In this document: positions 1-64,000 of the stretch, in pieces
Layout of the letters: the number at the start of each line of letters is the position of its first letter
How positions within the stretch are numbered: position 1 is the first letter of the stretch
Assembly: GCF_009729055.1 (NCBI RefSeq)
Contig: NZ_CP045484.1
Location: 1,922,001 to 1,986,000, forward strand
Reading direction: 5' to 3'
Source of the DNA: Sulfurisphaera ohwakuensis
GTDB taxonomy: Archaea > Thermoproteota > Thermoprotei_A > Sulfolobales > Sulfolobaceae
DNA: 64,000 nt
Translations under genes and position numbers: made by a program
The notes under the pieces: generated by a model
Seen by the model: only the letters and a program-made list of their open reading frames with translations
Told to the model about the DNA's origin: nothing
Databases searched by the model: none

Positions 1-45
1 AAAACTCTAAAGAAAGCATTAAAGAAATAAAAGAAGTAAAAAATA

Positions 46-303
46 TTAACTTTTATTTTCTTCCTTAATAGGTTTACCTAAAACTGATGGCGGGAATTGA
101 GAGTAGATAACTCCAGCAATAACTAAGAGTAATGCAACTATATAACCTACAGTGGCTACTTGTGAAGGTGTTGGAGAGAAACCTTTGTAGTTTTGAGTTT
201 CAGCTATTGCAACAGCAAATATTATTATTAACCCTATAATAAATATGATTTTGAATGCTTTATCCAATTTATTCAAATATTCTTGATTTTGAATAACTGC
301 CAT
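46..303 (-). CDS. Small two-helix membrane protein next to YeeE/YedE transporter
   Basis: A protein of about 85 residues with two hydrophobic segments (roughly residues 18-38 and 50-70) and a charged C-terminal tail (KPIKEENKS). The reading frame opens at a GTG at 312, but I prefer the ATG at 303 because GGGGTGA lies just upstream of it and doubles as the end of the preceding transporter gene (stop 309-311). This tight coupling suggests the two are co-translated and that this protein is a partner of the sulfur-compound transporter. I do not recognise a named family. The role as an accessory subunit is an inference from position only. Confidence 0.7.
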   Translation of the reverse strand: MAVIQNQEYLNKLDKAFKIIFIIGLIIIFAVAIAETQNYKGFSPTPSQVATVGYIVALLLVIAGVIYSQFPPSVLGKPIKEENKS

Positions 304-308
304 TTTAT

Positions 309-1538
309 TCACCCCTTATATACAACTTTTGCAGTAATTATCATAGCAATCATTACCATTACACCAAATTCTAAACCACTTATTGACATTTGTAATGCAC
401 CACTTAAGATATGACCAGATGCACATCCACCAGCCATTCTGGCACCAAACATCATTAATGCAGTTCCACCAAATGAACCTAAAGCTCTAATAGCCTCATT
501 ATTACCAAATCTTTTCTCCCAACTTGGCGGTATATTCTTCCTAAATGCAGTAAACCTTCTAGTTAAGAATACTGCAGCAAAGAATGATCCTAGAAGTGTA
601 CCTATATCACTAAATGGCTCCCAACCAATACCTTTGAATACTATTTGACTATATTTAAAGTTCGGAAGGAATAATGCACCAGCCATCCATGAATATGTTG
701 TTGATTCTCCGAATATTTGGTGCATAAACATTTCAGCAACAACAGTTAAACCTACTATTGCACCTACAGATACCATGTAGTATCTTGTAACATTAGATTC
801 AACTGCCCAGTACTCGTTTAATTTCTTTGCAATGCTTTTCTCCTCATATGGTAAACCTCCGTATGTTAAGTACATTGCAGTATCTAATCTTTTAGCTTTT
901 TCAACATCATTCATTTGTCCTTTTAATGTACCTCTTAAGCAACTATGTGTCCCACCCTTATATCTAGGTAAATAGTAAGCAACGGTAAAGAATATTGCTG
1001 AATATACTAAAGATATTAGGAATAACTCTACTGGTGTCAAATTACCCCATGGTATTAAATATTCTTTTCCAGATGGATGAGTTGCTCCAATTATTACACT
1101 ACCAAAATTCAAAGTGTTAACTAACCACTGTCCAGCAGAAGTTTGAAACAATGCTGTCCATGCCGCTGCACCAACTAGCCCACCAAGTATTGCATAAATA
1201 GCATCCCTTCTACCTTCACCTAAAGCCATCCATGTTGAACCTGGGAAATAGCCAGCTATTGCCAATCCAATACCAAATAGAATACCTCCTAGACCTACTC
1301 CAATAACATATAGAGGCTTTGGTGACCAGTGAAATCCTATACCTAAAGCATATAATCCGAACATTACTGGAGTAGATACTGCAACACCTAATAATATACA
1401 ATCTACGAATAGTCTGTCTTCCCATTTTGCTAACCTTATTAGAGTTTCAGGGTTCCCAATTCCCCAAGCTTCTGCTGCCGCACCAATTATAAATCCTACA
1501 ATTATTCCAACCCATAATGGAGCTACGTATGTTATCAT
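309..1538 (-). CDS. YeeE/YedE-family (TsuA-like) sulfur-compound membrane transporter
   Basis: A 409-residue polytopic membrane protein of the YeeE/YedE (sulf_transp, formerly DUF395) family, whose studied members take up thiosulfate. Two pseudo-repeats carry the family signatures: [15 protein letters not shown] around residues 100-115, and [18 protein letters not shown] near residue 370, with the GGCASGH cysteine. Another cysteine lies in THSCLRG near residue 200. A GGTGA ribosome-binding site precedes the ATG by about 7 nt. The small membrane protein downstream is coupled to it. In Sulfolobales such genes plausibly serve sulfur-compound import, but the exact substrate cannot be told from sequence. 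Confidence 0.85.
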
Positions 1539-1825
1539 TTTACTTTCACCAAATTTTTATATTTAACTCCATATGTATAAATTTTAGTTACTAAAATTTG
1601 TTTGATTTTAATTAACTCAGTTAATTATATCAAATACTAAACCACTTTAAACTTTTAAAATTTTACTTATAGTTTAGAAATAATTGCAAACAAAAATTAA
1701 TGAACTTAGAACTAGCATAACTGGTTATCCTTATATCTATATGCTATGGAAAATTCATCCAAATAATTGGAACACCTTGAAAGTACTAGAGTAAGGTTAA
1801 TAAACTACTGTAATAATTATTCTTT
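1539..1825. other. Intergenic region with divergent promoters, no gene seen
   Basis: This AT-rich stretch separates the minus-strand transporter from the plus-strand PhoH gene. An AT-rich TATA-like sequence (AAATTTATACATAT on the minus strand, near 1575-1588) is a plausible transporter promoter. I see no conserved open frame or RNA fold here. Confidence 0.4.
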
Positions 1826-1936
1826 ATGCAAACCATACTTGTTCAAAAGAAAGAAACAATATTAAAGAGCGTTGATGAACTCACTGAAAGAAGCATAGAT
1901 AATACAACTGTGATGGAAAGAAGAAACCTAGATTGA
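1826..1936 (+). CDS. Possible 36-residue small ORF upstream of PhoH gene
   Basis: An ATG-to-TGA frame of 36 codons (begins MQTILVQKKE, ends MERRNLD) rich in charged residues. It sits just after an AT-rich TATA-like stretch (TAATAATTATT, 1811-1821) and is followed by a T-rich tract that could end its transcript. It could be a small basic/acidic helical protein, an upstream peptide for the ATPase gene, or chance. I recognise no family. Confidence is low because short frames arise easily in this base composition. Confidence 0.3.
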   Translation: MQTILVQKKETILKSVDELTERSIDNTTVMERRNLD

Positions 1937-1966
1937 CTTTTTAAGTCTTAAGTTTTTTTCTTTTTT
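1937..1966 (+). terminator. T-rich tract before PhoH gene
   Basis: A run of T stretches (TTTTTTAAGTC, then AGTTTTTTTCTTTTTT) lies between the small ORF and the ATPase start. Archaeal RNA polymerase terminates at such oligo-T tracts, so this may end a transcript coming from upstream. It may equally be part of the ATPase promoter region. Confidence 0.35.
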
Positions 1967-1967
1967 G

Positions 1968-3080
1968 ATGATTAAGCCTCTTACTTCTTCTCAGGAAGAG
2001 GTTTTAAAAGCTCTTAATGATGATAAGTATCAGATTGTAGGGATATTTGGACCCACTGGTACTGGAAAGACTTTATTAACATTATCATATGGTATAGATG
2101 TTATTAAGCAAGGAAAATTTAAGAAATTCATTATAGTAAAGCCAATAGTAGATATTGTTACTAAAAAGGAAATTACTGCTACTGAATTACCTAATTATCA
2201 CGAGGTTATATTAAGTTATATAAAAGATGTTCTTGGACCCGAGTATTCAACTACTGTAGATGAATTATATAAAAGTGGAAGGATTGAAATTCTTGATTCA
2301 AGATTACTTAGAGGAAGAACGTTTGATGACTCAATTATTTTCATTGACGAAGTCCAAGAACTTCAGCCAGAGAGTATAATTGAGCTAATAATCAGAATTG
2401 GAAGAAATAGTAAGCTAGTAGTTGCTGGAGATCCAGTCTTCCAGTCACTTCAAATGAAAACAATTAAAGATCCTTCAGAGTTAGTTAGGGAAGTTTTATT
2501 AAATGAAGAGGATGCTAAAGTAATAGATCTTGGAGTTAAAGATATTATAAGGGCTGGTGCAAAGAGAGGTTTAAGACTTCTAATTGAGTATAGGTTAAGG
2601 AGTAGAATGTTATCGGAGGAAGAGAATAAGGTACTGAATGTTACTAAAGCTCATGCTCCAGATGCAGATATAATAACTGTTGTAGATTTGTCTGAGGAGA
2701 AAAAGAAACTAGGACTAGATAATTTGACTACAGTACCTGATAGTATAATAGTAGTAAAGGAAGGAAATATCGGTAGATTAGTGGGAAAAGGTGGTGAAAG
2801 AATTAATTCAACCGAAAAGGAAATTGGGAAAAAACTTAGGGCTTTAGAATTATCGCTTGATTTCAAGGAGTATATAAGAGCAGTTCATCCTCTCCCTTGG
2901 GTTGTCAAGCATATTGAAGATGCTGATTTTAAAGGAAACGAATTGGTAGTACAGATCAAGAAAGAGACTGGGGCCTTTATGGGACAAAAGGGTTCTTATG
3001 TGAGATTTGTTGATGAAGCCATTAGAAAACTTTTAGGTGTAGGTATAAGAGTTATAGCGAAGGAGAATGAAAATAGTTAG
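1968..3080 (+). CDS. PhoH-like P-loop ATPase with C-terminal KH domain
   Basis: A cytosolic ATPase of about 370 residues. It has Walker A GPTGTGKT (residues 28-35), a PhoH-type segment RGRTFDDSIIFIDEVQ (around 115-131) containing Walker B, and a sensor-like VAGDP. A KH RNA-binding domain follows, with the GxxG loop GKGGERIN near residue 268. The frame opens at a TTG at 1965, but the ATG at 1968 is the natural start. PhoH proteins are RNA-linked ATPases or helicases, so RNA processing or quality control is the likely role. The 3' end overlaps the nuclease gene by 14 bp, which suggests co-expression. Confidence 0.85.
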   Translation: MIKPLTSSQEEVLKALNDDKYQIVGIFGPTGTGKTLLTLSYGIDVIKQGKFKKFIIVKPIVDIVTKKEITATELPNYHEVILSYIKDVLGPEYSTTVDELYKSGRIEILDSRLLRGRTFDDSIIFIDEVQELQPESIIELIIRIGRNSKLVVAGDPVFQSLQMKTIKDPSELVREVLLNEEDAKVIDLGVKDIIRAGAKRGLRLLIEYRLRSRMLSEEENKVLNVTKAHAPDADIITVVDLSEEKKKLGLDNLTTVPDSIIVVKEGNIGRLVGKGGERINSTEKEIGKKLRALELSLDFKEYIRAVHPLPWVVKHIEDADFKGNELVVQIKKETGAFMGQKGSYVRFVDEAIRKLLGVGIRVIAKENENS

Positions 3081-3792
3081 TTGGAATGTTAATGGGCTTA
3101 AGGCTATAACTAGAAAAGGAGCTTTAGAATCTGTATTAAATTACGATGCTATTTTATTACAAGAGATTCGTAGTAGTGATTTACCCTTAGATTTGTTAAT
3201 GAGCGGATTTAACATTGCTTCTTTTCCAGCTAAGAAGAAGGGGTATAGCGGTGTTATGACATTAACGAGAGAAAAACCTAAAAGTATAATAAAAGGCTTA
3301 AACGTTAAGGAATTTGATGAAGAAGGAAGAACTGTTACAGTTGAGTTGGAAAAATTTTATTTAATCAATGCTTATTTTCCTAGAGCAGGAGATGGGCTTA
3401 GTAGATTAGATTTTAAAATATCTTTTGATAATAAAATTGAAGAATTTATGGACCAGCTAAGAAGAACAAAACCAGTTATTATTTGCGGTGATTTTAATGC
3501 TGTGGTGGAAAGAAGGGATTCTTCTTTTTGGGATGAAAATGAACCGGGTCTTTCGCCTAAAGAAAGAGAATGGATGAACCACATCTTGAAAAAAGGATAT
3601 ATTGATGCTTATAGGTTTATTAACCCTACAAAAATTGAATATAGTTGGAGGAGCTATAGATTTAAATGGAAAGCTATGAGAATAGATTATTGTTTAGTTT
3701 CTGAAGAATTAAAGGATAAAATTAGGGATTGCAAAATATTAAATGTATCTGGCTCTGATCACTATCCTATTCTTCTTGAAATAGAAGTCTGA
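3067..3792 (+). CDS. xth: Exonuclease III-family AP endonuclease
   Basis: A 241-residue endonuclease/exonuclease/phosphatase-fold protein. The family motifs are clear: SWNVNGLKA at the N-terminus (metal-binding Asn), LLQEIR (metal-binding Glu), GDFNAV near residue 141, a helix-hairpin YIDAYRFI, RIDYCLV and the terminal GSDHYPI with the catalytic Asp-His pair. It should cut DNA at abasic sites in base excision repair. It overlaps the PhoH-KH gene at its 5' end and runs convergently into the SpoIIM-like gene with a 31-bp overlap of coding ends. Confidence 0.9.
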   Translation: MKIVSWNVNGLKAITRKGALESVLNYDAILLQEIRSSDLPLDLLMSGFNIASFPAKKKGYSGVMTLTREKPKSIIKGLNVKEFDEEGRTVTVELEKFYLINAYFPRAGDGLSRLDFKISFDNKIEEFMDQLRRTKPVIICGDFNAVVERRDSSFWDENEPGLSPKEREWMNHILKKGYIDAYRFINPTKIEYSWRSYRFKWKAMRIDYCLVSEELKDKIRDCKILNVSGSDHYPILLEIEV

Positions 3793-4760
3793 TATATATT
3801 TTGTAAAATAGCAGCTAATTGTGTTATTGACACTTTAAAATTCTGGTAATCATTTTGTATCTTATGGGAGAAAGCTTGTTGATATAGCAAATTAAGTTGA
3901 GGATATTGATAGGAAAGTGTTTGGATAACTCTATCTAAATCTTCTTTAGTATAATAAGGCATATTCATCTTTATTGCTATTGCAGCAATTAGGTTAATTA
4001 TAGATACCCATAGAAAGTTCATAGCATTACTTAAATCACCTTGAGATTCATATAACAAGGCTTTAGCCCAATTGTCTCTATATTGGTTAAAATACTGTGA
4101 ATCTAAGGAATAGAATTGCTGTGTTGATATAGGTTGAGAAGTAGAAGAGTTAACCGAAATATGCCTATCAGCCACTTTCTGAAGATATTGATAAAAGAAA
4201 TATAGCCCAGCTAGAACTGGTGCTGAAGCAATCCACATTATATAGGGATTAGATACAAAGAATAAACTTGCTTCTATTAATGCAGCAAGGAAAAGTTCTA
4301 TTGGGACTATTATGAGTGTTAGAATTCCTCTTATCCACTCATTTCTCCTTAAAAGAATGTATGTACCAGAGGCAGTCGCTATTGCATAAGATGGTAATTC
4401 TACAAAAGAGTGAGGAAGTGTTAGTAAGGATATTGCTGCTATAATGCCAGGAATATGATTAGCGGTCATTACAGCACTAAGAATCATCCCCGTATTAACT
4501 ATGGAATAAGCTAAGAATAATATTCCAATAGCTGGAATAAAATCAAGCAATGCAACTCTGACATTGTTTGAAAATATGCTTAATGCTATTAATATGTAAG
4601 GCTCATTTCGTATAGAACTCTCTATACCATTATATTGTTGAACTAATGATGGAGAGTTTATTGGTATTGCTGAAGAGATTAAGAATATAATTATCTCAGC
4701 TACAAAGAACATTAGTATTAGTTTACTTATGGGTCTCATAATACTTAATTTTAACTCCAT
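3762..4760 (-). CDS. SpoIIM-like (stage II sporulation protein M family) membrane protein
   Basis: A 332-residue integral membrane protein. After an N-terminal anchor (LILMFFVAEIIIFLI) it has the family pattern IFSNNVRVALLDFIPAIG, a helix with NTGMILSAVM, and LPHSFVELPSYAIA, which resembles the LPHG-x-E-L motif of SpoIIM/DUF95 proteins. The C-terminal third is hydrophilic and helical. The function of archaeal members is unknown. The start codon overlaps the TmcA stop (TAATG arrangement), so translation is probably coupled. Its 3' end overlaps the xth gene on the other strand. Confidence 0.75.
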   Translation of the reverse strand: MELKLSIMRPISKLILMFFVAEIIIFLISSAIPINSPSLVQQYNGIESSIRNEPYILIALSIFSNNVRVALLDFIPAIGILFLAYSIVNTGMILSAVMTANHIPGIIAAISLLTLPHSFVELPSYAIATASGTYILLRRNEWIRGILTLIIVPIELFLAALIEASLFFVSNPYIMWIASAPVLAGLYFFYQYLQKVADRHISVNSSTSQPISTQQFYSLDSQYFNQYRDNWAKALLYESQGDLSNAMNFLWVSIINLIAAIAIKMNMPYYTKEDLDRVIQTLSYQYPQLNLLYQQAFSHKIQNDYQNFKVSITQLAAILQNIYQTSISRRIG

Positions 4761-6937
4761 TAAATAAAAGCTTTCATAAGTTTATTAACGGCATTTCTGA
4801 GTATCTCTTCTGTTTCCCTTGGGGATTTTTCTATATTGTAACTTATATGTGACCAACTTTTCCCTTGAAGTACTCGACCAACTAGTACAGCTTCTTCTAA
4901 TAAATCTAGTTTTATCGGCATTTCCCAAAAATATTTTTCAGTTAACAAACCAATAGAATCGGCTACTGAATTATAAGGGAGAATACCCTCTAAATATGCA
5001 TTTATCTTATCTATATCTTGTGATCTTAGATCATCTATTTTCTTAAAAGCGTTAATACTATCTAAAAGCTTAGCTAATGATAAAGGCGATACGTTAAAAT
5101 ATACTTGATGAGCAGTATTGATTATCTTTCTTTTTAAATTAAAAGATAATACATTTGCAAGCTCTTTCGCCTTATCAGAAATAGGATAAACAACTATAAC
5201 AGAGTAACCATTTAGACCTTCATTTTTTCTAGATGCTAAATAGATTGGAGTAAAACCATTTTTTACCCAAAAATTAAGGACTCTTGTATCTAAGATGAAA
5301 GAAGAACCTAGCCAATCCAAATTATTAGATATTGCATCACCCCTAATATGAGAAAGTAACTTAGAGCCTAGCCCCTTGCCTTGTAATTCCGGTAATACAG
5401 CAATCCTTATTATTCTCCAACCTTTCAATTTACCAAATTCCTTCAACCTCTCATACTTTATAATTCTGTGAGGTATTAAATGTCCTAAATTGCTCTCTCC
5501 CTTTAAAATGCTACTTATTCTCTCTTCCGATAATCCCCCTTCAAATATAACTTGTGCTAGGGAAACATCACTTAACGAATACAACTTCTGAAAATGTAAA
5601 TCGCCTAACAACATTAAATCGTCTGGAGAATTACGATAATGAGCTGAAACAAGGATACCGTAAATTTGTCTTAATCTGCCATCATTTTTAAATAACTCTT
5701 CTCTGTTAACTTCTTCTATGCTATTATTTAATTGCTTTATCTTTGGTTCTGCATCCAAGAGCATAACGTCATAAATAAATCTCTCTATCGGATCCCCCTT
5801 TGAATATCTTATAGGAAAGTCTAAAGTAACGTGTTTAAAAAGATATTTTTGCTTTATTAATAGAAGATACTTAAGAAATGCCTTTCCAGAACCTTCGTAC
5901 CCGTGAATAGTAGTTATAAGGATCGTCTTGTTCCACTTTCTAATAATATACTCTAGCGTTTCTATTCCTAAAGCTGCTGCTTCATCAACTACAATTAAAT
6001 AACCATCATAATCTTTGGCTAAATCTGGAGCTAACCATCTGACTATCACTTCTCCAGCTGAAATCCTCATAATTTTTCCATCCCTCGATCTAGTAACGGT
6101 GTATTTTATGCCCAGGCTTTTAAGACCCGTAATTAAAAATCTAAAGATTTCTGAAGAAGAATAATAAGAAGGAGAAGTTATGACTATTACCGTTGGTTCT
6201 TTATGTTTTAGAGAAATAACATATGATAAGAAAAGCCCTATTGCAGCACTCTTCCCCCTACCTCTTGGTGCAGTCACAGCTAAAATTCGTTTTCTATCAT
6301 CATGAAGGATAAATAATGACTCTTCCAATGCCTTATTTTGATCTTCACTTAGGCAAAGGTTATGTAACTTAACCGGAATGGAAGGATTAGACGGGATTTT
6401 AAGTGAAGATTTTTTTAATTCATTTACATTTACGCTCTTAAAATTTACTAATTTTTCATCTTTTACATAAATTATCCCTTGATATGATCTTATTTTCCTC
6501 ATAAACCTATCTTCAAAGAAGTTATCAACAACTCCATCTCTTATTAGACTGTTTCTGTACAACTTGTCTTTGTATATATCGTTAGTATAGATAACAATTA
6601 GTCCTCCACCTCTAGCCATATCAGTTAAACGAGAAATATAATTAGGACGAAAATCATCTACAGCATCCATTATTACTAGGTCAAATGTCTCCCCAAGAAA
6701 TTTTTCTGAAGATGAATAATCAATATCTGTCATTGGTAATCCAATTTGTTTAAAAAAATCAAATCTTTCCTTTGCTTTATCAACCCAAGGATGGAAAGCG
6801 TAAGCTATTCTAGGTTTTTTATTAATTTCAAGAAAAGAATTTAAAAAACCTAAAGTAGAATTCAGAAAATTATTCCCTTCTACGAAAAGTAAGTGCCTGT
6901 AATAAAAATCTAAGGCTTTTTGAAACTCTTCTCTCAT
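4760..6937 (-). CDS. tmcA: tRNA(Met) cytidine acetyltransferase TmcA
   Basis: A 725-residue enzyme with the TmcA/Kre33 architecture. It has an N-terminal domain, a RecD-like ATPase module with Walker A APRGRGKSAAIG (near residue 220) and Walker B YLIVVDEAAALG (near 315), then a GNAT acetyltransferase domain with the acetyl-CoA loop LPELQGKGLGSKLLS (near 515), and a C-terminal tRNA-binding part. It makes N4-acetylcytidine in RNA using acetyl-CoA and ATP. In hyperthermophilic archaea this modification is widespread and stabilises RNA. It is the upstream partner of the SpoIIM-like gene. Confidence 0.92.
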   Translation of the reverse strand: MREEFQKALDFYYRHLLFVEGNNFLNSTLGFLNSFLEINKKPRIAYAFHPWVDKAKERFDFFKQIGLPMTDIDYSSSEKFLGETFDLVIMDAVDDFRPNYISRLTDMARGGGLIVIYTNDIYKDKLYRNSLIRDGVVDNFFEDRFMRKIRSYQGIIYVKDEKLVNFKSVNVNELKKSSLKIPSNPSIPVKLHNLCLSEDQNKALEESLFILHDDRKRILAVTAPRGRGKSAAIGLFLSYVISLKHKEPTVIVITSPSYYSSSEIFRFLITGLKSLGIKYTVTRSRDGKIMRISAGEVIVRWLAPDLAKDYDGYLIVVDEAAALGIETLEYIIRKWNKTILITTIHGYEGSGKAFLKYLLLIKQKYLFKHVTLDFPIRYSKGDPIERFIYDVMLLDAEPKIKQLNNSIEEVNREELFKNDGRLRQIYGILVSAHYRNSPDDLMLLGDLHFQKLYSLSDVSLAQVIFEGGLSEERISSILKGESNLGHLIPHRIIKYERLKEFGKLKGWRIIRIAVLPELQGKGLGSKLLSHIRGDAISNNLDWLGSSFILDTRVLNFWVKNGFTPIYLASRKNEGLNGYSVIVVYPISDKAKELANVLSFNLKRKIINTAHQVYFNVSPLSLAKLLDSINAFKKIDDLRSQDIDKINAYLEGILPYNSVADSIGLLTEKYFWEMPIKLDLLEEAVLVGRVLQGKSWSHISYNIEKSPRETEEILRNAVNKLMKAFI

Positions 6938-6940
6938 CTT

Positions 6941-8887
6941 TTAGTGTTTCCTCCTACTTCTTAATGCTACCCCAACAACTATTAAAATTATCATGATTAT
7001 CACTACTATTATAATAAGCCAACTTATTGTATACTTTGTGTTATTTACTTCTACTATTATTCCTTGAGATATTAAATTGCTAAACGCTGATGGAGATACT
7101 TGTACAGTAAACTTATCGTTTTGCACAAACGGGAATAACGCACCAGTTTGATTCCACAATAAAGTTATTGCCATAGTATAATTTCCAGCTTGTGCACCAC
7201 CACTGACATCAACAACATATGTTACATTAACCTCTTCTCCAGGCTTAATATCACCTAAATAAGCTTCAGATGCTGTTAATGCCATCAGTGGATTTGAACT
7301 ACTAACATATGGATAAATTACGTCATTAGAGCCTAGAATAGCTTTAACGTTTTTTGCAGTAGCATTACCAACATTCTTTATTGTTATAGTTATAGGAACT
7401 TGAGAAGCACCTGAGGATAAAGTTGGGTAATAGACTCCAACCACTTCTAGGTTCGCTTTGGGATATACTTCTATCTTAAACGATTTTACATATTTCCCAC
7501 CATCATATTTAACTGTGAAATTAATGTAGTAATACCCAGCTTTTGTATCATTAGGTATGTTAATTAAAAAGGTTAAATTAGCTGGGACTCCTTGAGGTAA
7601 TGCCCCAACAGTAAACTCACTTGAAGAAATTAATGGGAAAGGAGAAGATATTGAAACTGAAACGTTATTGGCTATTGCTTCGCCATAATTTACTAGAATT
7701 GCTTTAATTTCAACGTCATAATATCCCGGAAATACTTGTGGTGGAATTGTAAAGGCGTTTATTGTAATATTTGGTGAGTATATGACTACTGGAGTATAAA
7801 CAACAGTCTTAGTGTTAAAGTATTGAATAGTTACCGGAATATAATATACTCCAGGTGTTGCATTTGGATAAACATTTACAGTTACAGAAGCATAATTATA
7901 TTCACCAGCTGGTACTATACCAACATATACGTTCTTTTGAGTGAAATATAATGGATATTCTGAGTCTAAATCTAATGTCACATTTAAAGCATTTACATCT
8001 CCAAGATTTCTAATAACAAAAGTTAGAGGAACTTGGGACTGCCCAGAAGATACAGTTATTGGTGAATTAATAGATCCCCAAATTGCAGTAACAGAAAAAT
8101 TAACATATCCATTTATATCCACAGTCATGTTAGTCGTTAGATTAACACCATTAAAGTAACTTACAACAATAGGAACTTGATAAACTCCCTGAGTAGCGTT
8201 AGGATAAATACTTGCATATGTAGCTATTTCTACTGGCTGACCAACCGGTAAATAACCAACATTTATTTTATTTTCTTCAAATTTTACCGGATAATGAGAT
8301 TTAAGAATTACTGAAACATTAGATGCTATAGCATTACCAGAATTAACCAGAACTATCGTTAATGGTAAGTTATTTTCTCCACCACTCACAACTAATGGAG
8401 AAGTTAATGACCCCCAAACAGATTGTGCTGTTATTGATACATAACCAAGTATAGGAACTATTGCGGATACATTCTTCGATACTATATCTCCATTAGGCAG
8501 TTCTCCAGTAATTTTGAGATAAATTTTATAAATTCCGTCAGATGCAGAAGGAGATATCTTGTAAAGGAATGTGACATTTACTTGACTAGCAGTTTGTATT
8601 TCAGGGATTGTAATATTTTCAGTATTATTATAGTATTGATATAAACTGAAAGGATATATTGATAGTGGTGTAACATTTACATTATAGATTGGTGAACCTA
8701 AATTTATTAACGTAAATGTTATTGGTACTGGTCCCATGCCTGGAGCTAAAATTTGAGAAACGTGGGAAATTGCTGAAATATTAACTGATGTACCTTGAAT
8801 TTGAGAAAAAACAATTAACGTTGGTAAGATAAAGGCTAATACAAAGAGGAGCCCTAGGGTCTTTTTATTCATTGCCATAAATTTCAT
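6941..8887 (-). CDS. Secreted or membrane-anchored surface protein with repeated CARDB/NEW3-like domains
   Basis: A 648-residue protein with an N-terminal signal helix (LGLLFVLAFILPTLIVF), at least four beta-rich repeats and a C-terminal anchor (IIIVVIIMIILIVVGVAL) followed by RSRRKH. The repeats share phrases such as QVPLTFVIRNLGDVNA, NNLPLTIVLVNSGNA and QVPITITIKNVGNA, typical of COG1361/CARDB-like domains on archaeal cell surfaces. A TATA-like GATATATCT at about 8897-8905 places the transcript start near the second or third methionine (8878 or 8872), so the true start may be a few codons downstream of the position given. It sits next to the MMPL transporter, in the same direction. Confidence 0.75.
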   Translation of the reverse strand: MKFMAMNKKTLGLLFVLAFILPTLIVFSQIQGTSVNISAISHVSQILAPGMGPVPITFTLINLGSPIYNVNVTPLSIYPFSLYQYYNNTENITIPEIQTASQVNVTFLYKISPSASDGIYKIYLKITGELPNGDIVSKNVSAIVPILGYVSITAQSVWGSLTSPLVVSGGENNLPLTIVLVNSGNAIASNVSVILKSHYPVKFEENKINVGYLPVGQPVEIATYASIYPNATQGVYQVPIVVSYFNGVNLTTNMTVDINGYVNFSVTAIWGSINSPITVSSGQSQVPLTFVIRNLGDVNALNVTLDLDSEYPLYFTQKNVYVGIVPAGEYNYASVTVNVYPNATPGVYYIPVTIQYFNTKTVVYTPVVIYSPNITINAFTIPPQVFPGYYDVEIKAILVNYGEAIANNVSVSISSPFPLISSSEFTVGALPQGVPANLTFLINIPNDTKAGYYYINFTVKYDGGKYVKSFKIEVYPKANLEVVGVYYPTLSSGASQVPITITIKNVGNATAKNVKAILGSNDVIYPYVSSSNPLMALTASEAYLGDIKPGEEVNVTYVVDVSGGAQAGNYTMAITLLWNQTGALFPFVQNDKFTVQVSPSAFSNLISQGIIVEVNNTKYTISWLIIIVVIIMIILIVVGVALRSRRKH

Positions 8888-8942
8888 ATGGGAAATAGAT
8901 ATATCGAAATTAATAAAGCTATCTCAGTAAGGATCCATTCAT

Positions 8943-11417
8943 TCACCGATCATCCCTTGTAAGGTTCATCATTCTAGGCCACCAATTATATTTCTTCAAT
9001 ATTGCTAATATTGCAGGAACAAATATAGGTCTTACTACAAATGTATCGAATAAAATAGTGATACCAACCCCAAATCCTATTTCTTGTAGAAACCTCATAT
9101 CTGAAGACATTAGGGAAAGAAATGCACCAGCTAGTATTAAACCAGCAGCTGTAACTACTAATCCAGTTTTTTTAACAGCATTCACAATTCTTTCCTCATC
9201 ATTTCCTTTTTCTTCTAAAATTCTAATAATGATAAACATATCATAATCGATCCCAAGGCTATACATAATTGCGAAAACTATTAGAGGTGTAAGCCAGTAT
9301 AGAGAGCCATATACTAGATAAAGAATTGAGACACCAAACAAAGAACTTAATAAAAGAGTAAGACTTAGCCTTATAGGTACTAAAATAGAACCTAAACTAA
9401 TTATTAAGTATACAGTAATTGTAACTATCGTTAGCGGTAAAACTTCTGTGTAATACAAATTTACAGTATTATCTACAATATCTATTCTTTCAGCATTACT
9501 TCCACCAACAAGATACCCCTCATTAATAAGTTGCTTTGTTAAGCTTATTGCACCATGACTGAATACAGGATATGGAATATAAATTTCCAGTGACGAGTAA
9601 TTATCGGAATAATAAAGATTTGTAACATAAGTCTTATTAGCAAAAAGTGCCTTACCAATTGATGCTGGACCATAAACCAACGCACTTTTATTTATTAATT
9701 CTTTACTTAGATTGTATATTTCCGAATACGTAGTATTTGGATTTCCCTTAATTATAACATAATCTACACTATAATTATATAGTTGACCTAACAGTTGTTC
9801 TCCTCTAACTACTTCTGAAGAAGAGGGAACTATCTCATCAATAGCCACATTTGTATGATGTGTTATGAATACAGAGTACGAAGCTACAGCTAATATTATC
9901 ATAAAAAGAAGGACCAAATACTTATGATTAATTGATACTCTAGATATTTTTTCTAAATATCTTTGCCTAACATCTTGGGGATTTGGAATTTCTCTTCTTG
10001 GAAAACTTAACCATCTTACTTTGATTGAAGACAGTGCTGTTCTTATAAAGAGTATAGCTGGAACTAGTGACGAGATTGAAGATATTACTAACGCTATTCC
10101 TATGTTTCTTAACAAAGGCGAAGAAGAAAAAAGAAATGATGAAAAACCTAAGGTTATACTTAACCCACTAAATAGAACTGCCCTTCCTGCAGTTCTAAAT
10201 GCAACCTTCAAAGGTTCTTTCTCGCCTTTTCTAACCTCTTCAAAATACCTATATAAAAATAGAATTGAGTAGTCAACTGTTATACCAAAAACTATCGGAG
10301 GAATAACTAATCCAGAAATATAATAAATAGAATAACCGAAGAAAGTAAGAAGATATAACAAAGAATATGCTACTACTAACCCTATCATTGCACTAACAAT
10401 TAATATTATAATAGGAAGCAAAGATCTTACAAGTACAACTAAAAGTATAGTTAAAATTAATATTGTAAAAATATCAATAATCCTTAAATCTTGTTCAGTA
10501 ACTACAGCAGACTCAGCATATATTGGTAAATGCCCAGTTATTGTAGCATTTGGTAAAGCTCTCATAAATGTCTCTACATCGATTAAACTTTCGTTAGAAG
10601 GCACTTGAACTATAAATAGCCACTCATCTCCTTTATGAAACTGGTTAATACTTAAAGGTGGGGGAGGAAATTCCTTTTCAACCAAAGTTAAAGAATAATT
10701 ATACGGATCCTCAATCTCTGCTGTAGATACATTCTTTCCAGTTATAATCCTAATCAAATATGTATAATCCTTAAACTCCTTCAAGGTATTGGCAACTAAA
10801 TTCATATCACTGTAGTTATTAAAAGAGAAAAGAAAAACATACGGATCCTTAAACACTATATAACTCGCATTCCTAGCTTTCTCAACATCGGTACCATTTT
10901 TTAAGGTATTATAAACTGCCAAAAACTTTAATGCTAGACTAGAATTACTTTTGAACTTTCCTAAGGGTAATCCGTAGGTTACGTTCAGTTGAAAATAAAA
11001 AGATGTAAGGTTATTTAATAGCAGAAGTTGTAACGTTGTTAAATTTTTATAAATTTCATGAAATGGTAAAATCTCTTCATAGACCTTCTTAATTATCGGA
11101 AGTATGACGGAGAAATATGAGCTATTGCTTTCATTAAGTATAGAGTAGGGAGTTAAAAGTTTGTAGTTCTGAAGATACTTACTCGCCGTCTCATTTATAA
11201 TTTTCAGCGATGTACTATAATTTCCTTTAGTTATTACATATATATCATCATTCGTCGAAAAATTAAAATATTTCACAAGAATATCTTTTACTTTAACGCT
11301 AGCAAAATGCGAATTTAGAAAAGGTGAATCAGAGTAAACGAATAAATGTTGTATATTCAAAGCGAAAGGTGCTAAAATAACTAGAAGAATTAGCCATAAA
11401 ATTAAATAAGCTTTCAT
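8943..11417 (-). CDS. MMPL/RND-family membrane transporter
   Basis: An 824-residue protein with the RND layout: one N-terminal helix, a large external loop rich in N-glycosylation sequons, six helices, a second external loop, and six more helices. Family signatures include GITVDYSILFLYRYFEE near residue 380 in the first half and SLGIDYDMFIIIRILEE in the second, each with the conserved GxDY that lies in the proton relay. The substrate is unknown. MMPL proteins export lipids or hydrophobic compounds. It lies directly upstream of the surface-protein gene, so the two may form a unit acting at the envelope. Confidence 0.85.
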   Translation of the reverse strand: MKAYLILWLILLVILAPFALNIQHLFVYSDSPFLNSHFASVKVKDILVKYFNFSTNDDIYVITKGNYSTSLKIINETASKYLQNYKLLTPYSILNESNSSYFSVILPIIKKVYEEILPFHEIYKNLTTLQLLLLNNLTSFYFQLNVTYGLPLGKFKSNSSLALKFLAVYNTLKNGTDVEKARNASYIVFKDPYVFLFSFNNYSDMNLVANTLKEFKDYTYLIRIITGKNVSTAEIEDPYNYSLTLVEKEFPPPPLSINQFHKGDEWLFIVQVPSNESLIDVETFMRALPNATITGHLPIYAESAVVTEQDLRIIDIFTILILTILLVVLVRSLLPIIILIVSAMIGLVVAYSLLYLLTFFGYSIYYISGLVIPPIVFGITVDYSILFLYRYFEEVRKGEKEPLKVAFRTAGRAVLFSGLSITLGFSSFLFSSSPLLRNIGIALVISSISSLVPAILFIRTALSSIKVRWLSFPRREIPNPQDVRQRYLEKISRVSINHKYLVLLFMIILAVASYSVFITHHTNVAIDEIVPSSSEVVRGEQLLGQLYNYSVDYVIIKGNPNTTYSEIYNLSKELINKSALVYGPASIGKALFANKTYVTNLYYSDNYSSLEIYIPYPVFSHGAISLTKQLINEGYLVGGSNAERIDIVDNTVNLYYTEVLPLTIVTITVYLIISLGSILVPIRLSLTLLLSSLFGVSILYLVYGSLYWLTPLIVFAIMYSLGIDYDMFIIIRILEEKGNDEERIVNAVKKTGLVVTAAGLILAGAFLSLMSSDMRFLQEIGFGVGITILFDTFVVRPIFVPAILAILKKYNWWPRMMNLTRDDR

Positions 11418-11720
11418 AACGCTAAATTCTCCTTAAGAATTAAAAATGTTAGTCATAAAAATTATAACATTTCAGTTATTATAATTTCGAGACTTTTAGG
11501 AGTATACATGCCATGCCTTGGGTTTACGCTATGAGAGCATCTTTAAGCACACAAGAGCCTTTTTATATTGGGGAATTCATCCCTAAAAATCTTATAAAGT
11601 ATAATAATCAAATACCGTTCATTTGAAATAGTGATCCGCACATCTATTGTGTAAAGGCCTTGTACCTCTTTATAGTCTATATAGATAAAATATTTTTAAC
11701 TCAAGTTAACCATATACCCT
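11418..11720. promoter_or_regulatory. Divergent promoter region between MMPL and ABC importer
   Basis: About 300 bp without a gene separate two divergent operons. For the binding-protein gene, AAAATATTTTTAA (about 11688-11700) lies roughly 25 nt before the ATG at 11721 and is a plausible TATA box for a leaderless or short-leader transcript. I see no clear operator repeat. Confidence 0.5.
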
Positions 11721-13130
11721 ATGAAGGCCATTTCAACAATAGCAATAGCAATTATAGTAATTGTAGTAATAGCTATAATAGCCACAGCAGCATATTTTAT
11801 TATATCAAGCCATCATACACAAACAACAACAACTACTAGTACTACACCAATTACACTTACAGTAGTTACGTTTAGTGGTACTTCCGCAAACTTTATTCAA
11901 TATGCGGGAGAGCTTTTCCATCAACTCCATCCCAATGTTGAAGTTCAAGTAGTTCAGTATCCGTTTAGTGAGTATATAAGTAAGGAATTAACAGCGTTAG
12001 AGGCACATTCATCTCAATACGACATTATAGGCTTTACTTCAACTTCCGCTTTATCTGTAGCGCCTTATTTGTTACCATTAAATCAGAGTGATTTCAATTT
12101 CTCTGATATAATATATCCACAAGAGGATTTTGGAGGACTTTATTATAATACAAGTACGGGGAAAACGGAAATTATAGGGATAGCTTATGAGACTGCTGTA
12201 TATTTAATGGCTTACAACATGACAGTATTTAATAACCAAACCTTAGCAGAAGAATTTGAGCAAGAATATCATATGAACTTCTCTCCAATAACATATAAAA
12301 ATTGGACTGTAGTTTTAGATGTAGATGAGTTCCTAACTTCTCACCATATAACTAAATATGGATTTCTAATTGATGACCATGTAGCACATGGTATAATTGA
12401 TGCCTTTCCTGCTGTGTTTGGTTGGTATTATTTCAGAGATAGTTCAATCAATTTAGGAAACCCGTCTGGAATACCAAATTATAACATAATGTTTGAAGGG
12501 AAGATACTTCCAGGATATAATTATCCTTTACCGTCATTTAACAGTACTTCTGGAGTAGAAGCCCTTATGACATATAGAGAATTAGTAAATTACGAACCAA
12601 ATCCCTCTCAAATTCAAATATCATATGATAATTTACCAGAATTCTTCTCACAAGCTGCAGGTGCGTTTTTGTTCACTTCACAGCTAAGTTATATTAATGA
12701 CTCACAAGATGTACTATTAGCGCCACTTCCTGGTGGGTATGCAGAAACTGGAACTGACTTCTTAGGCATTAGTAAATACTCTGCTCATCCTCAATTGGCG
12801 TTGGAATTCCTACAATTCTTAGTATCACCTAAGGTTCAAGAAATAGCTTTCTTAAAATTTGGTAAGTTCCCAGTATCTAAGGAGGCATTTAACAATTTAA
12901 TAAGTAACTCCTCAATACCTTATTATCAAAGGGAATGGTTACAAGAAACTTATAGGGCAGCCCTTAATGCTTCTGCTAATCCGCCTAATATTCCACCTAC
13001 TTATCCAAAACTTATACCGAGTTTTAATAACTTAGTCTTTCAGTTTTTAACATCTCCTCAATACAATGAAACCTATGCCATGGAAATATTGCAACAAGCT
13101 GCAAATGAATGGGTTTCAGCCCTATCGTAA
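11721..13130 (+). CDS. ABC transporter extracellular solute-binding protein (family 1, sugar type)
   Basis: A 469-residue binding protein. The N-terminus MKAISTIAIAIIVIVVIAII resembles the class III, pilin-like signal peptides used by Sulfolobales sugar-binding proteins. In those proteins a prepilin-type peptidase cuts before the hydrophobic core, and the proteins assemble on the surface (bindosome). A Thr-rich linker (TTTTTSTTP) follows, then a family 1 solute-binding fold ending with SKYSAHPQLALEFLQFL and EIAFLKFGKFPVSKEA. Many sequons suggest glycosylation. The ATPase and permease genes follow directly. The exact sugar cannot be told. Confidence 0.85.
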   Translation: MKAISTIAIAIIVIVVIAIIATAAYFIISSHHTQTTTTTSTTPITLTVVTFSGTSANFIQYAGELFHQLHPNVEVQVVQYPFSEYISKELTALEAHSSQYDIIGFTSTSALSVAPYLLPLNQSDFNFSDIIYPQEDFGGLYYNTSTGKTEIIGIAYETAVYLMAYNMTVFNNQTLAEEFEQEYHMNFSPITYKNWTVVLDVDEFLTSHHITKYGFLIDDHVAHGIIDAFPAVFGWYYFRDSSINLGNPSGIPNYNIMFEGKILPGYNYPLPSFNSTSGVEALMTYRELVNYEPNPSQIQISYDNLPEFFSQAAGAFLFTSQLSYINDSQDVLLAPLPGGYAETGTDFLGISKYSAHPQLALEFLQFLVSPKVQEIAFLKFGKFPVSKEAFNNLISNSSIPYYQREWLQETYRAALNASANPPNIPPTYPKLIPSFNNLVFQFLTSPQYNETYAMEILQQAANEWVSALS

Positions 13131-13172
13131 TCATAAAAGTTAATATTTTTACCTTCATAATTTTTTTGATAA

Positions 13173-14111
13173 TTGTTGATTACACTTAAAAACGTAACTA
13201 AACTTTTCGGTAACTTTAAAGCTTTAGACAATGTAAGCCTCGAAATAGAAAAGGGAGAGTTCTTCATAATTTTAGGCAGATCAGGTTCTGGGAAAACTAC
13301 ACTTCTCAGACTTATAGCTGGATTGGAAAAAGTGACTTCTGGGAGAATAATAATAGATAATGAAGATGTTACAGATCTTCCTCCTTCAAAAAGAGATGTG
13401 GGAATGGTTTTTCAGAATTATGCATTATATCCTAATAAAACTGTTTATGAAAATATGGCTATAGCTCTTGAAAATATTAAGATTAGTAAATCGGAAAAAG
13501 AAAAGAGGATAGTTGAAATTTCGAAGGAATTAGATATATATAATTTACTGGATAAATATCCTGGTCAACTTTCTGGAGGTCAGCAACAAAGAGTAGCAAT
13601 AGCAAAGGCTTTAGTCAGAAGACCTAAGGTAATGCTAATGGACGAACCTCTATCAAACCTAGACGTTCAACTTAGGTATTCTGCCAGAAAATTAATCAAA
13701 AAAATACAAAGAGAATTTAATATCACTACACTTTACGTTACCCATGATTCTAATGAGGCTTTAGCTATTGCAGATAGAATATGTGTAATAGATAAGGGAA
13801 AGGTTTTACAGGTGGGAAAACCTGAGGAAATTTATAGTTCTCCCTCAAATATCACAGTCGCCTCACTATTAACGTCTATGAGCTTTATACGAGTGGATGG
13901 AAAAACTATTGGGGTTAGACCAGAGGATGTTATATTAGGTGAGGGGCAATATGAAGGGACAGTTACAAATTCCGAATTTTGGGGTTCGTATTATTTAATT
14001 TATATTGACTATAACGGAAATGAGATAAGGGCTATGAGCAAAAATAGAATAAAAGAAGGCTCAAAAATAAAGTTCGAATTAACTAATTATAAGGTGTTCA
14101 ATCATGATTAG
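13173..14111 (+). CDS. ABC transporter ATPase, MalK-like (CUT1)
   Basis: A 312-residue ATPase with Walker A GRSGSGKTT, Q-loop VFQNYALYPN, signature LSGGQQQRVAIAKAL, Walker B VMLMDEPLSNLD, a switch His in YVTHDSNEA, and a C-terminal regulatory TOBE-like part (IGVRPEDVILG). YALYPN and the TOBE region are typical of carbohydrate importers. The start is one of two tandem TTG codons (13173 or 13176). A TATA-like stretch TAATATTTTT lies about 25 nt upstream, so it may have its own promoter. The end overlaps the permease by 8 bp. Confidence 0.9.
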   Translation: MLITLKNVTKLFGNFKALDNVSLEIEKGEFFIILGRSGSGKTTLLRLIAGLEKVTSGRIIIDNEDVTDLPPSKRDVGMVFQNYALYPNKTVYENMAIALENIKISKSEKEKRIVEISKELDIYNLLDKYPGQLSGGQQQRVAIAKALVRRPKVMLMDEPLSNLDVQLRYSARKLIKKIQREFNITTLYVTHDSNEALAIADRICVIDKGKVLQVGKPEEIYSSPSNITVASLLTSMSFIRVDGKTIGVRPEDVILGEGQYEGTVTNSEFWGSYYLIYIDYNGNEIRAMSKNRIKEGSKIKFELTNYKVFNHD

Positions 14112-15747
14112 ATATTCCATACCTTACTTAGTATATATTACTATTTTCGGAATTTTACCATTAATTCTAACGTTTGTAATAGTTGGTTTAAACTTTAATC
14201 TTGCGAAATCAGCTTTTTCAATAACAAATGTTGGTGAAATAATATATAATACTTTTTACTTCTCATTATTTACTGCAATAGTTTCAACTATTTTGGGCTT
14301 TATTCTCGCTATAGGAGTTGATATGTTCCCTAAAAAAGTCTTGATCTTATTAGCCCTATTACCCTTTACAATACCTTTTACGTCATCAGCACTTATCTGG
14401 GTAATAAGTTTTTATGGAGGCTACGGATGGTTCACCTACTTACTTGGAATTAATTATGATCCTTTATACTTCTCTAAAACAGCGTTAACTGCAGTAAGCC
14501 TTGTCAGTGCATGGAGTTCTACTCCTTTAGCGTTTTTACTAATATTAGCCTCTTTAAGGAGTGTCCCAGTTGAAGTTAAGGAATCGGCACAGATAGACGG
14601 TTTAACTCTATCCCAATATTACCTTAATGTAGCCTTTCCCTATGCATTAAAAGGAATATTACTTTCCTTCCTTATTAATTTCGTACTATCCATGGGTAAC
14701 TTTGACCTACCATATGTTATGACTCAAGGGGGACCAGGGTTTTCTACAACAACACTTTCGTTAATCGTATATTTCATGATGTTTGAATACGATAACTTTT
14801 CTGGTGGTGCATTATTTGCGGCAATACTTTCTCTTATAGCAACACTTCCAGCAATAGGTGTTGCCTTATTAGTAAAGAAAGGAGGTTTTAGAGTTAGTTT
14901 ACCCGCAATCAAAATCCCAGATAAGTTATTCAAACCGATAATTCTAGCTCTTACCGTGATAATTATATTATTTTTAGATTTTCCAGTCTATTGGATGATA
15001 TTAGTCGCTACGAGACCTAATAATTTAGATTTCGTAAAACCGCCAATTTTACTTCCCAAATCCATTAATTTGTCTTATTTAATATCATCATTTTATTCCT
15101 CAATACCGTACATGATAAGTTCAATAGTTATAGCATTAATTGTAGGCGTAATTACAATTCTACTGTCAAGTATAAGTGCCTATGGGAGTGCTAGAAAATT
15201 CTGGTTCTGGCTCTTAATATTATCAATATATTTATATGCTTTACCATCAACGTCTTACATAATACCAATATATCTAATGGAGGCTGACGTTAATTTAATT
15301 AACACATGGATAGGTTTAGCACTACCTTCAGCAATATTTACAGCTACTTTTGCTTTCTGGACTATGTTCAATTTCTATATTGATTTCCCTAAAGTATATG
15401 AAGAAGCTGCGGAAATTGATGGAATGAAAAATAAGATGCTTAGATTAATATTACCACTATCCAGACCTTTCTTAATTGCCAGTTTTATAATCTCTTTCAT
15501 ATTTGCCTGGCATCTACTATTTTACCCGCTAGTATTAAGCGAAACACCATATAATATGAACTTCCCACCTAGTGGGAGTGAAACAATAACTATCTTTGCA
15601 CTGAATTCAATAACACAAGGATCAGTAAATTGGGCTCTATTAGCATCTTCTGCACTGATAGCTGCACTACCAGTTATAATAATATCCTATGTAGCGCAAG
15701 ATTACGTATTAAGAGGATTATATAGTGGAGGAGTAAAAGGTAGCTGA
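14104..15747 (+). CDS. ABC transporter permease, two permease domains fused
   Basis: A 547-residue membrane protein that is two binding-protein-dependent permeases in one chain. Each half has the EAA loop that docks on the ATPase: VKESAQIDGLTLSQYYLNVAFP near residue 160, and YEEAAEIDGMKNKMLRLILP near residue 440. About twelve helices are visible. Sugar importers usually have two separate permease proteins (MalF and MalG type), so one fused chain is less common. With the ATPase and binding protein it makes a complete importer. It is probably a functional fusion, because no stop or frame change occurs at the junction. Confidence 0.88.
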   Translation: MIRYSIPYLVYITIFGILPLILTFVIVGLNFNLAKSAFSITNVGEIIYNTFYFSLFTAIVSTILGFILAIGVDMFPKKVLILLALLPFTIPFTSSALIWVISFYGGYGWFTYLLGINYDPLYFSKTALTAVSLVSAWSSTPLAFLLILASLRSVPVEVKESAQIDGLTLSQYYLNVAFPYALKGILLSFLINFVLSMGNFDLPYVMTQGGPGFSTTTLSLIVYFMMFEYDNFSGGALFAAILSLIATLPAIGVALLVKKGGFRVSLPAIKIPDKLFKPIILALTVIIILFLDFPVYWMILVATRPNNLDFVKPPILLPKSINLSYLISSFYSSIPYMISSIVIALIVGVITILLSSISAYGSARKFWFWLLILSIYLYALPSTSYIIPIYLMEADVNLINTWIGLALPSAIFTATFAFWTMFNFYIDFPKVYEEAAEIDGMKNKMLRLILPLSRPFLIASFIISFIFAWHLLFYPLVLSETPYNMNFPPSGSETITIFALNSITQGSVNWALLASSALIAALPVIIISYVAQDYVLRGLYSGGVKGS

Positions 15748-15987
15748 TTTCACGTAAAGGAAATTATCTTATCATATCATAATGAACTAATAAATACTCT
15801 GATTTAAATTTACTCCCTTGCTTTATTTCGTTTATTACAAGGAATTTTTTAGTAAATAAGACAATATTTCTTACATATGTTTAACTAACGTAAAAATATA
15901 ACAATTTTCCTATAAAGGTTAATCTAATTATACTAAATTATTCGTAATTCTTCGAGCTTTTCCTTATTTTATCTTTACCTATGAATT

Positions 15988-16452
15988 CTATAATACATGA
16001 GGCAAACTATCTATTGAAAAGAATATCTTATAATCTTGAGTTTTAAGAAAAGTTGCCATTATAAACGATACCTTATCTCTCTGAGCATTAGTTAAACTTA
16101 CCTTCTGCAGAAATTGTCTTATCACATTAGTTTCTTCTTCACTAATTTCAATCATCTTGAACAATATGCTTTCCATACTCCCTTTATATCCATTTTCTGG
16201 GTCACCCACGACTATAAGTTTTTTATTTCCCATAGAAATTATTGGAGGATTTAATAAAACATCTAAGTTAGCAAATCTATTTGTAATTCCATCAAAGCCC
16301 TCATCATTACCATCCACTAGAAAACAGCCGTTGCTTGCGATTCTAAATTGCTATATAACGTTCTCCTTACCATTATCTAAATCTACGTTATACTTGTTAA
16401 GAATTATCTCATCAAACTTTCCTTCTACTACATAGCGTGAGCAGTTAAGCAT
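15988..16452 (-). pseudogene. Frameshifted TOPRIM-like (DUF3226/OLD-type) protein remnant
   Basis: Two frames on the minus strand read together as one small protein. The first starts at an ATG at 16450-16452 (MLNCSRYVVEGKFDEIIL) and stops at 16351-16353. The second continues with FRIASNGCFLVDGNDEGFDG and runs to 15988. VVEGKFDE resembles the catalytic Glu motif of TOPRIM domains, and LVDGNDEG followed by KKLIVVGDPENG resembles the Asp-rich half. Such TOPRIM proteins often accompany an ATPase in defence-like pairs. A shift near 16350 breaks the gene, so it is probably inactive. The family assignment rests on motif reading only. Confidence 0.5.
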
Positions 16453-16459
16453 ACTTAAT

Positions 16460-16575
16460 CTAGCTTAAAGAATGCTCCATTTCCATTATAGCTTTTACGT
16501 CTTCGGGTTCACTATAAGCTTTAGCTCTTTTGTCCTTTAATACTATTACATTTAACTTGTCAGCTGGGATTTTAT
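16460..16575 (-). pseudogene. C-terminal gene fragment cut by the TnpB element
   Basis: An open frame without a start runs from the border of the IS200/IS605-type element to a TAG at 16460-16462. It encodes about 38 residues (KIPADKLNVIVLKDKRAKAY and a short acidic tail). Its stop lies 8 bp before the ATG of the TOPRIM-like remnant, so the two were probably an operon. The upstream part was not found beyond the element, so most of the gene is lost. It may be the end of a partner ATPase, which is speculation. Confidence 0.35.
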
Positions 16576-16579
16576 TATA

Positions 16580-16690
16580 TGTGAGCTACCCCGCCCTGAA
16601 GGGCGGAGCTTCCTGCTTCATAGCCCCACCTTGCCCGTAGCTTTTCGCTACGGGTAGAGGGTGGAGCTCCACAGGCACTAAGGATGGCTC
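16580..16690 (-). ncRNA. Candidate omega (guide) RNA scaffold at the tnpB 3' end
   Basis: Two strong hairpins lie at the end of tnpB: CCGCCC/GGGCGG with a TGAA loop (16591-16606), and CCCGTAGC/GCTACGGG (16634-16641 with 16647-16654), within an outer CCACC/GGTGG pairing. In studied TnpB systems the right end of the element, overlapping the gene end, is transcribed into the guide RNA. The guide would then come from the sequence flanking the right end, below about 16580. The fold is seen in the sequence. Transcription is inferred. Confidence 0.55.
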
Positions 16691-17818
16691 CCACCCCGAT
16701 CTCTTCAATATGTTTAAAGAAGCATTATAGTCACGATCAGTAACCCAACCGCACTTAGGACAGCTGAACACACGGTCAGTCAAAGTTAACTCCTTCTTTA
16801 CGTACCCGCATTTAGCACACATCTTTGAAGTATATGCTGGGTTTATTAACAACAGTTTCTTTCCATATTTTTCCAACTGATATTCTAGTATTCTCTTCAA
16901 CTCATGGAATGCAACATCGTGTAACCTCATCCTCAACTTCCTTTCTGACTCCTCCACCAATTGTTTAACATCTATATCCTCCATTACTACAACGTCATAA
17001 TGTTGTGCGAACCACTTACCCAACTTCATATAGAGGTCTTGTCTCAAGTTCTTGAAGTGTTCATAACCCCTAGCTAACTTCACTTTTGCTTTAAACCAAT
17101 TTTTCGACAAGAACTCTTTCCTCGAGAGAACCTTGTGGAGTTTCCTTATCTTCTCAAGTGCCTTCTCATAAGGTCTCAAGTTAGGGAAATAGAATCCATC
17201 ACTCGTGGTTAGGAGTTTCTCTACCCCAACATCTATTGCAACTACCTTACCAGTCTTTGGGAGTTGAGAGAATTCAACACCTTCAACCATGAAGGAGACA
17301 TATACTCTCTCTGAACGTGTTAGTTTAACTACCACCCTCTTTACTTTGTCAAGCGGGAAGTCCCTATGAACAATGACCTTAAACACGCCGAGATTTGATA
17401 ACCTCAATAACACCAGCTTCTTCTTATTCTTCCTACTCTTAGTCCTTATTTCCCTGCTCTCAAGTATTTTCCATCCACTTTGTGGGTAAACAAGAGAGTA
17501 GTACTTATGGGGTTTCTTCTCCTTAGGAAAGTGTGCTAGACCTTTGAAGAACCTATCCCTAGCATCGTAATAACGATCGGCAATTTGCTGTACTACTTGT
17601 GAGTAGAGTTGTTGGTACTCCTTATCTTGCTTTCTTAGATCTAGAGCGAGCTGTCTTAACTCCGTTTGTGTAAGACCCTTTCCGTCCCTTTGGTAGAAAT
17701 AGATATCTGCCCAGCGTAGGGTGTTGTACATCTCACATGCTAACCTCAACTGGGCTTTTAACGCCCTAATTGTTTGATCGTCAGCATATGCACGAAAGCG
17801 GAACCCTACGTTGGGCAT
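16586..17818 (-). CDS. tnpB: TnpB RNA-guided nuclease of an IS200/IS605-type element
   Basis: A 410-residue TnpB. The N-terminal helix-turn-helix-like part starts [19 protein letters not shown]. The RuvC-like nuclease residues are in [13 protein letters not shown] (first Asp), [11 protein letters not shown] (Glu) and [12 protein letters not shown] (last Asp). A zinc ribbon CAKCGY...CPKCGW separates the last two. TnpB proteins are RNA-guided DNA endonucleases that help the element persist. The frame is intact. No TnpA transposase was found, so the element depends on one elsewhere. The last codons overlap the structured right end that encodes the guide RNA scaffold in relatives. Confidence 0.92.
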
Positions 17819-17856
17819 TAATAAAATGTTCGAGAGTGGATTAAAAAATATTTCTA

Positions 17857-17903
17857 CAAAGGGGGCTATCCATCCCCACTGGCGAGGTTTTTCGCCCCCT
17901 TTG
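17857..17903 (-). repeat. Left-end hairpin of the TnpB element
   Basis: CAAAGGGGGC at 17857-17866 pairs perfectly with GCCCCCTTTG at 17894-17903. Subterminal hairpins near the left end are what TnpA recognises in IS200/IS605 elements, so this probably marks the left end of the element upstream of tnpB. Confidence 0.6.
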
Positions 17904-18208
17904 AACCCCTAAACTTTATAAAAATCTGGTGTAATTCTATATAAACACATCCATAATAAAGGTACTAATTAGAAGTGATTAAAAAAGTATATGCTCTGTC
18001 AGCTTTTATAGGATCAGGATGTTCTTCTTAAGGTCTTATATTAACTTAGAGAGATCGTTGCTCTTTGAACTATGAGCAGTATAAAAATTGTGCAAAATCT
18101 TGAATCACAGTTTTTATCTGAACACATCTACTTTAGATGATGGAAGCAATTTTAAACATGGCCAACAATTAACAATGCTTATTAGAGTTCTTACTTAAAA
18201 TATTTATT

Positions 18209-18592
18209 ATGGTAGATTATATTGCAAGATATGTCTTGCGGGATAGAGAGGTTATTGTAAAGTACACTGCAGAGAATGACGATGAGAGTATTAAGCTAGC
18301 AAACTCCGTTTGCGAAAAGTTAGGAGAAAGAGATATAGAAGAAGTGATCATAAGTAAAATTGTTGGTACAATCACTGGTGCCACTATAGGGCATTCAATT
18401 TCAGAAGATAATAGCGTTACAACTAATATACTTAGCACAATCACTGGTGCCTTAATAGGGCATATTATAGATAATCTCATAGTAAAAGAAATTTACAGTA
18501 AGAAGTATCCTTGTATCAGACCAAGACAGCTGTCAGACCTACATAAGTATATTGATATTAAGAAGTTAGAGGACGCAGTTAATGCACGTTGA
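18209..18592 (+). CDS. Uncharacterised protein with duplicated glycine-zipper motif
   Basis: A 127-residue protein with an internal repeat: TITGATIGHSI (about residues 54-64) and TITGALIGHII (about 77-87). The DNA of the two copies is also almost the same (ACAATCACTGGTGCC occurs twice), so the duplication is recent. The glycine spacing resembles glycine-zipper segments that pack in membranes or oligomers. It overlaps the PIN nuclease gene by 11 bp, which suggests a translationally coupled pair. The product at 21930-22376 has a similar middle and end (VIGTIAGLSVDRIMDSVVI and a ...NPC motif). I do not recognise a family. Confidence 0.65.
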   Translation: MVDYIARYVLRDREVIVKYTAENDDESIKLANSVCEKLGERDIEEVIISKIVGTITGATIGHSISEDNSVTTNILSTITGALIGHIIDNLIVKEIYSKKYPCIRPRQLSDLHKYIDIKKLEDAVNAR

Positions 18593-19055
18593 TGAAGTAT
18601 TGCAGAAGTGCGATCAAACATACGTTATTTTTGATACAAGTATAATTTTAGATTATATAAGGCTCTCAAGCAGAAATAAAAATCATAGGTTAGAAATTTT
18701 ATCGTATATAATAAATAACTGTAGGAATAAAGCTACTACTTTGCTAAATTTGGAGGAAATATTAGTAGGTAGTATTGGAAATAAAGAGGAGATAGAGAAT
18801 TTTATCTTCTATTCCTTTAAAATACTTAATATTACAGAAAAAGAGACAGAAGTAGCGGCTGAACTTGAAGCGAAGGTTAGAGAAGAAGGATTAAGATTTA
18901 AGGGCGAAAACTGGAGGATAGACCTTTTTATTGCATCATTTGCATATACGCACTCTTATTACATCCTTACTAAGGATTCGGACTTCAAGAAAATATTAGA
19001 TTGTAAAGAAATGCACATATATGAAAACACGTATTATCTATGTAATAAAGCGTAA
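18582..19055 (+). CDS. PIN-domain ribonuclease (VapC-like)
   Basis: A 157-residue PIN-fold protein. Acidic active-site residues are visible: FDTSIILDYI near residue 18, LLNLEEIL near residue 57, WRIDLFIASFAY near residue 107 and LTKDSDFKKI near residue 128. PIN nucleases cut RNA and are often toxins paired with a small antitoxin gene just upstream. Here the upstream overlapping gene does not look like a usual VapB DNA-binding antitoxin. So this is either an unusual toxin-antitoxin pair or a housekeeping PIN protein. Confidence 0.75.
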   Translation: MHVDEVLQKCDQTYVIFDTSIILDYIRLSSRNKNHRLEILSYIINNCRNKATTLLNLEEILVGSIGNKEEIENFIFYSFKILNITEKETEVAAELEAKVREEGLRFKGENWRIDLFIASFAYTHSYYILTKDSDFKKILDCKEMHIYENTYYLCNKA

Positions 19056-19108
19056 CCACAAAACGCAAGCGTTAATAAAATCTCGTAAAAGTATCTTACT
19101 TAGTTAGT

Positions 19109-19195
19109 TCAATTCCTCATCTTATGCTTCTCATCGTAAATATCTACTATAATTACCTTTCCGCCATCAAGAATTATACTATTACGGGAGAGCAT
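19109..19195 (-). CDS. Possible 28-residue peptide or gene remnant
   Basis: A short frame with ATG at 19193-19195 (MLSRNSIILDGGKVIIVDIY then a charged tail) ends at 19109. The sequence reads like a real beta-hairpin protein piece and not like random codons, but it is too short to assign. It may be a remnant of a longer gene. The rest of the 19056-19520 stretch holds only the inverted-repeat arm described separately. Confidence 0.2.
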   Translation of the reverse strand: MLSRNSIILDGGKVIIVDIYDEKHKMRN

Positions 19196-19293
19196 CCAAT
19201 GTATAATTAATGAGAATATCTTAATAAAGTAAAAGTTATAAAACACGTTTGTTCAGAATTAAACTCACTTAATTACGAGAAGTGAGGTAATAT

Positions 19294-19367
19294 AAAATCA
19301 GTTTATTGAATATAGTAGCAAATAATCTCACAATTTTAGATAATCAAGGCTAAGAGAACTTTTTCTG
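19294..19367 (+). repeat. Arm 1 of a 74-bp imperfect inverted repeat
   Basis: The sequence from AAAATCAGTTTATTG to AGAACTTTTTCTG returns in reverse complement at 20844-20919, with scattered differences and small gaps. The two arms enclose about 1.5 kb that holds a small ORF, a hairpin repeat, repeat R and a PaREP1 gene. It may be the end of an undescribed mobile unit. Confidence 0.6.
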
Positions 19368-19520
19368 GTGTAGAGGTCGATGTATGATATAATCTAGATG
19401 TAATTTAAATATTATCATACTAGTTGAGTCTGTAATACCTGTTTTAGTATGAAAATTTTATTAATAAAGTAAATTACGTTAATTATACATTTAACATTCT
19501 TACGTTACCATAAATTCGCC

Positions 19521-19664
19521 ATGAATATAAAGAAAATTATCGATAGGGGTACTACTAGTTCTGATGAACATGAGTGGATAATGAAGGAGAGGGGTTTTGA
19601 TAGGCATATGGCTTCGGCTTATTTGATAGCTTTAAAGGGATTAGAATTGATTAAAAGTAATTAA
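19521..19664 (+). CDS. Possible 47-residue small protein
   Basis: ATG to TAA, with a helical and charged product (MNIKKIIDRGTTSSDEHEWI, then a helix ending LKGLELIKSN). Its 3' end (TTAGAATTGATTAAAAGTAA) resembles the 3' end of the 104-residue frame at 21568-21882 (LAELEVIKSK). An AT-rich TATA-like sequence ATTATACATTTAA lies about 30 nt upstream. It may be a real small gene or a truncated copy of something larger. No family recognised. Confidence 0.35.
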   Translation: MNIKKIIDRGTTSSDEHEWIMKERGFDRHMASAYLIALKGLELIKSN

Positions 19665-19745
19665 AAGTTACGTAAATATATTACAGACTATAGTATCTTT
19701 ACATAATTTTTAATCATTTCTCAATCTTTATGTTTATATAAAATG

Positions 19746-19787
19746 CCGTGGCTAAATTAAAAGTAAGGATAAATTACGCCACGGGTA
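19746..19787 (+). repeat. Hairpin repeat, copy 1
   Basis: CCGTGGC and GCCACGG pair around a loop containing AATTAAAAGTAAGGATAAAT. The loop and 3' arm recur at 21845-21884 with one mismatch over about 39 bp, there inside the end of an open frame. The reason for the duplication is unknown. Confidence 0.5.
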
Positions 19788-19914
19788 AACACATAGATCT
19801 GATTGGGATATAAGCAGTTTTGAGCTTGATGACGAGAAAACTGGTCAGTATTCTTTTCCCTTAGCATTTACTATGAAAGAAGAAAACAAGATAGGGTCTC
19901 TCACGACTCTTTTG

Positions 19915-20079
19915 TGAATTATAATATTTTCTCCAGATTAGAATAATTCTATGAAGAAATAATTGATTGTATGCCATTATCTCCGTTAAGCCTGTAGTAT
20001 AAAGGCCTGGTCTCTTCAGTTGTCAATGTACAATCAATTTTTTGATTTCAAAATGAGAAAATAAAACGTATTCGCAAAG
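19915..20079 (+). repeat. Repeat R (about 160 bp), copy 1
   Basis: This non-coding stretch is closely matched by 20941-21097 in the same direction. It contains two inner inverted repeats: GAATTAT/ATAATTC near the start, and ATTGATTGTA/TACAATCAAT near the end. It precedes the minus-strand PaREP1 gene. It could be a small non-autonomous element or an old insertion-sequence end. Confidence 0.6.
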
Positions 20080-20204
20080 GAGTCATAGAAGACCCTGAGC
20101 CTCTCATGTTATTAAATTCTATCGATTTAGTAAGTTTAACTAGATTTGATAAAAGTTTAACTATCCACAAAGCACAAGACGGAGAACAATATATAGTAAC
20201 CACA

Positions 20205-20675
20205 TCATTGTAGAACTTTTTCTCCCTCTTCCAGCATCTTTCTAACAGTATTAACCCAAGGCAGAATATCTTGAATGCTCCACTTAGCTTCGTGAAAACC
20301 CCAGACGTGCAAAGTGTATCCCGCACTCCACCCATTCATTACCCACGCTCCCAGATATGAGGAAAGCTTCCCTGCTGCGGAGCCGAGTAAGTACGCATAC
20401 CACCTCCCCTCATTTCTAGCTTTTTGATATTCCGGTAGGTTAAACTTCTCAGCAAGGGCTTTCACCAGCTCTTCTGTAACTTTATAAGCTTTCTCAGAGG
20501 CTTGGACTGGATCACCTTTCTTAATATAATCTTCAGCCTCAGCCATATACTTCTTCGCCATCTCTAACCTAAACTTTACCTCCCCTTCAGGATCGTCTTT
20601 GTATATTAGCTGAATTAAAACCTCTTCAACGTCTATCCCTTTTTCCTCAGCTTTTCTTATTAGCTCTTCCATCAT
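20205..20675 (-). CDS. PaREP1-family protein (copy 1)
   Basis: A 156-residue helical protein of the archaeal PaREP1 family. Conserved landmarks are MMEELIRKAEEKGIDVEEV, KKGDPVQASEKAYKVTEE (about residues 58-75), EGRWYAYLLGSAAGKLSS and GYTLHVWGFHEAKW (about 120-133). PaREP1 proteins are found in multiple copies in crenarchaea and may be HEPN-like. Their function is not established. A TATA-like CTTTAATACTTAAC lies about 26 nt before the ATG, as expected for a leaderless gene. Two paralogues lie at 22561-23031 and 25116-25580. Confidence 0.8.
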   Translation of the reverse strand: MMEELIRKAEEKGIDVEEVLIQLIYKDDPEGEVKFRLEMAKKYMAEAEDYIKKGDPVQASEKAYKVTEELVKALAEKFNLPEYQKARNEGRWYAYLLGSAAGKLSSYLGAWVMNGWSAGYTLHVWGFHEAKWSIQDILPWVNTVRKMLEEGEKVLQ

Positions 20676-20843
20676 CTGATTATTCCACTGTTAAGTATTA
20701 AAGTTTTAAAACGTGAAAGAGACTTTTTGGAGAGAATAAAAATCATTTAAAACGTCCTTGATTAAATAGTGATAATTATCTATTCTGCATCACAGTAGTA
20801 TTCCAGATTACACATATATTATATTACGCACTAAATTCTAATT

Positions 20844-20919
20844 CAGAAAAGTTCTCTCTTAGCCTTGATTATCGAGAATTATGATATTATTTCCAATTGC
20901 AATTTAATAAACTGATTTT
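20844..20919 (-). repeat. Arm 2 of the 74-bp imperfect inverted repeat
   Basis: The reverse-complement partner of 19294-19367. Shared core: TTAGCCTTGATTATC and TAATAAACTGATTTT. It lies immediately before repeat copy R' (20941-21097). Confidence 0.6.
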
Positions 20920-20940
20920 GGGCGATTCAAGTATTTTTGC

Positions 20941-21097
20941 GAATTGTAATATTCTCCAGATTAGAATAATTCTATGAAGAAATAATTGATTGTATGCCAT
21001 TATCTCCATTAAATCAGTGGCATAACTTCTTGGTCTCTCCAATTATCAATGTACAATGAATTATTTAATCTCAAAATATTAAAATGAAATCGCAAAG
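20941..21097 (+). repeat. Repeat R', copy 2
   Basis: Second copy of repeat R (19915-20079), diverged mostly in the middle. It ends next to the IS110 fragment at 21101, so R may be linked to the IS110 element, or may have been carried along by a rearrangement. Confidence 0.6.
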
Positions 21098-21100
21098 AAC

Positions 21101-21443
21101 CTATATAGGGTTGTATTCATACTCCTTGGCCTTGTCAACCATGTTTTCTAATTTTTCAGCGTCATAAAAATCTGTTTTCTTTCCTCTAAACTCCTTTTCT
21201 CTTGATAATACGTTTGGGCTTACTTGTAGTACTTTTACACCCTTCTCCTTGAAGTATTGGCTTGGTCTTATTGCGTATACTCCCGTAGGTTCAAGGACTA
21301 TTATACAGGGTTTCATCTTGAGGATTTCTTCGTAACCCTTCAAGTTGTTCTTGTATTTTCTTTCCCTCCCCCTACTTGTAATTAGATAATCTTTTGATAC
21401 GTCTATTCCAATTACCCCTACCTCTTTGTCACACCTCCCACGG
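21101..21443 (-). pseudogene. IS110-family transposase, N-terminal fragment
   Basis: The minus-strand frame encodes GVIGIDVSKDYLITSRG, IIVLEPTGVYAIRPSQYF and EFRGKKTDFYDAEKLEN. These match the Asp, Glu and Asp of the DEDD (RuvC-like) catalytic set of IS110 transposases. It stops after about 105 codons, where family members have 300 or more, and lacks the C-terminal domain and an obvious start. The region up to about 21550 may be the old left end, where active IS110 elements encode their bridge RNA. It is a remnant. Confidence 0.7.
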
Positions 21444-21567
21444 GGGATTCTCGTAAATCAAGTGAACGAATAAAACCAAGTATTACGAGAGTAAAATAAA
21501 TAAACAAGTAAGGAGAAAAACAACATAAGCCCAGTCACACCAAGGGGATAAAACCCCCTCATATAGG

Positions 21568-21882
21568 TTGGGGAAGAGTAAGCAAGTAGTGGAGAAGGTT
21601 ATCAAGGTTTTTAATCCCTACCTGATGACGGGCTCTGCTCACGAGGGTAGGGGTATTAAAGTAATCAAAGTTACTGCTAGGTATTTAGATGGTGGGGAAA
21701 TATTGTTAGAAAGGGATTCCATTGCTCCCCTTAACTTGATGAAAAAGGTGGATGGGAGGGTATTGGTGTTTCCCTCGACTAGTCCCAATGAGTTAAGGGT
21801 GACTGTGTATGATCCCTTAAGAGGGGTGCCCTTGGCGGAATTAGAAGTAATTAAAAGTAAGGATAAGTTACGCCACGGGTAA
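21568..21882 (+). CDS. Uncharacterised 104-residue protein or gene remnant
   Basis: The frame opens at a TTG (21568), but an open frame without stops extends some way upstream, so the true N-terminus may be lost. The product is beta-rich (VIKVTARYLDGGEILLERDS, VLVFPSTSPNELRVTVYDPL). The 3' end contains the hairpin repeat described at 21829-21885. I do not recognise a family. It may be the tail of a larger gene brought here by an insertion sequence. Confidence 0.35.
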   Translation: MGKSKQVVEKVIKVFNPYLMTGSAHEGRGIKVIKVTARYLDGGEILLERDSIAPLNLMKKVDGRVLVFPSTSPNELRVTVYDPLRGVPLAELEVIKSKDKLRHG

Positions 21883-21885
21883 ACA
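21829..21885 (+). repeat. Hairpin repeat, copy 2
   Basis: CCCTTGGCG pairs with CGCCACGGG with a single mismatch. The loop contains ATTAAAAGTAAGGATAA, as in copy 1 (19746-19787). The 5' arm differs between the copies while pairing is kept, which hints that the structure matters. Confidence 0.5.
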
Positions 21886-21929
21886 CTATAATATTCCTCC
21901 ACTATTACTGCAATATCATACTTTTCCTC

Positions 21930-22376
21930 TTATGATGAAATGACGTATCTAAAATTATTATTCCACTCTTTAATAAGGCTGAATATTTCCTCCTTCTTTT
22001 CGCCCCTTTCGCAAGGGTTCTTTACTTCTACTATTTTCTCCTCTCTGATTACTACCGAATCCATTATACGGTCGACAGATAGCCCCGCTATTGTTCCTAT
22101 AACAGTCTTCGCTACAAAGTCCGTCTTTTCATTTTCAGAAAACCTAATATCCGAGGAGTGAAGGGTAATATTAACGACTATAAGCGTTATGAGCTTACCT
22201 ATAGGGACTTCCTCAACAACCTTACTTATTGAGTACTCACTTACGAGGTCGCCGAACTTATTGCAGATAGCATCAAGAAGTGCTTTATTAAGTTCCTCAT
22301 ATATCTTTGGCTCATCACCGCTAATTGTAACGTTATACTTTGAGCCCGCTATTCTGTAACTAATTATTAGCTTCAT
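21930..22376 (-). CDS. Uncharacterised protein related to the PIN partner at 18209
   Basis: A 148-residue protein with ATG at 22374-22376. The N-terminus is beta-rich (MKLIISYRIAGSKYNVTISG). The middle carries AKTVIGTIAGLSVDRIMDSV and the end has VEVKNPCERGEKKEE. It resembles the 18209-18592 product in order of parts: strands, helix with TIxG, DxxxDxxV, then a lysine and NPC or YPC motif. Here no PIN gene is attached. Function unknown. Confidence 0.6.
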   Translation of the reverse strand: MKLIISYRIAGSKYNVTISGDEPKIYEELNKALLDAICNKFGDLVSEYSISKVVEEVPIGKLITLIVVNITLHSSDIRFSENEKTDFVAKTVIGTIAGLSVDRIMDSVVIREEKIVEVKNPCERGEKKEEIFSLIKEWNNNFRYVISS

Positions 22377-22560
22377 ATGATTAATATTTTAGATAATAAA
22401 AAATTATACGTTTCGGTAAAGGGTTAAGGAGTTATCTAGCTGTAAAGGAGGACTGCTGAGCTATAAATTCAATCTAGACATTCATAATTAAATTACGTCG
22501 TTAACGCTATTAAAAGTGAGTTACGTAGATAATAATATTAGGAAGGATTCAAAATATATC

Positions 22561-23031
22561 ATGATGGAGGAGCTAATAAAGAAGGCTGAGGAGAAAGGGA
22601 TAAACGTTGAGGATTTAATAATTTCAGCTTTATCTAGAGAAGACCCTCAAGAAGGAATAAAACTTAGATTGACTTTAGCTGAAAAGTACATGAAAGAGGC
22701 TGAAGAATACCTAACTAAAGGTGACGTAGTTCAATCTTCAGAAAAAGCTTATAAGGTAGCTGAGGAGATAGTCAAGGCCTTTGTTGAGAAGTTTAATTTA
22801 GCTGAATATCAGCAGGCAGTAAAGGAAGATAGATGGCATACTTACACTTTAGCAAATGCTGCAGCAAAACTTTCCTCAAGATTAGGTGATTGGATTAAAA
22901 CTGGGTGGAATTCAGCTTATACACTTCACGTATGGGGATTTCATGAAGCTAAGTTAGATATGGATAGTGTAAAAAACTTATTACAAGACATTAAAAGAAT
23001 GCTAGAAGAAAGTAAAAAGATATTATCTTAG
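22561..23031 (+). CDS. PaREP1-family protein (copy 2)
   Basis: About 156 residues, starting MMEELIKKAEEKGINVEDL. The frame opens 15 codons earlier at a GTG (22516), but the paralogue alignment puts the start at the ATG at 22561. Family landmarks are TKGDVVQSSEKAYKVAEEIV, EDRWHTYTLANAAAKLSS and AYTLHVWGFHEAKLDM. It is closely similar to the copies at 20205 and 25116. The gene stands alone between a minus-strand hypothetical gene and the IS1 remnant. Confidence 0.8.
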   Translation: MMEELIKKAEEKGINVEDLIISALSREDPQEGIKLRLTLAEKYMKEAEEYLTKGDVVQSSEKAYKVAEEIVKAFVEKFNLAEYQQAVKEDRWHTYTLANAAAKLSSRLGDWIKTGWNSAYTLHVWGFHEAKLDMDSVKNLLQDIKRMLEESKKILS

Positions 23032-23149
23032 TTAATAATATATTTTTACGATTAATACGAAAGACTCTAAATAATTTATATAGTTGAATAAATTTATATT
23101 ATAATAGTTGTGAAGATTAATAAATCTTTTAAATAGCAGTTGTGCTACT

Positions 23150-23940
23150 TTAACGCAGCTTAAAGATTTTCATCAAACCTAGTGCCCCCTAAACGAATTT
23201 CAACGAACCGGAGAAACTCCTCCACGCTCTTCAAGTTAGGGGGTGTTCTCAAACAGTCATCTTATTCGATAACTTATTGCAAAATTATATCAGATTTTCT
23301 CTAATATTCAATACTCCCCTCAAGTAAGCCTCGTTCAAGGGAGTCTTCTCCCTTGAAAAACACATGGGGATACATGACATTAAGTAAGGCAAGACTATAA
23401 TCAACCATTCTCTCACTCCTATTAACAGCCCTAGTGTCCCTAGCTAACCTAGCCAAATGAGCCCTACAGTAAGAGTTATAACTTTCAACCATGTAAGTGT
23501 ATTTCTTACTTGCAACGTGATTATCAAGAACTTGATAAACAGAGTAATCATCAGTATAATTAACTCTTAGGCAGAGAATTCAATAGAAAGCTGAAAGTCT
23601 TATAATCCCTATTACCCGTAGTGAAGAAGGGAGCACCATCAGCTAAAGCATTCCAAATCCACACCCTCTTGGGACCATGCCTAAGATAAGTCCGACTCTC
23701 GTCAATTACCGTGACTTTTGCGGTAAAGCTCTTTAGTTGTTCTTGTAGGACTAATAGATTAACATATGCCTCTATTCCCTTTCTCTTTATCAGACTGTGG
23801 TTAAAGGCTTTCCTTCAACCTTTGCTATTCCCCTTATGCTCGCCCTATTCAAGTACTCCTTCAAGATCTTCTCCTTTTGTTCTCTACTCATCTTGTGATT
23901 AGATGTTTGGTAGAATGTTCTTTCACACGTTTTGCACTTG
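23150..23940 (-). pseudogene. IS1-family transposase remnant, split by IS5 copy A
   Basis: Reading the minus strand, the N-terminal zinc-ribbon part (VKCKTCERTFYQTSNHKMSR, then EQKEKILKEYLNRASIRGIA) is followed by LLVLQEQLKSFTAKVTVIDE and YLRHGPKRVWIWNALADG. It ends with SYNSYCRAHLARLARDTRAV and ERMVDYSLALLNVMYPHVFF. This is the IS1 family order. Frames shift at least twice (near 23580 and 23800). The N-terminus is cut at VKC by the IS5-family copy starting at 23936. Near 23185-23243 an 8-bp hairpin (CCCCCTAA/TTAGGGGG) marks the far end. Confidence 0.65.
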
Positions 23941-25066
23941 ACGTTGTCTAACTTGAGCAAAATTGAAAAATTATCCTGACTATAATATTTCTTTCTATAA
24001 AATTATTCATAATATTTAACTAGAAAAGATTATATAATATGTATTAATAAATATAATACAAATAATTGTACAGTTTTGCAATAAAATTCGTTATACTCAC
24101 AACTAAAACTAGTAAGCAAGCCTTGTTAATTAACTAGTACCCTTGTCCTAATCCTCGTTAAGAGTACTTCAAGATTACGATAGAGGTTAAGGAAGAAGAC
24201 CTCTATCACAACACCCCTCAAAGTCGTTACAGAAGCCTTACCTTCCCTAATCTTAACCCCTCAACCTGAAGCCTAGCAGAACTAACACCAGGCCCTATCA
24301 GCCATTAACTTAACGCCATCAAAGGAAAAGGCCAAATCACTCAAATTAGCCAACCTTAAAACCCCTAACAAAATTAGTCCTCCTTTCAACAAACCTTAAA
24401 GCCAAAGTAGGACTTACCATGCTTCCTACCCCAACCACCCTTATACTTCCTAAATCTTGTAAAATACTTGAGCTTAGAAACAGTATAACCCATGAGGAGA
24501 AAATCGTCGTCAATCTCATCAAGATCAAGTGAGATCTTCTCTAGACCAGTTTGAAAACTCCTCTTCCCCTCACGGAAGAATCGATTATGTGGTAGTCCTC
24601 GAATTTGTCGTTTTTTCTCTCCCTACCTCAAGTTCTTTCTCTATACTCTTTGATCACCTTGTCTAAGGCCTTGTTTATCCATTAGGGTTGTCCACATTGT
24701 TTCTCCCTCATCGACAACTGTTTCTTGTAATCTCTTATAGAAGAAGAATATTGTACCCTTTGGTGGGACTTTCCCACCCAAGAATTTCATGAACATTTTA
24801 CTATCCCTAATTTCTCCCTCTAAGTTATTCCAAGAGATATCGTAGACGAAATTGATTAAGAGTGTTTTGAGGAGTAATATAACGTCCCACTTGGGTTTCT
24901 TGGAGTAATTCAAGTTTACTCCTAAACGTTTCCCATGGAAATACTTTATCAACCTTGAGCAAAAGGTCTTTCTCAGTTGAAAGTGACTTCATAATATTAT
25001 CTCATCTCAATTCTTATTAATATTACTCATCAATTTCCATTTTTATCATCTTAGACAACATCACGT
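23936..25066 (-). mobile_element. IS5-family element, copy A (1131 bp, frame-broken)
   Basis: This copy differs at only a handful of positions from copy B at 46794-47924. The ends are near-perfect 13-bp inverted repeats (ACTTGACGTTGTC at the left, GACAACATCACGT at the right). On the minus strand the transposase starts MKSLSTEKDLLLKVDKVFPW (near 24992) and shifts frame. It continues as KPKWDVILLLKTLLINFVYD (24641-24952) and then, after another shift, DDDFLLMGYTVSKLKYF. The pattern fits IS5 (DUF772-type N-terminus). It cannot make a full transposase. The right end lies about 50 bp before the PaREP1 copy 3 start. Confidence 0.75.
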
Positions 25067-25115
25067 GTTTAAGTATCATCAAAAGTTTTTAATCTTTAGT
25101 TCTCAATGTAAATTC

Positions 25116-25580
25116 GTGGAGGAATTAATAAAGAAAGCTGAGGAAAAAGGAATAGACGTTGAAGACCTAATAATTTCAGCGTTATCCAAAAAAGATCCTT
25201 CTGAGGGCATAAAAATAAGGATGGAGCTGGCTAAGAAGTACATTAACGAAGTGGAGGAGTATTTAAAGAAGGGTGATGCTGTTCAAGCTTCCGAGAAGGC
25301 TTACAAAGCTGCAGAAGAGGTAATAAAGGCGTTAGCTGAGAAATATAACATTCAAGAACACCAACAAGCATTAAAAGAGGGTAGATGGTATACTTACCTA
25401 CTTAGTAAAGCTGCTAACACACTTTCCTCAATGTTAGGAGATAAAATAATCAAAGGTTGGAGTAGTGCTTATTTATTACACGTTTGGGGATTTCATGAGG
25501 CAAAACTTGGAACCAAAGATATAGTGTCTTACATAAATGCAGTGAAAGAGATGATAGAAGAAGCGAGTAAATATTTATGA
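25116..25580 (+). CDS. PaREP1-family protein (copy 3)
   Basis: About 155 residues. The frame opens at 25065, but homology with copies 1 and 2 places the start at the GTG at 25116 (VEELIKKAEEKGIDVEDLII). Family landmarks are KKGDAVQASEKAYKAAEEVI, EGRWYTYLLSKAANTLSS and AYLLHVWGFHEAKLGT. The IS5 copy A ends about 50 bp upstream, so the promoter is either new, supplied by the element, or destroyed. Confidence 0.78.
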   Translation: MEELIKKAEEKGIDVEDLIISALSKKDPSEGIKIRMELAKKYINEVEEYLKKGDAVQASEKAYKAAEEVIKALAEKYNIQEHQQALKEGRWYTYLLSKAANTLSSMLGDKIIKGWSSAYLLHVWGFHEAKLGTKDIVSYINAVKEMIEEASKYL

Positions 25581-25793
25581 TCACCTTCATGACTTGAATT
25601 TTTAATTGCTCCCTTTTTATCTGCGGCACTTTTTGTTAACCTTTTGTCCTCCACTTTCACTCTCATTTTATCTTCAATCACGATCGAGTGTATGGACTTA
25701 GCCCTTGTAGGTGAATCATGGAACTTCAACGACACAAGAGCCATATTTACGTAATTTATCTCACGCAAATCGATGTGTGAGATTATCCTTCAT
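25581..25793. other. Spacer between PaREP1 copy 3 and the 1.03-kb element
   Basis: No convincing gene here. A minus-strand frame (25529-25768) mostly overlaps the PaREP1 end or reads as basic, low-complexity sequence, and I treat it as chance. Confidence 0.4.
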
Positions 25794-26827
25794 GAGTCTG
25801 GGACAAAAACTTTACATACCCTCCATTTTGTATATAATAGCATATGAATAAGAAGTTACCAAAGGGACTTTGATAATTTCAAGGCATCAATAGAAGATTT
25901 AATCAAAAGGAGAGCAAGCTTGACAAGGAGCTGGGATGAGTGAGGAGGAAAGGTTGGCAACGTTGAGGAGATTTGGTCAAGAGTTGAAGGAATGGAAAGG
26001 GCTGCAAAATTCGTGAAAGTTAGGGAAGGACCTGGGAGGAAGAGTAAAATAACACCACAAGAAAAAGCATACTAATAATCAAGGAATACTTGTTAACAAA
26101 TAGGAGACAGCAGAACTAGCATCACTACTCAACTTAACAAGTGTGGAAATAAGTTACAAGACCGTGGAAAGACTATACTCAGACGTCTTCGTTGTACTCT
26201 ACAACCTACTATCACAAATTGTTGAGGGATTATCAGCAGCAATGGACGGTACGGGTTATTCGGTAGTGATTACAAGGCATTATAGGAGTGAGAGGGAGGG
26301 GTCTGGAGATGGGGTGAAGGAGGGGAAAGGTTTCGTATACTCCTTCTTCATCTTTGACTTAGCTAGTAACCTAATTGTTGCCTACGGTTAAGGGGTGAGA
26401 GGGAGGCTTATGAGATGGCCCTCAAGGTTCTGAAAGATTTGGGCGTACACGTTGAGTCCTTGAGGGCTGACAAGTATTATGGTAAGTCAACACTGAAGGA
26501 ATTCCCAAACTCGACGATATACTTGATACCAAAATTAAACGCGTTAATCAAGGGAGGGAAGAGGTGGAGAGAAATGATACTTAGGTTCATGAGGAATCCA
26601 CTAGAGTACTTGGAGGAGTATTTTAAGCGTGAGAAGGCTGAATCATTGATCTCTTGGATTAAGAGGAAAACAGGTTGGGTTATAAACAAGGTTAGGGAAG
26701 AGAGGATACATTTAACAGTACTTGCAAGGGTTATAATCCATGATCTGTATTGGTCTAAAGCGTTAGATTAAAAATTTCAAAATACTATATATACTCGGGG
26801 ATAATAAAACTAATTTGTCCCAGACTC
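25794..26827 (+). mobile_element. Insertion sequence with perfect 14-bp terminal inverted repeats
   Basis: GAGTCTGGGACAAA at 25794-25807 and its exact reverse complement TTTGTCCCAGACTC at 26814-26827 bound a 1034-bp unit. Just inside the left end a TATA-like GTATATAATAG (25830-25840) is followed by an ATG at 25844, so the transposase was probably leaderless. Target-site duplication is not clear. Confidence 0.8.
25844..26771 (+). pseudogene. Transposase of the 1.03-kb element, multiply frameshifted
   Basis: Several frames together encode one DDE-type transposase. The piece 26143-26391 has SAAMDGTGYSVVITRHYRS, which is the first Asp region. The piece 26415-26771 has HVESLRADKYYGKSTLKEF, which is the second, then AESLISWIKRKTGWVINKV with the Glu near the end. 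Frame breaks occur near 25890-26140 and at a TAA in 26389-26391. It is inactive. I think it belongs to an ISNCY/IS5-like archaeal group, but the exact family is uncertain. Confidence 0.65.
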
Positions 26828-26866
26828 TCAGTTTCCTAAACCTTTATTTGGTATTAAAAGGAATTA

Positions 26867-27913
26867 ATGATCATGAGTAAGAGAATAAGAGATGTTATCC
26901 ATGAGTATATTGAAGTTCCAGATACAATTATAAATAATATTGTTGATAGTCCTACTTTTCAAAGGCTGAGGTTCGTCATACAGAATGGTATGGCATTTGA
27001 AGTTTATCCTAACATGAGGCATACTAGGTTTGAACATTCATTAGGTACTTATAACGTTATGAAAAAGGCTATAAGTATACTTGCGGAGAAAGTTGAGGAT
27101 AAGGATATTAAAGATTTAATAATTAATAACTCTGAAGGACTCCAAGCTTTAGCCTTACTACACGATATAGGACATTACCCTTTCTCTCATACTTTTGAAA
27201 TGGGCATAAAGATTGCATCAGTAGATATGAAGGAGTTACAAGGACTTTCAAAGTACCATGAAAAAGTAGGGTTATTTGTTGTAAGGAGTTTATTCCCTAA
27301 ATATGCTGATGATTTCGATAAAATTTACAACAGTAAAGATAATTTGTATTCAGAGCTACTCAATAATAATATTGATGTTGATAGGATGGATTACCTATTA
27401 AGAGACTCTTATTATTCCGGAACACCTTACGGAAATTTCAGCTTAGAAAGAATGTTAAGTATTATGACACTAGTCAAGGATACTGGTAAAATTAAATCAG
27501 CCTTTTTGGAAAAGGGAATCTCAGATTTAGAGCACTTTCTATTGGCTAGGTACTACATGTATGATCAAATATACCATCATAGAGTAGTAGAGGGATTCAA
27601 CGCTATCATGGCTACGGCAATTTCACAATTGATAATCTCTACTAGTTCACAACAAAACTCTTCAGTTTCCAAAATAATATTTTTCCAAGAGAGTGAGTTT
27701 AACCTCGATATCTTCCTTAATCTCACCGACTATTGGTTATTGTCAACCATTAAGAGTTCAAACATAAATGAATGCTTAAAAGAGGCCATTTTTAACAGAA
27801 GGAAATACATATTTAACGAGATACCGCTCAGATATGCTGAAGAAAGAGGAATGGATAAAATAGATGTAACTAGACTGCTTGAGTCAAAACTTTATAACGT
27901 CATTAAGCAATAA
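26867..27913 (+). CDS. HD-domain phosphohydrolase, SAMHD1-like (COG1078)
   Basis: A 348-residue HD protein. The metal-binding residues are in HTRFEHSLGT (His, near residue 58), ALLHDIGHYPFSH (His-Asp, near residue 100) and NNIDVDRMDYLLRDS (Asp, near residue 168). The family hydrolyses dNTPs or related nucleotides. The start is the ATG at 26867 or the one at 26873 (MSKRIRD). The downstream frame 27879-28130 looks like the missing C-terminal beta subdomain, so the gene is probably frameshifted near 27900. The catalytic core is complete. Confidence 0.82.
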   Translation: MIMSKRIRDVIHEYIEVPDTIINNIVDSPTFQRLRFVIQNGMAFEVYPNMRHTRFEHSLGTYNVMKKAISILAEKVEDKDIKDLIINNSEGLQALALLHDIGHYPFSHTFEMGIKIASVDMKELQGLSKYHEKVGLFVVRSLFPKYADDFDKIYNSKDNLYSELLNNNIDVDRMDYLLRDSYYSGTPYGNFSLERMLSIMTLVKDTGKIKSAFLEKGISDLEHFLLARYYMYDQIYHHRVVEGFNAIMATAISQLIISTSSQQNSSVSKIIFFQESEFNLDIFLNLTDYWLLSTIKSSNINECLKEAIFNRRKYIFNEIPLRYAEERGMDKIDVTRLLESKLYNVIKQ

Positions 27914-28130
27914 TGGTGAGGTCGTAGGGTCTGTAGTAAATATTCACCCTATGGGGGAGAGCGAAATTTACATTGTCAATAAAAGGGGAGAAATAACTAC
28001 ACTAACCTCCTCTCCCATTTATCTAACCCTTAAGAACCTAGTAAAAAGTAAACTTATCATTGGGATTTGCAGTAAGCTAAATAAAGAAGAGATTATAAAA
28101 GAAATTAAGAGTAACCTTGGAATAGATTGA
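27880..28130 (+). pseudogene. Displaced C-terminal part of the HD phosphohydrolase
   Basis: This +1 frame begins inside the HD gene and continues beyond its stop. It encodes GEVVGSVVNIHPMGESEIYI, VNKRGEITTL and a helical end. A short beta hairpin with IYIV-x-x-G-E-I-x-x-L followed by a helix is what COG1078 proteins carry at the end. No good start codon is present (only a TTG at 27879). I therefore read it as the 3' part of the same gene after a 1-nt insertion (or 2-nt loss), not as a separate gene. Confidence 0.5.
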
Positions 28131-28530
28131 GTTCCGAGAGTAATTTTAATGCTTTCTCGTCTAGTTTCCCAGTTATCCCCCTCCTTATTAGGTTGAACAT
28201 GTAAAGGGAAGCGTTAAGTATTGTCTTACCGTCGTACTTATCTATTACAGATAGGTATTTTTCACAATCCGCAACATAACCGTTTACTAAACCGCGATAA
28301 GTAAGACGCCCATCTACTTCATAAAAGTCGTCTATCGGGATTCCTACGGAGAGGGAAATTAGGAAGGCTTTTTCGTCGATAAGAGATTTCTCATGTTCCT
28401 TAACACAGTTATAAATTGCTGAGACAGCTTCTTTTTGGGTAATCATATTATACTCATCGATTGGTAATAAATAAAGCTGTAGTGAGGTGACCGAAAGCAT
28501 AATCATAACCCGGCTTACATAGGTATACAT
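28105..28530 (-). CDS. Uncharacterised 141-residue protein
   Basis: A mostly helical soluble protein (ITQKEAVSAIYNCVKEHEKS, RLTYRGLVNGYVADCEKYL). A TATA-like CTTATATAAAGT lies about 20-25 nt before the ATG at 28528-28530, which supports a leaderless transcript from this start, although a second ATG is at 28444-28446. It overlaps the end of the HD region by 26 bp on the opposite strand. No family recognised. Confidence 0.55.
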   Translation of the reverse strand: MYTYVSRVMIMLSVTSLQLYLLPIDEYNMITQKEAVSAIYNCVKEHEKSLIDEKAFLISLSVGIPIDDFYEVDGRLTYRGLVNGYVADCEKYLSVIDKYDGKTILNASLYMFNLIRRGITGKLDEKALKLLSELNLFQGYS

Positions 28531-28826
28531 AACTTCAGAAATACTTTATATAAGTATTATGAAGTGAGAAAACCATAGTACGTTATGTTAACAATTTCTT
28601 CGGTACTTTTCATAATTCTTTCTAGTTTATTTTTGGACAAATCCCTTCTTGAATTTACTTTAATTGGATATATATCATTGTTCAGTAAAAAGCAAAGTTT
28701 ATAATCAAAATCACCCACTACTATTCTTCTCCTACATGTTTTATAAAAGGATGAAAGTGAAAGGATTATTTTTCGAAGAGTTTCTAGGGAAGAAAAACTA
28801 ATTAACTCCTCCTCTTACACTTTCCC
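28531..28826. other. AT-rich spacer before the glycan locus
   Basis: About 300 bp with no convincing open frame or fold. It holds the promoters of the flanking divergent genes. Confidence 0.4.
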
Positions 28827-29591
28827 GTGATAAGTGTAGTAATTCCCACGCTCAACAGCGAAAGGACTATAAGAACTGCAGTAAAGTCTGCAATGGAGAA
28901 AGCTGAGGAAGTAATAGTAGTGGACTCATTTTCAACTGACAAAACTGTGGAAATTGCGGAAAAAGAGGGGGCAAAAGTCCTTCAAGTTAAGGGAAGTATG
29001 TTAATCGCGAGGATTGAGGGGACTAAGATTGCCAAAGGAGATTACATTGTAAACCTAGATTCTGACATGTACTTTTCAGATAACTTCCCGCCTAGAGAGT
29101 TAAAAAGTAAAGTCATAGCGTTAGGGGAAATAACTGTAGGAAAAGGAATAGTCTACGAGATAATGAAGTTAGATAGGGAAATAACCCATAATAAGTGGAG
29201 GGAAAACCTTTCTTTAGGAGGCGGAATAATCCCTAGAATGTACGATAGGCAGATATTGATCAAGGCTTACGAAAACATCCCTTCATGGATTAAAGATAAA
29301 CTTAATGCGTTTGAGGATAGCGTAATATATTATGAGGTTTTGAAAATTTATAAGGGAGAAGTGCAATTTATTCCAAACGCAGTTTACCATATTGAGGATG
29401 ACCCGTTCCTTTCATTTATTAGGAAATGGTACAGATACGGGAGGAATGCAAAACTCCTCAGAGGTACAGAATACGAAAAGATAATTTATCAAAGAAAGAT
29501 GAGACCGGGACTCACTGCGAGAGAAAAAATTAAGCTCATAATTCCCACACTAGTTAAGGGGATACCTTTCGCAATCGGGTATTATCTGTAG
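28827..29591 (+). CDS. GT2-family glycosyltransferase
   Basis: A 254-residue GT-A fold enzyme starting at a GTG. It has the N-terminal nucleotide-sugar site SVVIPTLNSERTIRTAVKSA, the EEVIVVDSFSTDKTVEIAE loop, and a DSD motif (VNLDSDMYF near residue 77) in the DXD position. WRENLSLGGGIIPRMYDR and the HIEDDPFLSFI part match the acceptor side. It probably adds a sugar to a surface glycan. It is the first gene of the glycan region. Confidence 0.82.
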   Translation: MISVVIPTLNSERTIRTAVKSAMEKAEEVIVVDSFSTDKTVEIAEKEGAKVLQVKGSMLIARIEGTKIAKGDYIVNLDSDMYFSDNFPPRELKSKVIALGEITVGKGIVYEIMKLDREITHNKWRENLSLGGGIIPRMYDRQILIKAYENIPSWIKDKLNAFEDSVIYYEVLKIYKGEVQFIPNAVYHIEDDPFLSFIRKWYRYGRNAKLLRGTEYEKIIYQRKMRPGLTAREKIKLIIPTLVKGIPFAIGYYL

Positions 29592-29626
29592 GCGAAAGAG
29601 AGGGAAGAATCTTCACGTTTAACTTC

Positions 29627-30393
29627 TTACTTTCTCCGCTCAAACATTAAGTAATAGACTGATGCATTAGGATAAGTTAACTCTTCTCTTACCTTCTTCA
29701 ACCCGTGTTCGATCATCAAATCCTCAACGAATTTCTTCTTGTCCTTACTAACTTCAATTATTACAGATCTTGTATTACCTAACGTAACTTCACTGCCTAA
29801 AAGCACTTCTTTTTCAAAACCTTCAACATCTATTTTCAGCAAGTCTACATTTCTAATATTAAACGAGTCTAATGTCCTCATTTTAACCTTATATCCTTCT
29901 ATTGATACGTGAGACTCGTCTAAATTTAAAGCTAATGAAATCTCTCCATCCCTATCTCCTAGTGCAACGTTATAGAGGATAACTCTATCTTCAAAGCCAT
30001 TATCTTTTACGTTTAACAAAAGTAAATTAAAAGAATAAGGATTAGGCTCAAAGGAATAAACTTTTGCTCCGTGCTTGGCAGCCCTTAAAGTATAAGCACC
30101 TATGTATGCGCCTACGTCAACGAATATTTTAATATTCTTAAAGTTGAACCATTTTCTAACATTAATCTCTTGCCTTAATAGATAGTGCTGAATATCTGAA
30201 TGAAATTATTTTTCCTCACGTTGAAAATAATCCCGTCAATTTTAACTTTTATCAAGTCTTTTATCTGCTCTTCATGCTTTAACTCTCTGTGAAGAATAAA
30301 ATAATCCAGAAAAGTTCTAAAGTACATTGAGTAAAAGCTGAAGATTTGAGTATAATTGACAGGGCGTACTTTAAGATACTCTGTATATTTCAT
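29627..30393 (-). pseudogene. FkbM-type methyltransferase, frameshifted
   Basis: Two minus-strand frames make one protein. Residues 1-60 come from 30393 down (MKYTEYLKVRPVNYTQIFSF), ending at a TAA near 30175. The rest continues in another frame with INVRKWFNFKNIKIFVDVGA, YIGAYTLRAAKHGAKVYSFE and LLKIDVEGFEKEVLLG. VDVGAYIG, SFEPNP and DVEGFE are the FkbM signatures for AdoMet and the acceptor. The shift lies near 30180-30230. Its homologues at 39239 and 43731 are intact. The gene is probably inactive unless the shift is bypassed. Confidence 0.65.
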
Positions 30394-30394
30394 A

Positions 30395-30643
30395 TCATAT
30401 CAACACCTTGTAAACATAAAAGCTTTCTTCAAATCTAATCAGTTTTACTTCTTTACACTTCATTTTCAGATCTACTGCAATAAATGCATTAATTATTACT
30501 TTTTCGGTAAGGGCATATTTCATTGTACCATCAGTGCATTTGAACTTTTTAATACTTGGAAATTTACCCCTTAACTTATCTTCAAATTCGGAAATAAAAG
30601 ATTCATAATTTGGTATTCTCATAACAAAGTAATCACAACTCAT
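30395..30643 (-). CDS. Uncharacterised 82-residue protein in the glycan locus
   Basis: A small alpha-beta protein (MSCDYFVMRIPNYESFISEF, then FPSIKKFKCTDGTMKYAL and a final strand). It lies between the FkbM gene and the GT2 gene, in the same direction, with a few bases of spacing or overlap, so it is part of the same operon. It might be the N-terminal piece of a methyltransferase-like gene, because paralogous FkbM proteins start with a similar set of strands (compare the first 130 residues of 39239-40198). Function not assigned. Confidence 0.5.
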   Translation of the reverse strand: MSCDYFVMRIPNYESFISEFEDKLRGKFPSIKKFKCTDGTMKYALTEKVIINAFIAVDLKMKCKEVKLIRFEESFYVYKVLI

Positions 30644-31387
30644 TTCGATCTCTTTTTAAATTGACTACTTTGTTTACGGCATTCAATAAAATATATAAGA
30701 CGTTATTTAATGATAAATCGTACCTATAAATTCCCTTGATTCTCACAATTGAATATGGGTCTATCATTCCAAGCTTAAAATAAAGAAGATAATCCCTGTA
30801 AATTTTTAACAAATCATAAAAATAAATTCCTCTACTGTGAATAGAATCTATAGCGACTCTAATCAATCTAAGTTTACCATAATGAAGTTCACGAACTATA
30901 GTAGGAGCGACTCTTAGATTCTTATTAATTATGCTTGGAACGTATATATCAAAACCTACTCTCGATATTAATCCGGTATCTTCACCATTATTTAAATCGT
31001 ACCAATTACCATGACTAATTATTCTCTCTTTTTGAAATTAGAAAGTAAGGTGCTGAGGGAAAAACAAGCATATATTTTATCTAATGAGGCGTAATCTAAC
31101 ACTTTGTTAAAGTTTTCGTTATAATCTGTGTCTAGGTCGAAGTATGCTGTTATTAAGTTTTCTGGGCAGTGTTCTAATATATAAGCCCTACCCTTAGCTC
31201 TACTACTCTTTAACCTTAGTAAAGTTAAATTATATTCCTTCCTCAGTTCTTGTAACTTCTCCCAACTACCGTCTGTGGAATAATTATCGGCAATAATAAT
31301 ATGATAATTCGACCTCCAAAAAGACATGACACTAGTGTCAACAGAGCTAACATTATTAAAAGCTGTACTATAAACACAAATAATCAT
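30633..31387 (-). pseudogene. GT2-family glycosyltransferase, frameshifted by a dinucleotide
   Basis: The first part (31387 down to 31019) encodes CVYSTAFNNVSSVDTSVMSF, YHIIIADNYSTDGSWEKLQE and ITAYFDLDTDYNENF, which is a GT2 fold with DLD. The frame ends with FKKRE. The second part, in another frame, continues IISHGNWYDLNNGEDTGLIS with the acidic ED, then RVGFDIYVPSIINKNLRVA down to 30633. Removing one AG from an AGAGAG run (31024-31029 on the plus strand) would join the frames exactly (FKKRIISHGNWYDL). This makes it a slippage frameshift, either a real mutation or an assembly error. It overlaps the 82-residue gene by 11 bp. Confidence 0.7.
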
Positions 31388-31392
31388 TTCCT

Positions 31393-33180
31393 TTATCTCT
31401 TGTATATTATCCAGCCTTGCATGTACATTGCATCAAATCCTTTAACCGCAAAGCTCCTCAAAGCATCTTGAGGAGTCTCAACTAAGGGCTCTCCGGCAAG
31501 GTTAAAGGAAGTATTCATAATTAACCCCTCACCCTTTATATCCTTAAAAGTCTTGATCAAATCATACCAAGTCCTATTCTGATCCCTAGTAACAGTTTGT
31601 GGCCTTGCAGTCAAATCAACGTGGCAAGTTACTGGAACTCTTTTACAAACCTCCTCATCCTTATAACGTAACATCAAAATCATGAACTCATGAGATGTTG
31701 GGTCTTTAAAATAAACATCCTTATCCTCATCAAGCAAAGAAGGTGCTAAAGGCCTCCACCATTCCCTACCCTTAATATCATTCACAAGTCTCCAATAATC
31801 CTTCCTAGTCGGATCAGCAACAATTGAACGATTACCCAAAGCCCTAGGGCCCAACTCAGCCCTACCTTGATACCAAGTAACAATACCACCCTTAGTAATA
31901 ATATCAGCAATAGCATTAACATCATCACCAACATACTCGGCCCTAAACTTACTATCTTGAACAACCTTCTTAATTACCTCTTCATCATATTCTGGCCCTA
32001 AATAAACGTTCTTAAGCCTACCGTGAACCATCTTACCTCCCAAAACATGCTCATAAACGTAAGCAGCAGCACCAATAGGCCCACCAGCATCATTAGCAGC
32101 CGGGAAAATGAAAACTTCGTTGAACATGCGGGAGTAATAAAGCTCCATATTAGCCTTAGCATTCAAAGCAACACCACCAGCCAAAGCAACCCTATCCTCA
32201 TCAGTATGAGACTTAGCCCACTTTGCCGTAGCAAGAACTGCTTCTTCAGTTATCTTCTGTACTGCCCAAGCTATATTGACAGCGTCTTCGTTTAGTTCCC
32301 CTCTGGGATTCCAGTTAAGAACCTTAGTGCGTATTACCTTCTCTGCTATGTCGTAATAGACTGAAAGGATCTTTATTAGATCCTTGCTCTTTACAACTTT
32401 CCCGTTACTATAAATAGTATAAGGTTCATCACCATCTGGGTTAATCTTGACAAATTCCTTAAGCTTATCGTAATAACGTGAAGGTTTACCGTAAGGTGCT
32501 AAACCCATACCCTTTCCTGGGCCTTCAAGTCTACCCAGCTTTATTCCTTGCATTAGTTTCTCATAAAGAAATCCTAAGGAAGCGTAAGATGCATACATGG
32601 AAAGTATTGGCTCAAAATTCCCGTCCTTAACTTTCCAAATAACAGTAGACTCGTATTCACCCGCTCCGTCAATCGTTAAGACAGTAGCGGAGTTAAAACC
32701 GGAGAAGTAATATGCCGAGGCTGCGTGAGCTAAATGATGTCTAACCGGGTATATCTTAATCTCTGAAGGAATTTCTTCTCCTATATCAATAATAGCTTTC
32801 TTGATTAATTGTTCCGCCAATTTCATATAATCTCCTTTAACTAAATCCAGAGCATACGACGTTAAACCTTCCTCAAAATCTAGTGCCCCATAAGAGAACA
32901 TTCCGATTACTGAGCCTAAATAGGCTCTAAATCTGCGATCTTTAACTGAAAAGAGTGAAGGATCCCAATTTACTGCATAAGCATCAACATCCTTAGGTTT
33001 AATCCCTTGTTTTTTCAGGAATTTAAAAGCCTCTTTAAGGGAATTTAATGGAGGCTCGCCTTCTGAATGCTTATGCCTAGTGAACCTCTCCTCTTCTGCG
33101 GCAAATACTAATTTTCCATCTAAAATTACTGCTGTTGCGTGATCATGTTCAACTGGCCATTGAAAACCGATTACTATCAT
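31393..33180 (-). CDS. Carbamoyltransferase (NodU/CmcH family), copy 1
   Basis: A 595-residue enzyme that should transfer carbamoyl from carbamoyl phosphate to a sugar hydroxyl. The N-terminal part has MIVIGFQWPVEHDHATAVIL, EEERFTRHKHSEGEPP and YPVRHHLAHAASAYYFSGF with the conserved HxxH. The second has ALAGGVALNAKANMELYYSR and PAANDAGGPIGAAAYVYEH. The C-terminal domain has AELGPRALGNRSIVADP and FNLAGEPLVETPQDALRSF. The frame is intact, unlike copy 2 at 55143. The 3' half matches copy 2 almost base for base. The GT2 gene follows after a few bases. Confidence 0.9.
   Translation of the reverse strand: MIVIGFQWPVEHDHATAVILDGKLVFAAEEERFTRHKHSEGEPPLNSLKEAFKFLKKQGIKPKDVDAYAVNWDPSLFSVKDRRFRAYLGSVIGMFSYGALDFEEGLTSYALDLVKGDYMKLAEQLIKKAIIDIGEEIPSEIKIYPVRHHLAHAASAYYFSGFNSATVLTIDGAGEYESTVIWKVKDGNFEPILSMYASYASLGFLYEKLMQGIKLGRLEGPGKGMGLAPYGKPSRYYDKLKEFVKINPDGDEPYTIYSNGKVVKSKDLIKILSVYYDIAEKVIRTKVLNWNPRGELNEDAVNIAWAVQKITEEAVLATAKWAKSHTDEDRVALAGGVALNAKANMELYYSRMFNEVFIFPAANDAGGPIGAAAYVYEHVLGGKMVHGRLKNVYLGPEYDEEVIKKVVQDSKFRAEYVGDDVNAIADIITKGGIVTWYQGRAELGPRALGNRSIVADPTRKDYWRLVNDIKGREWWRPLAPSLLDEDKDVYFKDPTSHEFMILMLRYKDEEVCKRVPVTCHVDLTARPQTVTRDQNRTWYDLIKTFKDIKGEGLIMNTSFNLAGEPLVETPQDALRSFAVKGFDAMYMQGWIIYKR
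31394..32224 (-). repeat. Arm 1 of a 0.83-kb inverted repeat (carbamoyltransferase 3' half)
   Basis: The 3' half of the carbamoyltransferase gene, from AAGTGGGCTAAGTCTC to near the stop (ATAATATACAAGAG), is almost the same as 56097-56922 but in the opposite direction. A cluster of differences falls near the codons for VGDDVNAIADIITKGG. The 5' halves of the two genes are much more diverged, so the identity stops sharply at both ends. This is the pattern left by recombination or gene conversion. Confidence 0.85.
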
Positions 33181-33293
33181 AATGTTTATAACTATTTATA
33201 ACCGTATATTAACTTTTTCTAGGTAGTAACACAATGATGTAATTCTTAAAGGTTTACGCTAGATTTATAAATCTTAATAATTTAATAATCCGC

Positions 33294-34058
33294 GTGAAAA
33301 ACTTAGCCTTTCTTATTATGTTAAGTGATAAATATTACAATGCGGGCACAAAGCCATTTGTTGATATTTCATTAGGCCTCGCTAAAAAGGGTTATAATCC
33401 TTATTTACTCTTCTTTCGCTCTGCTTCATATAGCGACGTTAAAAATAAGTTTCCACAATTACAAGCGTATATATTTGATAGTATGGATAAAATTAATAAG
33501 TTCATAGAGAAGAAAAATATAGAAATAGTAATTTCTGACGATTTTATATATAGATTAAAAATTTTTAAGAAAATAAAGAGTAAACATAAGGTAATTTATG
33601 TGCAACATATTACTGGCATAAGTATTATGAATGATTTATCGAATAAACAGAATATAAAACTTAGGTTAGCGTCGTACTTACCGTGGAAATTAGTAATTAG
33701 AAATTACGTTAGACTCCTTAGAAACGCAGACGTTATAATAGGAAATTCACTTACTACAACACATTACCTATCATCATTATTCGGAATAAGCAGTTCTGGT
33801 GTAGTTTACCCACCTGTAGGTGTCGATTTACATCTTACTAAAGTAGGTACAAGAAAAGGAATTTTAGTTTTTAAAGGACACAAACCTGATTTTCATGTTA
33901 GAAACCTAGAATCTGACCTTAAAGTACTGAGAGAAGTAGACGAGGTATTAATATGGGGAGAAGGAGGATTAGAAAATATACGTGATGATGATTTATCAAG
34001 ACTTTATTCTAGTGTAAAATTAGTATATTCTTCCACTTCTTTTGAACTCTTATGTTAG
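33294..34058 (+). pseudogene. GT4-family glycosyltransferase, C-terminally truncated
   Basis: A 254-residue product from a GTG start, with a GT-B N-terminal half (DISLGLAKKGYNPYLLFFRS, YVQHITGISIMNDL, ADVIIGNSLTTTHYLSS, VVYPPVGVDL). The frame stops at YSSTSFELLC, just where GT4 enzymes continue with the G-x-x-x-x-E-A-M/L donor-binding segment. The last domain (about 100 residues) is therefore missing. No continuation was found in the 90 bp before the next gene. It is probably a broken gene. Confidence 0.65.
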
Positions 34059-34147
34059 GGCTTAAGCGTTAATTTTTGGTCTCCCAGACTCTCTTACGAA
34101 GTGGAAAAAGAAGTTTTTAATTTTATACAGATATGTAAAAATACCCA

Positions 34148-35215
34148 ATGACTAAAAATGAAATTTGTTTCGTAGTAAAGGCTGATCCTTTCATTTCCAC
34201 CACTGGTACAGCTAGATGGATGAACGAGATTAGTAAAGAAGTAGAATCCAAAGTATTTTACTTTAAGCCTTTAGGTATAACGCACAATAATCATATTGGT
34301 AAATCGGAATTATATCCCTTTGATACTATTAAAATAAAAAATTATTATTTACCCGTTATTACCACGTCCTCATTAAAGTCGTTTATATCCCTCTTTTCAT
34401 GTAGAAAAATATATTTTGTCGACGTTCCTTTCTTACCAATATTCTTACCAATTTATTTTATTCTAAAGATATGTAGAAAAAGAATGATCTTTGGGCTTCA
34501 TGGATTTCTTCAGAGAGAGGAGTCCCTTAGTGCTAAAATTTTTAAAAATATCTTAAAACGTGAAGTTGTGCATGTATTAAATCCGTATGATATGGAGTTA
34601 TTAATGAAACAAGGAATAAAAAACATCTATCTGATCCCAAATTTCATTCATAGAAGAACAGAAAAAATTAAAAATAACACTGAAAAATTCATAGCATTGT
34701 TTGTAGGCAGACTAGAGTACCAAAAAGGGATTGATTTATTAGTAGATATAATTTCAAATTCCCCTAAAGAAATAGAATTTCATATTATAGGAGAAGGAGA
34801 TGGCGAGGGGTTGATAAAGGAGAAATTAGGGGACTATGAGAATGTGAAATTCTTAGGCAGAGTAGATGACGATACTCTAAAAGAAGAATACGAAAAAGCA
34901 TCAGTATTTCTCTTTCCTTCAAGGTTTGAAACTTTTGGAATAGTACTCCTTGAGGCTCAAGAACACGGTTTACCTGTAATTGCATTTGATATTCCTACTA
35001 ATAAATATATAATTTCAGACACATCACAAGGATATTTAGTAAAACCCTTTGATACGTTACAATTCGTGAACGCGTTAATAATACTCTATAAATTTTGGAA
35101 AGAATCTCCAGAAGAATTTTATAATATGAAATTACAGATAAAAAAGAAGATTGAGGAGAGGTTTAGTAAGGATAAGATACTAAATGATTTAATTTTACTA
35201 TTTCAAGATCCTTGA
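34148..35215 (+). CDS. GT4-family glycosyltransferase
   Basis: A 355-residue GT-B enzyme. The C-terminal domain shows the GT4 landmarks: FVGRLEYQKGIDLLVDIISN, HIIGEGDGEGLIKEKLGDY and FPSRFETFGIVLLEAQEHG (the E-x7-E-like motif). It uses a nucleotide-activated sugar to extend a glycan on the cytosolic side of the membrane. It starts with an ATG and follows the truncated GT4 gene by 89 bp. Confidence 0.85.
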   Translation: MTKNEICFVVKADPFISTTGTARWMNEISKEVESKVFYFKPLGITHNNHIGKSELYPFDTIKIKNYYLPVITTSSLKSFISLFSCRKIYFVDVPFLPIFLPIYFILKICRKRMIFGLHGFLQREESLSAKIFKNILKREVVHVLNPYDMELLMKQGIKNIYLIPNFIHRRTEKIKNNTEKFIALFVGRLEYQKGIDLLVDIISNSPKEIEFHIIGEGDGEGLIKEKLGDYENVKFLGRVDDDTLKEEYEKASVFLFPSRFETFGIVLLEAQEHGLPVIAFDIPTNKYIISDTSQGYLVKPFDTLQFVNALIILYKFWKESPEEFYNMKLQIKKKIEERFSKDKILNDLILLFQDP

Positions 35216-35560
35216 TAGTGGAGATCTTATTCTATTAATATTCAGTATATTTAAAAAATTTATGAATAAATTGATTATATAAAGAATTATAAAATAGATA
35301 ATATACTAGTAGTTTAACATGACTGAATCATTTAGCTAATGTTATAACTTTTAACCTTTGTTCTTCGAGTGTAATATCGTTATTTAGCTACAAATGAGTA
35401 AACATACTTATAAAGGCATAAGTAACGTTATATCTTATAACGGATTGTGACAGAATTTGTAATGGCACTATCACTACACTGTTCTCACGAATAGTAATTT
35501 ATATATAATTTGTTAACAGTTCAAGAAGAATATTAGCAAAGTCTTTAAATACTATTCTGA
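35216..35560. promoter_or_regulatory. Promoter region of the large membrane protein gene
   Basis: About 345 bp without a gene. CTTTAAATAC at about 35543-35552 sits about 25 nt before the ATGs at 35567 and 35576 and may be the TATA box. Nothing else is clear. Confidence 0.4.
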
Positions 35561-38062
35561 GTGTTAATGAATAAAATGAAGAGAGTAAGTCAAGTAAAGA
35601 TTTCTGATGTTATTTCATTTATACTTTTATACGCTATATCATTAGCACCAATATACATATTTCTATTCAGCAATGGATATTATAATTATTACAATTATAA
35701 TATTCCATTTTTTTCTGGCACTGAAATGAGTTGGCTATTTTATCCTTCAGTATATGTCCCAGAGGTTGGACTTCAAGTAAATATAGGAATATATTATTTA
35801 TTCCTGTTATTTTTTACAAATATTATCCATATTTATAATGTAATTACTATAGCCAAATTTTTTCTTTTCATAACGTTTAGTATAATATATTTTTCCATAT
35901 ATATAATTATAACGAAATTTATGAACATACTTCATATAACTAGGTATAGAAATATAATAAGAGGAGTATCAATTCTATTTTTCTTTTTAAATCCAGAATA
36001 CTTAGAAATATTAGGGTACGATTTCTATAATTTTATTTTTGGTATAATAGCTTTTTCCTATGTAATAATAAAAATTATTGATATAAGTGTTAATAATTAC
36101 AACCCTAAAAAGATGGACTACATAAAAGCGGGTCTTTCATTAGGTTTTGCAGGAATGATGGATCCAAGAATATTTGTGCTTGGATTATATATAATTTCTT
36201 CAATGGTAATTATACTTGTCATAACAAATCGAAGATCTGCAATAAAAAGTTTTAAATATGGAGTACTGGGATTATTTTCATCATTACCAATTGTTGCCTA
36301 TATTTACTACCTCTTTGCTTATCCATCCATAATAACTACTCATTCTATCAGTAAAGCAATATCAGTGCCATCATATAGGCCAGATACTTACTCATATATA
36401 GCTACTTGGTCAGGTAATTCTCACCTATTTAATGTATTTACATTCGCAAACTTTGGTTGGTCGTCAATAGTTTTTTCACCGCCATCAATATTGTTTTACC
36501 CAAGAAGCGAATGGTGGTATCTACCCTATTTTGGTAGCCCGGCTCTAATATTATTACCTCATGGCATAATAACATATATTTGGCTAGGATCCTTATACAT
36601 TTTCATTATAATAGCTCTAATAGGATTATTTGATAAAAGTAAAAAGTTACCAGCTCTACTCCTATTTGTTCCGCTTTTCATTATATTAAGTATATCTGCG
36701 GGGACTAACGTACCCATAAAACAATTTGTATACATGTTTGAAATTGATCCTTCTCATATACCAATAATCGGAGGAATATTTGGAACAACCTTTGCTATAC
36801 CCTTTGTTGCTGCAGAAATAGCGCCAATATTAGCATCCCTTTTAACAGTTATAGGTATAAATTATATTTTAACCAGGTTACATAAACCCTCATATAGATC
36901 AATCGCCATTACAGTTGTTGTAGTATTAGCCGTGTTTGCGAGTTGGCAGTATTTTAATGGAACCCTTTACCCATCACAAGTTACCGGGTCTTTTCCCGGT
37001 AATAGTATATCATTACAAGGATATTATGCTCCGCTTTATCCTCCACCTCAATGGGTTCACGTAATGAATATTTTATCAACTTCAAATGCGGGAGTCGCAT
37101 ATGCCGGTGAGATTGGATTTTCAGAAAAATGGGCCCATTACCAGTTCATTTCTCACACACCTTTCTTAATGCCTGGCTATGCTACTATTTCGCCTCCTCC
37201 AGTTAAGTACGTTAATCAAACACCAGTAGCATATGACATAAGCGGTACAAAATATTTGTTTATAGATAACACATCTTACACACCGCTCAGCAATTCATTT
37301 ATTTACTCTTACCTTAACTATTCCGGGTTAAAAGTAATCTATGCTAAGGGAGACGTCTATTTATTAGAACAACCAAACGCCTCAGTATTTAGATATGCAG
37401 AAGAAGCATTATCAATTAATACTACTAACGAAAATATAGCATTTGAAGTAGAGGATTTACTTTATCCATTACTTAACTACACGCCGGCAATAATTTCTCC
37501 TCAAGGAGGAATAAAAGTGCTAGTAAATCCCACTCAGGTCACTTCTAGCTATATGGCTTTCTTTAACGAAAGTACTAACGTAAGTATATCGCCAGGTAAG
37601 TACATTATACTTAACGGTACAACAACAGAAAAATATCTGAGCGGAATAATTCACGTTAACCCAAACACACTCATAATACCTTCAAATATTAATTTAAGTA
37701 AGCTAATCTCATATCCTCTAAACTTTTCATTCAATCAACTTACTGCATCATTTACAGTTAACGTAAAGCCAGGCTATATAATAGAAACTTCCTTACCTTT
37801 ACCTAATGGGGGAGTAATAGCAAATGGAGGAAAGATTCTAGGACAGAACGTTTTCGGGCAGACTGTATTCTCATCAAACTCAAATACCGTGACGTTATCT
37901 ATAAAATTGGGCTTTTTCACTAACGTCTTGATGACAGCAGTAGACATATTTTTCTATCTCATGTTCGCGTACTTTATTATATATAAGGGGTTAAAAAGTT
38001 CCGGGATTACTAGGGTGCTTTTAAGTGCTATTAGGAATAGTGGATTCAAGAGCAGTAAGTAA
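35561..38062 (+). CDS. Large polytopic membrane protein of the glycan locus
   Basis: An 833-residue protein: an N-terminal membrane region with around ten helices (FILLYAISLAPIYIFLF, IAKFFLFITFSIIYF and so on), an extracellular-looking C-terminal domain rich in Asn-x-Ser/Thr, and one helix near the end (MTAVDIFFYLMFAYFIIYKG). The layout suggests a GT-C-like transferase or a glycan-assembly protein that uses a lipid-linked donor, but I do not see a decisive motif. Start candidates are GTG 35561, ATG 35567 and ATG 35576. Its last 38 bp overlap the next GT4 gene, so it is part of that operon. Confidence 0.7.
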   Translation: MLMNKMKRVSQVKISDVISFILLYAISLAPIYIFLFSNGYYNYYNYNIPFFSGTEMSWLFYPSVYVPEVGLQVNIGIYYLFLLFFTNIIHIYNVITIAKFFLFITFSIIYFSIYIIITKFMNILHITRYRNIIRGVSILFFFLNPEYLEILGYDFYNFIFGIIAFSYVIIKIIDISVNNYNPKKMDYIKAGLSLGFAGMMDPRIFVLGLYIISSMVIILVITNRRSAIKSFKYGVLGLFSSLPIVAYIYYLFAYPSIITTHSISKAISVPSYRPDTYSYIATWSGNSHLFNVFTFANFGWSSIVFSPPSILFYPRSEWWYLPYFGSPALILLPHGIITYIWLGSLYIFIIIALIGLFDKSKKLPALLLFVPLFIILSISAGTNVPIKQFVYMFEIDPSHIPIIGGIFGTTFAIPFVAAEIAPILASLLTVIGINYILTRLHKPSYRSIAITVVVVLAVFASWQYFNGTLYPSQVTGSFPGNSISLQGYYAPLYPPPQWVHVMNILSTSNAGVAYAGEIGFSEKWAHYQFISHTPFLMPGYATISPPPVKYVNQTPVAYDISGTKYLFIDNTSYTPLSNSFIYSYLNYSGLKVIYAKGDVYLLEQPNASVFRYAEEALSINTTNENIAFEVEDLLYPLLNYTPAIISPQGGIKVLVNPTQVTSSYMAFFNESTNVSISPGKYIILNGTTTEKYLSGIIHVNPNTLIIPSNINLSKLISYPLNFSFNQLTASFTVNVKPGYIIETSLPLPNGGVIANGGKILGQNVFGQTVFSSNSNTVTLSIKLGFFTNVLMTAVDIFFYLMFAYFIIYKGLKSSGITRVLLSAIRNSGFKSSK

Positions 38063-39236
38063 CTCATCTGCTGGTAGCGAAACTCACGTAAGGGAAGTGT
38101 TAAAGAGGTTAGTTAAAAAGTATAAAATCTATTATTTACCGACAACCCATGTATTTCTTGAAGGCAAGAGGGAAAACATTATAAAAAATGCCAAAGAACT
38201 AGAGAAGATTGTAAAAATTCCGTCATCATTTTATTCTTTTCTAGAGAGTGGAAAGACTACGTCATTAAGAGAAGAGTTATTTTCATTCTCCAGATTAGCT
38301 AAAGAACTCTATAATGAGTACAAAAAGGAAGTGGATAGCGTGGAATTCGTGTATATCCCCCATAATTATAGGATACAATTAATGTCTTCAATCCTCCTAT
38401 CCTCCCTTTCCCAGAACGGATATGGAATGTTATTAATGACCGACCCCCACAATTCTATATTGGAAAAGAAATCACTCATTGAGTGCATAAGAATTTGGCA
38501 TAGACTATGGTTCTCTTATAAACCCGCACTCGAGTTTTGTTTAGCACAGAGAATACAAGATTTTCTCTTCCTAAGAAAGAGGGGAAACTTAAAGTTCATT
38601 GCAGTAATGAACAAGGGCACTCTAGACTATACAGCGTTATCTAAGTATTTTAACGTAAGAGTTTTAACTCCTCCTCATGCTTTCAATCCTATAGCATTGA
38701 AATATAGGACTTTTGATAAGGAAGAGTATGCAGTATTTTTAGGCAGAATGAATACTGCAAAAGGAGCTCACGAAGTAATAGAAATTAGGAAGAGTGTAAA
38801 GCTCAAAATGATTGGTAAACCAGAACAGGATTTTATAGTTAGGAAAGCAAGAGAGAATGGAATTGTAGTAATAGAAAACGTATCAGAAGAGGAGAAGTTT
38901 GAAATACTTTCTAGAGCTAAAGTTTTAGTGTTACCTTCTCATCAAGAGAGTTTTTCAATAACAATTCTTGAAGCTTTAGCTGTTGGAACTCCGGTAGTGA
39001 CTTACGATTTACCTTCCTTAAAGTCGATTTATCAGTTCGAGGCAGTGAAATTCGTTAAGGAGTTTGATACGAGCTCGTTAACACAAGAGGTTAAAAGGAT
39101 GATGGAGGTTAGAAAAGAGAAGTTAGAGGAGATGTTTGAAGATGAGAAACTTCAAGAATTCTTAAAGCTTCACTCCAGTTGGGATAATGTAGCTAATGCT
39201 ATAGATAAGATGATTAGAGAATTTAGCAATTCTTGA
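38025..39236 (+). CDS. GT4-family glycosyltransferase (paralogue group A)
   Basis: A 403-residue GT-B enzyme starting at a GTG (38025) inside the end of the membrane-protein gene. The N-terminal NSSAGSETHVREVLKRLVKK is the acceptor-side glycine-rich loop. The C-terminal side has FLGRMNTAKGAHEVIEIRKS, and ESFSITILEALAVGTPVVTY carries the E-x7-E-like donor site. It resembles the products at 41345 and 44689 in both N- and C-terminal ends (VKFVKEFDTSSLTQEV), so the three arose by duplication. Confidence 0.85.
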   Translation: MLLGIVDSRAVSNSSAGSETHVREVLKRLVKKYKIYYLPTTHVFLEGKRENIIKNAKELEKIVKIPSSFYSFLESGKTTSLREELFSFSRLAKELYNEYKKEVDSVEFVYIPHNYRIQLMSSILLSSLSQNGYGMLLMTDPHNSILEKKSLIECIRIWHRLWFSYKPALEFCLAQRIQDFLFLRKRGNLKFIAVMNKGTLDYTALSKYFNVRVLTPPHAFNPIALKYRTFDKEEYAVFLGRMNTAKGAHEVIEIRKSVKLKMIGKPEQDFIVRKARENGIVVIENVSEEEKFEILSRAKVLVLPSHQESFSITILEALAVGTPVVTYDLPSLKSIYQFEAVKFVKEFDTSSLTQEVKRMMEVRKEKLEEMFEDEKLQEFLKLHSSWDNVANAIDKMIREFSNS

Positions 39237-39238
39237 AA

Positions 39239-40198
39239 TTACTCTGTCCTCTTTTTACAATACATTTTCCCCACTTTCTTAGATCCTACTACTTTACAAT
39301 CATAATCGTTAGACAGTTTATTTAAAAGTAAGTAATACGGGATTCCAATAATATTAGAATGATATTCTAAGATTATGTTTTCAAAAACCGAGACGTCGCT
39401 ATACTCATTTAAAATTAAATCAAATTCACAACCTTCACAGTCCATCTTCAAAAGATATGGATCATTAACATAATCTAATATTTTCTTAAGCGTAATCTTG
39501 GGTGCTTTACATGTTTCATTTTTATTTCCTTGCGTCGAAAGAGTAGAATACATTACAGAATCGCTTATTTCATAGTTACAAGGTACTTCCATCTCACCTT
39601 CTTTAGAACCAACAGCTGCATTTATAGGTATAATTATATTCTGAAGGTTGTTTAATTCAATATTTTTAAGCAACTCTGAATAAACAGACGGTAAAGGTTC
39701 TACAGCAATTACTTTCTTTGCTCCATTAACTGCAAAATAAATTGAACTATCCCCTATATTTGCACCAATATCCACGACTTCTCTACCCTTGACTTCGATT
39801 TCATAATCTTTATTTTCAAATATTTCAATAACTGTAAAAGGAAGTCTCGTAAATTTTACTCCATTTTTCTCAAAATATCCTTCCTTAATTTCCCAATTAT
39901 ATAATAATGCTAAAAGATAATCATCAACTAGCTCACTTTTATCAATTTTAGCTATTTTACCATTCATTTCAATAGAATTATCATATATATTAAAACTCTT
40001 TATATTGCCTTCATAACATTTCTCAAGCAAAAAATAATAACTGTGACTTACATTTATGTATTTTCTGTTCTTCTTTATCTTAAACCTTATGGGTGAATGA
40101 AAGTATTCAACCTTTAAGAGCTTGAGACTAATGGATATCCAATTATCTATGCATCTCCTCTGCGATATCACTTTTTTGATTTGATCGAGAAGCGACAT
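39239..40198 (-). CDS. FkbM-family methyltransferase
   Basis: A 319-residue AdoMet-dependent enzyme. The conserved AdoMet motif is EVVDIGANIGDSSIYFAVN (about residues 130-148), with VIAVEPLPSVYSELL, and LLKMDCEGCEFDLIL as the acceptor-side loop. The first 120 residues are a family-specific N-terminal part. It probably O-methylates a sugar in the glycan. It lies convergent to the upstream GT4 gene and 2 bp from the next gene on the same strand. Confidence 0.85.
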   Translation of the reverse strand: MSLLDQIKKVISQRRCIDNWISISLKLLKVEYFHSPIRFKIKKNRKYINVSHSYYFLLEKCYEGNIKSFNIYDNSIEMNGKIAKIDKSELVDDYLLALLYNWEIKEGYFEKNGVKFTRLPFTVIEIFENKDYEIEVKGREVVDIGANIGDSSIYFAVNGAKKVIAVEPLPSVYSELLKNIELNNLQNIIIPINAAVGSKEGEMEVPCNYEISDSVMYSTLSTQGNKNETCKAPKITLKKILDYVNDPYLLKMDCEGCEFDLILNEYSDVSVFENIILEYHSNIIGIPYYLLLNKLSNDYDCKVVGSKKVGKMYCKKRTE

Positions 40199-40200
40199 AT

Positions 40201-41235
40201 TTAATTAATTAATTCATAATCAATTATTTTATAAATAGCTTCTCTCTCCATGATTGCGGCCTTATCCCAAGTTAAAGTCTTCGCAAATTCCCTACTTCTC
40301 TTACCTACTTCTTTCCTAAGGCTATCGTCTCTTAACAGCTTAATTATTTCCTCAGCGAAAGAGTTGACGTCATCGAACTTTACTTTTATAGCAACTGGGT
40401 ATCTCTTACTCCACGGTAAATCCCACGTCACTACTGGTAAATACGAAGATAAAGCCTCGGCTACTGCCAAAGAGAAACCTTCATAAAGTGATGGGAAAAC
40501 GAAGACTTTAGACTTAGCTAATAACTCCCTCTTTTCCTTCTCGCTAACAAAGCCGTAATAAACGGAATTTTTAGGCGTCTCTTTCCAACCTTTACCTAAA
40601 ATGCAAAGTTTAGCGTTAACTTTCTCGTTCACTTTATCCCAGATCTGAAACAAATATTTTACACCTTTCCTCTCACCGTAATTTCCTATAAATATTCCGT
40701 CACATACTTTATCGTCTTCCGTGTAATAATCGTCCACGTTAACGCCGTTGGTCGAAGTCAAAATAATTTTCTTAGGAAAGAGCTTTTTAAGCTCATCAAA
40801 AACTTCGGGGTTATCAAGGCAAATAATCCCTTTACTTCTATTTATGGCAAAGCGTAGAAACTTGCTTTCACGTATTTGCTCAGTAACGTGATGGACTACA
40901 ACTATGAAAGGCTTTCTTGAAAATATTGAGAGGAGCCAAGTATAATAGACGCTTAATGAGTATTCGCTATAACTTATAATTACGTCGACTTTCCTAGCCT
41001 CTTTAAGACAGTTTATGAAACCTTTTAAATACGCTTTTTTATCAGTACTTGACGACTTTACGACATGAAATTTTGAAAGTAAAGGCGAAATCTCAGGGTC
41101 TATTTCATTGAAAGTTTTCTCGTCTACGCATAAGTAAACCTCCTCATTTATCCTACTATAGACCTCAAGAGTTCTCCTCATTCCGCCTAGAAATTCTTTC
41201 CCAAACCTCATTGGTGGTGAAATTAAGACTTTCAC
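40201..41235 (-). CDS. GT4-family glycosyltransferase
   Basis: A 344-residue GT-B enzyme with a Gly-rich start ([20 protein letters not shown]) and the donor-site region [33 protein letters not shown] and [20 protein letters not shown]. It forms an operon with the FkbM gene downstream, separated by 2 bp. The intended linkage is not known. Confidence 0.85.
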
Positions 41236-41344
41236 GCCTTAACTTATATTTTAATACTTAAATACTTCTTTGCTTATGTAAAAACTTACTGTGCGCTTTG
41301 TCAATAGTTACTTAGAATAGAAACAGACTAAAAAGGACTATATT

Positions 41345-42580
41345 CTATGAGAATGAATTATCTTTCCTCTTTCTTTGCTCGATCTCTTCTTTTAATATCT
41401 TTGCTATGCTTTCGGTAACGTTATCCCAATTATGGAACTCTATGAATGACCTTACTTTATCACTAAAAACTGCATTCAATAGCTCTCCTTTGTTAAGCTC
41501 TTTTTTAACTTCTTCTGCCATTTTATTTACATTACCTTCCTTAACAAATCTTACAGCAGGAATATCTTTATACACAGAATGCACTGTAGGTATTGAATAC
41601 GCTATAACAGGAGTTCCCAATGCTAAGGCTTCTAATATAGTTAGGGAGAAACCATCAGCCAAAGAGGGATATATTAGAAGTCTTGCTTTTGATGCTACTT
41701 CATAAAGTTTCTTTTTCTCAATAAAACCCAAATATTCTATATCTAGAGAGTTATCTTTCACATACTTAAAGAAGAAGTTTTTGAACTTCTCATAAAGAAA
41801 TTTTCCAGCAACCTTAGCTTTGACTTTAATCCCTCTATTCTTCAAAAGCTTAAGTACGTAAACGAAGTTCAGTATACCCTTGGGCGGAATTAATGTAGTC
41901 CAGAATACTACGTAGTCTTCCTTATCTCTAGTTCTATAATTTAAAAGCTCTCTATCGACTCCATTACCAGGTTGAAGGAGGTACTTTTTTACTTTATTAA
42001 CTTTTACAGAATCTAAAGTGCCTTTGCTTACTCCTGCTATGAAGTTTAAGTATTTAGCTTGCTTAATATACTCTCTTTTTCTCCTAGTAAGCAAATAAAG
42101 TGCGATAGACCTCTTCACGAAATAATCCATTGAATTAAAGAAAAAAGGCTTTAATGAGTAGTAAGTGTAAAATACGCTTTGTGAGAAAGAGTATAAAGGT
42201 TCATGAAGAGTTAGACCTAATGGTATTTTATTTATATTTGAGATGAATACACTCTCTGGCGTAGTATAGTCTGGATCGTATATAAAGTCGGAGTCAAGTT
42301 TAACTTTTTCAGCAAAAGTCTTGTATACTGAAGGAGAGTACGGAAGAAAAGAAGGCTTAAGGTTAGTTAAAGATAAAGAATAAACAAATTCTGGAATTTT
42401 AACTCCCTTCTTTTGTATATTTTCCAATTCTTCTTCAGCTTTAGGATTATTAACAAAGAAGTTTATTGAAGGAATAAATTCCACTTCAAAATGTCTCGTT
42501 AATCTGTAAACGACATTGTTTACGTGAGTAGATCCGCCGGAGTAATTTGAAGTTAAACTTGTTATAATTGTTATTTTCAC
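41345..42580 (-). CDS. GT4-family glycosyltransferase (paralogue group A)
   Basis: A 411-residue GT-B enzyme with SNYSGGSTHVNNVVYRLTRH at the N-terminus and FWTTLIPPKGILNFVYVLKL and LADGFSLTILEALALGTPVI at the donor site. It belongs to the paralogue set with 38025 and 44689. The first ATG is at 42578-42580. It is divergent from the gene at 42614, with only 33 bp between the starts, so promoters are packed in a very short region. Confidence 0.85.
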   Translation of the reverse strand: MKITIITSLTSNYSGGSTHVNNVVYRLTRHFEVEFIPSINFFVNNPKAEEELENIQKKGVKIPEFVYSLSLTNLKPSFLPYSPSVYKTFAEKVKLDSDFIYDPDYTTPESVFISNINKIPLGLTLHEPLYSFSQSVFYTYYSLKPFFFNSMDYFVKRSIALYLLTRRKREYIKQAKYLNFIAGVSKGTLDSVKVNKVKKYLLQPGNGVDRELLNYRTRDKEDYVVFWTTLIPPKGILNFVYVLKLLKNRGIKVKAKVAGKFLYEKFKNFFFKYVKDNSLDIEYLGFIEKKKLYEVASKARLLIYPSLADGFSLTILEALALGTPVIAYSIPTVHSVYKDIPAVRFVKEGNVNKMAEEVKKELNKGELLNAVFSDKVRSFIEFHNWDNVTESIAKILKEEIEQRKRKDNSFS

Positions 42581-42613
42581 AGTTAGCTTTATTCCTATAG
42601 GCAGATATTAAAT

Positions 42614-43618
42614 TTGATGAAAGTACTTCTAGTGGCTAGTAAAGGGGACTTCAAGGAAGATATGAGCAAAGTAACTGGTATAGGGAGGTATTCCAGAGAA
42701 GTCTATAATGGCTTAAGCAATGCAGGGATTAACGTTACTATTTTACCCCTTTACGATTACTCTTCACTCCCATCTTCCATTTTAACTACAGTCAAAGGAA
42801 TATTTCACAATTACTCCGGCTATGATATTATACATATTCTATCTCCTAAGCCTCTTATTCCGATAAGGAAAGGCAAGGCAAAGTTAATAACTACCGTACA
42901 CGATTTATTTTTTCTTAAATACAAGGAATCAGAACCAATGCCTTTAATGAAAAGATTTTACGTTAAGAGTATATTAAGTTCCGATACAATTATAACAGTC
43001 TCAAGTTTAGTGAAAGAAGACGTAGAAAGACTGGGTTATAAGAAAAAGGTTTTCGTAGTTAGCCCAGGAATAGATGAAAGGTTCTTTAATAAACCTATAG
43101 TAAAGAAGAGGAGAAGAGATATAGTAAAATTAGGTTATATAGGAATGATAGACTCAGAAAGGAAAAACGTAGTTAGGGGGATAAGAGCCTTTAAGAAATT
43201 AAAAGAGAAGAACGTAGTTTTTGAATTATGGGGAAGTTATAATCCTAATAGTGAAATATTTAAGGAAATTTTGAAGGAAGCAAAAGAAGATCCTAGAATA
43301 AGGATAATGGGACCAACTCCAGAAGATAGACTGGTAGAGACCTATGACGCATTTGACTATTTCCTCTTTCCAACTAAAGAGGAAGGCTTTGGATTTCCCA
43401 TTGTTGAAGCTAATGCTAGAGGAGTCCCAATAATAGTGTTTGAAGACGCTAGGATACCAGAAGAAGTTTGTAAATATTGTATAAGATTAAAAGAAGATGA
43501 TTTTAGCATTCCAGACAAAAATTTTGATGAAGAGAAGTTGAAAAAATTCGCTAGAAATTTTTCTTGGAGAAATTCCTTAGAAAATTTATTAAAGGTGTAT
43601 AATGAGATCACAAAATAA
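42614..43618 (+). CDS. GT4-family glycosyltransferase (alpha-mannosyltransferase-like)
   Basis: A 334-residue GT-B enzyme. Landmarks are ISKVTGIGRYSREVYNGLSN-like start (residues 12-35), TTVHDLFFLKY, ITVSSLVKEDVERL, VVSPGIDERFF, and a donor site FFLFPTKEEGFGFPIVEANA-like segment. The HDLFF motif and PGID are often seen in mannosyltransferases. An ATG opens the frame at 42617 with a second choice just before at 42614. Sugar specificity cannot be read safely. Confidence 0.83.
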   Translation: MMKVLLVASKGDFKEDMSKVTGIGRYSREVYNGLSNAGINVTILPLYDYSSLPSSILTTVKGIFHNYSGYDIIHILSPKPLIPIRKGKAKLITTVHDLFFLKYKESEPMPLMKRFYVKSILSSDTIITVSSLVKEDVERLGYKKKVFVVSPGIDERFFNKPIVKKRRRDIVKLGYIGMIDSERKNVVRGIRAFKKLKEKNVVFELWGSYNPNSEIFKEILKEAKEDPRIRIMGPTPEDRLVETYDAFDYFLFPTKEEGFGFPIVEANARGVPIIVFEDARIPEEVCKYCIRLKEDDFSIPDKNFDEEKLKKFARNFSWRNSLENLLKVYNEITK

Positions 43619-43730
43619 TTTAGCATAAATGAAACTAAGTGATGATGTATTTTTACTAAAAAGTTAGATCATAACACTTTGATGTTCAACGCGAAACTTA
43701 AAAATAAGTAAGAATAATTTAAGAATAACT

Positions 43731-44666
43731 ATGATAAGTAAAGCTAAGTACGCTTTCATCTATTTTAGATTTTTTAAAGATATCGTTCCGCTTATTTATC
43801 TTTTTCTGGATATGTTTAGCGGAAAATATAGCGAAAAATTAGTAAAGATAAGAATTAATAACGTAGCGTTAAGCTTGCCTGTAGCAGCAATAAGGGAATT
43901 TTTATTATATGCAGAAAAGGAAAGAATAGATAAAATATCTGTGGATACAAGAGAAAAGTGTATTATAATTAACTCTGATAAAATTCCTATAAATGAGATG
44001 TGGGGGATTGGTGCTTACGTTCGTGGTTGGAGATACAGAGATGGAGTTTGGGTTTATAAAGACGTTAAATTTAAACATATGATATTCACGGTGTATGAAA
44101 CGTTTAACGAGCAAGAATATTATGACCCCGAAATTAAAGGTAAAGAAGTCATAGATATAGGTGGTGGAGTAGGAGATACTGCAGTTTACTTCACAAAAAT
44201 AGGAGCATCTAAAGTAGTTGTTGTGGAACCGCTACCGATACTAATTAATGAAATTCAAGAAAATCTTAAATTAAATGGTGTTGAAGATAAAGTGATAGTA
44301 ATTAATGCTGCCTTAAGCTCGTCTAATGGGAAAACTAAAGTCCCAAACAACTTTAACATTTACTATTCATTTTCTTATAAAACAGATAATAAGGGAGATG
44401 TAGAGATTGATAAGATAACACTTAGCGATATATTAAAATTGGTAAATAATCCTTACCTCCTGAAGATAGACTGTGAAGGATGTGAGTACGAAGTTATAAT
44501 GTATGATTACGAGAATGTGAAGAAGTTTCATAAAATAATTTTCGAATTCCATTTTCCTAAAAAGATCCAGGAAGTATTAAAGCGATTAAGTAAAGATTTT
44601 GAATGTGAAGCGACTAAAGGCAAATTAACATATATCGTCAGATGTACTAGAAAACATAAACGCTAA
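43731..44666 (+). CDS. FkbM-family methyltransferase
   Basis: A 311-residue AdoMet-dependent enzyme. It has VIDIGGGVGDTAVYFTKIGA (AdoMet site), VVVVEPLPILINEIQENL and LLKIDCEGCEYEVIMYDY. It is a paralogue of the 39239 gene; both share the CEGCE motif. The N-terminal 110 residues carry a hydrophobic stretch at the start. It ends 22 bp from the end of the convergent GT4 gene at 44689. Confidence 0.85.
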   Translation: MISKAKYAFIYFRFFKDIVPLIYLFLDMFSGKYSEKLVKIRINNVALSLPVAAIREFLLYAEKERIDKISVDTREKCIIINSDKIPINEMWGIGAYVRGWRYRDGVWVYKDVKFKHMIFTVYETFNEQEYYDPEIKGKEVIDIGGGVGDTAVYFTKIGASKVVVVEPLPILINEIQENLKLNGVEDKVIVINAALSSSNGKTKVPNNFNIYYSFSYKTDNKGDVEIDKITLSDILKLVNNPYLLKIDCEGCEYEVIMYDYENVKKFHKIIFEFHFPKKIQEVLKRLSKDFECEATKGKLTYIVRCTRKHKR

Positions 44667-44688
44667 TAAAACCTTTAGTCGCTTTAAA

Positions 44689-45966
44689 TTAATCAGAAAG
44701 ATATTTAAATATTTCATCTGCAACTTTATCCCAGTTATTATGTTTTTCCAGAAATTTATCAAGTTTTTCATTATATATTAGATTGAAATAATCTTCTTCC
44801 TTCATAGATAGGATTTTTAATACTTCCTTAGCCATAGCTTTTACGTCAAATTCCTTTACAAACTTTACAGCATCTAGACTTCCGTAGACGCTCATAGGTC
44901 CAGGTAAGTCATACGAAACTACTGGTGTTCCTACCGCTAACGACTCTAAAATTACTAAAGGGAACACATCTTCATGAGTAGGATATATTAATGCCCTTGC
45001 TTTACTAACTATTTTATATTTTTCGTCATCTGATATGAAACCTAGATAAATTATATTTTTTTCTAAACCTAATTTTTTTATTATCTCAAAAAGTTTCTCT
45101 TTTTCGTTATTATTTGGGAATTTTCCAAATATAATTAATTTAGCATTATTCTTAACCTTGATTACCTCTCTTAATATATAGGGAATTTCAAATATACCTT
45201 TTAGGTAATTTAACCTAGCCCAGAAGACTAGATAGTCTTCCTTTTGCTTAGTCCTATATTTTAGTATCTCTGGATTAAAGGCATTTCCTGGATCAAGAAC
45301 TTTAATCTTATCACTTTTTAAGTTTACAGAATCTAAAGTCCCTTTACTAACTAAAAGAATATATTTAACTAAAGGCTCTCTCATAATCCGTTTAAACTTA
45401 GCTATATTAAAAAATGCATATCTATATTTAAGAGAAAAGAGAGGATCTCCTATGCGGTATTTTAGACTTCCATACAAGAATCTAAATGCACTATAATACG
45501 ATCTAAAATAATCAGTTTGAATCACAGTTACTAACTTTTTACCAGAAATCTTTGAGATACAGTAAGCGTCAACTGAAAGATCTTCATTACATGGGATGGT
45601 TGGTTTAAAAGAACTCAAAAAAAGTTTAAACTTTAGTAATCGAGAAGACGTATTCATGTAAAAATCTGCTAATGGTTCGTATAGTATTTTAACGTCTTTT
45701 GTTTCCTTCTTATACTCTTGTAAAATTTCCTCATAAGAAAATTTTTCGCCATTACATGCTCTCTTGATCACTTTAGGAAGCATAAAAGGTAAATTATCTA
45801 GTTTATCACAGATATTGTAGTGTTTAAGAAGGTTAATTTCATTAAGTTGTGGTAAGGCTAATATCTCAGTCTTTTTAGATAATCGCTCTAAAACCTCTTT
45901 TACATGAAGACCACCTCCACCTACGAATGTTGCATATATTCTGAATGGAATGACTGTACCAATCAT
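44689..45966 (-). CDS. GT4-family glycosyltransferase (paralogue group A)
   Basis: A 425-residue GT-B enzyme starting with IPFRIYATFVGGGGLHVKEV. The donor site part is FWARLNYLKGIFEIPYILRE, IIFGKFPNNNEKEKLF and HEDVFPLVILESLAVGTPVV. It matches the 38025 and 41345 products throughout. This third copy may add a related sugar or a repeat unit. About 220 bp of empty sequence lies upstream. Confidence 0.85.
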   Translation of the reverse strand: MIGTVIPFRIYATFVGGGGLHVKEVLERLSKKTEILALPQLNEINLLKHYNICDKLDNLPFMLPKVIKRACNGEKFSYEEILQEYKKETKDVKILYEPLADFYMNTSSRLLKFKLFLSSFKPTIPCNEDLSVDAYCISKISGKKLVTVIQTDYFRSYYSAFRFLYGSLKYRIGDPLFSLKYRYAFFNIAKFKRIMREPLVKYILLVSKGTLDSVNLKSDKIKVLDPGNAFNPEILKYRTKQKEDYLVFWARLNYLKGIFEIPYILREVIKVKNNAKLIIFGKFPNNNEKEKLFEIIKKLGLEKNIIYLGFISDDEKYKIVSKARALIYPTHEDVFPLVILESLAVGTPVVSYDLPGPMSVYGSLDAVKFVKEFDVKAMAKEVLKILSMKEEDYFNLIYNEKLDKFLEKHNNWDKVADEIFKYLSD

Positions 45967-46184
45967 TTTAGACCACTATACCCTTTATAGATAAAGAAAT
46001 TTAAGTTATTTCATTACAATAAACCTAATGAGCAGGTTAAGTTAATTAAAACGACTTTATTACTATTGGAGAATGTAGACTAATTAGTACATTAGTAATA
46101 TTAAGAGATAATACGAAGAGAAAGGAACATTTATTAGTACGATAGAGGCTGTTACATAACTTAAGGATTAAGATCGGCTATAAA

Positions 46185-46520
46185 TTAATGCTTACAAGTT
46201 TTTTTTTTTTTGCTTAAAACTCCTAATATTTTATATCTATCAAATAATCCTAATGCTCTGCAATTATGATTTTTTATAAAATCTAGGAATGCGTATGAAA
46301 AATCAATATCGTCACTTATAAGTACTCCATTTTCACTAAGTAAAGGATATACTAATTCATACTCAAAACTCTGCCATCTATAAGTATGGTTACTATCATG
46401 TATAAACATTTCAATATTCTTGCCACTGTTCTCATCTATTATGCTTTTAATCGCTCTACTTAAACACTTCAGTATGGGAATCTCTTTTTTCGCGTAAAAA
46501 ATGAGATGAACGAAATACAA
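46185..46520 (-). pseudogene. Methyltransferase remnant (Methyltransf_24-like), N-terminus missing
   Basis: Only about 110 residues survive. The part IEMFIHDSNHTYRWQSFEYE and LVYPLLSENGVLISDDIDFS is the back half of a class I AdoMet methyltransferase of the Methyltransf_24 type (HDxxHxY and a DD pair). The AdoMet-binding N-terminus is missing. The open frame starts at a weak TTG. The IS4-like element begins about 50 bp further on, so the loss of the front may be due to that insertion. Confidence 0.5.
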
Positions 46521-46567
46521 AAAAAAGACTAGTAAACACTAATTTTTTGAGAAAAGTTTGTATATTA

Positions 46568-46648
46568 GAGGGCGGACCTTAACATATGAAGCATGAGAAC
46601 CAAACGAAACGGGTGAAGCCAAATAGAGACTTCACCAGATCCGCCCTC
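46568..46648 (+). promoter_or_regulatory. Hairpin around the start of the IS4-like transposase gene
   Basis: GAGGGCGGA (46568-46576) pairs with TCCGCCCTC (46640-46648). An inner stem GGTGAAG (46612-46618) pairs with CTTCACC (46630-46636). The putative start codon ATG (46586) is within this fold. Similar hairpins enclose starts at 50573 and 53848. Confidence 0.6.
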
Positions 46649-46793
46649 AAGTTAATCTACTCAATTCTCCCTATAATACTTTTCCCAAAGAACTCCTCAA
46701 GGCCTTACTTAAGGCTAAGGAAAACTACTTGAGCAGACTAGGAAACGAGGGATAGAAGAGCCTTGAGAGCCTTGAACCACATCAATGTTAAAG

Positions 46794-47924
46794 ACGTGAC
46801 GTTGTCCAACTTGAGCAAAATTGAAAAATTATCCTGACTATAATATTTCTTTCTATAAAATTATTCATAATATTTAACTAGAAAAGATTATATAATATGT
46901 ATTAATAAATATAATACAAATAATTGTACAGTTTTGCAATAAAATTCGTTATACTCACAACTAAAACTAGTAAGCAAGCCTTGTTAATTAACTAGTACCC
47001 TTGTCCTAATCCTCGTTAAGAGTACTTCAAGATTACGATAGAGGTTAAGGAAGAAGACCTCTATCACAACACCCCTCAAAGTCGTTACAGAAGCCTTACC
47101 TTCCCTAATCTTAACCCCTCAACCTGAAGCCTAGCAGAACTAACACCAGGCCCTATCAGCCATTAACTTAACGCCATCAAAGGAAAAGGCCAAATCACTC
47201 AAATTAGCCAACCTTAAAACCCCTAACAAAATTAGTCCTCCTTTCAACAAACCTTAAAGCCAAAGTAGGACTTACCATGCTTCCTACCCCAACCACCCTT
47301 ATACTTCCTAAATCTTGTAAAATACTTGAGCTTAGAAACAGTATAACCCATGAGGAGAAAATCGTCGTCAATCTCATCAAGATCAAGTGAGATCTTCTCT
47401 AGACCAGTTTGAAAACTCCTCTTCCCCTCACGGAAGAATCGATTATGTGGTAGTCCTCGAATTTGTCGTTTTTTCTCTCCCTACCTCAAGTTCTTTCTCT
47501 ATACTCTTTGATCACCTTGTCTAAGGCCTTGTTTATCCATTAGGGTTGTCCACATTGTTTCTCCCTCATCGACAACTGTTTCTTGTAATCTCTTATAGAA
47601 GAAGAATATTGTACCCTTTGGTGGGACTTTCCCACCCAAGAATTTCATGAACATTTTACTATCCCTAATTTCTCCCTCTAAGTTATTCCAAGAGATATCG
47701 TAGACGAAATTGATTAAGAGTGTTTTGAGGAGTAATATAACGTCCCACTTGGGTTTCTTGGAGTAATTCAAGTTTACTCCTAAACGTTTCCCATGGAAAT
47801 ACTTTATCAACCTTGAGCAAAAGGTCTTTCTCAGTTGAAAGTGTCTTCATAATATTATCTCATCCCAATTCTTATTAATATTACTCATCAATTTCCATTT
47901 TTATCATCTTAGACAACGTCACGT
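46794..47924 (-). mobile_element. IS5-family element, copy B (1131 bp, frame-broken)
   Basis: The two ends are perfect 13-bp inverted repeats: ACGTGACGTTGTC (46794-46806) and GACAACGTCACGT (47912-47924). An alternative reading is a 9-bp terminal repeat flanked by a 4-bp target duplication ACGT. The copy matches copy A (23936-25066) with few differences, and carries the same frame breaks in its minus-strand transposase (47499-47810 holds KPKWDVILLLKTLLINFVYD). It is inserted in the front part of the IS4-like gene. Confidence 0.8.
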
Positions 47925-48940
47925 GAGAAAAGCAATCAAGGAATTGGAAAGAAAGCATTAAGAGAGGCGAGGGATAGAAGAGTAGCAATAGACCTCCACG
48001 CAATACCACAAGAATAAAACATTATTAAGTAAGCCAACTAAGGGGGCTAGGGACTAGTCCAAGCAGTAATCTTTCTATTAGGAAGAAAAAGAGCCTTCTT
48101 AGACGCTTTACCAATAACAATAAAAAGAATAGCCGAGGACTTCAAGAAGGTAATGCAAGTTCTTAAGGAAGAGTTGGATAACGAGAGACTTAAACTCGTC
48201 ATGGTCTTTGCAGATAGGGAGTTTGCGGTAAATGATGTGATCAAGTTTCTCTTGGATATGGGTTTGGACTTTGTCATAGTTGCCAAGGTTCAAACGTATA
48301 TGAAGTATGAAAAGAGGCTTAAGAAAGTTGATGGTGATTATGCCGGGGTGAGGTATATTGGTTTCTTGTGTGTGAGGCATGATTCTGGTGTTTATCTAGT
48401 TATACTAAAGAGGGAGGATGGTAAGGTTATAGGGTTTTTTGGTTAGGGGTGAAAGGGATGTTCAAGGGGCTGTTGTTTTGGCTGAGATGTATAGGAGGTG
48501 GGGTGTTGAGACTGCTTTTCGTTACTAAGAGGAGTTTAGGATTAGGACTTGTGATGTTAGGAAGGAGTTGGTTCTTGTCCTTCTTTCCTATTTTCTTTTG
48601 AATGTTTGTTTTTTGATACGTTCTTGGAGGAGAGTGAGGTTGTGGGAGTTTTGTGAATCTCTCTTGGAAGGGCTTGAGGTATCGCGTAACTCAAGGAATC
48701 AGAAGGGTAGGGTAAGGGTGTTATCACGGAAGGGGTTTCCCCTCAAGTCAAGTTGATTCTATGCTTCTCTTATTATTCACGTTAAATAAATTGTATATCT
48801 CTAGTATATTCAAGAAAAGTATTATTTATTAGCTACAATAGGCCGAAATATGTGATATTTTATCGTAAATTAATTAAATTAAATTCAATTTATTCTAAGT
48901 TTTAATTTATCTTGCAATAAACGAGATTCCCATACTGACG

Positions 48941-49238
48941 TTAATCTATTAGTCCTACAAGAACAATTAAAGAGCTTTACCGCGAAATCTACAATAATTG
49001 ACGAGATCTGGACTTACCTTAGGGTTAGACATGGTCCCAAGAGGGAGAACTTATGGATTTGGAATGCCCTAGCTGATGGTACGCCCTTCTTTACTTCTGG
49101 TGATAGGGATTATGAGACTTTTCGCTTTCTATTGAGTTCTCTACCTAAGAGTAAGGTTAATTATACTGACGATTACTCTGTTTATCAAGCCCTTGATAAT
49201 CATATTGCGAGCAAGAAGTATACTTATACAGTTGAGAA
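48941..49238 (+). pseudogene. IS1-family transposase, internal fragment
   Basis: A continuous frame encodes VLQEQLKSFTAKSTIIDEIW, YLRVRHGPKRENLWIWNALA and VNYTDDYSVYQALDNHIASK, the IS1 DDE core with its first two Asp residues. It is very close to the corresponding part of the remnant at 23150-23940, and keeps the AAGG that is missing there. Both ends are gone: the zinc ribbon on the left and the C-terminus after YTYTVE on the right. Confidence 0.7.
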
Positions 49239-49249
49239 GCTCCACATGC

Positions 49250-49546
49250 TTAGCCTCTAACAAACCTATGGGGATAACGAGTCCAGTGCGTCTCCCTCGT
49301 CAAAGTCCCTGACGTTAGCTTCCTTACCCTAGGTACTCTAAAACTCTTTTTAACAATACCCTTGTAAACACTATCCTTTATAACGTGATAACAAATACTG
49401 GCAAGTTTTCCCGCAAGAGCACAAGTAGCCTTAGTAGCACTCTTCCCCTAGCAACAAGCCTCTCATAATACTCCTTGAAAGGCTCAGACTTCCTAGCAAC
49501 CAAGAAGAGAACCCTACGCAAATACTTATTACCCATTAGCATTTTA
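49250..49546 (-). pseudogene. IS110-family transposase, C-terminal fragment
   Basis: The minus strand reads MGNKYLRRVLFLVARKSEPF, KEYYERLVARG and, after a frame shift, ATKATCALAGKLASICYHVI and DSVYKGIVKKSF. This is the final helical part of IS110/IS116/IS902 transposases (Gly-Asn-x-x-Leu-Arg-Arg and the last helices). The N-terminal part of an IS110 gene is at 21101-21443, but nothing shows that both came from one copy. The ISH3-like element is attached to its 5' side. Confidence 0.6.
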
Positions 49547-49564
49547 CCCTAGACCCCAATTTCA

Positions 49565-50573
49565 TCACCCCGAAAATAATTCAAGAGAGTTAAAAAGTGG
49601 ATAAAATAATTTAACTAAATATTCTTGCAAAATAGTAATATTATCTTGCAAGAGCAAGATGGTTAGGAGTAAGCGGAAGTCTTCCTTGCTCGTTGTCCCC
49701 TTGAGGAGCAAGTATAGTGTATAGGTTAACATTGCTAGGAGGAAGATGAATAATCGGAATAGCCAACTCCTTGATGAGGTAAAGATTAGGAAAGATTTGA
49801 TTAACTTGTATGATGTTTCTATTGGTGTCCTAACCTTGTTATACCATTTTACAACAATACTCCTATTTACGTCTAGGTTTGTCCCCTTTGCCAAGTACTC
49901 CTTTTCCCTACCGTGATGTACTATTAGCCTAAAGGTTGCCTTCTTACCATTTGACTTTGCAGTATAATCCCCGTCAAAATTTCTATGTATTCCAACCTTT
50001 TCCACTGGTACTCCAATGATGAAGTTAAACCTTGATAAGTAGTTGATCACGTCTACTGAATAGAATCCGGCATCTAGTGTTACTAGTTCTATTTCTAGGC
50101 CCAATGCTAGTATTTGTTGTATTAGGTTTTCAACTATCTCTAGTCTTGTCATTCTATGCGTGTGAATGCTAGTATTAGTGTTTTTTTCTTTATTCTTGTT
50201 GTTGCTGTTGCGTAATTCTATGCGTAATCTTTTTCTGAGTCGCTTAGTCCTTCTATTGGTTTTCCATTGTATTTTATTGACGTTAGTCTATTGATATTTT
50301 TACACGTTTTCTTCCGCCTAGTTCCTTGATGGAGATTGTTTTGATCATGTTTAGTATTTGTTCTATTATTTGTGGTTGTTCTTGCACGTAGTTTCTTACT
50401 GTTTGTGGTGAGATACCAAACTCTTTTGCCTTGTTTTCTACTGAATCTTTTGTTAGTGCTGCTGTTACAAGTGTTTTCTTGACTTCTTCTGCCTTTCTTC
50501 CCTTTATGATGGAAAATAATTTTTCCTTGATTTGTGCAAGTGTTTTTGGGTGGACGGAGCCTGGTATTATCAA
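49565..50573 (-). pseudogene. ISH3-like DDE transposase, broken
   Basis: The first frame (from a TTG at 50573) gives IIPGSVHPKTLAQIKEKLFS and a helix-turn-helix FGISPQTVRNYVQEQPQI. After stops near 50283 and 50160 the protein resumes in other frames with SIKYNGKPIEGLSDSEKDYA, then LVTLDAGFYSVDVINYL with the second Asp, and NKVRTPIETSYKLIKSF with the final Glu. Two in-frame stops or shifts mean it is inactive. The LDxGFYSVDVI pattern is typical of the ISH3 family. Confidence 0.7.
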
Positions 50574-50610
50574 GTATTTCTCCCCCTAAAGTAATACCAC
50601 TCCGTCCACC
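50549..50610 (-). promoter_or_regulatory. Long hairpin over the ISH3-like transposase start
   Basis: GGTGGACGGAG (50549-50559) pairs perfectly with CTCCGTCCACC (50600-50610). Just inside, TGGTATTA (50562-50569) pairs with TAATACCA (50592-50599). The TTG start at 50573 lies inside the loop. In an RNA of the transposase strand this would hide the start region. It is one of three such cases in the IS block. Confidence 0.65.
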
Positions 50611-50693
50611 TTAACTTTTATTACAAAATTTTCAAGATAATAGATAATTACTCTTTGAAATTATTTTTGTAAAATGAATTTGGGGTCTAGGGG

Positions 50694-51124
50694 ATATTTT
50701 GTTTGGTTAATTTTTAAAAAGTTTTCAAGGTGACCTTAAACTGCAAGGATTTTCCTATAAATGCTAACCAGTTCTCCCTTTGTTACTGTTAGTTTGCTTT
50801 GAGAATTGCTAAGGCCTTGTTGATAACCTTTAATTCCATGGTTGAATATTTTCGTTTTTTCAAGATATTTTTTTGCTATCATAATACCTTGTTTTCTTTG
50901 CATAATGTTAACTACGTTCAACCCCTTGAGTAATTTGATTGCAACCTCCTACTCGGGGTTTGATCCCCTCTTGTTTTCTAGGGGCTTCACAGCCAGCCCC
51001 CTTGAATGAGGTTTTGTCCCTTAGAGGGTTTGGGCTTATGTTGTTTCTCTCCTTCCTAGCTTATTTGTTTTTCTCTTGTAATACTTGGTTTTATTCGTTC
51101 TCTTGTTTTGCGTGGATTCCCTGT
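50694..51124. other. Unassigned stretch between two insertion sequence remnants
   Basis: About 430 bp. A minus-strand frame (50736-50921) encodes a 61-residue product, MQRKQGIMIAKKYLEKTKIF and further, that I cannot place. At 50940-51010 GC-rich segments (CGGGGTTTGATCCCC and AGGGGCTTCACAGCCAGCCC) can fold, which may be the old end of an insertion sequence. Confidence 0.3.
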
Positions 51125-51530
51125 AGGAGGAGGACTAATTTTGTATTTTAAGATTGGGTTGGCTAATTTGAGTGATCTTGCCTTTTGTTTTGATGGTTTT
51201 AAGGTTATGGGGGCTTGGGCTTCTAGGAGAGATGTTTTGGTTAGGGTTGTTGTTGCTGCTAGGTTTCGTGTTGAGGGTAGTGGTCTTGTGATTAGGGAGG
51301 CTGGGGCTTCGGCAACTACTATAAGGAGTGTAGTAGTGTAAGTGTTTTTTTCTCAACTTTTATCATGATCTTGTGATGCTTTCAACAAGGATAAGGACGA
51401 AGGTGTTGATTGTTCTCTCTTGAACTTGTATTTGGTTGGTGTGATGAGTCTTGTTTAGTTGTGGGGTTTGATGTTTTGTTTTAAATCTGTACAATTATTT
51501 CTAATTATATTATTACACTTTCCATATAGT
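51125..51530 (+). pseudogene. Remnant related to the 3' part of the IS5-family copies
   Basis: On the plus strand GGAGGACTAATTTTG, TTGGCTAATTTGAGTGATC and later CTGTACAATTATTTCTAATT match the reverse complement of 24060-24390 (IS5 copy A) with many changes. The frame reads LANLSDLAFCFDGFKVMGAW and VAARFRVEGSGLVIREAG, presumably the C-terminal half of a related transposase. It is a diverged older relative, not a third recent copy. Confidence 0.5.
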
Positions 51531-51702
51531 TCTTTTTATCATAATTTAATATACAATTATATTTTATATGGATGTGATAGTTTTTCAATTTTTGCTTCAT
51601 TTCATAGTTTACGGTAATTTTAATTCAAAATATCTCAAGAATTTACATTTTTATAAGTAATTATCTCTATACTCAAATATAAATTTATTCAATTATTTAC
51701 AT

Positions 51703-52173
51703 CTTGTACATCGTCTCGACATCACCCTTGCCAAGGGAGAGGACAAGAGGAGCTATTGGGAACTCTTAGTACAACTATGGAATAAGTATAATGTTGGGAT
51801 AATTGTTGCTAATTGTGCTAAGGCACTAGATAGTACTAATAACGCTTCACAAATGAAAATAAAGAGACAATACTGCATTGTACGCATGAAACGTAACATG
51901 AGCAAGGGTGAAAGAGAAGAGTTGGACAAACTCGTCAAATTGGCTGAAGAAGGAGAAACTGTGGTTAGCAAGTACAGTGTGCCTAACTACCTTAATACAC
52001 CAAGGGAGGTGTGGAAATGGCTAAAGAGTAACAACCTTGTCGAGTCTTTTAATTCCCTTATGGTGAGGAGGCGTTTCGGCAAGTCCCATTCCCCATGGAG
52101 GATTTTACAAATAGTGCGGGCTATTGCGTATAACCTATTCATTAATTGTCTTATAACTGTAATAATATTATAG
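51703..52173 (+). pseudogene. Transposase remnant (IS256/Mutator-like, uncertain)
   Basis: An open frame without a start encodes WELLVQLWNKYNVGIIVANC, MKRNMSKGEREELDKLVKLA, PREVWKWLKSNNLVESFNSL and MVRRRFGKSHSPWRILQIVR. The NNLVESFNSLMVRRR part resembles the C-terminal acidic region of IS256-like transposases. The 5' portion is absent. Flanks hold no clear terminal repeats. Confidence 0.45.
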
Positions 52174-52332
52174 TTGTCCTTATTTTTTATCTTTACTCAG
52201 TATATATTTGGATTATTTCTTTATAGAATTGTACTAATTCAAAGAGAAAATTACAATTCACAATGGAGATCTGAATTACTTGACTTAGGCAATAGTGTAT
52301 ATATAGAAAAAGAGCATATCTACACATTAATA

Positions 52333-53379
52333 TTATAAGGTTTTATTACTGTAAAAATTATTAAGAATTATTTCGGTAGCCTTATTTCTAATCGTTAGAA
52401 ATAATAGGATAGCAAATATTCTTTTTACTAGCGAAGTCCATGATATATTACCTTCTATAGCTTGCTTTATTAGTCTAATTAATATCGAGTTCCATGGTGG
52501 CAACTTGGCCTTATACTCGCATTCAAAATACTTGTTTAAAATATAGAGCCAAAATTCACAATCTAATATTCTATTCATAATAATCTTTTTATATTCAAAT
52601 TCTTTAATAACAAAAGATAATGTTCTATAATCATTTAAATGTCTATTCATGGTACATACTATCTTCCTTTCATTTGCTAAAAAATCCTCATAGCTAGATG
52701 AATTAGCGATAGAAGTTTTTCCAGATCCTATTCTATAATAGGTTAATCTTTCTGGAATATGTAAAATATTTCCTTCCATTACGGAAATCATAAATAAAGG
52801 CAAGTCTAGCATTAAATCGAATTGTTCAATATAATCTTTATATTTTTCTAATAATTTTCTTTTAATTGTGATTGAGCTATGATTATGATGAATAAAGGGA
52901 AATTCCTTATAAATTAACGGAAAATTTTGTTTGGAAATTAGTACTTCTTTATGAGGTTGATTTTTCTCATAGGCTTCAAATAACTTTTTATCATTAATCT
53001 CTCTCCCTCTACTATCAATATACGTTTGCAAATTATGAACTAAAACTATATCGTTATATTTATCGAATATTTTACTAATATGCTCAATTTTATGTTTATC
53101 AAATAAATCATCGTCATCAAGAAAAAAGACTATTTCGACATTTTTATCTAGGTTTTTTATTGCCTCAGACACCTGTTTTCCATACCGTGAGTAATTTGCC
53201 TCGAGTAGTGTTATAGAAATATTTTTATCTATCTTTAAAGTTTCCTTTATAGCTTCTATATCATCTGCTACTATTATTATCTGATTTGGTAATAAGGTTT
53301 GTCTTAGTACAGAATTCAAGGCATCTTGAACATATACATATCTCTTATATGCTGTTATTATTACAGCAGTTTCCATCAT
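52333..53379 (-). CDS. GT2-family glycosyltransferase
   Basis: A 348-residue GT-A enzyme: AVIITAYKRYVYVQDALNSV (donor fold start), QIIIVADDIEAIKETL, and VEIVFFLDDDDLFDKHKIEH with the DxD metal site (near residue 92). The second half is helical (KLPPWNSILIRLIKQAIEG). It stands alone between two IS remnants but has an intact frame, so it is probably still part of the glycan locus. Confidence 0.82.
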   Translation of the reverse strand: MMETAVIITAYKRYVYVQDALNSVLRQTLLPNQIIIVADDIEAIKETLKIDKNISITLLEANYSRYGKQVSEAIKNLDKNVEIVFFLDDDDLFDKHKIEHISKIFDKYNDIVLVHNLQTYIDSRGREINDKKLFEAYEKNQPHKEVLISKQNFPLIYKEFPFIHHNHSSITIKRKLLEKYKDYIEQFDLMLDLPLFMISVMEGNILHIPERLTYYRIGSGKTSIANSSSYEDFLANERKIVCTMNRHLNDYRTLSFVIKEFEYKKIIMNRILDCEFWLYILNKYFECEYKAKLPPWNSILIRLIKQAIEGNISWTSLVKRIFAILLFLTIRNKATEIILNNFYSNKTL

Positions 53380-53825
53380 GTGTCTATTTTATATCATGGC
53401 TTATAAATTAATTTTTTATAGCCTGCATATCGTAGTTAAAAGGTATTATAGCCTCTTATATAAAACATATTAGTCAGACCTATGTAGTATAGGTCATCGT
53501 TTAACGCTTTGTAATATTGCATGATTGCTAAGATTTCCATTCATTACGATATTTTGTAGAGGTAACTCATAGTGCAAGTATTGACATAATAAACAGTGAA
53601 GTTTCATCAATTTTACTAAAAATGATACAATTTCTATGGAAGAGAAAAATATTAAGATAGATAGAAAAATTAGGCATATTTCAATACTATTATTAAAAAA
53701 TTTGAAGATTAACCAAAAGAATAAGAGGAAAACAATGTTTGTATATCAAAGGTAATACTATATGCTTAGTATTATCAAGAGGAGAAGAAAGGTAGAAGAA
53801 CGAGAAGAACAAGAAACGGATAAAA
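53380..53825. other. AT-rich spacer with no gene
   Basis: About 450 bp containing the promoter of the minus-strand GT2 gene. No frame or fold of note was seen. Confidence 0.4.
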
Positions 53826-53887
53826 CGAGGGACTCCATTTCCCCATTATGATAACATCTTCATCCTTAACGGGGTTGGAGTCCCTCG
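53826..53887 (+). promoter_or_regulatory. Hairpin around the start of the transposase remnant
   Basis: CGAGGGACTCCA (53826-53837) pairs perfectly with TGGAGTCCCTCG (53876-53887). The ATG at 53848 lies in the loop. Also seen are CCCC (53841-53844) with GGGG (53871-53874) just inside, giving a longer stem. Confidence 0.65.
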
Positions 53888-54755
53888 CAATACAATCTGT
53901 ATTAGAAGGACTTAACGTTATCTCCCCTGAATCCCCACAAACGCAAAAATACCCCCACCAACAGAAAACAGAGGAAAAGAATACTTATACTTGACAAGAC
54001 AAGGACAAAAAGCACTACAAGAAAAGAAAACCTTCAAATTCTACTCACTCTACGGGAAAACGAAAAGAGAGCCAAGCGTACTAGCTGTGGACGAGACAGG
54101 AACAACTATAAAAGAACAAGAAAAGGTCAAGAACCTCAACTTGTATAACCGGAAGAGAAAAGGAGTAAAGGCAAGATCACTAGACCTAGTATATCCAGTG
54201 AGGTTAACCCTCCTCGTAGAGATAGCTGACTTGAATGAAAGCCCATCGCAATTCCTACTCCAAAGCGTGAAAGAGGTCTCACAGTACGTTCAAATTGATT
54301 ACATGCTGACGCGGGATTCTTGAGTTTAAACGTGATGAGGGAAATGCTCATCAAGACAATAATAATGGGTAAGTCCAGCTTGAAGGTTTTTAAGGAACTC
54401 TCTATTCTTCCTCTTGTCGAGAAGATCTTTAAGGTTGAAGATAGGGTTTACGTTGCTTATAGGATTATTAAGATTGATGGTCTTTATTATTATGACGTTG
54501 TTTACGTTAAGGGGAAACCTGATTTTTACTTTTGTTTCGAATTTTCTTGGCGATCCTTATGAGTTGGCTGAGGAGGGCTTCAAGGTCAGGAAGGCTAGGA
54601 TAAGGTACGTTAGGAAGTTGGGGAACAAGGTCTTTCTTTTTCTTTATTATACTGTCCTAGATTCTGCGTGGAATCTCGTGAATCACTTGTTCTTCAATTT
54701 TGTTTATCCCGGTAGAAAACCATTACCTTTTGATTCTTTCGTTAGGCTTCTTTAA
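53826..54755 (+). pseudogene. DDE transposase remnant with start-codon hairpin
   Basis: It starts at the ATG at 53848 (MITSSSLTGLESLAIQSVLE), shifts frame, and continues in the next frame as KTFKFYSLYGKTKREPSVLA, VDETGTTIKEQEK (first Asp). Later frames give KVEDRVYVAYRIIKIDGLYY and GDPYELAEEGFKVRKARIRY, then LDSAWNLVNHLFFNFVYPG. Three frames are needed, so it is dead. Family is uncertain, within the IS4/ISH3-like DDE group. Confidence 0.6.
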
Positions 54756-55142
54756 CTCCTTTTTGTTGAGTGTATACTCTATGCACGTCTTTTTTATCAC
54801 GTTATAAAAATTCAAAATTCTTCATTTTCTTCTAGTTATACACGCTATGTTTGATTCAAATTATCCGAATATGTTATGTTTTATAAATGCTATATTAACT
54901 TTCTTTATATCAATCTCTTGTTGAAAGACTTAATATTATATCTTTCATAGGAAATAATTTAGTGAAACACCACTGCATAATAAATTTATTAAATGACCTT
55001 TGTTTACATCAAGTAAAAATATTAAAGTAATGTCATTACTATACGCCGAAAATTTTTAGAAATATAAATATCCTAGCGTCAATACTATGGAACATCACTG
55101 ACTAGTAAAGCTTATTATTATATTCTTATAATTTATACAAGA
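54756..55142. other. AT-rich promoter region of the second carbamoyltransferase
   Basis: About 390 bp without a gene. TTATAATTTATAC lies just upstream of the ATG at 55143 and is a possible TATA box. No other feature seen. Confidence 0.4.
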
Positions 55143-56927
55143 ATGACAATAGTAGTAGGCTTTAATTTCCCAGTGATACATGATAATGCAATAGCTATTA
55201 TACAAGATGGCAAATTGATTTTTGCAACAGAAGAGGAAAGATTTACTAGACATAAACACTCTATTGCCGAACCACCTATTAACGCATTAATTCAGGGATT
55301 TAAGTTTTTAGCTAAGCAAGGTATTAAGCCCAGCGATATTGATGCTTATGCTGTAAATTTTAATCCTAAATTTTATCCTAAAAGAACGAGAGATCACTTT
55401 TATAAGAATATGTATTTATTATCTGTGAAGTTCGGTTTTAAACCATATATTTTAGAGGCAATAAAGGAATACATATTATCTTATTTATTTAGAATTCCAA
55501 CATATATGGAATTTGCTAAAAGAATTATAATTCACAGTATTAGAGAAGCTGGATTTAATATTTCTGAAAATCAAATAAAAATCTATCCAGTTGAACACCA
55601 TTTGACTCATGCTGCATCTGCATACTATTTTTCTGGATTTAATTCTGCAACAGTTTTAACAATTGATGGTTGGGGTGAAATAGATTCTACAGTAATCTGG
55701 AAAGTTAAAAGCGGCGAATTCGAAAAAATATCAAGCATACCTGCATATTATGGCTCAATTGGTGCTTTATGGGATTTCGTATCTCAAAATCTAAACTTTG
55801 GGATTCTTGAAGGGCCAGGCAAAGTTATGGGGTTAGCACCATATGGTCACGAGAATTTATTATATAAGAGGAAATTTGATGAATTATTGGAGATTAGCGA
55901 TGATAAATACCCGTATGTCTTATCTTCAAAATATAGTGAAGTTTTCATTGATTTAGAGAAACAGTACCAGGTTATTGCGGACTATATCACTGGTGGCAAG
56001 ATTGATTGGAACCCTAGGGGTCAAATTGATCAACGTGCAGCGGATATAGCATATGAACTACAGAGATTTACTGACAACTTACTTATTCACATAGGCAAGT
56101 GGGCTAAGTCTCATACTGATGAGGATAGGGTTGCTTTGGCTGGTGGTGTTGCTTTGAATGCTAAGGCTAATATGGAGCTTTATTACTCCCGCATGTTCAA
56201 CGAAGTTTTCATTTTCCCGGCTGCTAATGATGCTGGTGGGCCTATTGGTGCTGCTGCTTACGTTTATGAGCATGTTTTAGGTGGTAAGATGGTTCACGGT
56301 AGGCTTAAGAACGTTTATTTAGGGCCAGAATATGATGAAGAGGTAATTAAGAAGGTTGTTCAAGATAGTAAGTTTAGGGCCGAGTATATTGGTGATGATG
56401 TTAATGCTGTTGCCGATATTGTTGCCAAGGGTGGTATTGTTACTTAGTATCAAGGTAGGGCTGAGTTAGGCCCTAGGGCTTTGGGTAATCGTTCAATTGT
56501 TGCTGATCCGACTAGGAAGGATTATTGGAGACTTGTGAATGATATTAAGGGTAGGGAATGGTGGAGGCCTTTAGCACCTTCTTTGCTTGATGAGGATAAG
56601 GATGTTTATTTTAAAGACCCAACATCTCATGAGTTCATGATTTTGATGTTACGTTATAAGGATGAGGAGGTTTGTAAAAGAGTTCCAGTAACTTGCCACG
56701 TTGATTTGACTGCAAGGCCACAAACTGTTACTAGGGATCAGAATAGGACTTGGTATGATTTGATCAAGACTTTTAAGGATATAAAGGGTGAGGGGTTAAT
56801 TATGAATACTTCCTTTAACCTTGCCGGAGAGCCCTTAGTTGAGACTCCTCAAGATGCTTTGAGGAGCTTTGCGGTTAAAGGATTTGATGCAATGTACATG
56901 CAAGGCTGGATAATATACAAGAGGTGA
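55143..56927 (+). pseudogene. Carbamoyltransferase (NodU/CmcH family), copy 2, with internal TAG
   Basis: The gene would encode about 594 residues, like copy 1. It reads through GFNFPVIHDNAIAIIQDGKL, EEERFTRHKHSIAEPP and YPVEHHLTHAASAYYFSGF, then reaches KGGIVT and a TAG (56445-56447). Copy 1 has TGG (Trp) at this place (KGGIVTWYQGRAELG). After the TAG the frame continues intact to a normal stop. The N-terminal half differs from copy 1, but the 3' half is nearly the same. A single base change therefore inactivates it. Read-through or a sequence error are alternatives. A methyltransferase gene follows after 4 bp. Confidence 0.85.
56097..56922 (+). repeat. Arm 2 of the 0.83-kb inverted repeat
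   Basis: The partner of 31394-32224 in the opposite orientation. Almost all differences cluster around 56390-56447, including the TAG. The rest is nearly identical, including most wobble positions, so the match is recent. This excludes simple protein conservation as the cause. Confidence 0.85.
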
Positions 56928-56931
56928 AAAA

Positions 56932-57720
56932 ATGAAGGTATTCAAAGTTAAGGGAATAAAAATATTTTATGATGAGAAGCTGGACGGTGGAGGGACTAGT
57001 TTTGGGCAACTCTATGTACCAATTATAAGAAGGCTTATAGGAAAATCTAAAACATGTTTTGAGGCTTTTTCCGGTCCGGCATTTATAGGTTTCTCTTTAT
57101 TAGCTCACGGCTTATGTGAGGAGTTGGTAGTAGCTGATATAAATCCTGAGGCCATTAATTATGTCAAATTAACTGTTAACGAGAATAAATTAGAAGATAA
57201 AGTAAGATATTATATTTCTGATGTACTTGATGGAATTCCAGAAGGTGAAAAATTTGATTTAGTGGTAGGTAATCCTCCTCATTTCAATGAAAGTACACTA
57301 GAAAATTATTGTAGAAGGGCTACGTGCGATCAAATTGATTTATTAAAATCTTATGATTCTGGATGGAATTTACATAGGAGGTTTTATTTAAATATTCGCA
57401 AGTTCTTAAATGATAAGGCAAACGTGATACTAGTTGAAAATTCTGAAGGGTCTAACGTAAAGGACTTTTTAGAGATGATAAATGAAGGAGGGCTTAAATA
57501 TGTAAGAGTTATAAAGCCGGAAACTGAGGATATCATTTACACATCATATATACATATAAGAGGATTAAATCTTAATGTAGGCATTTCAAGGAGAGTGAAA
57601 AGATTACCATATGGAATATATAAGCTAGCGTTTCCATTTGGAGAAAAAACTCATTATAAACCACTTATTGATTATATTAACTTTATGTCAAAATTTTATT
57701 TTATATGGAGTAGAACTTAA
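56932..57720 (+). CDS. AdoMet-dependent methyltransferase with NPPH motif
   Basis: A 262-residue class I enzyme. TCFEAFSGPAFIGFSLLAHG holds the AdoMet-binding loop, ELVVADINPEAINYVKLTV the acidic end of strand 2, and DLVVGNPPHFNES the NPP-x catalytic segment found in enzymes that methylate amide or ring nitrogens. GAGGTGA precedes the ATG at 56932 and overlaps the end of the carbamoyltransferase gene, so the two are an operon. The substrate is unknown. It may act on the glycan product or be a tag-along gene. Confidence 0.72.
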   Translation: MKVFKVKGIKIFYDEKLDGGGTSFGQLYVPIIRRLIGKSKTCFEAFSGPAFIGFSLLAHGLCEELVVADINPEAINYVKLTVNENKLEDKVRYYISDVLDGIPEGEKFDLVVGNPPHFNESTLENYCRRATCDQIDLLKSYDSGWNLHRRFYLNIRKFLNDKANVILVENSEGSNVKDFLEMINEGGLKYVRVIKPETEDIIYTSYIHIRGLNLNVGISRRVKRLPYGIYKLAFPFGEKTHYKPLIDYINFMSKFYFIWSRT

Positions 57721-58247
57721 CTTAATTAACCCTATGTTTGTAATCATAAAACTAATTAAATAGAAATTCAATGGGAAATCTTTTTGGATAATTCTTATGA
57801 CTAATAATAATAAAATCTATATTAAGAATATTTAATAATTATTTTCTAAAGTTTTATGACTATCATTGTCCTAAAAACTTTTTTAAAGTCTTTCTACAAA
57901 AGTCTTTAGTAAGAAGGAGCCTTCTTGAGAAATTTTATTCCGTCCCTATCAATGTTACATAATTAATTTAAGGAATTAGTATTCTTAAAGAATCTTAATT
58001 CCTCTTTGCCAATAACTGAATATCTTTTTTAAGTTTTTCCTAAAAACTTTAGTTATGTCACTTTAGATCTAAAGAATGTCAACGATTGTTATAGGTGAAT
58101 ATGGACATTTTTTGAATAATTGATCTTTTGTAGATTTTTCTTATGAGGAAATTAGCTTACGTATTTTTGAAATTCATAGTATACGATTCTAGGTTTCTTA
58201 ATCTTTGTTGAAAAATTTATATTTACCCCTCTCTTAAGTCAATATGA
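57721..58247. other. Long AT-rich spacer
   Basis: About 530 bp without a credible gene. Short repeated phrases (CTAAAAACTTTTT, CCTAAAAACTTTAG, AAGTCTTTCTACAAAAGTCTTTAG) suggest a decayed or regulatory region. Confidence 0.4.
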
Positions 58248-59657
58248 ATGAATCCAATAAAGAACGCGTTAAAGAGCCTTAGCGTGACAACAACAAACGT
58301 CATAGTGGCTTTAATCTTCTTTATCATTACCGCAAAGATTTCAAACCCAGCCTTCTTCGGGAAAGTTGCAATTATTCAGCTTTTAGAAGTTATAACTTCG
58401 GCTTTCTTTTACTTCATACCTGGGCAGATTATTACGAGGGAAATTTCCTACCTTTACGCTAGGAAAGAGGTAAATAAGGACGTAATAGGTAAGTTTATTT
58501 CCTTACCTTTTCTATCTTTTCCAGTTTTTCTAGTCTTGTTACTCTTTCCTACTTACGTTAAGTTAGCAATACCTTACCTTTTCCTATACTTACTGGGCGG
58601 AGTGCTTAATTCAATCATGATAGGAATGGATATGTTCACAGAGACTGCCATTGCCGGCAATTTATTCTTAATAATTAGATGGGGAATCTCAATACTTGCC
58701 GTTCTTCAGCACAATATATACCTATTCGTAGAAATATGGACTTTAGGAGGGATAATTTCAGACTCTCTAGGTTATTTCTTTATAATAAAAAAAATAGGTT
58801 TTGTTTACCCCCTTCTATACCTTCCCTTCTTATTTAAGCATTTTAGGGAAGGCCTTCCGCTCTATTTATCCTCATTAGCAGGCTTTTTCTCCTCGCAAGG
58901 TGATAGAGTAACTACTGCTTACTTGTTAGGTTCCTACTACTTAGGCATTTACCAATTTTCTGCATTAGTTGCCGGAGTACCTTCAATGGTTTTAGGTGCA
59001 TTGGGTGGAGTTCTTTTGCCTACAGCTTCATTTTATAAAGCATTGGGTAAGGACGAGAGGAGAATGTCTTCAATTTCCTTTCGTTTGCTCTCTTTAATTT
59101 CCTTTTTAGCAGTAATAATTTCTATACCCGTCGCCATCGTCGTTGTTGATAAATTCTTCCCAGCTTATGAGGGTGGAATAGAGGCTTTAATACTTTTACT
59201 TTTAGCTACGACACTTCCTTTTCCGATAGGATCCTTAGTCAATTTTATTGTAGCGTCTAAGAAGGATTTAAGGCCGTTTCTAGTTCTCTCAATTCTTAAC
59301 GGAGGTTTGACACTGTTAACCTCTTTTCTCCTGATACCTAGGCTAGGTATTGTAGGCGGAGCTATTTCCCAGATAATAGTCTCTATAATCTCTTCGTCCT
59401 TCATAGTGTTCTACGCTTTAAGGACTTCAACTTTTATACCTTCAAGGAAAGAGATCATGCTACTACTAGCTATGCCTTTAATAGGGGTTTACGAAGTGTT
59501 TGTTGATCCTCCGTTCCTAGATTTAATACTTCTCCTTTTAGTTATCTTAATTTTTAAAGCGTTTAAAGTAATAGAAAAGGAAGACGTAAAATTGGTTGAA
59601 TCGTTTTTGTCGTCTAAACTTAAGTTTATATCTTATATTTTGCGGTTAATTAATTGA
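58248..59657 (+). CDS. Wzx-like polysaccharide flippase (MATE/RfbX superfamily)
   Basis: A 469-residue membrane protein with about twelve to fourteen helices. It begins MNPIKNALKSLSVTTTNVIV and FFIITAKISNPAFFGKVAII, the usual start of a flippase with a short cytosolic N-terminus. Near the middle is FREGLPLYLSSLAGFFSSQG, then GDRVTTAYLLGSYYLGIYQF, the repeated half. It should move lipid-linked glycan to the outside. The ATG at 58248 is in the frame of the protein, the one at 58244 is not. Confidence 0.85.
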   Translation: MNPIKNALKSLSVTTTNVIVALIFFIITAKISNPAFFGKVAIIQLLEVITSAFFYFIPGQIITREISYLYARKEVNKDVIGKFISLPFLSFPVFLVLLLFPTYVKLAIPYLFLYLLGGVLNSIMIGMDMFTETAIAGNLFLIIRWGISILAVLQHNIYLFVEIWTLGGIISDSLGYFFIIKKIGFVYPLLYLPFLFKHFREGLPLYLSSLAGFFSSQGDRVTTAYLLGSYYLGIYQFSALVAGVPSMVLGALGGVLLPTASFYKALGKDERRMSSISFRLLSLISFLAVIISIPVAIVVVDKFFPAYEGGIEALILLLLATTLPFPIGSLVNFIVASKKDLRPFLVLSILNGGLTLLTSFLLIPRLGIVGGAISQIIVSIISSSFIVFYALRTSTFIPSRKEIMLLLAMPLIGVYEVFVDPPFLDLILLLLVILIFKAFKVIEKEDVKLVESFLSSKLKFISYILRLIN

Positions 59658-60278
59658 ATTTATCAAAGCTATTTAGCCTTTCAATTAATCTAAAAATTTC
59701 ACGTATACGAGATTATGCTGAATATCTTTACAAGATCTAATACTGATTAGCATTTATTGGAAAATCGTTGCACAAGATTTTTCTTACAAAGAATTTTCTA
59801 ATACTTATATCTAATTTCAGTAAATAGGATAAGTTCTATCGTTTTTATAGTAATAATATTCACTACTGAGAATGGTTTATTTAAAAACCTTCCAAGCGTA
59901 GGATTTTATGTAAACTGCTATTTCATGTTAGAAAAGTTCCACGACAAGAATTTGTTTTATTCTCTAGTTAGCCCTAGCCTAGGTTAGGTGCCCGTTAAGT
60001 TTCACACTAGTACAGCCTTCACCACAGTGGGCTATGTGTTATACAGCTCTGACTAATATGTTTTATATAAGTGTAGTGCATGTTTAAAATTCTGTTTTTT
60101 CTCAACTATAAGTTATTTTTCTTATAATAAAATATTAATCTTCTCTTATGTTAAAAGATATAATTGGCTTCTATTCTTAATTAGTCGTAATATTGTTTTT
60201 TCTATCACATTATATTTGTTGAAATATTTGCACTTGATACAATCTCTTATTATTATACTGTATTATGGAATCTATTAT
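59658..60278. other. Long spacer between flippase and cmr operon
   Basis: Nothing coding was seen. The part at 59963-60052 stands out as GC-richer than the surroundings and is listed separately. Confidence 0.45.
59963..60052. ncRNA. GC-richer patch, candidate structured RNA
   Basis: In this AT-rich genome the 90-bp segment from CTAGTTAGCCCTAGCCTAGG to GCTATGTGTTATACAGCTCTG has clearly more G and C than its flanks. It contains pairable pieces such as AGCC with GGCT. Structured RNAs in AT-rich hyperthermophiles often stand out this way. I did not find a tRNA fold in it. Weak evidence. Confidence 0.25.
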
Positions 60279-60290
60279 TTTTATATTTAT
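60279..60290 (+). promoter_or_regulatory. TATA box of the cmr operon
   Basis: TTTTATATTTAT is centred about 24 nt before the ATG at 60308, matching a leaderless archaeal promoter. Confidence 0.55.
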
Positions 60291-60307
60291 AGTGTGTATT
60301 TTAAATT

Positions 60308-60865
60308 ATGGAGAGAGAAAGTGCCAGCCCGGATACGTACGTCTTTGTTCCCTTAGTGAATAATATAAAGTATGAGTATAGCAACTCCTCCTTTGCTGTA
60401 AGCAAAGATGATACTATACTTACAATTAATAATTTAAATAAGGGTAAACATATCTCTACAATAGATGAAAAGAGCAGAAACGATAAAAAGTATGTAGAAA
60501 TTCATAATATTTTAGTTCTTACCGGATACGCTATAGACGAAAATAGTTTAAGTTTAGTTACTACATTAGACCCTTGTGATTACGTTAGAGGAATCCTCAT
60601 AAATGGTGAGATACAACAGCAACCTCAACAACAGCTATTTACAATTACACTATCTAAAGATGAAGTCATGAATAAATTGTATTTTATAAGGAAATCTGAA
60701 GTTAATTTTCAAAACGACATAGAGATCAGTATAATGGTTAAAACAGTTAAAGTAGGCAAAACCAAGTATAATTCTTTAAAAATTGAGGATGATAAAATAA
60801 TGGGGATAGTGAACCTCTATGGAATTAGCGATATGAATGCTATTGATGATCTAAAAAGAAACTAA
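60308..60865 (+). CDS. cmr7: Probable Cmr7 subunit of the type III-B CRISPR complex
   Basis: A 185-residue beta-rich protein (TYVFVPLVNNIKYEYSNSSF, YVEIHNILVLTGYAIDENSL, VRGILINGEIQQQPQQQLF). I cannot match it to a motif, but it is the first gene of the Cmr operon. In Sulfolobus the order cmr7, cmr4, cmr5, cmr1 is known, and Cmr7 is a small subunit of similar size found only in this group. The assignment therefore rests on position and length. It may be the surface subunit bound in many copies to the complex. Confidence 0.6.
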   Translation: MERESASPDTYVFVPLVNNIKYEYSNSSFAVSKDDTILTINNLNKGKHISTIDEKSRNDKKYVEIHNILVLTGYAIDENSLSLVTTLDPCDYVRGILINGEIQQQPQQQLFTITLSKDEVMNKLYFIRKSEVNFQNDIEISIMVKTVKVGKTKYNSLKIEDDKIMGIVNLYGISDMNAIDDLKRN

Positions 60866-60910
60866 GTGATATAATTAGTTATTATTCTATGTAAACGGGA
60901 TGGAACCTTT

Positions 60911-61768
60911 ATGCCTTACTACGCTTTTTCTGAACCATTTTTTATTCATGCCATTACTCACCTTCACGTTGGTTATGGCTCGTCTATAGAGGAGGAAATA
61001 GATTTACCGTTTCAAAGAGATGAGTTGGGTTATCCAACAATTTACGCTTCAAGTTTGAAAGGGGCGATAAAGTCATTTCTTTTAAAGGAATTTCCAAGTA
61101 GGAGAGACGTAATTTATAAGGTGTTGGGCGAGGATGAAAACCCAGAAGAGGCTTCATTAGGTACTTTTTTAGACGCGATACTTTTCGCGATACCTTCGAG
61201 GATTATCGAGATTAACAGTGGTTCATCTAACGTTTGGGTTTACGTCACTACGTACGAGCTCCTAAAGAAGGTTAAACTATATTTGGAATCAATTTCCCAA
61301 TTATCTAAAGTTTCTTTTAATTTGAAAAGTATAATTGATAGTATACTTTCTAACAAAGGAAAGAATATTATATTAAACAGTAACTCGAAAAGTGTTATTT
61401 TAAATGAGGACTTCTATGTTGAGTTAGAGGATTATACTGGTGATATTCCCAAGATAACTGATGACAAAATCCCATTGCTGGTGTTAGAAGATTCTATAGG
61501 GAGAGAAGTAATCAATAGGTCTTTAATTAGAGTTAGGAGGATAAGGATAGACAAGGATAGGAGGACTGTACAGACTGGGGGTTTGTGGTCTGAGGAATAC
61601 GTTCCTATGAAGACTATTTTCTTTTCAGCATTTTTAGGCAAGGAGAGTAAGGAGACTGCATTGTTTGTCAGTTGTATCTTAAGGAGTTTAAAATACATTA
61701 TCCTAGGCGGTAAGGAGACCATAGGAAAAGGAATAGTTGAGTTGAGGTGGGAAAGAGATGTCTTATGA
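60911..61768 (+). CDS. cmr4: Cmr4, backbone subunit of the type III-B complex (Cas7 family)
   Basis: A 285-residue RAMP protein. The motifs are HAITHLHVGYGSSIEEEIDL, PFQRDELGYPTIYASSLKGA and, at the end, LGGKETIGKGIVELRW. The start resembles the family stretch in which a conserved Asp cuts target RNA. Several copies form the backbone along the guide RNA and cut bound RNA every six nucleotides. It overlaps cmr5 by 11 bp. It is preceded by 45 bp that could hold a second promoter. Confidence 0.88.
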   Translation: MPYYAFSEPFFIHAITHLHVGYGSSIEEEIDLPFQRDELGYPTIYASSLKGAIKSFLLKEFPSRRDVIYKVLGEDENPEEASLGTFLDAILFAIPSRIIEINSGSSNVWVYVTTYELLKKVKLYLESISQLSKVSFNLKSIIDSILSNKGKNIILNSNSKSVILNEDFYVELEDYTGDIPKITDDKIPLLVLEDSIGREVINRSLIRVRRIRIDKDRRTVQTGGLWSEEYVPMKTIFFSAFLGKESKETALFVSCILRSLKYIILGGKETIGKGIVELRWERDVL

Positions 61769-62222
61769 TGATTATAAATTGGCTATAGAAGCGTTTAATA
61801 AGGTATTGAATTCTCTAAAAGGAGATGCTAGGAGTAAATTTAGGAGTAGGGCCAGGGATATGGTTGAGGAAATTTATACTTCTGGCTTTATTCCTACTTT
61901 CTTTTATATAATATCTAAAGCCGGGCTGGAAACTAATGATAAGATAGATAAGTTAGTCACACTGTTGGATTCTCCAGCTTCAGCAAGCGCTAATTTAGGT
62001 AGTGAAGAAGAGGCTTCTTACATGGCCTATTTGTTTGTTATTCTGTACTATTTAACTGAGAGGAATATCATAGACAAAAAGTTTCTAATTGATAAGCTTA
62101 GGTGTAATAGGATAGAACTCATAGACAAATTATATGAGTTATCTCCTATAATTTCCGCTAGGATAAAGAGGTATTTAATGGCAATTAAGAGGTTAGCTGA
62201 GGCTGTAATAGAGGGGAGGTAA
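61758..62222 (+). CDS. cmr5: Cmr5, small subunit of the type III-B complex (Cas11 family)
   Basis: A 154-residue all-helical protein. The N-terminal part DYKLAIEAFNKVLNSLKGDA is followed by the diagnostic SRARDMVEEIYTSGFIPTFF and YIISKAGLETN. A middle with YLFVILYYLTERNIIDKKFL completes the bundle. It lines the inner face of the complex next to the RNA. The start overlaps cmr4 and the stop abuts cmr1. Confidence 0.85.
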   Translation: MSYDDYKLAIEAFNKVLNSLKGDARSKFRSRARDMVEEIYTSGFIPTFFYIISKAGLETNDKIDKLVTLLDSPASASANLGSEEEASYMAYLFVILYYLTERNIIDKKFLIDKLRCNRIELIDKLYELSPIISARIKRYLMAIKRLAEAVIEGR

Positions 62223-63686
62223 ATGGAAGAGTTGTTAATGTCTTTTAAGCTGAAGGCTCTTTATCCGTTAACCGGAGGATATAATAGGCATAGCATAAAC
62301 CAGTTTTATGAAGAGAGTGTTAGGCCTACAGAGATTAAGGGATTGTGGAGGTGGTGGAATAGGGTTTTATTTAATACTGTAAGTCATGCTAATGGAGGTA
62401 AGCTCTATACTTATGATTCTATAGATAGACTTTTCGAGGACGTTTTTGGAGGAGAGAACATGAAGTCTGCAGTGAGGTTAGAGGTAATAAGTGATGAGGA
62501 TAACAATAATCGATTTGAGTTATTTGATGTAGAGTTAGATAAGGCAATAGATTGCTTAAAGAACTATAAGGGGAAAGTGACTGTAGACTTAAAAGATAAC
62601 GAAATAGTAATCAAAACAGAAAATTCCTCAATTCCTATAGTTTTTAAATCTAATTTAGATGTAAGTAAAATCAAGGATCTAGTGTACAATAATAAACTTC
62701 TTAACTTTGATCTCTTAGGTTTTAAGAGTATCTATATAGACACTACTAAAATTTCTAATAAAGAGATCCTCAGGGAAATTTTACGCGATTTAATTACGAA
62801 TTATTTAGAGTACTTTAACATTAAGCAAGAAGTCACATTTACTCTTAACATTTATTTAGATAAGAATCGTGAGAAAGTATACGAGAGTAACCAAAAGGTT
62901 AAGCAAAATTTTGGCTTTAATGATAAGCTTAAGTTTGCATTATACAGCTTATTAATTTTTATACTGCTTGGAGGGATTGGTAGAAAAGCTAATAGGGGAT
63001 TTGGTAGTTTGTCAATAGTAGATGTTAAGTGTTATGATAATATGTGTGAAGAAATAGAAAATTTAGCTAAAAGTTTTCTCTTAATTTGTAATGAAAACGA
63101 ATTAAGAGGCAAAATATATTCTATTTTAGATGGCGCTAAAAAGTTGTATGTTAATACACAATACTTTGGAAATAATTCACTATTGGAAATAGATCCTAAG
63201 AAAAATGTTGTATATTTCATAAATACTGACTTATTAGAGATCAGAAAGATAAAAAGTAAAGAGAAAGTATTAACTAATATTCCTAAGGCTGTATTATCAA
63301 ATGGAGATTGTATCAAATCTATTACTCAAATTCAAGATAAATATGCAAGAAAATCTTTCCTAGTAGCCTTTGGAGGGTATAGGGAACTTAAAAGAGATAT
63401 AAGATGGATCAAAAACTTTCTTTGCGAGACTTCTGAGACTGTTCCGTCATTTAATATAGTAGATTTTCCAGTTTCAGCTAATGAAGACTCATTCATGAGC
63501 AAGTACGTACTTTACCATAAACATAGGAGCTCATTACTAAGGTTTAAACTAATTAGTGATAAAAAAGATAACTCTTATCTTATTAATTATATTCTTTACT
63601 CATCCTACTTCAAAAAAATTGATATTAAATTAATTAGTGATATACTACGAGAATTAACTTCTTGTGTGATTCAAAATGACAATTGA
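62223..63686 (+). CDS. cmr1: Cmr1, RAMP subunit of the type III-B complex
   Basis: A 487-residue protein. MSFKLKALYPLTGGYNRHSI and VRPTEIKGLWRWWNRVLF (near residue 35) are the signature of Cmr1, which has two RAMP folds. GGIGRKANRGFGSLSIVDV near residue 250 is the glycine-rich loop of the first RAMP domain. In the complex Cmr1 sits at the 3' end of the guide. The ATG follows the cmr5 stop directly. It overlaps the next gene by 11 bp. Confidence 0.88.
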   Translation: MEELLMSFKLKALYPLTGGYNRHSINQFYEESVRPTEIKGLWRWWNRVLFNTVSHANGGKLYTYDSIDRLFEDVFGGENMKSAVRLEVISDEDNNNRFELFDVELDKAIDCLKNYKGKVTVDLKDNEIVIKTENSSIPIVFKSNLDVSKIKDLVYNNKLLNFDLLGFKSIYIDTTKISNKEILREILRDLITNYLEYFNIKQEVTFTLNIYLDKNREKVYESNQKVKQNFGFNDKLKFALYSLLIFILLGGIGRKANRGFGSLSIVDVKCYDNMCEEIENLAKSFLLICNENELRGKIYSILDGAKKLYVNTQYFGNNSLLEIDPKKNVVYFINTDLLEIRKIKSKEKVLTNIPKAVLSNGDCIKSITQIQDKYARKSFLVAFGGYRELKRDIRWIKNFLCETSETVPSFNIVDFPVSANEDSFMSKYVLYHKHRSSLLRFKLISDKKDNSYLINYILYSSYFKKIDIKLISDILRELTSCVIQNDN

Positions 63687-64000
63687 TTTTTTAGTTAATA
63701 TCTTAAAAATAATTAATGAAGAAAAATGTAATATTAACTTATTCTCAGCATTAAGTTTAACTAGCATAGTATACAATAACTTAGAAGAATTTATTTCTGA
63801 AAAATCTCATTCAAACAGCCAAACATATAGTGAAAATAATCTCCTAATAAAATATAAAATATTAAACCTAGACGAGAAAGAGAAGAAAAACCTATTTAAG
63901 AAGGAGATAGCTGAACTTATCTCAAAGAACTTTAAATTAAAGGGCGAAGAAGTAAGGGAATTCTTTAATAACCTTAAAGGAATACTAAAGTCGTTAAAGT
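63676..64000 (+). CDS. Partial gene, next in the cmr operon (possibly cmr6)
   Basis: Starts at an ATG in the end of cmr1 and runs off the window after 108 codons. The visible part (MTIDFLVNILKIINEEKCNI, a helical region with many charged residues, EEVREFFNNLKGILKSLK) is not diagnostic. In known Sulfolobus Cmr operons cmr6 follows cmr1, so Cmr6 is my leading guess, followed by Cmr3 or a group-specific protein. The end is not visible. Confidence 0.45.
   Translation, partial: MTIDFLVNILKIINEEKCNINLFSALSLTSIVYNNLEEFISEKSHSNSQTYSENNLLIKYKILNLDEKEKKNLFKKEIAELISKNFKLKGEEVREFFNNLKGILKSLK

Follow-up and report, generated by a model that had tools for sequence, protein, structure and literature searches.

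Introduction

A paralogue that carries a nonsense mutation and has been subject to ectopic gene conversion is a recognised kind of gene, and hsdS-type systems and the shufflon are invertible gene-shuffling systems. The O-carbamoyltransferases of the TobZ/NodU family carry two domains, PF02543 and PF16861 (PDB 3ven and 3ver). In this study, we analysed a stretch of 64,000 nucleotides of the Sulfurisphaera ohwakuensis genome (NZ_CP045484.1, positions 1,922,001 to 1,986,000, hereafter the window), which contains two genes of this family, named copy 1 and copy 2, the second of which is interrupted by an in-frame TAG. Like a young nonsense pseudogene with ectopic conversion, the locus has an apparently private stop, an intact paralogue alongside, and identical tracts around a diverged patch; unlike in that case, the copies are inverted and their N-terminal halves are 48.6% identical in protein. 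With hsdS-type systems and the shufflon the locus shares different N-terminal parts on a common inverted part, and N-terminal types that appear to have been reassorted between species, whereas here a single orientation is known, from one genome of the species. In the literature searched, which lay mostly outside subscription papers, we found neither this stop nor any switching at the locus described.

Results

The two carbamoyltransferase genes

The S. ohwakuensis genome is a single contig of 2,803,915 bases and contains two carbamoyltransferase genes (Pfam PF02543 and a search with the C part); the search of the genome for a third copy of the C part as a possible donor gave these two copies and none further. 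The two genes are inverted relative to each other and lie ~24 kb apart.

31393 to 33180, minus strand: copy 1, intact carbamoyltransferase of 595 aa, N-half type A (ORF; Pfam)
31397 to 32223, minus strand: arm of copy 1, counterpart of 56097-56923 (alignment)
55143 to 56927, plus strand: copy 2, carbamoyltransferase gene, N-half type B, broken by TAG and ending in TGA (ORF reading; Pfam)
56097 to 56923, plus strand: C-terminal arm of copy 2, almost identical to that of copy 1, with 10 differences in 827 bp (alignment)
56388 to 56468, plus strand: most diverged patch of the arm, which holds the stop and, counting it, 8 of the 10 differences (alignment)
56445 to 56447, plus strand: in-frame TAG, which is TGG (Trp) in copy 1 (codon alignment)

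Copy 1 carries Carbam_trans_N and Carbam_trans_C in one frame, as members of the TobZ/NodU family do. Copy 2 also matches both domains, one on each side of the stop, and is thus a broken member of the family in which the C domain would be lost. Its frame starts at ATG 55143, runs for 434 codons to the TAG, reopens at 56448, and ends at TGA 56925-56927. As the initial annotation had claimed, the aligned codons at 56445-56447 are TGG in copy 1 and TAG in copy 2, and the frame is open on both sides of a single internal stop, according to the frame reading and the alignment to copy 1; no further lesion was found over the whole frame (55143-56927).

The part upstream of the TAG keeps the Carbam_trans_N match (11-371) in full; of the 170 positions that match Carbam_trans_C, about 11 are left. 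It is conceivable that this 434-aa fragment is functional, alone or together with a separately started C part, as in-frame TTG, GTG, and ATG codons are available downstream of the TAG. However, the first of them, a TTG at 56481, falls within the conserved stretch GPRALGNRS, so that its product would be missing 23 positions from the beginning of the C domain, and none of the broken relatives examined is split at the place of the TAG; we regard a functional fragment as barely credible. Alternatively, the TAG could be read through, by recoding as pyrrolysine or otherwise, to give the full protein, since the frame is open past the stop to the natural end. Against this, the PylS model gave three matches in the S. 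ohwakuensis genome, none over the cut-off, with a model that had matches in 13 of 14 control genomes and was over the cut-off in one of them, and TAG terminates 8 of the 36 ORFs chosen in the window. Furthermore, the accessible text of a review gives selenocysteine and pyrrolysine as the only cases in which stop codon read-through has been demonstrated in archaea (PMC8211752). Read-through is thus highly improbable.

The common arm

The inverted-repeat search gave arms of 927 nt that are 94% identical. Of the 54 differences, 42 fall in the first 95 bases (56002-56096), and the truly common arm is therefore 56097-56923, with 10 differences in 827 bp; two more lie at the very end, one in the natural stop codon and one in the codon before it. 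The arms of the two copies thus differ at 12 of 831 DNA columns. The claim that the stop lies within the most diverged stretch of the common arm holds, since eight of the ten differences are concentrated in the 81 bases of 56388-56468, flanked by 105 identical bases upstream and 455 identical bases downstream (Fisher p 2e-7, a value that is too favourable as the patch was picked post hoc). A single stop among the arm differences is not improbable in itself, because 115 of the 2484 possible single-base substitutions in the arm (4.6%) create a stop, and ten unselected differences would on average include ~0.5 stops.

Another conceivable source of such a stop is a single-base error of sequencing or assembly, given that one base only is concerned and that it lies in a near-identical repeat exceeding short-read length. 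However, the closed genome of S. ohwakuensis DSM 12421 is described as based on PacBio reads at 362x and paired 250-bp Illumina reads at 481x, the short reads serving for correction (PMC7067957), and copy-specific differences 20 bases before and 22 bases after the base make 250-base reads placeable. We therefore consider an error unlikely.

The codon in relatives

The codon was compared in the arm alignment, where nine rows from other genomes cover the site; G024 was excluded from the count as its remnant stops short of it. All nine rows have a sense codon (TGG in eight and TTC in one) and none has a stop. TGG is also the codon of G029, the relative nearest to copy 2 by its N half (62.6% identical there), and TobZ has Trp at the equivalent position. 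Farther off the Trp is not invariant, with Val in three, Trp in one, and Ile in one of five more distant loci, a count from which L032 was left out as it appears to duplicate G003. Among the sequences compared, the TAG is thus private and, to judge from this alignment, derived. Copy 2 therefore has a disabling lesion without counterpart in the relatives compared, by which nearly all of the C domain is gone, as in a pseudogene.

A scan of genome contigs gave two loci, one of which appears to be the G003 contig again, with equal length and match, while the other is distant, and plasmid relatives, being less than 60% identical in all 310 records, were not used. A viral origin of the arm was also considered; when viral contigs were scanned once with the part of the arm that precedes the stop, 17 stretches matched the pattern and none was confirmed as a relative.

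Recombination history of the two halves

Trees of the N and C halves were made from ten proteins, namely the two S. ohwakuensis copies and those of eight other genomes, G002 and G024 being left out as too short. In the N-half tree, copy 2 and G029 form a long-branched pair (100/100) and copy 1 groups with G012 (99/94), whereas in the C-half tree copy 1, copy 2, G012, and G029 fall in one clade (100/99), where copy 1 and copy 2 are paired at 84/95, a value under the support mark of the tool. By inspection of the topologies, the two trees disagree, and such a conflict between parts of a gene is what gene conversion would be expected to leave. The contrast between 12 differing columns of 831 in the arm and 48.6% protein identity in the N halves points the same way, so that the earlier claim of recombining arms is supported as far as sequence exchange is concerned.

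The evidence on the direction of conversion is mixed, because at the ten differing arm sites the relatives agree now with copy 1 and now with copy 2. Copy 1 and G012 differ at 35 of 831 columns in the arm and, over the N part, at 17 of 957 bases (p 0.003), with dS of 0.134 and 0.065, respectively; given this higher divergence of the arm, the sequences at hand speak against copy 2 having simply been overwritten by copy 1. Between the N half of copy 2 and G029, dN is 0.30 and dS is 1.57, the latter near saturation. Since the N half has thus been under constraint, the inactivation of copy 2 looks recent.

The surroundings of the two copies were also compared with those of the relatives.

31281 to 33985, no strand assigned: block collinear with G012 (taken as Saccharolobus caldissimus), 97.7% identical, containing copy 1 and both flanks (alignment)
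56932 to 57720, plus strand: small-domain methyltransferase gene, starting 5 bases past copy 2 (annotation); also adjoins in G030, with the match there split in two
58248 to 59657, plus strand: polysaccharide biosynthesis family membrane protein (domain match); also a neighbour in G030

The 2.7-kb block with copy 1 shows no break across either arm end or flank in comparison with G012, and its 97.7% identity to a different genus suggests a recent transfer between species. Copy 2 is collinear with G029 over 55144-56928, and its arm and the next gene are collinear with G030, which we take to be S. tokodaii, over 56097-57666; the stretch immediately upstream of copy 2 had no match in the G029 and G030 regions compared. 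The G030 gene that has the downstream neighbours of copy 2 carries a type-A N half, which is 66.7% identical to copy 1 and 46.6% identical to copy 2, in agreement with the N tree. N halves thus appear to have been reassorted between species at the copy-2 position, whether through crossing over at the arm, replacement, or some other route, and the low identity between the G030 N half and copy 1 would make the reassortment an old one. The exchange of N halves may even be older than the split of these species. Over 55143-56096, copy 2 and G029 have a deeply separate N-half type on the common C half, and G030 has type A.

It had also been proposed that the TAG marks a possible on/off state, where recombination between the arms, by conversion or inversion, moves or removes the stop. 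One or the other N-terminal type would then be made as a complete enzyme. Two N-terminal types on a near-identical inverted C arm, with arms that have exchanged sequence, would suit such a switch, as would the type-A N half at the copy-2 position of G030, the outcome to be expected if N halves were swapped at the arm, and the glycosyltransferase genes nearby, next to which variation of a surface glycan would make sense. However, copy 1 and both of its flanks are arranged as in G012, the stop is found in none of the nine rows from other genomes, and the copies differ most in the very 81-bp patch that bears the stop. The G030 N half, at just 66.7% identity to copy 1, reflects a difference between species that is old, and no recent flip. 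The exchange of sequence between the arms is therefore retained from the proposal; switching is unsupported by the unbroken flanks and the codons of relatives, with one genome of the species at hand, and we find it quite unlikely. An even number of inversions, or an inversion in part of the culture, is invisible to such a comparison of collinearity.

Decay of the gene in other Sulfolobaceae

Any match to copy 1 was found in 11 of 31 genomes of the family, S. ohwakuensis included, and several of these genes are broken in their own ways. A stretch of ~1.1 kb splits the G030 gene; it looks like an insertion sequence and has relatives in the repeated DNA that lies at 46.5-48.7 kb in the window. 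The G028 gene has a frame shift near residue 58, in an A-rich run, which could be an error in that genome. G002 is without about the first 330 residues and has the C part only, all that is left in G024 is ~70 residues spread over two frames, and G010 carries an extra fragment of 38 residues next to an intact gene. Different lesions in different species fit a gene that is dispensable in the family.

Discussion

Taken together, copy 2 is most probably a paralogue recently lost through a nonsense mutation, in a gene whose C half has undergone conversion in the past. In the simplest scenario, the locus would have held two TobZ/NodU-type carbamoyltransferases with different N-terminal halves among glycosyltransferase genes. 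Homologous gene conversion between the inverted copies would have homogenised the C-terminal halves, which is the likely cause of the pattern observed, and a G-to-A change would have made a TAG out of a Trp codon in copy 2, within a patch that was apparently not reached by the last homogenisation. Copy 2 would yield a fragment of 434 aa that is presumably inactive, copy 1 is still intact, and the loss would probably be tolerated as the gene seems dispensable in the family.

The private TAG, the Trp of TobZ at the same position, the loss of the C domain, the disagreement between the N and C trees, and the broken genes elsewhere argue, with good confidence, for loss. What counts against plain loss is that the lesion is alone, without further decay, and on sequence alone the stop may be functional or reversible. 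Furthermore, the reassortment of N halves between the copy-2 position and G030 is unexplained by plain decay. In a fuller form of the switch, recombination at the arms would reshuffle two N-terminal specificities together with an amber stop that is itself portable, and the cell would alternate its complete carbamoyltransferase, as a slow, recombinase-free switch of surface glycan carbamoylation. This form is very unlikely; clones or strains showing both states would mean switching by plain homologous recombination in an archaeon. Under the preferred reading, recent loss of copy 2, the case matters little as it is: one duplicate has been lost while conversion leaves the remainder looking intact.

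The neighbourhood of the two copies has some further features. Domain matches in the window place glycosyltransferase genes near the carbamoyltransferases. Both genes flanking copy 1, at 31019-31387 (Glycos_transf_2 match) and 33294-34058 (Glyco_transf_4, below the cut-off), look like shortened glycosyltransferases. Two RAMP-superfamily genes, presumably of the CRISPR type III kind, lie at 60911-61768 and 62223-63686, ~4 kb past copy 2, and RAMP homologues are found in G029 ~3.4 kb past the homologue of copy 2. Two related stretches at 23936-24862 and 46793-47720, which have a 300-nt part that is 99% identical and both match several places of G012 at 83-86%, look transposon-like.
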